A DNA stretch of 23,252 nt from Candidatus Fermentibacterota bacterium. GTDB lineage: Bacteria; JAFGKV01. Shown piece by piece: positions 1-23,252 of this stretch. A model generated the notes under the pieces. It worked only from the letters and a program-made list of their open reading frames with translations, was not told where the DNA came from and did not search any database. Made by a program: the position numbers and the translations under genes. How positions within the stretch are numbered: position 1 is the stretch's first letter; the number at the start of each line of letters is the position of its first letter. The stretch spans positions 1 through 23,252 of the forward strand of contig JAUXFG010000054.1 in the NCBI GenBank assembly GCA_030620115.1, given 5' to 3'.

Positions 1-550
1 AACGAGAGCGGGCAACTATCGGCCGGATGAGTCAATAGTCGCGGCCATAAACAAAGGGCTGGCGGCGGAGATTCAGGCGGAGATGGACAGCGCGCTGGTT
101 GAGGTGTCTGACGCGATGCGCGTAGAGCTTGCGATGGTGGCAGAGGAGCTTGGAAGGAGAACCCCAAAGCCGCCCGAAGATGCTGCCGCCTTTCTCTGCC
201 GGATGGTGCGGTCTAGATGGCGATCTATCTGGCAGACTGATCCAAATGCCGACATAAACAAGGTTGCGGCGCCGGTTTTGGAGATCCATGGCTTGGAGCG
301 GCTGGAGTTCATGTATAAGGAGACACGCAGGGCAGCGGCATCGCCGACAGGGAAGGTATGGGAGGCTTTTGGGCGGGCATCAAAGGGGGAGATCACTTGG
401 CACGAGGCAGAGGCGGAGCTTGACAGCCTGTTGCGAGAGCATCCGGAGAACAAGGAACTACTGCGAAATGCCCCTGGAATCAGGGAGATAATTGAGGGGC
501 TCAAGAAGGAAGAAGAAGAGGATGAGGGAGAGGTAGGCGACAGCAACATC
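1..550 (+). repeat. Direct repeat, copy 1 (coding, partner at 1376-1925)
   Basis: This segment aligns base for base with 1376-1925 at a constant offset of 1375 and no indel. Bases 241-315 are identical to 1616-1690 over 75 bp. The left edge of the repeat is cut by the window, so the true repeat may be longer. Confidence 0.9.
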
Positions 551-607
551 GATCTGGGCACATCACATCCGGACGATAGTGACAGCGCAGTGCGAAGTCA
601 GGCTTGA
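2..607 (+). CDS. 3' part of a truncated paralogue of the downstream metalloprotease (5' end outside window)
   Basis: The frame is open from the first codon of the window, so the start lies upstream; the internal ATG at 83 is not a convincing start, because homology to the next gene continues upstream of it. The 201 visible residues are largely helical and charged. The first 183 align without gaps to residues 202-384 of the 774-4406 product, with about 25 differences by my count. After the shared GDSNI this protein passes directly into DLGTSHP, which resembles NLGTSYP about 123 residues further on in the longer protein, and stops 18 residues after the junction. It therefore lacks both the intervening beta-rich segment and the HEXXH domain. 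It may be a degenerated tandem copy or a functional short form. No function can be assigned from the sequence alone. Confidence 0.75.
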   Translation, partial: TRAGNYRPDESIVAAINKGLAAEIQAEMDSALVEVSDAMRVELAMVAEELGRRTPKPPEDAAAFLCRMVRSRWRSIWQTDPNADINKVAAPVLEIHGLERLEFMYKETRRAAASPTGKVWEAFGRASKGEITWHEAEAELDSLLREHPENKELLRNAPGIREIIEGLKKEEEEDEGEVGDSNIDLGTSHPDDSDSAVRSQA

Positions 608-760
608 CTGTGCCATTCCATGTCCTACGTTGCCATGAAGGCGAATTGTCTCCACGTGGTCTTGACGGTCTGGAAGATCCCTGGTGGAGGCTGAACTTTT
701 CTGTGCGCCATCTCGCTTCACCAGGGAGACCATGGATCCGGGGTGAAACATTTTCTCTCG

Positions 761-768
761 AAAGGAGG
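761..768 (+). promoter_or_regulatory. Strong Shine-Dalgarno site of the metalloprotease gene
   Basis: AAAGGAGG lies 5 bases upstream of the ATG at 774 and fixes the start. In the rest of the 166-base leader (608-773) a TTGACG is visible, but it has no good -10 partner, so I do not call a promoter. Confidence 0.8.
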
Positions 769-773
769 CTCAC

Positions 774-3700
774 ATGATGATCATCAAGAGGGTGCCATTG
801 ATTCTTCTCGTCCTGGCCTTGGTGGTGGTCCCCCAAGTTTCCGGTGAGGAGATATTCGGTCCAATTGATGTTGGCGTCGGAATAGCTGCGAAGACTCCTC
901 TCTATGTTGGGGAGGAAGCCGAGTTTGAGGCGACGATTCGCCTATTTCCCGAGTCATCATCGAGCTGTTCTCCAAAAAAACCCTTTGGCATTGCAGTCAT
1001 ATGGACCGACCGCTGGTATCCCAGTGGAGGGACGCAAATCCTTGGTGACGACATAATCTACACTACATTGGATCCGAAAAAGCCGCTTGTCTTTCCTTTT
1101 CGCGTACGGGTCGAGAAAGCTGATATAACAGCAACTTGGATGGTCTACACACGTGTTACTCCTGAGATTAGGCCTTGCCTTGGCGTCAACAGCGACGGAT
1201 CAACCGAGGCTGATATCGATTGGCAGGATCTGGGAAAAGGATGGATCCTTATCGGTTTTGGAGGAACAAGTTGGGGAATCCCAGCAGAGAGCAAAGATGG
1301 CCAACTAGTGACTGCTGCGGAGCTGCAGAAGATGACCGCTGATAGGCAAGCAAGATTCTCGGACAAGCTCGCGGCAACGAGAGCAGGCAGCTATCGTCCG
1401 GATGAGTCAATACTCGCGGCCATAGACCAAGGATTGGCGGAAGAGATGCAAATGGAGATGGACAGCGCGCTGGTAAATGTATCCGACGCGATGCGCGTGG
1501 AGCTTGCGATGGTTGCAGAGGAGCTTGGAAGGAGAACCAAAACACCAGCCGAAGATGCGGCAGCGTTTCTCTGCCGGATGGTGCGGTCTAGATGGCGATC
1601 TATCTGGCGAACTGCTCCAAATGCCGACATAAACAAGGTTGCGGCGCCGGTTTTGGAGATCCATGGCTTGGAGCGGCTGGAGTTCATGTACAGGGAGACA
1701 CGGAGGGTTGCGGCTTCACCCACAGGGAAGGCGTGGGAGGCGTTTGCGCGCGCAGATAAAGGGGAGATGACTTGGGACGAGGCAGAGGCGGAACTTGACA
1801 GCCTGTTGCGAGAGCATCCGGAGGACAAGGAACTACTGCGCAATGCCTCTGGCATCAGGGACATAATCGAGGAGCTCAAGAAGGAAGAAAAAGAGGATGA
1901 AGGAGAGGTCGGCGACAGCAATATCCCGTCCGGGGAAAGAGACGGATGGGTCATTGTTCAGGGGATCTGGAACTATAGAGATCACGCGTATACGAAGGAA
2001 TTCGGGCTCGAATTGAGCACCACGGATCGCCCGGTGCGCAGCGCTGTCACGTATGTACGAGTATATGGACCTGGCGGGCCATATTGGTGGGGCCCATCCC
2101 TCACCTATGAGAACGGATCGTTCACCATATCGGAGTATTGGTGGCTCGATGGGATTGGACTGACCACGTGGATCTGGGCCGAGGGACCCGTCGTTCATCC
2201 TGCAAGCCTCATGCACGTGCGGAATAAGCAAGGCCGCCAGTATAGGTTCGAGGGCAACAGCGGCAACAGCACAGTACCTACTGACATCACCATAAATCTT
2301 GGCACCTCATATCCGGAGGGCGACAGCACTGCTGCTATGAATATCTACGATGTTCTCTTTCAGGGATGGACCAAGATCCCAGGAAACAAACCGTGGGCGC
2401 ATGACCTAAAGGTTTTCTGGGAGCCGGGATATATGCCACCCGATTCTGTAACAGCCTATTATCCCGACACGGAAACAATCCACCTCATTGGAGCAATTCC
2501 AAAAACAGACGAGTGGGATGATGACGTAATCCTTCATGAGATGGGTCACTGGTTACATGACATCTATGGCATCATTCCCGCAAATAGAGTTGGGAAACAC
2601 AAATGGACCCATGCCTATCCGCGTGTAGATCAGAGAGGAACAGCCTACACTGAAGGCTGGGCCACCTTCTACGCGGCCTATGCGGAGAGCGGATACGTCC
2701 TCAATCCCTCGCTTCAGCAGCACTTTGTTAACACGTACGGGGGGTTAGGTGGCAATAGAAGATCCTACTATGCTTGTGTTGAAGATCCTTGGGATCATAA
2801 TAAGGCACCTAGAGATAGCGTCACCAAACTTGAATGGGGAAACTATAATGAGGGATCGGTATGCGCCGCACTCTGGGATATCTACGATGGTAATAACGAA
2901 CCATATGATCTGGCGAATTGTCCTGAACATTATGATCCGTTGCGGGATAACTTGACGAATGGCATCTTGAATATATGGAAAACCTTCGCCGATGACTGGT
3001 TTGAGATCGATACCTTCTCTTTCTTCCTGCTGCGATGGTTTGAGCGCGGGTACGGCCACATGGATGAAATCAGTGAGATCGCGCAGCATTATGGTTGTGC
3101 GAGGAATCTTCGGGCCGATCACATCGATTCATTTCATAATCGCAAAGACACTCACTGGGTGAAAGTGCAGCCGGGGCAGAATCAAGAGTATGATACAACG
3201 CTGAGACTGACGAATCACAATGATGTGAGCCCGGAATCATTCGAAATCAGTGAGAGCATCCCATGGTTGGAGGTGGAACCGCTGACCGGCACGATTCCGG
3301 CAGTAGCCGATCCCGGCTCGGGCACAGCGGATCTGACAGTGACAGTGAATTCTGCTGGGCTTTCAGTAGGGGAACATACTGGTACTATTACGATTACGAA
3401 TACTGGAAGTAACCGGTGTACTCTCCAGATGCCCGTTCAAATGATAGTCCTTGATACCTTTGCTGCGATAGGTAGTGTTGTCGCACGAGGTGGGAGATCC
3501 GCGCTCGAGGATGCAGTTGTGGAAGCGTGGGAAGGAGGATGGCCTGAGGGCTCTGTGGTTGCACGAGACACAACAGATTCAGATGGTGTATTTGTGCTTG
3601 AGGCTTCGGAGGGGACCTATGACATCCGTGCCTATTGCGACGCTTACTTTCCTACATTGCTCACCGATCAGAACTGCCCCTCCATGGGCATCACCATCTT

Positions 3701-4406
3701 CTTGGACGAGCATGCATCACCGGAGATCTCAAGCCTCACGTGTTCATTTGTAGGCTATTCAAGCACACTCCAAGGCGTAGCTCTTCAGCCTGGCGATGTG
3801 ATAACTGCGAGCGATCCGGATGGCATCATATGTGGAGTCACTTCGGTTACTGCTCCTGGCGCTTATGGACCATTGGTCGTCTATGGCGACGATCCTGCGA
3901 CATCGGAAGTCGATGAGGGAGCAATTGAGGGCGATACTCTGATCTTCCGTGTCAACAACCTGGTTGCTGAGCCTCAAGGTCCAGGATCGCCAGTATGGAC
4001 GAATGGCGGATCGTCGATTCAGGTGGAGCTTGCCGCAATGGACGGTGCACCAAACACGCCGGAGGCCGTAGTGATCTATTCAGATAGTATCGGCACTTAT
4101 CTTTCCTGGTGGCCGGTATTCGAAGACGTCTATGGCAATGAGGAGGAAACCATATATTATCTGGTCTATAGGTCTCAGAACGCATTCCTTGACATCTCTG
4201 GCCTCTCGCCATTTGGCTATGGCGATGAATACGGGTATGAAGACTACGATGGCGGCGCAGGAAACGCTGAAGACAACTACTACTACATCGTAACGGTCAA
4301 AGATCACCTTGGTCAGGAATCGACTCCATCCGAGACATTGGGGGAGTTTGATTTCTCGTTGGGGTCGCGGGGCGAATCGGAAAGCAGGAGACGCCAACCC
4401 GAATAG
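774..4406 (+). CDS. Secreted multidomain zinc metalloprotease-like protein
   Basis: The 1210-residue product starts with a Sec signal peptide (about residues 1-24: MMIIKR, a hydrophobic core, then VSGEE). Reading along it: a beta-rich Ig-like region (about 25-185); a charged helical region (about 186-384) that is duplicated in the upstream gene; a beta-rich segment (385-507); and a catalytic-type region with HEMGH at 588-592. A glutamate in YTEGWATF at residue 627 is a plausible third zinc ligand of gluzincin type. A BACON/Ig-like domain follows at about 811-893 (IPWLEVEPLTGTI), then a carboxypeptidase-regulatory-like domain at about 897-980, and an FN3-like C-terminal domain at about 1080-1190. 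The tail GESESRRRQPE is not a recognisable sorting signal. HEXXH plus a downstream E supports metallopeptidase chemistry. Substrate and exact peptidase family are unknown. An adhesive or carbohydrate-bound extracellular protease is my inference. Confidence 0.8.
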   Translation: MMIIKRVPLILLVLALVVVPQVSGEEIFGPIDVGVGIAAKTPLYVGEEAEFEATIRLFPESSSSCSPKKPFGIAVIWTDRWYPSGGTQILGDDIIYTTLDPKKPLVFPFRVRVEKADITATWMVYTRVTPEIRPCLGVNSDGSTEADIDWQDLGKGWILIGFGGTSWGIPAESKDGQLVTAAELQKMTADRQARFSDKLAATRAGSYRPDESILAAIDQGLAEEMQMEMDSALVNVSDAMRVELAMVAEELGRRTKTPAEDAAAFLCRMVRSRWRSIWRTAPNADINKVAAPVLEIHGLERLEFMYRETRRVAASPTGKAWEAFARADKGEMTWDEAEAELDSLLREHPEDKELLRNASGIRDIIEELKKEEKEDEGEVGDSNIPSGERDGWVIVQGIWNYRDHAYTKEFGLELSTTDRPVRSAVTYVRVYGPGGPYWWGPSLTYENGSFTISEYWWLDGIGLTTWIWAEGPVVHPASLMHVRNKQGRQYRFEGNSGNSTVPTDITINLGTSYPEGDSTAAMNIYDVLFQGWTKIPGNKPWAHDLKVFWEPGYMPPDSVTAYYPDTETIHLIGAIPKTDEWDDDVILHEMGHWLHDIYGIIPANRVGKHKWTHAYPRVDQRGTAYTEGWATFYAAYAESGYVLNPSLQQHFVNTYGGLGGNRRSYYACVEDPWDHNKAPRDSVTKLEWGNYNEGSVCAALWDIYDGNNEPYDLANCPEHYDPLRDNLTNGILNIWKTFADDWFEIDTFSFFLLRWFERGYGHMDEISEIAQHYGCARNLRADHIDSFHNRKDTHWVKVQPGQNQEYDTTLRLTNHNDVSPESFEISESIPWLEVEPLTGTIPAVADPGSGTADLTVTVNSAGLSVGEHTGTITITNTGSNRCTLQMPVQMIVLDTFAAIGSVVARGGRSALEDAVVEAWEGGWPEGSVVARDTTDSDGVFVLEASEGTYDIRAYCDAYFPTLLTDQNCPSMGITIFLDEHASPEISSLTCSFVGYSSTLQGVALQPGDVITASDPDGIICGVTSVTAPGAYGPLVVYGDDPATSEVDEGAIEGDTLIFRVNNLVAEPQGPGSPVWTNGGSSIQVELAAMDGAPNTPEAVVIYSDSIGTYLSWWPVFEDVYGNEEETIYYLVYRSQNAFLDISGLSPFGYGDEYGYEDYDGGAGNAEDNYYYIVTVKDHLGQESTPSETLGEFDFSLGSRGESESRRRQPE
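1376..1925 (+). repeat. Direct repeat, copy 2 (inside the metalloprotease gene)
   Basis: This is the second copy of the 550-bp repeat and encodes residues 202-384 of the 1210-residue protein. Homology stops at 1925 and resumes at 2295, so 369 bp (exactly 123 codons) are absent from copy 1 at the matching junction. Confidence 0.9.
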
Positions 4407-4411
4407 GCACA

Positions 4412-4436
4412 GATTGCCGGTTGGCAAGCGGCAATC
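4412..4436 (+). terminator. Stem-loop just after the metalloprotease stop, possible terminator
   Basis: GATTGCCG (4412-4419) pairs perfectly with CGGCAATC (4429-4436) around a 9-base loop, five bases after the stop codon. Only a weak pyrimidine stretch follows, not a T-run, so intrinsic termination is possible rather than clear. Confidence 0.45.
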
Positions 4437-4530
4437 ATCCTTCCCTGGCAACGACGATTAGAATTCTGCTTTTCCGTGGGCCTCCCTTGCCGCGCAGTAG
4501 GAGTCTTGAGGAGCGATGAAGTGATGAAAC

Positions 4531-4566
4531 AAATCTCTAGTAAATCCATGGATTTACTAGAGATTT
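4531..4566. repeat. 36-bp perfect palindrome in the convergent spacer
   Basis: The 18-base half AAATCTCTAGTAAATCCA is followed directly by its reverse complement, with no spacer and no mismatch. The centre is CCATGG at 4546-4551. It lies between two convergent genes and has no T-run. It could form a cruciform, act as a bidirectional RNA hairpin, or be a protein-binding site or the footprint of a mobile repeat. The rest of 4407-4671 holds the hairpin above and a short near-tandem run (CTCTGAAC, CTTTGAAC, CCGTGAAT) near 4646-4669, and no gene that I can support. Confidence 0.85.
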
Positions 4567-4671
4567 ATCATGGCGGGTCTATGCGGCCTCACAACGCGTT
4601 CTGCCGGTCTGCGGCGAATCAGAGAGGCAGAGCGCCCTGGCGAACCTCTGAACCTTTGAACCCGTGAATGG

Positions 4672-5868
4672 TTACAGGAATCCCGACAAGCGGGTTGCGA
4701 GGAAGTGGGAGTTCTTGGCTAGGTCGTATCCTCGTTCGATCCGCGCGCGACCTCTCCTGCAAAGAGAAGCACGCAGATGTGTATCGGTCATGAGCCGTGA
4801 AAGCGCGTCTGCCAGCGCGGCTGGGTCTTCAGGAGACACCAGGAGTCCCGCGCCACCACCGAGGAGCTCGGGGATGCCGCTCACGGTGGTGGATACAGAA
4901 GGTATGCCGCAGGCGAGGGCTTCCATGAGCACGACAGGAATGCCATCCATGTTTCCGGCACGGTCTTTCCTGGAGGCGAGCGCGAATATGTGCGCTTGAT
5001 GGATGAGGGAGATGACCTCGTTCTCTGTGAGAGGCCCGAGGAAATCGACCTGATTTTGTATCCCGAGACGAATCGCCAATTGCCTGAGACTATTCTCTCC
5101 GGGACCTGTACCGGCAATGGAGAGAGTCCACCGGTTATTCGGCAGCCGAGCCACCGCATGCAACAGCACATCCATGCCCTTGATGTCAACCAATCGCCCC
5201 ACTGAGACGATGTGTACCGGCTTGTCCACGGAGACTAAGGGGGGAGCATACGCGAGCTTCGAGAGATCAACGCCCACGCGAAGCACCTCGATCTTGGATT
5301 GTGATGTGGCCGCAGCAATGGAAGAGAGGTATTGGCGGTTGAAACGACTGATGGTCCTGACCCAGGCTGCCTGATCGATGCGCCGGCTCAGCTCGGCGGC
5401 TGGAGGGAGAAAAACGTCATGCGCGTGGGCGGTGGCGCTGAATGAGCGCCCCAGAAGGCGAGCCATTGTCTGTGCGGCCGCGGCAGGGGAAGAGAGGAAA
5501 TGCGCGTGGAAATGAGCGGGTGGATCATGAACGGCTAGCCGTGCGAGATGGAGGGCGCCAAAACTCGCATGACGGGCCTCGGCTTCGCCGGCATCTCGGA
5601 TCGCTAAATATGTTGTCAGGGGTTTTCTGGTCAGCCAGTAGGCCAATGCCGTGCAGATAAACCAACGCCGGTTCGATTCAGGCAAGTAATAGACAGGCAC
5701 ACGGAGCAACTTCGTGGCAGGATGCGCGATGGCATCCGGGTTCGGTGCGAAGGCATAGATAGAAAGCTCCAAGCCCATCTCGGAAAGGGCGATTAGCTCC
5801 CTGTGGATAAACGTCTCCGAAAGCACGGGATAACGGGCCAAGACATAACCTATATGGGCAGGCATCAT
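4672..5868 (-). CDS. Family 4 (GT-B fold) glycosyltransferase, WcaL-like
   Basis: This is a cytoplasmic or membrane-associated transferase of nucleotide-sugar-derived residues in surface polysaccharide synthesis. The N-terminus HIGYVLARYPVLSETFI is typical of WcaL/colanic-acid-type GT4 enzymes. The C-terminal Rossmann half shows VSVGRLVDIKGMDVLL, LSIAGTGPGE and DGIPVVLMEALACGIPSV ending in SGIPEL. The usual E-x7-E pair is present as D-x7-E. The frame is open to a GTG at 5913, but the added residues (MTRICVFDEDESNGV) do not look like the family and have no clear ribosome site. I prefer the ATG at 5868 (or 5865), preceded by a weak GAGAG, giving about 399 residues. It reads in the same direction as the glycan cluster upstream but is separated from it by a repeat-filled gap, so it may have its own promoter. 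Donor and acceptor sugars cannot be read from the sequence. Confidence 0.88.
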   Translation of the reverse strand: MMPAHIGYVLARYPVLSETFIHRELIALSEMGLELSIYAFAPNPDAIAHPATKLLRVPVYYLPESNRRWFICTALAYWLTRKPLTTYLAIRDAGEAEARHASFGALHLARLAVHDPPAHFHAHFLSSPAAAAQTMARLLGRSFSATAHAHDVFLPPAAELSRRIDQAAWVRTISRFNRQYLSSIAAATSQSKIEVLRVGVDLSKLAYAPPLVSVDKPVHIVSVGRLVDIKGMDVLLHAVARLPNNRWTLSIAGTGPGENSLRQLAIRLGIQNQVDFLGPLTENEVISLIHQAHIFALASRKDRAGNMDGIPVVLMEALACGIPSVSTTVSGIPELLGGGAGLLVSPEDPAALADALSRLMTDTHLRASLCRRGRARIERGYDLAKNSHFLATRLSGFL

Positions 5869-6019
5869 TACACCATTGCTCTCGTCTTCATCAAACACGC
5901 AGATTCGCGTCACTGAGGGCCATGTGCTTGTTTCTCAATTCGATTCCGATCCCGATGCCGCATACTCAAGAAGTCTGTCTTCAGGATCATACTTCCGTTC
6001 TGTCCTTTTCTCTGTTTCG

Positions 6020-6045
6020 ATGAATCCGCCAGCTGGCGGATTCAT
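6020..6045. repeat. 26-bp perfect palindrome
   Basis: ATGAATCCGCCAG is followed directly by its reverse complement, with no loop and no mismatch. A C-rich stretch follows on the plus strand. It could be a dispersed-repeat unit or a transcript hairpin. It lies upstream of the GT4 gene. Confidence 0.8.
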
Positions 6046-6083
6046 TCCCCCATTCCATCATTCAACTCCCCTCATCCCCTCCC

Positions 6084-6184
6084 AGATTCTTCGGTCGCTC
6101 TGCTCCCTCAGAATGACACGCATTCACGCACACGTTTTGGCACTACCCCTGTCATTCTGAGCGACTGCAAGAAGCGAAGAATCT
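6084..6184 (-). repeat. 101-bp palindromic element, copy 1
   Basis: The outer arms are AGATTCTTCG and its complement at the right end. The inner arms contain CTCAGAATGACA and TGTCATTCTGAG, around a variable centre. The reverse complement of this segment matches 8847-8947 over the same 101-bp length, including the asymmetric arm parts (GCTTCTTGCAGTCG and GAGCGACCG). The TCATTCTGAG...GAAGAATC core is a common dispersed sequence in bacterial and metagenomic contigs. Confidence 0.85.
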
Positions 6185-6276
6185 CTCCTTGCTCCATCAT
6201 CTCAACGCTGCACGCTCTCTTCTTCCCATCTCCATTCCATCTCTGGGGGGACGCGCTCCATCGAGCATCAATGGCC

Positions 6277-6302
6277 ATGACGGAGCATGGCCCTCCATCA
6301 TC
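6277..6302 (+). repeat. 26-bp dispersed repeat, inverted copy at the window end
   Basis: ATGACGGAGCATGGCCCTCC and the next six bases are the exact reverse complement of 23227-23252. The neighbouring 6195-6228 also resembles 23208-23236 in inverted orientation, so a longer repeat unit is likely. Confidence 0.85.
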
Positions 6303-6312
6303 CTCATTTCGA

Positions 6313-6335
6313 CGTTGAATGTTGGATGTTGGGCG
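6313..6335 (-). repeat. Short ATC/GAAC-type dispersed repeat
   Basis: On the minus strand this reads as near-tandem AACATCCAACATTCAACG. It belongs to the same class as AACATCGAACATCGAACG at 13209-13233. Both lie in the repeat-rich spacers. Confidence 0.65.
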
Positions 6336-6373
6336 TTTGGCCCAGGTCAATCCGATTTTCTCCTTCATGTCTC

Positions 6374-6466
6374 GCCCTGTCAGGGCTGAGGGCATTTTCT
6401 TTCCGTGCCCCAGGGTTGCACCCTATCGGGCTTGCCCTGGGCTAGTATGTGAAGCCCCTTCGGGGC
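6374..6466. repeat. Three-hairpin repeat unit
   Basis: Three self-complementary units lie in a row: GCCCTG/CAGGGC with a 1-base centre (6374-6386), CCCAGGG/CCCTGGG (6409-6415 with 6435-6441), and GCCCC/GGGGC around TTC (6454-6466). The order and motifs resemble a dispersed repeat seen in many environmental bacterial genomes. No gene is evident. Confidence 0.65.
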
Positions 6467-6509
6467 ACAATGGCAGCACATTTCCAGAAGATCAAAGCGT
6501 TGGGTTTCG

Positions 6510-6573
6510 TCTCAAATGTCCCCCGGTGTCATGTGTGTCCGAGTGTCAGCTTTCGCAAAGGGGGACTTTGAGA
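6510..6573. repeat. Long inverted repeat downstream of the DUF2723 gene
   Basis: TCTCAAATGTCCCCC (6510-6524) pairs with GGGGGACTTTGAGA (6560-6573), apart from one bulged base. It lies 85 bp past the stop of the DUF2723 gene (minus strand) and could end or stabilise that transcript, but there is no T-run on either side. Confidence 0.6.
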
Positions 6574-6657
6574 TCTTTAGTGGCTCAAGCCATTCAGTCT
6601 TAGCGAATTGAATTTGTGAGACATCCGGGTGAGAAAGTAGCTCTTGCTGGTGGCGCG

Positions 6658-9036
6658 TCAATGGGATGACAGGCCTTTGGGTGGGACAGGTTGCGGTTCA
6701 GGCGCGGGCTGCGTGCGGAGCAGTTGGGTCCGGAGACCGTATTCTCTGGCCACTGACTCAGCCCGAGCCTGCTCTCCCTGTTTCAAGAGACAGAGTGCCA
6801 GATTCCAGGCGATTCGCTGCTGGAGCCGGGGGAGGCTGCCGGTCAGCTCTATTGCCTCAACGAATGCCGGCTCGGCCATATGAGTCTTGCCTTGGTGCAT
6901 GAGCGCGGTGCCATAGAGGTTCAGGAGCTCGGGAGAAGGGCTCCCACGAAACTGTTCGATGTTTTTCAGGGCCAACTTCGGATCACCAAAAACAAGAGCG
7001 CCACGCGCCGCTCCGGATGCTGCCACAAGATTCGCCGGGCGGTCGGCTGCCAAGGAGCAGAGGAGCGCCAGGCCCTGGGAAGTGGGCGTGCGGACCACGG
7101 TTTCGGCAAGCACTGAAAGCAGCACATCCTGTGTGGTTCGATCTCCTCGTGATATTCTCATCCCCGCCCGCACTGCGGAGGCGGTGTCGTTTGCCTTGTC
7201 CCTCATAGCGAGTGCCCTGGCAAGGCCCATCCAGAGAGCCGGGTTGTCAGGATCGGACTGAAGTGCGGCGCCGAACCTTTCACTCGCCCGCGCCGCTCTT
7301 TTCTTGGCCAACAGGAGCTGACCGCCTTGGCCGAGACGGATGGCGCGATGATCCATGCCCGGGCTTCGTGCCGGGCAAGAAGAGGAGGGCCACATGGCGC
7401 ACAGGAGGCTGTCCTGATATGCCGCGAACCGCCCTGTCCGGAAGAGCCAACCATTGGGCGCCAACGTTCCCAATGCCCCTTCTGGGAGCGACGAGAAGGA
7501 GTAGACCGGCTCGGCTCTGAGAGCTTGAGCAGCATGCTCGACGACTCCGTAATGGGGATCGGCAGACTGGGGAAGGAGTGTTCTGAGGGGCCTTGGAAGG
7601 GATTCATGATACCATTCAAGACCGAGATAGGGCGTAAACACTACTTGATGGGGTGTATTCGTTTCATGCGCATGGTGAAGCAGAAGAAAAAGATCAGGTG
7701 TGTTGTCGGTGAACAGGATTTTCCCTTTGAGTTGCCCGGCCAAGGCCCGCTGGTACGCGGATGCCGATCTGTCGCCTGACCGATCAAGGGATCTCATCTC
7801 CGGACCCACCAATAGAATCAGACTTAGGCCCCATACTGCCATCAAGATTTTTTGCCGAAGACCTACCACGGCTACCGAGTCCAGGGCTAGTATGGCAAGT
7901 GCGGGGACCAGGGGGAGAAGGTATCCTTCCGTGTCAGGGCCACCACCACCGGCTCCCGTCAGCAAGATGAGAGCAGCACAGGCGCCAAACAAGGCGCCAC
8001 TTTGTCGAACAAGTACCGGCAGACCGACCACTACGAGTCCCAGAAGAAGAGGAGGCACGGCGTGGAAAAAAAAGAAACCGATTTCTTGCGCCGCGTGCTT
8101 GAAACCTCCCCCAGGCAGCAGGAGCAGGGAGAAGAAGTCACCTGCGAACTCCTGAAGTGAAATCATCCAGATGAAGTTGCCCAGGTGGCGAGTGTGTCCC
8201 CAATCCAAGAAAGGGTGTTGCATTGATCTCAATGGCATGAAGAGGATAATCGTACCACCGAAGAAAAGCCCAAGAGCGAGCAAAATCACATGACGTCGAT
8301 TCCGCATGAATCGCAGGAGCAGTGGGGAAAGCGCCAAAAGAGAAGGATGATTCGTGACGCCCAGGGCCAAAAGGTAACCCGCCAGAAAGGCGGTTCGAGG
8401 GCGTACCGTGCTTATGCACACAACGAGCAAGAGAGTCGCCAGAAGCAGGTGAAGACCGTATATCTCACCGCGTGTCGCCTGGAACCAGATGGGGGGGGAG
8501 AGGCCCACGGAAAGACCTGCCAAAACCGACATCAAAAGTGAGTACCGCCTGGCCAACATCCCTACGAGAATTCCACAGGCGTATGCCACCGAGAGAGACG
8601 AGAGAATCGTGGCGGCGCGCGCCCCTGAGATCGAACCGAGTAGAGCCACTACTCTCCCTGCCAGGACGAACAGCGGGAATCCCGGCGAGTGGGGGATGCC
8701 AAGACAGTCAATGGCCAGGGCGAACTCCGGGGCGTCTTCCCAGCCGAGTCCTGGGAGCATGGTGAAACCGTAGACAACGGCCAGGAGGCCACCCAGGAGG
8801 AGGCCGAGGATTGGCGCAGAAGAGAGAGATTCCGGTAGATGAAGAGAGATTCTTCGCTTCTTGCAGTCGCTCAGAATGACAGCGGTAGTGCGCAGAAGGG
8901 TGTGGCGCGATGTGTCATTCTGAGGGAGTTTAGCGACCGAAGAATCTGGGTGGGGAAGGGGGAATGGTCGTGTGCTCGGTTGGAAGGATTGGGATCCGTC
9001 GATCTGTTTTCTGCGAGAAGTCATATTAGCCCGCAT
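6658..9036 (-). CDS. DUF2723 (GT-C-like) membrane protein with C-terminal TPR region
   Basis: The 792-codon open frame encodes a multi-pass membrane protein. WEDAPEF (99-105), followed by GIPHSPGFPLFVLAGR, and FQATRGEIYGL (185-195) are the conserved N-terminal blocks of DUF2723, a family related to polyprenol-dependent GT-C glycosyltransferases. Many membrane segments run to about residue 410. From about 568 to 785 helical pairs of TPR type follow, unlike plain DUF2723 proteins. The start is a real problem. The first membrane helix begins near residue 73, yet the only ATG/GTG/TTG codons before it are the ATGs at 9036 and 9024, and residues 1-70 are translations of repeat elements. The next ATG (8760) would remove that helix. 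Either the protein has a repeat-derived N-terminus, or it starts at an unusual codon, or its 5' end has been disrupted. Its role as a sugar transferase for the adjacent Arn-like pathway is inferred. Confidence 0.82.
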   Translation of the reverse strand: MRANMTSRRKQIDGSQSFQPSTRPFPLPHPDSSVAKLPQNDTSRHTLLRTTAVILSDCKKRRISLHLPESLSSAPILGLLLGGLLAVVYGFTMLPGLGWEDAPEFALAIDCLGIPHSPGFPLFVLAGRVVALLGSISGARAATILSSLSVAYACGILVGMLARRYSLLMSVLAGLSVGLSPPIWFQATRGEIYGLHLLLATLLLVVCISTVRPRTAFLAGYLLALGVTNHPSLLALSPLLLRFMRNRRHVILLALGLFFGGTIILFMPLRSMQHPFLDWGHTRHLGNFIWMISLQEFAGDFFSLLLLPGGGFKHAAQEIGFFFFHAVPPLLLGLVVVGLPVLVRQSGALFGACAALILLTGAGGGGPDTEGYLLPLVPALAILALDSVAVVGLRQKILMAVWGLSLILLVGPEMRSLDRSGDRSASAYQRALAGQLKGKILFTDNTPDLFLLLHHAHETNTPHQVVFTPYLGLEWYHESLPRPLRTLLPQSADPHYGVVEHAAQALRAEPVYSFSSLPEGALGTLAPNGWLFRTGRFAAYQDSLLCAMWPSSSCPARSPGMDHRAIRLGQGGQLLLAKKRAARASERFGAALQSDPDNPALWMGLARALAMRDKANDTASAVRAGMRISRGDRTTQDVLLSVLAETVVRTPTSQGLALLCSLAADRPANLVAASGAARGALVFGDPKLALKNIEQFRGSPSPELLNLYGTALMHQGKTHMAEPAFVEAIELTGSLPRLQQRIAWNLALCLLKQGEQARAESVAREYGLRTQLLRTQPAPEPQPVPPKGLSSH
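8847..8947 (+). repeat. 101-bp palindromic element, copy 2, inside the DUF2723 open frame
   Basis: This is the same 101-bp unit as 6084-6184, in opposite orientation. The arms AGATTCTTCG...CTCAGAATGACA (8847-8881) and TGTCATTCTGAG...CGAAGAATCT (8913-8947) are conserved, while the central 30 bases differ. It is read without stops in the frame that leads into the DUF2723 protein. Confidence 0.85.
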
Positions 9037-9221
9037 TTCTCACCAGCTATCTACTATAGCGTTGCATTTGGCCCTGCCTGCTGCGTTACACTCCTTCGGA
9101 CTCCTCGATCCCGCGTCAGACGCGGGACAGAGGATACGCCTGCGGGGTCCTCGGTCGCAAGCCTTGCAGCCATAGCCAACTGCGCCGCTTCGCGACGAAA
9201 GCCGGTGAGAAGTGCGGGCTA
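9027..9221 (-). repeat. Terminal-inverted-repeat element, copy A (about 195 bp)
   Basis: The ends TAGCCCGCATTTCTCACC (9027-9044) and GGTGAGAAGTGCGGGCTA (9204-9221) are inverted repeats with one mismatch over 18 bases. Read on the minus strand, the interior matches copies B and C (GCAAGGCTTGCGACCGAGGA, then GGCGTATCCTCTG, then GTAACGCAGCAGG). An internal hairpin TCCCGCGTC/GACGCGGGA is present. The right end overlaps the stop codon of the radical SAM gene, and the left end contains the ATG at 9036. No transposase and no clear target duplication are visible. Confidence 0.85.
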
Positions 9222-10619
9222 GCTCATTGCAGCAAGGGTTTTAAGCAGAAAGCGAGCAGCCTGGAGATTGAGCCATAGGTTCGAACCTCGGCGGCGTTTT
9301 CGGATAAATGTGCCAAGAACGCGGGGACGAAGATAGAACCGGAGCATGGCCTCCCTTCTTGCCCGCAGGATATCACGAGAGCTGAGCCCGGGGAGTCGAT
9401 GGACAGGGGGCGTGTGAATACCCCACTGCGCCCACGACTTTGACACGATTCTTCCTTGTTCCAAGAGCTCATCGTAAAGAGGTGTTCCGGGATAGGGCTT
9501 GAAGATTTCGAACTTCGCCACATCGAGAGGGAGTGACTGCGCGAGATGAATGGTGTCGTGCAGCGTCTCTTGTGTTTCCCCTGGGAGACCGAGCATAAAA
9601 AAGGACCAGATGGAGAAGCCGACATCTCGTGCCTGATGGATGATCTGTCTAACGAGAGAGATATCCAATGGTTTCCCCGCTGCCCTTGCGATCTCTTCGC
9701 TGGCCGTTTCGATGCCGAAACCCAGTGTATGCACCCCCATGGCCTTCAAGGCGTGCAAGAGGGCCTCGTCGAGCATGTCCGCTCTGAGCCCGTTTCCGAA
9801 GGCATAGGTGACAGGCGGACCCCTCTCGGCGAGAAGGTTCACAATGGAAAGCGCCTTCTTCTTGTGGGCAGTGAAGCAATCATCGACGATGTGGATCTCT
9901 CTGGCTCCCATCTCTCGATGCAACATCCAAGTTTGCTCAAGAACTTTGTCTGGCTGCAGATAGCGTACCCGCTTCCCGGCGAGCGTGGGGGCCTGGCAGA
10001 ATCGACAGGCGCCCGGACATCCTCGGGTGAGGGATATGGTCGCTACGGGGATGGAGGTTGCGTCTGGCGGTCGGTAGTTGTTTGGTTTCTTGAGCAGATG
10101 CCACGCGGGGGGAGGGAGCTCGTTCAGCTCTTCTTCGGTGAGCAGCGCCTGGGGCGCGGGGGGTACACCGCCATGGCTCCAGAGCCCAGGAAAACCTTCG
10201 GGGTCCTTGGATGAGTCCAGCGCTTCCACCAGGCGGAGAAACGATCGTTCCCCTTCGCCTTGGATGACATAGTCAAAGCAGAATGATTCCAAGACCTGCT
10301 GGGGCAGCGCGCTGGCATGGGGACCCCCGAGCACCACAGGGCACGGCGACGCACTCTTGATCCCGGCGGCCCACCTTCGCGCATCTGGGAACGACGGGGT
10401 GGTTGCGGTAAACCCCACCAGCCCCGGCCTCTGGGTCCGTATCCATCGCAGCATGCGGGCCAGGGTTGCTCCTTCGGCATCAGCGTCCAGAAGTCGAACA
10501 GAATGGCCTGTCTGTTCGAGGCAGGCCGCGAGTTGGAGCAGACCGAGGGGTGGATACACCGGAAGCATGGGAGAGCCGTACGCTGCCCACTGTGGCGGAT
10601 TGATCAGCAGTATCTTCAT
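9219..10619 (-). CDS. B12-binding-type radical SAM enzyme
   Basis: The 466-residue product has an N-terminal cobalamin-binding-like Rossmann domain (about 1-145: MKILLINPPQ, LLDADAEG, VVLGGPHAS, VIQGEGERSFL). A radical SAM domain follows, with the cluster motif RGCPGACRFCQ (C201, C205, C208) and the downstream family blocks FGIETASEE, MLGLPGET and PYPGTPLYDEL. Relatives catalyse methylations, cyclisations or other difficult C-H chemistry on lipids, sugars or cofactors; the substrate cannot be read. Its ATG overlaps the TGA of the upstream deformylase gene (ATGA, 10616-10619), so translation is probably coupled and the substrate may belong to the same pathway. The stop TAG (9219-9221) is the terminal trinucleotide of repeat element A, so the natural 3' end may have been altered by the repeat. 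Confidence 0.9.
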   Translation of the reverse strand: MKILLINPPQWAAYGSPMLPVYPPLGLLQLAACLEQTGHSVRLLDADAEGATLARMLRWIRTQRPGLVGFTATTPSFPDARRWAAGIKSASPCPVVLGGPHASALPQQVLESFCFDYVIQGEGERSFLRLVEALDSSKDPEGFPGLWSHGGVPPAPQALLTEEELNELPPPAWHLLKKPNNYRPPDATSIPVATISLTRGCPGACRFCQAPTLAGKRVRYLQPDKVLEQTWMLHREMGAREIHIVDDCFTAHKKKALSIVNLLAERGPPVTYAFGNGLRADMLDEALLHALKAMGVHTLGFGIETASEEIARAAGKPLDISLVRQIIHQARDVGFSIWSFFMLGLPGETQETLHDTIHLAQSLPLDVAKFEIFKPYPGTPLYDELLEQGRIVSKSWAQWGIHTPPVHRLPGLSSRDILRARREAMLRFYLRPRVLGTFIRKRRRGSNLWLNLQAARFLLKTLAAMS

Positions 10620-11494
10620 GCGTTAGCCTGCCATGCAACGGGATCGAATCGACCGGGGAGTTGCCTCTCCGTCATACGGCACACAGGCGGATTCTCCGCA
10701 TAAGGGAGCATGGCCCCTAATGGGCCCACCTGTACCTCCTTCCGCGCAGCGACGTCGAGAAGCTTGCCCAAGAAGTCAGGGAAGCGCAGGCCTTCTGTCT
10801 CGCAGTGGAGGCAGTAGCAGTGATAGCTTTCTTGCGACAAAGTTTTCTCTATCCTTGTCAAGAATGTCCGCAGGGGAGTTCGCGCGATTCGAAGGCTTTC
10901 CTCAAGCGTAGGGAGGGTTGTAGGGAGCTGGAGTGTCCGAGAGCCTTCCGGGAAAAAGGGAGAGACCCCACGGCAGTCAGAGGCATAGGTGAAATGGAAC
11001 TGGTCAAGAGCGGCCAGCGCAGCAGGCGTGGTTCGCCATCCTGGAGCGCCAAATGCCATGGGCTTTGTGCCGAATACACGGTTGAATGAACACAAACCCC
11101 GAGAGATCTCGGTTTCTACCCTGGCTTTCGACCACCGGCTGATGTTGTGGATCCACCTCCAATGGTCATGTCCGTGCAGGGCAAGTTCATGTCCGGCAAG
11201 CCGGTGTTTCAGCCTCTCGAGCCCCTGGGAGATTGGCCGCGCCGGAAAAACAATGCCCGATAGTGCGATGGCGGGCAGCGATGTTCCTCCCGGTCTCAGG
11301 CGAAACATTTGAATGAGCCGCTTCGGCGATGAGAGAATACGTGCCAGCGCCAGAGCCGATACGTCAGGCCCGGTGGGGAGAAAGATCGATGCCCGAAGAT
11401 CACGACGATTGAGCTCTTCCAAGAGGATTGGAAGGCCTTGAGTAAGCCCGGCATGGGTATCAACATCGATTCTCAGTGCGAGATAGGTAATCAT
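10616..11494 (-). CDS. arnD: ArnD-like polyprenyl-phosphate formamido-sugar deformylase (NodB-fold)
   Basis: The 292-residue product matches ArnD throughout: LRIDVDT near the start (metal-site D10/D12), GPD at 42-44, the histidine block LHGHDHWRW (H107, D110, H111), GWR at 152-154, the signature SDCRGVSPF (172-180), LPTTLPTLEES, and HCETEG near 230-235. In enterobacteria ArnD removes the formyl group from undecaprenyl phosphate-4-deoxy-4-formamido-L-arabinose, a step towards aminoarabinose-modified lipid A. The start at 11494 begins MITYLALRID as in the family; the frame is open to 11866, but that part only overlaps the methyltransferase gene. It overlaps both neighbours by 4 bases (ATGA), a sign of translational coupling. 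The exact sugar may differ from L-Ara4N, because no ArnA/ArnB is nearby. Confidence 0.88.
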   Translation of the reverse strand: MITYLALRIDVDTHAGLTQGLPILLEELNRRDLRASIFLPTGPDVSALALARILSSPKRLIQMFRLRPGGTSLPAIALSGIVFPARPISQGLERLKHRLAGHELALHGHDHWRWIHNISRWSKARVETEISRGLCSFNRVFGTKPMAFGAPGWRTTPAALAALDQFHFTYASDCRGVSPFFPEGSRTLQLPTTLPTLEESLRIARTPLRTFLTRIEKTLSQESYHCYCLHCETEGLRFPDFLGKLLDVAARKEVQVGPLGAMLPYAENPPVCRMTERQLPGRFDPVAWQANA

Positions 11495-12177
11495 ACCTGG
11501 TACACCGCCGCGGCATACCACGCGAACCGGGAGAGCCCGGGGAATCTGTTCAGGAGTCTGGCATCGATATTCTGGAGCCGGTGCACCAATGGATGGCTCC
11601 GCCCCAGAAACGGCAATACCAGTGGTGAGAAGAGAAAATAGGGCACGACCTGACTCCGCGTGGAATTCTCTCGTGCTCGCAAAAAATCCGCAAACGATGG
11701 GTAATGTGGGCAAGAGGAGCGGGCAGACGCAAATCTTCGATAGCACTGAACAAGGGGATGTCCGGAGAGCGGCTCGATGACGCCCACTATGCCTCCATGG
11801 CGGAGACACCGCTTGGTTTCGTTTAGGAATGTGTGGAGGGATACGTGCATGAGCACTGCCTGGCACCAGATTCCGGAGATGGTGGCGTCGCGGAATGGAA
11901 GCCTCTGCGCGTCAGCCACAACACCATGCTGCCGGGGGAGTAGGCGGGGAAAGAGGTCGAGGAAGAGGGTGGCCGGATTATGCTCCATGATGGTCAGCGA
12001 TCCCTTGCCGACACCTATCTCGATACAGGGTCCAGGGGGGATCCTCTTCATCCATTGGAAGACTTGAGTCCTGCATGGAGCGGTGAACCATTGGTACTGA
12101 TGGCGCCTTCTGAGCCTATCTGAAGTGGGATTCCAATATAACGAGAAGAACTCCCGTGCCGGCTCTCTAACAGGCAT
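11491..12177 (-). CDS. Class I SAM-dependent methyltransferase
   Basis: The 228-residue product shows motif I as CIEIGVGKGSLTIM, an acidic post-I segment (LFLDLFPRLL), and VVADAQRLPFRDATIS followed by a hydrophobic strand, as in Methyltransf_11 enzymes. A CLRHGGIVGVIEPL block follows. I choose the ATG at 12177 (MPVREPAREFF), which lies 14 bases after the glycosyltransferase stop and has AAGGCGG upstream; the frame extends to 12279 only by overlapping that gene. Its stop overlaps the ArnD start. By position it probably methylates the sugar, lipid carrier or nucleotide-sugar intermediate of this cluster, but nothing in the sequence fixes the acceptor. Confidence 0.85.
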   Translation of the reverse strand: MPVREPAREFFSLYWNPTSDRLRRRHQYQWFTAPCRTQVFQWMKRIPPGPCIEIGVGKGSLTIMEHNPATLFLDLFPRLLPRQHGVVADAQRLPFRDATISGIWCQAVLMHVSLHTFLNETKRCLRHGGIVGVIEPLSGHPLVQCYRRFASARSSCPHYPSFADFLRARENSTRSQVVPYFLFSPLVLPFLGRSHPLVHRLQNIDARLLNRFPGLSRFAWYAAAVYQV

Positions 12178-12191
12178 TGATGCCGCCTTGT

Positions 12192-12917
12192 TTATCGCCG
12201 CCGCGGACACGACTCCGCGGATTTGCGAGTCATGCCCATGCCGAATGGATGCCGTGCCAGAAGCTTCAGCATCTGCCACGCGGCATCAGCAATACTTCCG
12301 GACGAGTAATGTGATGGGCGCGGCGAGGCTATTGAATCGGGCGGGATGGTGACCTCGACAGGGCTTCTTGAGGCCAAAAGGCTGACCCCGGAGAGGAATG
12401 CGCCATGGTGTTCAAGTTGGAGGCATCTCTTGCAAAGATCCCTTGAGTACAGTCGAAACATTGAACCATGATCGTGAAAGCGATTTGGCCGTAGAAGAAA
12501 TGAGAGAAAGCGGAGCGTGACAGAGACGAGCAATCTTGGGAGATAGCGTTTCCTTCCTGCTCTTCTGCCGATCACCAGATCGTGATTCCGCGCATAGGGG
12601 AGAAGGAGGAGGAACCGGTTTGCCGGAGGATCCATATCAGCATCCATGGAGCCAATGACGGTGGCCGCGGGATTGCGCAACGCCTCAGCCATACCCCTGA
12701 ACAAAGCACGATGCTGTCCGCCGCGCTTCGCCAAGTGTATTATTCTGATCCACGGCATAGTGGAATATCGGCTGAGTCGTGCGCTGGCGCCATCGGTTGA
12801 ACAGTCATCAATCAGAATGGCTGAGAGCCTTCCCGCGAGCCGGCCTCTCAATTGCGCAAGCTGCGCTACGAGTGCCGGAAGCAGCGACTCTTCGTTGTAC
12901 AATGGAATCAAGAGCAC
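12192..12917 (-). CDS. ArnC-like family 2 glycosyltransferase, 5' end uncertain
   Basis: The GT-A domain shows LLIPLYNEES, ILIDDCSTDG, RGGQHRALFRGM and the metal-binding GSMDADMDPP (DxD). FHDHGSMFRLYSRDL resembles the GDYGCMLRAYRR block of ArnC-type polyprenyl-phosphate glycosyltransferases. ArnC transfers 4-formamido-arabinose to undecaprenyl phosphate; ArnD acts on that product, and an ArnD homologue lies two genes downstream. Unlike ArnC, the protein ends shortly after the catalytic domain and has no C-terminal membrane helices. The start is doubtful. The frame stays open to 13220, but those residues translate repeat element B and no ATG lies between. The first usable codon after the repeat is GTG at 12917, without a visible ribosome site and leaving a very short first strand. 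The 5' end may have been replaced by the repeat. Confidence 0.75.
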   Translation of the reverse strand: MLLIPLYNEESLLPALVAQLAQLRGRLAGRLSAILIDDCSTDGASARLSRYSTMPWIRIIHLAKRGGQHRALFRGMAEALRNPAATVIGSMDADMDPPANRFLLLLPYARNHDLVIGRRAGRKRYLPRLLVSVTLRFLSFLLRPNRFHDHGSMFRLYSRDLCKRCLQLEHHGAFLSGVSLLASRSPVEVTIPPDSIASPRPSHYSSGSIADAAWQMLKLLARHPFGMGMTRKSAESCPRRR

Positions 12918-12963
12918 GAGAAAAGGGCTTTCACGGGAGTCATTGCCCGTGGGAGACGGCGCT

Positions 12964-13146
12964 ATCCCGGACTTCTCACCAGCCTTCGTCGCGAAACGGC
13001 TGAGGTGGTATTGCCTGCAAGGCTTGCGACCGAGGACGGCTGAAGGCGTATCCTCTGCGATACGTCGAAGATGGCCGACGAAGCGTAACGAAGCAGGTGG
13101 TGCCAAATCAGCCGTTGGAGCGGGAGGTCGGTGAGAAGTCCGGGAT
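12964..13146 (+). repeat. Terminal-inverted-repeat element, copy B (183 bp)
   Basis: The ends ATCCCGGACTTCTCACC (12964-12980) and GGTGAGAAGTCCGGGAT (13130-13146) are perfect 17-bp inverted repeats. The interior shares with copy C GCGAAACGGC, AGGCTTGCGACCGAGG, GGCGTATCCTCTGCGATACG and GAGCGTAACGAAG-like blocks in the same order and orientation. On the minus strand it is read without stops into the family 2 glycosyltransferase frame. Confidence 0.88.
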
Positions 13147-13409
13147 TGATGCAAGGAGCTGCCCCCAGAGGATCCTACGCTTCTTCCGAGACTTCGCTCG
13201 GAAGAAAAAACATCGAACATCGAACGTCCAACGCCGAAGTAGAAGCCTCAGTCGGCCGGGGGATTGGGGGATTGAATGTGTGATGTTTCCCAGATCTCCA
13301 TCTCGACCACGTGGGCCGCGTGATCGATGTCGCGCCACAAAGCGGCTCGGGCAGACAGAAGACAGATGACGGAGGACAGATTCCAACACGGACGCATATA
13401 TCGCACCAC

Positions 13410-13444
13410 TGTCATTCTGAGTGACCGAAGGGAGCGAAGAATCT
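13410..13444 (+). repeat. Half copy of the 101-bp palindromic element
   Basis: TGTCATTCTGAGTGACCGAA and the following GAGCGAAGAATCT match one arm of the 101-bp element. The other arm is missing or degraded. Confidence 0.75.
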
Positions 13445-13520
13445 CTATTGTTGCACCCGAGATGACAGATCGAGCCGAAGGCCCTATGCAATCCACGACG
13501 GACAATCCGCGACCAGCTCT

Positions 13521-13543
13521 ACCCCCGCCCCCCACAGCGGGGT
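13521..13543 (-). terminator. GC-rich hairpin downstream of the PorV-like gene
   Basis: ACCCC(C)GC at 13521-13528 pairs with GCGGGGT at 13537-13543, about 54 bases after the stop of the last gene of the operon. No U-tract follows on the minus strand, so it may be a rho-dependent or RNA-stabilising hairpin rather than a classical terminator. Confidence 0.35.
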
Positions 13544-13596
13544 TGGTAATCTCGCCCTGTAGGCGGCCAAGGACAGCTCAGATAACCGGCGATAGC

Positions 13597-14523
13597 CTAG
13601 AAGGCGAGAATGAGCGATAATCGGTGAGATTGCTCCAAATGCTGGAATGGGACATAGGCATAGTCGATCTGCGCCGACGTGGAGCCAAGCGATGTCCTGA
13701 GCCCGGTGCCAAAGGACATGTCCTCCTCATCGAATCTGACCTTGTACCCTGCCCGAAGCGCCAACATATCGTCAAACCAGTACTCAAGGCCGAAATTGTA
13801 CCGTTCCTGATTGTCACTGGGGTGGCTCCCCGCGAAAGCCGTGGTCAACCGATGCGGCCCGGAATGGATGGGATTCATGGAGAACCCGAGGCTGAAGTTG
13901 ATGGGAAGCTGGAAATCCTCCGTGAGGAACTTCATATTGGGGCCGAAATTGGTGGTCGACATGGCAATGATCAGCGATTTGAAGCCTGTGTCATAGTATG
14001 TTCCCACGTCGGCTCCCCACCCGGTGGCAGTCTCATTATGCATAGAGAGCTGCACGTATTTTGTCGTGATGCCGAAACTGAATTTATCCGTCAAGAATCT
14101 CGCATAACTGATGCCCACGGCAATGTTTCGGGCAGTGAACATCTGGCCGGTGCCATTGGGATAGAAGGGCGTCGTGACCTCCATCTCATCCATGTGGAGA
14201 AGTGTCATAGAAAGCGCCACAACCCCTCCCAAACTGGGCGCAGGCATCCCCACCGCGGCATATTCGAGCTGGATATCCGCGGGCCATTCCACGTGTGAGA
14301 GAAGGATCTGGCGCTCTTGCAGAAGACCAAGACCCGCGGGATTGTAAAAGGCGGCAGCCACATCGTCTGCAAGAGGCACGAATGCCTCACCCATGCCCAC
14401 CGCTCTGGGCGAGATTCCTATCTGCAAGAAGTTCGCGCCAACGGTGCCGACTTTTTCCTGGGCACCGACTATGCCGGGGAAGAGGATCACCGCGATGGCC
14501 ATCAGCGAAACTAGTGTTTTCAT
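13597..14523 (-). CDS. PorV/PorQ-family outer-membrane protein
   Basis: The 308-residue product has a signal peptide (MKTLVSLMAIAVILFPGIVGA) and the family N-terminal block GISPRAVGMGEAFVPLADDV, then AAAFYNPAGLG. Alternating amphipathic strands follow (for example GISYARFLTDKFSFGITTKY), and it ends in LSLILAF with a terminal aromatic residue, as in outer-membrane barrels. GGGAGG lies just upstream of the ATG. It is the last gene of a three-gene operon, 19 bases after the FN3 protein. In Bacteroidota, PorV and PorQ work with the type IX secretion system; in other phyla this family often sits beside TonB receptors with unknown roles. A role in placing or anchoring the neighbouring FN3 protein on the surface is a reasonable guess only. 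Confidence 0.85.
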   Translation of the reverse strand: MKTLVSLMAIAVILFPGIVGAQEKVGTVGANFLQIGISPRAVGMGEAFVPLADDVAAAFYNPAGLGLLQERQILLSHVEWPADIQLEYAAVGMPAPSLGGVVALSMTLLHMDEMEVTTPFYPNGTGQMFTARNIAVGISYARFLTDKFSFGITTKYVQLSMHNETATGWGADVGTYYDTGFKSLIIAMSTTNFGPNMKFLTEDFQLPINFSLGFSMNPIHSGPHRLTTAFAGSHPSDNQERYNFGLEYWFDDMLALRAGYKVRFDEEDMSFGTGLRTSLGSTSAQIDYAYVPFQHLEQSHRLSLILAF

Positions 14524-14542
14524 GATTTTTCCTCCCGGACGG

Positions 14543-16669
14543 CTACTTGATGATCATGAACTTGCCGACCTCGACCTCACCATCCTTGGGGCCGGATGTG
14601 TACTCCACGCTGAACAGGTAGATATCACTGACGATGGACTGGTTGCTTCTACTGATAAGATCCCAGCTTTCTCTCGGGCTGTTGGGATCAGTATGTTCCA
14701 CGGTGTCCACAAGGTCCCCGTCAATGGAATAGATCCGGATTGTGGCGGTGCCTGGAACAAGGTTGATGAAGTCGAGTCGCCTCGTGTGTTCGGACCACCG
14801 CCTGCTTGGATCATAGGCCTCCCATAATGCGCCCTCGTAGTCGGCATCTATCCGGTACGGATTGGGAACCACCCTGATTGGCACATCGGCCCCGAATTCA
14901 TTCGCTGCCGGAAAGATGGGGCCAAGCTCTAGGAAGTGCTTCAGTATCGAGCTCTCAAGCATGCCCAGGCCGGCTCGTTCATTGCCGATGTCGAATCCTA
15001 CGACCGAGTAGTAGTAAGGATAGTTCGCCGTCAGGCCCGTGTCGACGAAGGTATATGCATAGGTAGTGTCGCCATCGCTGTCCTGATACGGTGGTGGCGG
15101 CCACTCCGGAATATAGTCAACCACCGAGTCGACTTTGACCCATTCATAAAGGAGCGTCGAGCTCATCAGGGTCCCATATCTACTCCGGTAGATGCGGTAT
15201 CCCGCAAAGTCAATCGTCCTGGTGAACGGATCAATGCTGAATTCGGAATCACGAGACCAGTTGAGCGTAACCTTGTTCGTACCAGGGATTGCCTGAAGGG
15301 TAGGAGCTGTGGGAGGAGGGGGGCCGGCGAAGTCGGGGATGCCGTCTCCTTCCACCCAGATGGTGTCTCCATCTTCGATCCTGAATTCCCCCCGGTAGCC
15401 ATCACCGTCCGTGTCCACGCCGGGAATGTCGTATACCCGGGCGGCCCACACGGCGTTGGCGGCAAAATCCGCGAAGTCGAAGACCCCTGGTGAACGGACG
15501 AAGTTCGCACCGCATACGTAGGCCAATGTCACCGGCAATGTATCCCCAACGGCAATAGAATCGAATGGGCCGAACGATAGGAGGAATCGTGTGTCCTCAT
15601 AAGGCGTGCCTGCGGGAATCTGATCTTCAACCTCGATCTGGTTGGGATCGAAATGGCCATTGGAGAGGATCCGGTATTTGGCCACATCGCCGTCGGGCGT
15701 GCCGCCGATATCCGTTGGATCAGCGGCCACTCTGGGGCCCCAGTCCCTGGTGGCATTGGTATCCGACAGCCACCAGTTGTAGCTTACCTTGAGATCCGGG
15801 TTAGGTGTCCTGACGATGCGTACCCCGCTGACCCCTGCGGTGCCGTCTGATCCGAAGTAGTCGGCGATCCACGCCATGTTGATGGTGATGGAATCGCCGA
15901 ACACGTCCACGGTCTTTTCCTGGAACCCGGTTACATCATCCTGTGCCCCGTCGGAAAGATCAGTGTTGGGGCCGACACAGTCACCATCTATGTAGATCCC
16001 GATATATACATCATAGATCGCATTGTTGTCTTCGCGGATATTCGTCACCGAGAAGTCCATGATGATGAAATCTTCGGCATAGGAATAGCTCCAGGCGTAG
16101 CTTCTTTGTGTGACCTCGATTCCCATGGGTGTGTGCGCGCTAGGAACATCGTTGTATGTCGCGGTGGTGAATGTATCGGCGTAGATGGCGATGAAATCTT
16201 CCTCCGACACGGCGCGGGCAGCCATAGCGGAATCGGAGCTGGTGGTGGAAAGGGACTCAATGAGGCAGGGCACCTCCTTCACCGTGCATGGGAACATCTC
16301 GTTCTCATGCTGCCACCCATCGGCGCCCACCGAAACCAAGGTGTCATTGCCTACAACACCGCCGACCCACAGTGCTCCCTGGAAGAGGTAGTCGACGCCC
16401 GAGCCGGCAGGGAACTCACATTTCGGCAACCAGTAATCAGTTCCGCGGTAGTCGATCTGTTCGTCGTTGCCGAAGAATCCAAAATTCGATATGGTCAGCC
16501 ACATATTGCCGACTCTGTGTGTTTTCTGCTCCCTGGCGGGCTTGTCATCAGCAGGAGCCAGGAGCGCCGAGCCGTCGTCGGAGATCTTCTCCCATCTCGC
16601 CAGACCGGGAGAGGCAGTCAATACGAAAAGCCCGAGGATCAGCAGGTGGCAACCGGGAAAGCGCTTCAT
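14543..16669 (-). CDS. Exported FN3 protein with FlgD/T9SS-like C-terminal domain
   Basis: The 708-residue product has a signal peptide (about 1-24, ending PGLA), a large N-terminal region of unknown fold (about 45-420), a D-x-D-x-D-G stretch (DTDGDGYRGEF, 419-429), a fibronectin-III-like domain (about 452-580) and a C-terminal Ig-like domain. That last domain starts VPNPYRID (601) and continues TATIRIYSIDGDLVDTV, with YLFSVEYTSG and a terminal GKFMIIK. This tail resembles FlgD Ig-like and type IX sorting domains common in FCB and candidate-phylum proteins. AGGAGG precedes the ATG and overlaps the receptor's TAG stop. It is probably a cell-surface or periplasmic partner of the receptor. No enzymatic motif is visible. 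Confidence 0.82.
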   Translation of the reverse strand: MKRFPGCHLLILGLFVLTASPGLARWEKISDDGSALLAPADDKPAREQKTHRVGNMWLTISNFGFFGNDEQIDYRGTDYWLPKCEFPAGSGVDYLFQGALWVGGVVGNDTLVSVGADGWQHENEMFPCTVKEVPCLIESLSTTSSDSAMAARAVSEEDFIAIYADTFTTATYNDVPSAHTPMGIEVTQRSYAWSYSYAEDFIIMDFSVTNIREDNNAIYDVYIGIYIDGDCVGPNTDLSDGAQDDVTGFQEKTVDVFGDSITINMAWIADYFGSDGTAGVSGVRIVRTPNPDLKVSYNWWLSDTNATRDWGPRVAADPTDIGGTPDGDVAKYRILSNGHFDPNQIEVEDQIPAGTPYEDTRFLLSFGPFDSIAVGDTLPVTLAYVCGANFVRSPGVFDFADFAANAVWAARVYDIPGVDTDGDGYRGEFRIEDGDTIWVEGDGIPDFAGPPPPTAPTLQAIPGTNKVTLNWSRDSEFSIDPFTRTIDFAGYRIYRSRYGTLMSSTLLYEWVKVDSVVDYIPEWPPPPYQDSDGDTTYAYTFVDTGLTANYPYYYSVVGFDIGNERAGLGMLESSILKHFLELGPIFPAANEFGADVPIRVVPNPYRIDADYEGALWEAYDPSRRWSEHTRRLDFINLVPGTATIRIYSIDGDLVDTVEHTDPNSPRESWDLISRSNQSIVSDIYLFSVEYTSGPKDGEVEVGKFMIIK

Positions 16670-16680
16670 CGTCTGTCCTC

Positions 16681-19600
16681 CTAGAAACGAGCCTTGAACC
16701 CAAGACGGATATTGCGCCTCGGGTGGTAGTTGTATGGATCTCTGAGACTGAGTCTCCCATCACCCCACGGCGTTCCCCATCTCTCCTCCACTTCACGGAT
16801 GTTGTCGCGATCGAGCACATTCCTCACATCCAGAATGAGATCAAAATTCGTTCCCGCCAACTTGAATCCCTTGTTGAATTTGATGTCCAGCTCGCTGGTG
16901 TATGGCTTGCGGGCGTTGTTGCCCACATTCTCACCTTCGACTTTGTTGTTCAGCTCGTCCCTAAGGGTATACGGAAGACCGCTTCCATACTTCCATAGGA
17001 AGTTAAGGCCCCAATCCGATGGGAGTCCGAGGCCGAAAAGATGCAGTTCATCCCCTGGGAAGAAGCGGAAATCCGCGTTTAGAGTGATTGAATGCCTCTC
17101 ATCCCAGTCGAGATTGTTCTCCTTGAGCGGGAGGTTTTCGCCGGCATAGCCGGAATCATAGACGCTCCGGTCTGAAGAGCTCTTGCCCGTGGCCATCATA
17201 TAACCATAGGCAGCAGTGCCGCTTATGTGGTTGGAGTAGCGCTTCTCGAAGTTGATCTCGAATCCTCGGATTCTACCGAAGTCCACATTGCCATAGACAT
17301 AAAATCGGTCGTAGCGGTCGCCGAGCACCCATTGATTCACGAGATCGAACACATCTTTGAAAAAGCCCGTCACATCGACCTTGAAGTTGTCATTGAACGC
17401 GTGATCGACACCGAATTCATAGGCCACGGTTCGCTCCGGCTGTAGATTCGGGTTTCCAAATAGGCTGTAGGCGGAGGGCCCCTGGGTGTCCCGCGCATAG
17501 ACTTTGTCGAATTCCGGCCATTCGACAAAGTGGCCGTAGTTGAAGTAGAGCACATCATGATCGGTGATGGGATGGCTGATGCCCAATCGGGGGCTGAAGT
17601 AGAACGTCCAGAGATCTATGGGGATCAGCTCGCCTGACTGGTCGTAGATCTCCCGGTCCTTGAGCTCTGTCCCGAGGTAGCGGAAATCGAGCCTGAGGCC
17701 GGCGTTCACGATGAGGCCCTCGAACTCCATCTTGTCCTGGAGGTAGAATGCCCCGTCTATGGGACTCCTTTCGTAGAAGTCGCGGAACACGCCACGATCA
17801 GGATAGCCCGTTGCACTGTCTGCCTCATCATCAGCAAAAGGGTATTCGCGGTGTGGATATTGTATCTCTTTATGCTCGAATTCATTCAAACTGAGAAGAA
17901 AACCGGTCTTGGTTTGATGGTGTTTCCCGATCTGACTGGTGAGATCGAACTTCAGAGTATAGATACTTTCCTTGCGCGAGTGCCACTGGGCCCACTGATC
18001 ATACGTGCCTTCTCGGCCTTCATTGTAGAGTCCGTTCCAGTTCGCGTCGTCGAAAGGCTCACCAAAAAGGTCAACAATACCATTCTGATTGTAGTCTACC
18101 CACTCGCTGTCGGGATTGTTGGGATCTCCGTCTCCGTCAGGTTCTCCGTTGCCGTTCCAGTCATCATACTGTGGCCGCCATTCGGGTGGATCATGCTTGC
18201 CGTTCCCCTCGGTGCCGTATGGGTTGGAGACCGGGTCATAGTTGTCACCGGCAGGATCTGAGGGGTCGGATCCTTCTTCCCTCTCATCAGGAATGCCGTC
18301 GATGCCCACATCAAAGAACTCCTCGGCCGGGAAGCCGGGGTCTGCAAAACCGTCGTATGGATCCCACCAGCTATTCCCGTTCCAGTCAGTGAAACTCTCG
18401 CCGGGATCGTACACGCCATTGCCCTCGACAAAGGTGAAGTATTGGACCGCGTAGCTATTCGTCGCGACCCACATCTGATCCATCCGGAGATCGCCCTCCC
18501 CAGGTTGCCAGAATCCATCGTTGTTGAGATCATTCCAAGGATCGTATTCACCGTTGAACTCGTAGTCCATGTAGGCCACTTCTCCACTGCTGAACTCACC
18601 ATCGCCATTCACATCAACAAAGTCCCAGCCGTCCTGGTATGGCTCACCCTCATCCCATCGGTCGTTTCCATTCACATCGTGAAATGCTTCGGCGAAGTCG
18701 AACTGGCCGTTCGGGCCGTCATACATACCATTGCCGTTCACATCTTCGTAAGGTTCACCGGGATCCCACACATGATTCCCCTCGCCTCTATCGCGGTCAC
18801 CGGTGAGCGGATCACCATCCGCTCCCACATCTTGGTAGGGTTCCCCATCCAGCCACGGCTCCCAGAAGTCAGGAACCGAGCCGGTGTAGCTTCCACCGAA
18901 ATACGACCAAGGAAGGATCAGCATGTCTTCGAAGTCCGACAGCAAATCGTCGAAGCTTCGGTACTCACCCCAATCTCCCCAGGCGCCTACGGGCAGGATC
19001 TTCGGAAACCAATCAGGTCGATGCCCCCCTGGAAGCAGCTCATATTTGGTTCGAAAGAGCCCGGCGTTCACGGCATAGAAGGTGCTGTTGCTGAGCGTAT
19101 GGGTCCAGTTGATGTTCATGTGGTCGGATGTTCGTCTGGTTCGATAGTTGGTGTCGGGTGTGTACCGTTTCTGCCAGCTCGATCCATCGTTTCGGTCATC
19201 AGAGCCGCGGTAGCTGAAGGTTACCTTCATCTGCGGTTTGAAGCGATATGTCAGCTTTGTTGAAAGTGAGTAGCTGTTGTACTGCTTGTCTGGCAAAGAG
19301 AGGCCAAGTACCTTTCGATCAGGACGGTCCCGCCCGTTTGGTCGATACCCGTCGGTGATATTTGCGTCGAACGACGCGAAGTAGCTGAGATTGTCACCCG
19401 GCAGCTTGACGCCGAGCGTGGGGAGCAGAAATGTCGTGATCGGTTCGGGCCCCCCTAACGAGAGTTGCATATGCTGGGTGCCGAATGAGAACTTGCCCGG
19501 TATGATATCTTTCCCATCAATGCTTAGTTGATCGGTCTTATAGCTGAACGTTCCCGAGGTGGTTGTTACATTCCCTTCTTTGGTTATGAGGTTGATGATA

Positions 19601-20271
19601 CCCGACTGGGCATTGCCGTATTCCGCATTGAAGCCGCCGGTAAGCACCGACATCTCTTCGATGGCGTTGGAAGCAACATTGAGACCGGAGTTGCCACCGA
19701 CCAAGGGATCGTTGATCACCATCCCGTCAACCATGTAGATCACCTCGCCACCACGACCGCCGCGAACGTGAAGCTCACCGCCCTCGACTTTCATGGATGT
19801 CTGTGCTTCCAAAGCCTCGGTATAGTCGTCCACGGGCATGTTTTCCAATGTCTCGGCACTGATCTGGCGCCGAGAATCGGTGACGTCGATTTCAACAATA
19901 GGTTTGATCGCCTTGATCACGACCGCATCGAGGCCGATGACCTCCGGGGTCAAGTCCAGCGTTCCAAGATTGATAGTCAGATCGCTGGCCACCTGGACGT
20001 CGGTGATCTTGAGCTCAGCGAATCCGATCATGCTCACCTTGACGACATGGCGCCCTGGCGGTACCTGCATGATGCTGAAGTGCCCTTCGACGTCACACAC
20101 CGCACCGAAATAGGTTTCCTCAACCATGACCTGCGCACCGGGCATGGGATTTCCATTGTCGTCGACCACGCGGCCGGTGATCTTCCCGGTGACTCCTCCG
20201 AGGGCCGAAACGGCGAGTATGGATGTCAGGACGAAAGTGAGAAGTAGCCGGGGACCCTTCATTCCACTCAT
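16681..20271 (-). CDS. TonB-dependent receptor-like protein with an Asp/Asn/Gly-rich loop
   Basis: The 1196-residue product starts at the ATG at 20271: AAGGAGG lies 9 bases upstream, and the residues between 20373 and 20271 lack family features. It has a signal peptide (about 1-25), a carboxypeptidase-regulatory-like domain (about 30-116: GKITGRVVDDNGNPMPGAQV), a plug domain (about 131-236: LHVRGGRGGEVIYMVDGMVI, TGGFNAEYGNAQSGIINLIT) and a beta-barrel ending LGFKARF, with a final aromatic residue. At about residues 474-758 the barrel is interrupted by an unusual segment full of D-x-[DN]-x-[DN]-G motifs (DVNGNGMYD, DVNGNDRWDEGEPY, DVNGDGEFSSGE, DLNNDGFWQPGE, DYNQNGIVD). These resemble calcium-binding EF-hand or thrombospondin type-3 loops. 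The architecture is that of SusC-type importers. A substrate cannot be named, and no SusD partner is present. Confidence 0.88.
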   Translation of the reverse strand: MSGMKGPRLLLTFVLTSILAVSALGGVTGKITGRVVDDNGNPMPGAQVMVEETYFGAVCDVEGHFSIMQVPPGRHVVKVSMIGFAELKITDVQVASDLTINLGTLDLTPEVIGLDAVVIKAIKPIVEIDVTDSRRQISAETLENMPVDDYTEALEAQTSMKVEGGELHVRGGRGGEVIYMVDGMVINDPLVGGNSGLNVASNAIEEMSVLTGGFNAEYGNAQSGIINLITKEGNVTTTSGTFSYKTDQLSIDGKDIIPGKFSFGTQHMQLSLGGPEPITTFLLPTLGVKLPGDNLSYFASFDANITDGYRPNGRDRPDRKVLGLSLPDKQYNSYSLSTKLTYRFKPQMKVTFSYRGSDDRNDGSSWQKRYTPDTNYRTRRTSDHMNINWTHTLSNSTFYAVNAGLFRTKYELLPGGHRPDWFPKILPVGAWGDWGEYRSFDDLLSDFEDMLILPWSYFGGSYTGSVPDFWEPWLDGEPYQDVGADGDPLTGDRDRGEGNHVWDPGEPYEDVNGNGMYDGPNGQFDFAEAFHDVNGNDRWDEGEPYQDGWDFVDVNGDGEFSSGEVAYMDYEFNGEYDPWNDLNNDGFWQPGEGDLRMDQMWVATNSYAVQYFTFVEGNGVYDPGESFTDWNGNSWWDPYDGFADPGFPAEEFFDVGIDGIPDEREEGSDPSDPAGDNYDPVSNPYGTEGNGKHDPPEWRPQYDDWNGNGEPDGDGDPNNPDSEWVDYNQNGIVDLFGEPFDDANWNGLYNEGREGTYDQWAQWHSRKESIYTLKFDLTSQIGKHHQTKTGFLLSLNEFEHKEIQYPHREYPFADDEADSATGYPDRGVFRDFYERSPIDGAFYLQDKMEFEGLIVNAGLRLDFRYLGTELKDREIYDQSGELIPIDLWTFYFSPRLGISHPITDHDVLYFNYGHFVEWPEFDKVYARDTQGPSAYSLFGNPNLQPERTVAYEFGVDHAFNDNFKVDVTGFFKDVFDLVNQWVLGDRYDRFYVYGNVDFGRIRGFEINFEKRYSNHISGTAAYGYMMATGKSSSDRSVYDSGYAGENLPLKENNLDWDERHSITLNADFRFFPGDELHLFGLGLPSDWGLNFLWKYGSGLPYTLRDELNNKVEGENVGNNARKPYTSELDIKFNKGFKLAGTNFDLILDVRNVLDRDNIREVEERWGTPWGDGRLSLRDPYNYHPRRNIRLGFKARF
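18000..18852 (-). other. Coding region for a Ca-binding-like loop insertion in the receptor barrel
   Basis: About 285 residues are dominated by D, N, G, E, P and W, with at least ten D/N-rich loops often followed by GEPY, GEXF or DPW. Typical barrel strands resume at SIYTLKFDLTSQIG. This length is far greater than a normal extracellular loop and would project from the cell surface. Calcium binding is inferred from spacing, not shown. Confidence 0.75.
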
Positions 20272-20280
20272 CTTCGAGTA

Positions 20281-20461
20281 CCTCCTTAAAGCGGCAGTGT
20301 CGAAGTTCCCCCCCGCCGGGCGCCAAAGAAGCGCGGGGGATATGTTCATTCGTGATAGCCCCAAAAACAACATCCGAAGATTGCTTTATGCAAATATGGA
20401 CCTTACTATCTGCACATTCGCATGTCAACCCCATTTGCCGTGGATCAGGATGTTTGGCCCC
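20281..20461 (-). promoter_or_regulatory. Leader and possible promoter of the receptor operon
   Basis: On the minus strand a perfect TTGACA (20423-20428) is followed after 17 bases by TAAGGT, a weak -10. Between it and the start lies a GC-rich hairpin (CCCCGC 20311-20316 with GCGGGG 20333-20338) and then the AAGGAGG site at 20281-20287. Promoter strength and any leader regulation are uncertain. Confidence 0.35.
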
Positions 20462-20656
20462 TAGCCCGCACTTCTCACCGGCTTTCGAAGCGAAACGGCC
20501 GAGATGGTTCTGGATGCGAGGCTTGCGACCGAGACCCCCGGAGGCGTATCCTCTGCGATACGTCGAGGAGGCCGACGGAGCGTAACGAAGTCCCGCGTCG
20601 GACGCGGGATGCCATCTCGGCTGTTGCAGCCGAGAGTTGGTGAGAAGTTCGGGCTA
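20462..20656 (+). repeat. Terminal-inverted-repeat element, copy C (195 bp)
   Basis: TAGCCCGCACTTCTCACC (20462-20479) and GGTGAGAAGTTCGGGCTA (20639-20656) are inverted repeats with one mismatch. Second-level pairing is clear inside: CGGCCGAGATGG with CCATCTCGGCTG, CGTATC with GATACG, and TCCCGCGTC with GACGCGGGA. The whole unit can fold into a branched hairpin. It lies between the divergent receptor and lipoprotein genes, 14 bases before the proposed lipoprotein promoter. Confidence 0.88.
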
Positions 20657-20670
20657 TCGGGCATTCAGGG

Positions 20671-20700
20671 TTGACGAAAACATGACCTGGATGCTATTCT
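20671..20700 (+). promoter_or_regulatory. Putative sigma-70-type promoter of the lipoprotein gene
   Basis: TTGACG (20671-20676) and TATTCT (20695-20700) are 18 bases apart, about 80 bases before the ATG at 20784. The match is good but rests on inspection only. Confidence 0.5.
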
Positions 20701-20783
20701 GCGGGAATCAGATGTCGGGGTGTGCCTGCATGCTTCCGGCTTTCACCGCTTGATGATGCCGATTCACACATGGGAGCTTCACA

Positions 20784-22673
20784 ATGGTTCACAAAGCTAT
20801 CCTCCTATTCGTGGTTTGCTCGTTCTTCTGTTCCTTAGGGATATTCATGGGATGCGAACCGGAAGTTACCGGCGATGCGCTGGACAATATCCCACCTACA
20901 GTAAGGTTACCCAATTCCATGGCTGATTCCATGTATCTTTCCGCGGCCACCGTGATCAAGTGGATCGGAGATGATGCTGATGGCTTGGTTGTCGGCTATT
21001 CCTACCAAGTCGATGGTGGTGCGTGGACCCATGAAGGCGACAATGACAGCGATTGGAATCCGGCCACCGATGATCTGGAGAACCTTGCGATCGGCATCGA
21101 GAAGAACGGGGTTCCCGATCTCAATTGGGACGGTGGATTCGGCTTGCTAGGTGTGGACGACGATGGAGACAATGAGATCTCGGCCTACCCTGATTCGTCT
21201 CGCTACTATGGATACACCATCTATGCTGATGAAGAGCTCCCCAATGGTATCGACGACGATGGGGATGGGAGGATCGATGAAGACTGCTGGGGTTGGGACG
21301 CAAACCGGGATGGGGACTGCGGGTATGATCCGGAACCGCATGTGGATGAAGACCCCAGAGACGGTGTTGATAATGACGGAGACGGTCTCGTCGACGAAGA
21401 TCCCATCAATCGGCCCCGTTGGGTTCGGGCTATTGGTGTCGCAGGCGAATGGACGTATTGGTCAGAGGCGACACAGGACTCGGTGAATTTCCCCGCGCTG
21501 GGCGGCGGCGTTGGTGAGATACATACATTCAGTGTGAAATGTATCGACAACCAGAAGGCTGAATCCGAGCCCGTCGGGCTCGCCGTTTTTACGACGACCT
21601 TCCTGCCGATTCCTGAAATTGTCGAAGGGCCCACCAACGGCCAAGAGGTTTTCATGTGGCCCGATACCACAGAGACGTGGCATGGCGTCAGGTTTGCATT
21701 GGGTGGGGATGATGTTCATCGAGACGTGTATTACAACATCATTGAAGATGGACGCGTGGTGCGGTGGGCGTGGTGGCTGGATGATTCCTTGTTTGTACCA
21801 TCACGAGATGATTTCAGTCCCGATAACGAGGCCGTGATTTTTAATGGTGTGTCCCGGAATGGTCTGGTCTATGACCTGCCCACAGGATGGCACACGCTCT
21901 ACGTGTCCTGCATGGATAATGCCCAGGCTATTTCGGACAGCATTGTTTCGCGAGCATTCTATGCGGTCAATCCGTCGTTCTCCAAGGAGATACTAATGGT
22001 GGATGCGGCCTATGAGCCTTTCCCCGGCGCATGGGATGAAGAGGAGATCTATGAGAACACCCTTCTTCTTGGCGTCGATGTGACACGAATCACCATGCCG
22101 GGGCCGCCGGAAGCGAACAGCTACTTCCTCCAGCCATCGGACGTAGGCGACTACAAGGCCATCTACTGGTACAAGGGAGGCACCGAACAGGATACTCTCC
22201 TGTCGAATCAGAAGGAGCTCTTTTCGGAGTACCTGAGTCTTGGCGGGAATCTCGTGATCGAGGGGTTGAGGACAATCAATGACTCGTTCACCTACACCAT
22301 TCCCAAGGAGTTCAGAGAGGGCGACTTTGCCTATGATTGCCTTGGCCTGGCTTCCGCGGATGAACCTGTGGGGTACCCGTTCGAAGGCGCTACAGGGGCG
22401 GTGAGCGAGTATCCGGATGTGCGACTGAAGGCGGGGGCATTTCCTTTCCCGGGGTTGCCGTTCACGACCACGGTCGATGCGCGGGACGAGGCTGCCGTTA
22501 TCATGCACATGATTTCGTCCGATGACGCGGCCAACGGGCTTCCCCTGGCCGTGCGTTATCATTCTGGTGCTTCGGGTGCGACCGCGCTTTTCTTTGGTTT
22601 TCCCATTATGTATCTGGAGCCTGATGACCTCCCGGCCCTGGGGCAGGCGATCATGGCTGATCTAGGGTTGTAA
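20784..22673 (+). CDS. Putative lipoprotein with Ca-binding-like DxDxDG loops
   Basis: The 629-residue product starts with a short signal peptide ending FMGC. C24 is a likely lipidation site, although the lipobox is not canonical. GGGAG precedes the ATG. An Ig-like region follows (about 37-82: PPTVRL, VIKWIGDDADGLVVGYSY). Between 124 and 206 there are repeated acidic loops (VDDDGDNE, NGIDDDGDGRIDED, DANRDGDCG, NGIDDDG-like GVDNDGDGLVDED), typical of thrombospondin type-3 or MopE-like calcium motifs. A second Ig-like region follows. The C-terminal third (about 395-629) has alternating strands such as EILMVDAAYE, YKAIYWYKGG and LSLGGNLVIEGL, resembling a ThuA/glutamine-amidotransferase-like fold without a visible catalytic Cys. 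It is divergent from the receptor operon and followed by a strong terminator. A surface partner of the receptor is possible. Confidence 0.8.
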   Translation: MVHKAILLFVVCSFFCSLGIFMGCEPEVTGDALDNIPPTVRLPNSMADSMYLSAATVIKWIGDDADGLVVGYSYQVDGGAWTHEGDNDSDWNPATDDLENLAIGIEKNGVPDLNWDGGFGLLGVDDDGDNEISAYPDSSRYYGYTIYADEELPNGIDDDGDGRIDEDCWGWDANRDGDCGYDPEPHVDEDPRDGVDNDGDGLVDEDPINRPRWVRAIGVAGEWTYWSEATQDSVNFPALGGGVGEIHTFSVKCIDNQKAESEPVGLAVFTTTFLPIPEIVEGPTNGQEVFMWPDTTETWHGVRFALGGDDVHRDVYYNIIEDGRVVRWAWWLDDSLFVPSRDDFSPDNEAVIFNGVSRNGLVYDLPTGWHTLYVSCMDNAQAISDSIVSRAFYAVNPSFSKEILMVDAAYEPFPGAWDEEEIYENTLLLGVDVTRITMPGPPEANSYFLQPSDVGDYKAIYWYKGGTEQDTLLSNQKELFSEYLSLGGNLVIEGLRTINDSFTYTIPKEFREGDFAYDCLGLASADEPVGYPFEGATGAVSEYPDVRLKAGAFPFPGLPFTTTVDARDEAAVIMHMISSDDAANGLPLAVRYHSGASGATALFFGFPIMYLEPDDLPALGQAIMADLGL

Positions 22674-22702
22674 CCACTCGCTATTGAAGTTTGCGTCGGG
22701 GT

Positions 22703-22733
22703 CGCCAGGAGGCGGCTCCGGCGTTTTTATTTT
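22703..22733 (+). terminator. Rho-independent terminator of the lipoprotein gene
   Basis: CGCCAGGAG (22703-22711) pairs with CTCCGGCG (22716-22723) with one bulged A and a 4-base loop, followed directly by TTTTTATTTT. It lies 30 bases after the stop codon. Confidence 0.88.
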
Positions 22734-22763
22734 CTGCCACCGACACATGTGAGGTATACACGC

Positions 22764-23144
22764 ATGATAACCATCGATCATTTCGCCGTGCGGTTTTCCT
22801 CGAGGGAGCGAGCGGAGAGGATTTTTGCTCACTGTCTGGGAATGAGGAAGCTACGTTCGTTCACCATCGGCTCGGAAATCAGCGCGGCCTTCTTCGGTCT
22901 CGACGTTTCTATCGAGATTCTTGTCTACGGCGAGGAGAAGCGGATCGTGGAAGCTTTCATCTTGCCGGATGGGGGCTCAATCCCGCCACCCACACATGTC
23001 TGCCTCAAAGTGCCAGACCTTGCGCGGATCCTGGACAAGGCACAAGAGCTCGGCTTGGAGATTCGAAAGACCTTGGTTGGTGACCACGAGGTGTTTTTCC
23101 TGAAAGATGATGACGAAAATCTCTATGAGATGAAGCAGGGGTAG
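22764..23144 (+). CDS. Small VOC (glyoxalase/bleomycin-resistance) superfamily protein
   Basis: The 126-residue product has two beta-alpha-beta-beta-beta modules: MITIDHFAVRF with LGMRKLRSFTI and SIEILVYGEE, then PTHVCLKVPDLARILDKAQE with EVFFLKDDDENLYEMKQ. H6, E50 or nearby, H in THVCL and E in LYEM are at the usual places of VOC metal ligands. GTGAGG lies 9 bases before the ATG at 22764, which I prefer to the GTG at 22749. Family members include lyases, isomerases and dioxygenases; this one cannot be placed further. It follows a terminator, so it is probably transcribed on its own. Confidence 0.85.
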   Translation: MITIDHFAVRFSSRERAERIFAHCLGMRKLRSFTIGSEISAAFFGLDVSIEILVYGEEKRIVEAFILPDGGSIPPPTHVCLKVPDLARILDKAQELGLEIRKTLVGDHEVFFLKDDDENLYEMKQG

Positions 23145-23203
23145 GGAATGGGATTGGGAATGGGGTGTTGGGGTGATGGGGGAATGGGGGATGGGGGATG
23201 GGG
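23144..23203 (+). repeat. G-rich imperfect tandem tract
   Basis: Nine runs of three to five G are separated by short AT-containing spacers (GGGAATGGGATTGGG, then GGGGGATGGGGGATGGGG). It begins in the stop codon of the VOC gene. The spacing fits the rule for G-quadruplex formation on the plus strand or its RNA. Confidence 0.75.
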
Positions 23204-23207
23204 AAGA

Positions 23208-23252
23208 CGATAGCGTTCAGCGTTCAGATGATGGAGGGCCATGCTCCGTCAT
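23208..23252 (+). repeat. Dispersed repeat, inverted copy of 6195-6302 parts, cut by the window end
   Basis: A short tandem GCGTTCAGCGTTCAG is followed by 26 bases (23227-23252) that are the exact reverse complement of 6277-6302. The unit continues beyond the window. Confidence 0.8.

Follow-up and report, generated by a model that had tools for sequence, protein, structure and literature searches.

Background

One described system to which the present receptor can be likened is BtuB, the TonB-dependent receptor for vitamin B12, which holds Ca2+ in its outer loops. Calcium, bound via aspartates, orders the extracellular loops of BtuB and raises ligand affinity, which drops 1000-fold at sub-saturating calcium (PMC7360065). 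BtuB has one small aspartate cage in short loops, whereas the receptor reported here carries approximately 8-12 EF-type loops within one giant loop. A second precedent is provided by Dx[DN]xDG loops, which bind Ca2+ in many contexts other than the EF-hand (Rigden et al. 2011; PMC3123361). In Tk-subtilisin, an irregular insertion with such loops requires Ca2+ for folding, and TonB receptors are absent from the survey of this motif (PMC3123361). The signature of our receptor is the same, lacks flanking helices and is likewise inserted into an unrelated fold, but unlike the motif of that survey (PMC3123361) it is repeated in tandem, with an EPYxD linker of its own. Dockerin type I and EF-hand families use 12-residue loops with ligands at positions 1, 3, 5, 9 and 12, an arrangement also present in our insertion. 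Thrombospondin type 3 repeats resemble it as tandem calcium loops that are rich in Asp and lack regular secondary structure, yet their linker is different. SusC-like proteins have an N-terminal CarboxypepD_reg domain, a plug and a barrel in common with our receptor. TonB receptors and EF-type loops outside EF-hands are already known kinds. Neither the literature searched nor the family databases yielded their combination at such a scale, and the literature search returned nothing relevant on TonB receptors with EF-hand-like insertions.

Here we describe a receptor encoded on a contig of 23,252 nucleotides from a Candidatus Fermentibacterota bacterium (JAUXFG010000054.1 of assembly GCA_030620115.1; the whole contig is referred to as the window). 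It contains a conserved, EF-loop-rich insertion that is predicted to be extracellular and is best read as a calcium-stabilised, helix-free surface domain.

A TonB-dependent receptor with an insertion in its predicted fourth loop

The receptor is encoded by a single intact open reading frame without internal stop, and three features of it are considered below.

16681..20373, minus strand: TonB-dependent receptor, 1230 aa (open reading frame, Pfam matches, and an AlphaFold2 model resembling PqqU, FhuA, Cir and BtuB)
17965..19029, minus strand: whole insertion, residues ~449-803, 355 aa, between strands beta7 and beta8, predicted extracellular loop L4 (AlphaFold2 topology, homologs with short loops)
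17992..18849, minus strand: Asp/Asn/Gly-rich loop array, residues 509-794, 286 aa

Pfam matches to CarboxypepD_reg, Plug (PF07715, 36 bits) and TonB_dep_Rec_b-barrel (PF00593, 78 bits) identify the protein as a TonB-dependent receptor, with a plug and a beta-barrel that are also evident in the predicted structure. An AlphaFold2 (AF2) run on residues 155-1230 with an alignment of 42 sequences modelled the plug and barrel confidently (pLDDT mostly 80-96). This model matched PDB receptors at E values of 1e-23 to 1e-28, with PqqU at the top (E 2.5e-28) and BtuB, FhuA and Cir also listed. Because its score against the SusC/RagA family is far under the cut-off (TIGR04056, 84 bits versus 368), the receptor is not a classical SusC; no SusD-family match was obtained among the neighbouring genes scanned.

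The limits of the insertion were set by comparison with short-loop homologs. With strands counted from the plug, the model places beta7 (model residues 277-294) before the insertion and beta8 (642-661) after it. The turns near the insertion on the opposite face of the barrel are only 2-3 residues long (226-227, 275-276, 662-664 and 731-732 in model numbering), which argues that the insertion is on the outer, long-loop face as L4, a placement derived from the predicted model. The window receptor differs from known TonB-dependent receptors in that this L4 is approximately 350 aa long and carries metal-loop repeats. The loop array is missing from the other long receptor paralogs recognised in this genome, whose lengths are 922-1001 aa, and paralogs of this genome have 34-163 aa at the L4 insertion point.

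The preliminary description of this DNA, made from its letters, had proposed a calcium-binding-like insertion of about 285 residues at 18000-18852 that interrupts the barrel and forms an external domain. Its substance stands, including the near-identical coordinates of the array, the interruption between two modelled barrel strands, and a predicted position on the extracellular rather than the periplasmic side. The spacing of the loops also fits metal coordination, with ligands at positions 1, 3, 5, 9 and 12 of a 12-residue EF loop. Its count of more than ten D-x-[DN]-x-[DN]-G loops does not hold for the strict motif, of which there are six, and is reached (approximately 12) only when degenerate loops are included.

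Metal-loop repeats of the insertion

The 286 residues of the array comprise 47 D, 43 G, 27 N, 26 E and 24 P, with no cysteine. This biased composition does not account for the loops. The six strict D-x-[DN]-x-[DN]-G sites compare with a mean of 0.40, and the four relaxed 12-residue EF-loops with 0.017, in composition-preserving shuffles of the same residues; neither observed number was attained in any of the 20,000 shuffles. Eight loops have D at position 1, N at position 3 and N or D at position 5, and the total rises to about 12 once the degenerate RGEGNHVWDPGE, FVEGNGVYDPGE, DYEFNGEYDPWN and GTEGNGKHDPPE are counted. Full 12-residue EF loops with ligands at positions 1, 3, 5, 9 and 12 number two by the strict and four by the relaxed definition in the window, and relatives have up to eight canonical 12-residue EF-hand loops each. 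Several window loops have no acidic residue at position 12. GEP occurs five times in the array. Individual loops are the following.

18754..18789, minus strand: degenerate loop RGEGNHVWDPGE (residues 529-540)
18709..18744, minus strand: EF-type loop DVNGNGMYDGPN (544-555)
18643..18678, minus strand: EF-type loop DVNGNDRWDEGE (566-577)
18580..18615, minus strand: canonical 12-residue EF loop DVNGDGEFSSGE (587-598)
18532..18567, minus strand: degenerate loop DYEFNGEYDPWN (603-614)
18496..18531, minus strand: canonical EF loop DLNNDGFWQPGE (615-626)
18397..18432, minus strand: degenerate loop FVEGNGVYDPGE (648-659)
18352..18387, minus strand: EF-type loop DWNGNSWWDPYD (663-674); both sister genomes have the strict DWNGNGLWDPYD here
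18127..18162, minus strand: loop DWNGNGEPDGDG (738-749)
18061..18096, minus strand: loop DYNQNGIVDLFG (760-771), followed by EPF
18013..18048, minus strand: loop DANWNGLYNEGR (776-787)

The repeat consensus is approximately 16 residues, E-[GP]-[YFW]-x-D-x-N-x-N-G-x-[WYF]-D-x-x-[ED]. No tandem repeat is detectable in the insertion at the DNA level, and the array is therefore not a recent slippage expansion.

Described families do not accommodate this domain. The insertion has no match above any Pfam or NCBIfam cut-off, the insertion family profile found no match among PDB chains, and the window array matched PDB sequences only at chance level (an Entamoeba-type EF-hand protein, E 0.37). Membership of the Dockerin or EF-hand Pfam families was rejected, as Dockerin_1 remained sub-threshold (9.1 and 16.7 bits versus 22.9). 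Thrombospondin type 3 repeats, which need cysteine-bridged Asp-rich repeats, were rejected on account of the cysteine-free array. The pattern of the window loops, Dx[DN]x[DN]G with a later acidic ligand, is that of Dx[DN]xDG loops and predicts Ca2+ binding. By this pattern and by analogy with the systems above, several calcium ions probably fold and stiffen the insertion.

Distribution of the insertion

A survey of homologs revealed sequence of a similar kind, 290-460 aa in length, at the same insertion point in a clade that spans several deep-branching phyla. The insertion-bearing records are named Fermentibacteria, 'Eisenbacteria', Calditrichaeota, Zixibacteria, LCP-89, KSB1, Electryonea and Hatepunaea. 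With 74% identity of its receptor to that of the window, the 'Eisenbacteria' record JALOPK010000015.1 probably belongs to the window's lineage. Its contig also appears to be that of a genome (G002) placed in the family of the window genome, and the Eisenbacteria title is probably a misnomer. The insertion is present in all three genomes examined from the window's own phylum; of 39 genomes from a related phylum, 35 possess it, most of them with one full-length gene of 1226-1315 aa. The initial impression that such an insertion is unusual for the family thus holds when the comparison is with TonB-dependent receptors in general or with the paralogs of the window's genome, but not for the receptor's own subfamily, in which it is standard.

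A tree of 71 receptors was built from the barrel and plug columns, with the insertion left out. It joins the window's clade with other long-insertion receptors in a group of 28 rows (SH-aLRT 88), within which a 24-row part and a 22-row core have values of 96 and 100, respectively; the tree is a quick one, its model is simple, and it brings some long branches together. Four changes account for the presence of at least four motifs across the 71 receptors. On a separate branch, two receptors (L156 and L158) have a still larger L4 insertion of 564-574 aa with 11-14 strict motifs. A surface loop of a TonB receptor can, on this evidence, expand to a large domain of metal loops that persists for a long time across phyla.

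Repeats of the form EPYxDxNGNGxWDxGE were also observed inside two propeller-like proteins (L153 and L154), between blade strands, and inserted in an Ig-like protein (L157). Judged by sequence, the repeat appears to be a portable calcium-loop module in proteins of related genomes. This occurrence in unrelated surface-type proteins indicates that the module is generic, and it favours a reading that we consider possible if rather unlikely, in which the insertion binds calcium for structure or adhesion only, as a rigid, protease-resistant spacer or a surface-anchoring module with no role in ligand capture or partner binding. BtuB points the same way, in that its calcium mainly restrains extracellular loops (PMC7360065). 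However, insertions of the long-insertion clade share 55-63% identity across families, a level equal to or above that of the barrel, which exceeds the need of a mere spacer.

Predicted structure and sequence conservation

The preferred reading, a calcium-stabilised surface domain, requires that the insertion be folded. AF2 modelled the window's own insertion at pLDDT ~30-45, a value that alone could mean disorder, a thin alignment or missing calcium, as both structures were predicted without calcium, which AF2 does not model. In the ortholog L160, for which 37 insertion sequences were available, approximately 160 residues (segment ~243-400) were modelled at pLDDT ~90 (about 72-94), with the N-terminal loop array at ~40-70. 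The question of disorder raised in the preliminary description is therefore answered in part. The flanking helices of EF-hands were not found, helix being almost absent from the insertion in both models, as far as their low confidence in these regions allows. A Foldseek search of the insertion against PDB folds returned nothing at E <= 0.001 (best E 3.8). Given the ordered part of L160 and the lack of matches in the PDB, Pfam and NCBIfam, a fold that is new and rich in loops is probable for part of the domain; we infer that this extends to the window's divergent version.

The low confidence of the window model, the bias towards D, G, N, E and P, and a length at the insertion point that ranges from 28 to 574 aa in the wider receptor family would also fit an acidic, largely disordered repeat that arose by repeat expansion and binds no specific metal. 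The ordered part of L160 and the missing DNA tandem repeats already speak against this reading, and the conservation of the insertion makes it improbable. An alignment of 37 insertions has 401 positions, 108 of them conserved at 90% or more; the conserved residue is D, G, N or E at 75 of the 108. Conservation is focused on the EF-loop ligands, with a mean top-residue frequency of 0.89 at positions 1, 3, 5, 9 and 12 versus 0.57 at positions 2, 4, 7, 10 and 11, although the former value is inflated because loops were picked by their pattern at positions 1, 3, 5 and 6. Positions 9 and 12, being outside the picking pattern, serve as a clean test and gave frequencies of 0.88 and 0.86. Between the window and L160, 63% of ligand residues are kept, compared with 20% of other loop positions. 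Across three Fermentibacterota orthologs, ligand positions were invariant in 36 of 40 cases versus 21 of 40 for the others (P = 0.0004). Replacement changes are few relative to saturated silent sites; comparison of the window insertion with two sister genomes gave a pS of 0.73-0.85 (saturated) and a pN of 0.11-0.19, close to the pN of 0.08-0.18 for the barrel parts in the same comparison. On these sequence comparisons, the insertion is under purifying selection.

Neighbouring genes and a proposed role

Two genes lie downstream of the receptor on the same strand.

14543..16669, minus strand: partner gene, 708 aa, predicted surface protein whose C-terminal domain resembles type IX secretion system (T9SS) sorting domains; at 55 of 59 receptor loci a homolog is the next gene on the same strand
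13597..14523, minus strand: PorV/PorQ-family outer-membrane protein, 308 aa (NF033709, 212 bits versus a cut-off of 90); follows the partner in 48 loci

The 59 loci are those of receptor homologs for which 2.5 kb or more of downstream sequence was available. The resulting cassette of TonB receptor, T9SS-CTD-like surface protein and PorV/PorQ-family protein (window positions 13597-20373) was also observed in loci L045-L124, across FCB-type phyla. Further pairs of a receptor and a PorV-family gene occur in the window's genome on contigs C7, C99, C237 and C262. The 708-aa protein has no Pfam match, and the window copy did not match a T9SS sorting domain; the C-terminal domain of its ortholog in L047 matched that of the T9SS protein PorZ (E 0.0013), and the end motif of the family is conserved across phyla. 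SprA_N scored above cut-off in the window's genome (G000:C277:2585-2980) and in five relatives, which indicates that the lineage of the window has SprA, the T9SS translocon. With SprA in the genome and a PorV-family gene in the operon, the locus qualifies as T9SS-linked.

The explanation that we favour, and regard as rather probable when taken as a whole, is that L4 of the receptor has been expanded into a helix-free surface domain of 290-460 aa composed of ~16-residue repeats, each holding an EF-hand-type 12-residue metal loop. These loops would bind several Ca2+ ions, and the domain would thereby be folded and stiffened outside the cell. The folded domain, probably situated over the barrel mouth, might dock the putative T9SS-type exported partner encoded next to it, which would be held by the PorV-like barrel. 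Receptor domain and partner could then function as a capture lid, as SusD or BtuG do with their own transporters, and this is the step that we hold most loosely. Receptors whose L4 is short have the same neighbours, and the partner is no less conserved next to them. The partner alone therefore does not explain the insertion, and the proposal that the insertion exists to hold it is weakened; for the same reason, the role of the insertion may rather be that of a scaffold or of an adhesive module at the surface. The earlier suggestion that calcium could control ligand capture or surface anchoring is supported in part, its calcium component being the one that the sequence supports.

A bolder form of the capture-lid proposal, which we regard as rather unlikely, is that the insertion represents an undescribed family of calcium-dependent extracellular domains, fixed in a core and usually single-copy TonB receptor of several candidate phyla and docking a T9SS-exported partner, so that the whole would be a SusCD-like capture machine with a T9SS-delivered lid and a calcium lock. 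That the loops instead select or concentrate metal cargo (Ca2+, Mn2+, a lanthanide or a metal-ligand complex) as a metal-capture antenna for the transporter is very improbable, for although many EF-type sites lie on its predicted outer face and EF loops can bind lanthanides, as in lanmodulin, the genes recognised in the neighbourhood include glycosyltransferases, the PorV-like protein and the putative surface protein but none for metal handling. The receptor is tied to a conserved T9SS/PorV gene cassette and bears a domain and repeat unit absent from Pfam, NCBIfam and the PDB; with it, a possible control of outer-membrane uptake by calcium becomes testable in Fermentibacterota and related uncultured lineages.

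Additional genes at these loci were observed. Long-insertion relatives examined outside Fermentibacterota have a beta-helix lipoprotein-like gene between receptor and partner that is not found in the window. It encodes ~645-720 aa with a right-handed beta-helix (L047, L049, L053, L054, L056 and L060), and Beta_helix (PF13229) scored above cut-off in L054, L056 and L060. In the window, a 1210-aa protein (774-4406, plus strand) contains the motif HEMGHW, which resembles that of zinc metallopeptidases, and shows weak BACON-like matches, with no Pfam family above cut-off. The product of the divergent gene upstream of the receptor (20784-22673, plus strand) is a lipoprotein-like protein of 629 aa that has metal loops of a different style (GIDDDGDGRIDED / GVDNDGDGLVDED) and is kept in a sister genome at 64-68%.
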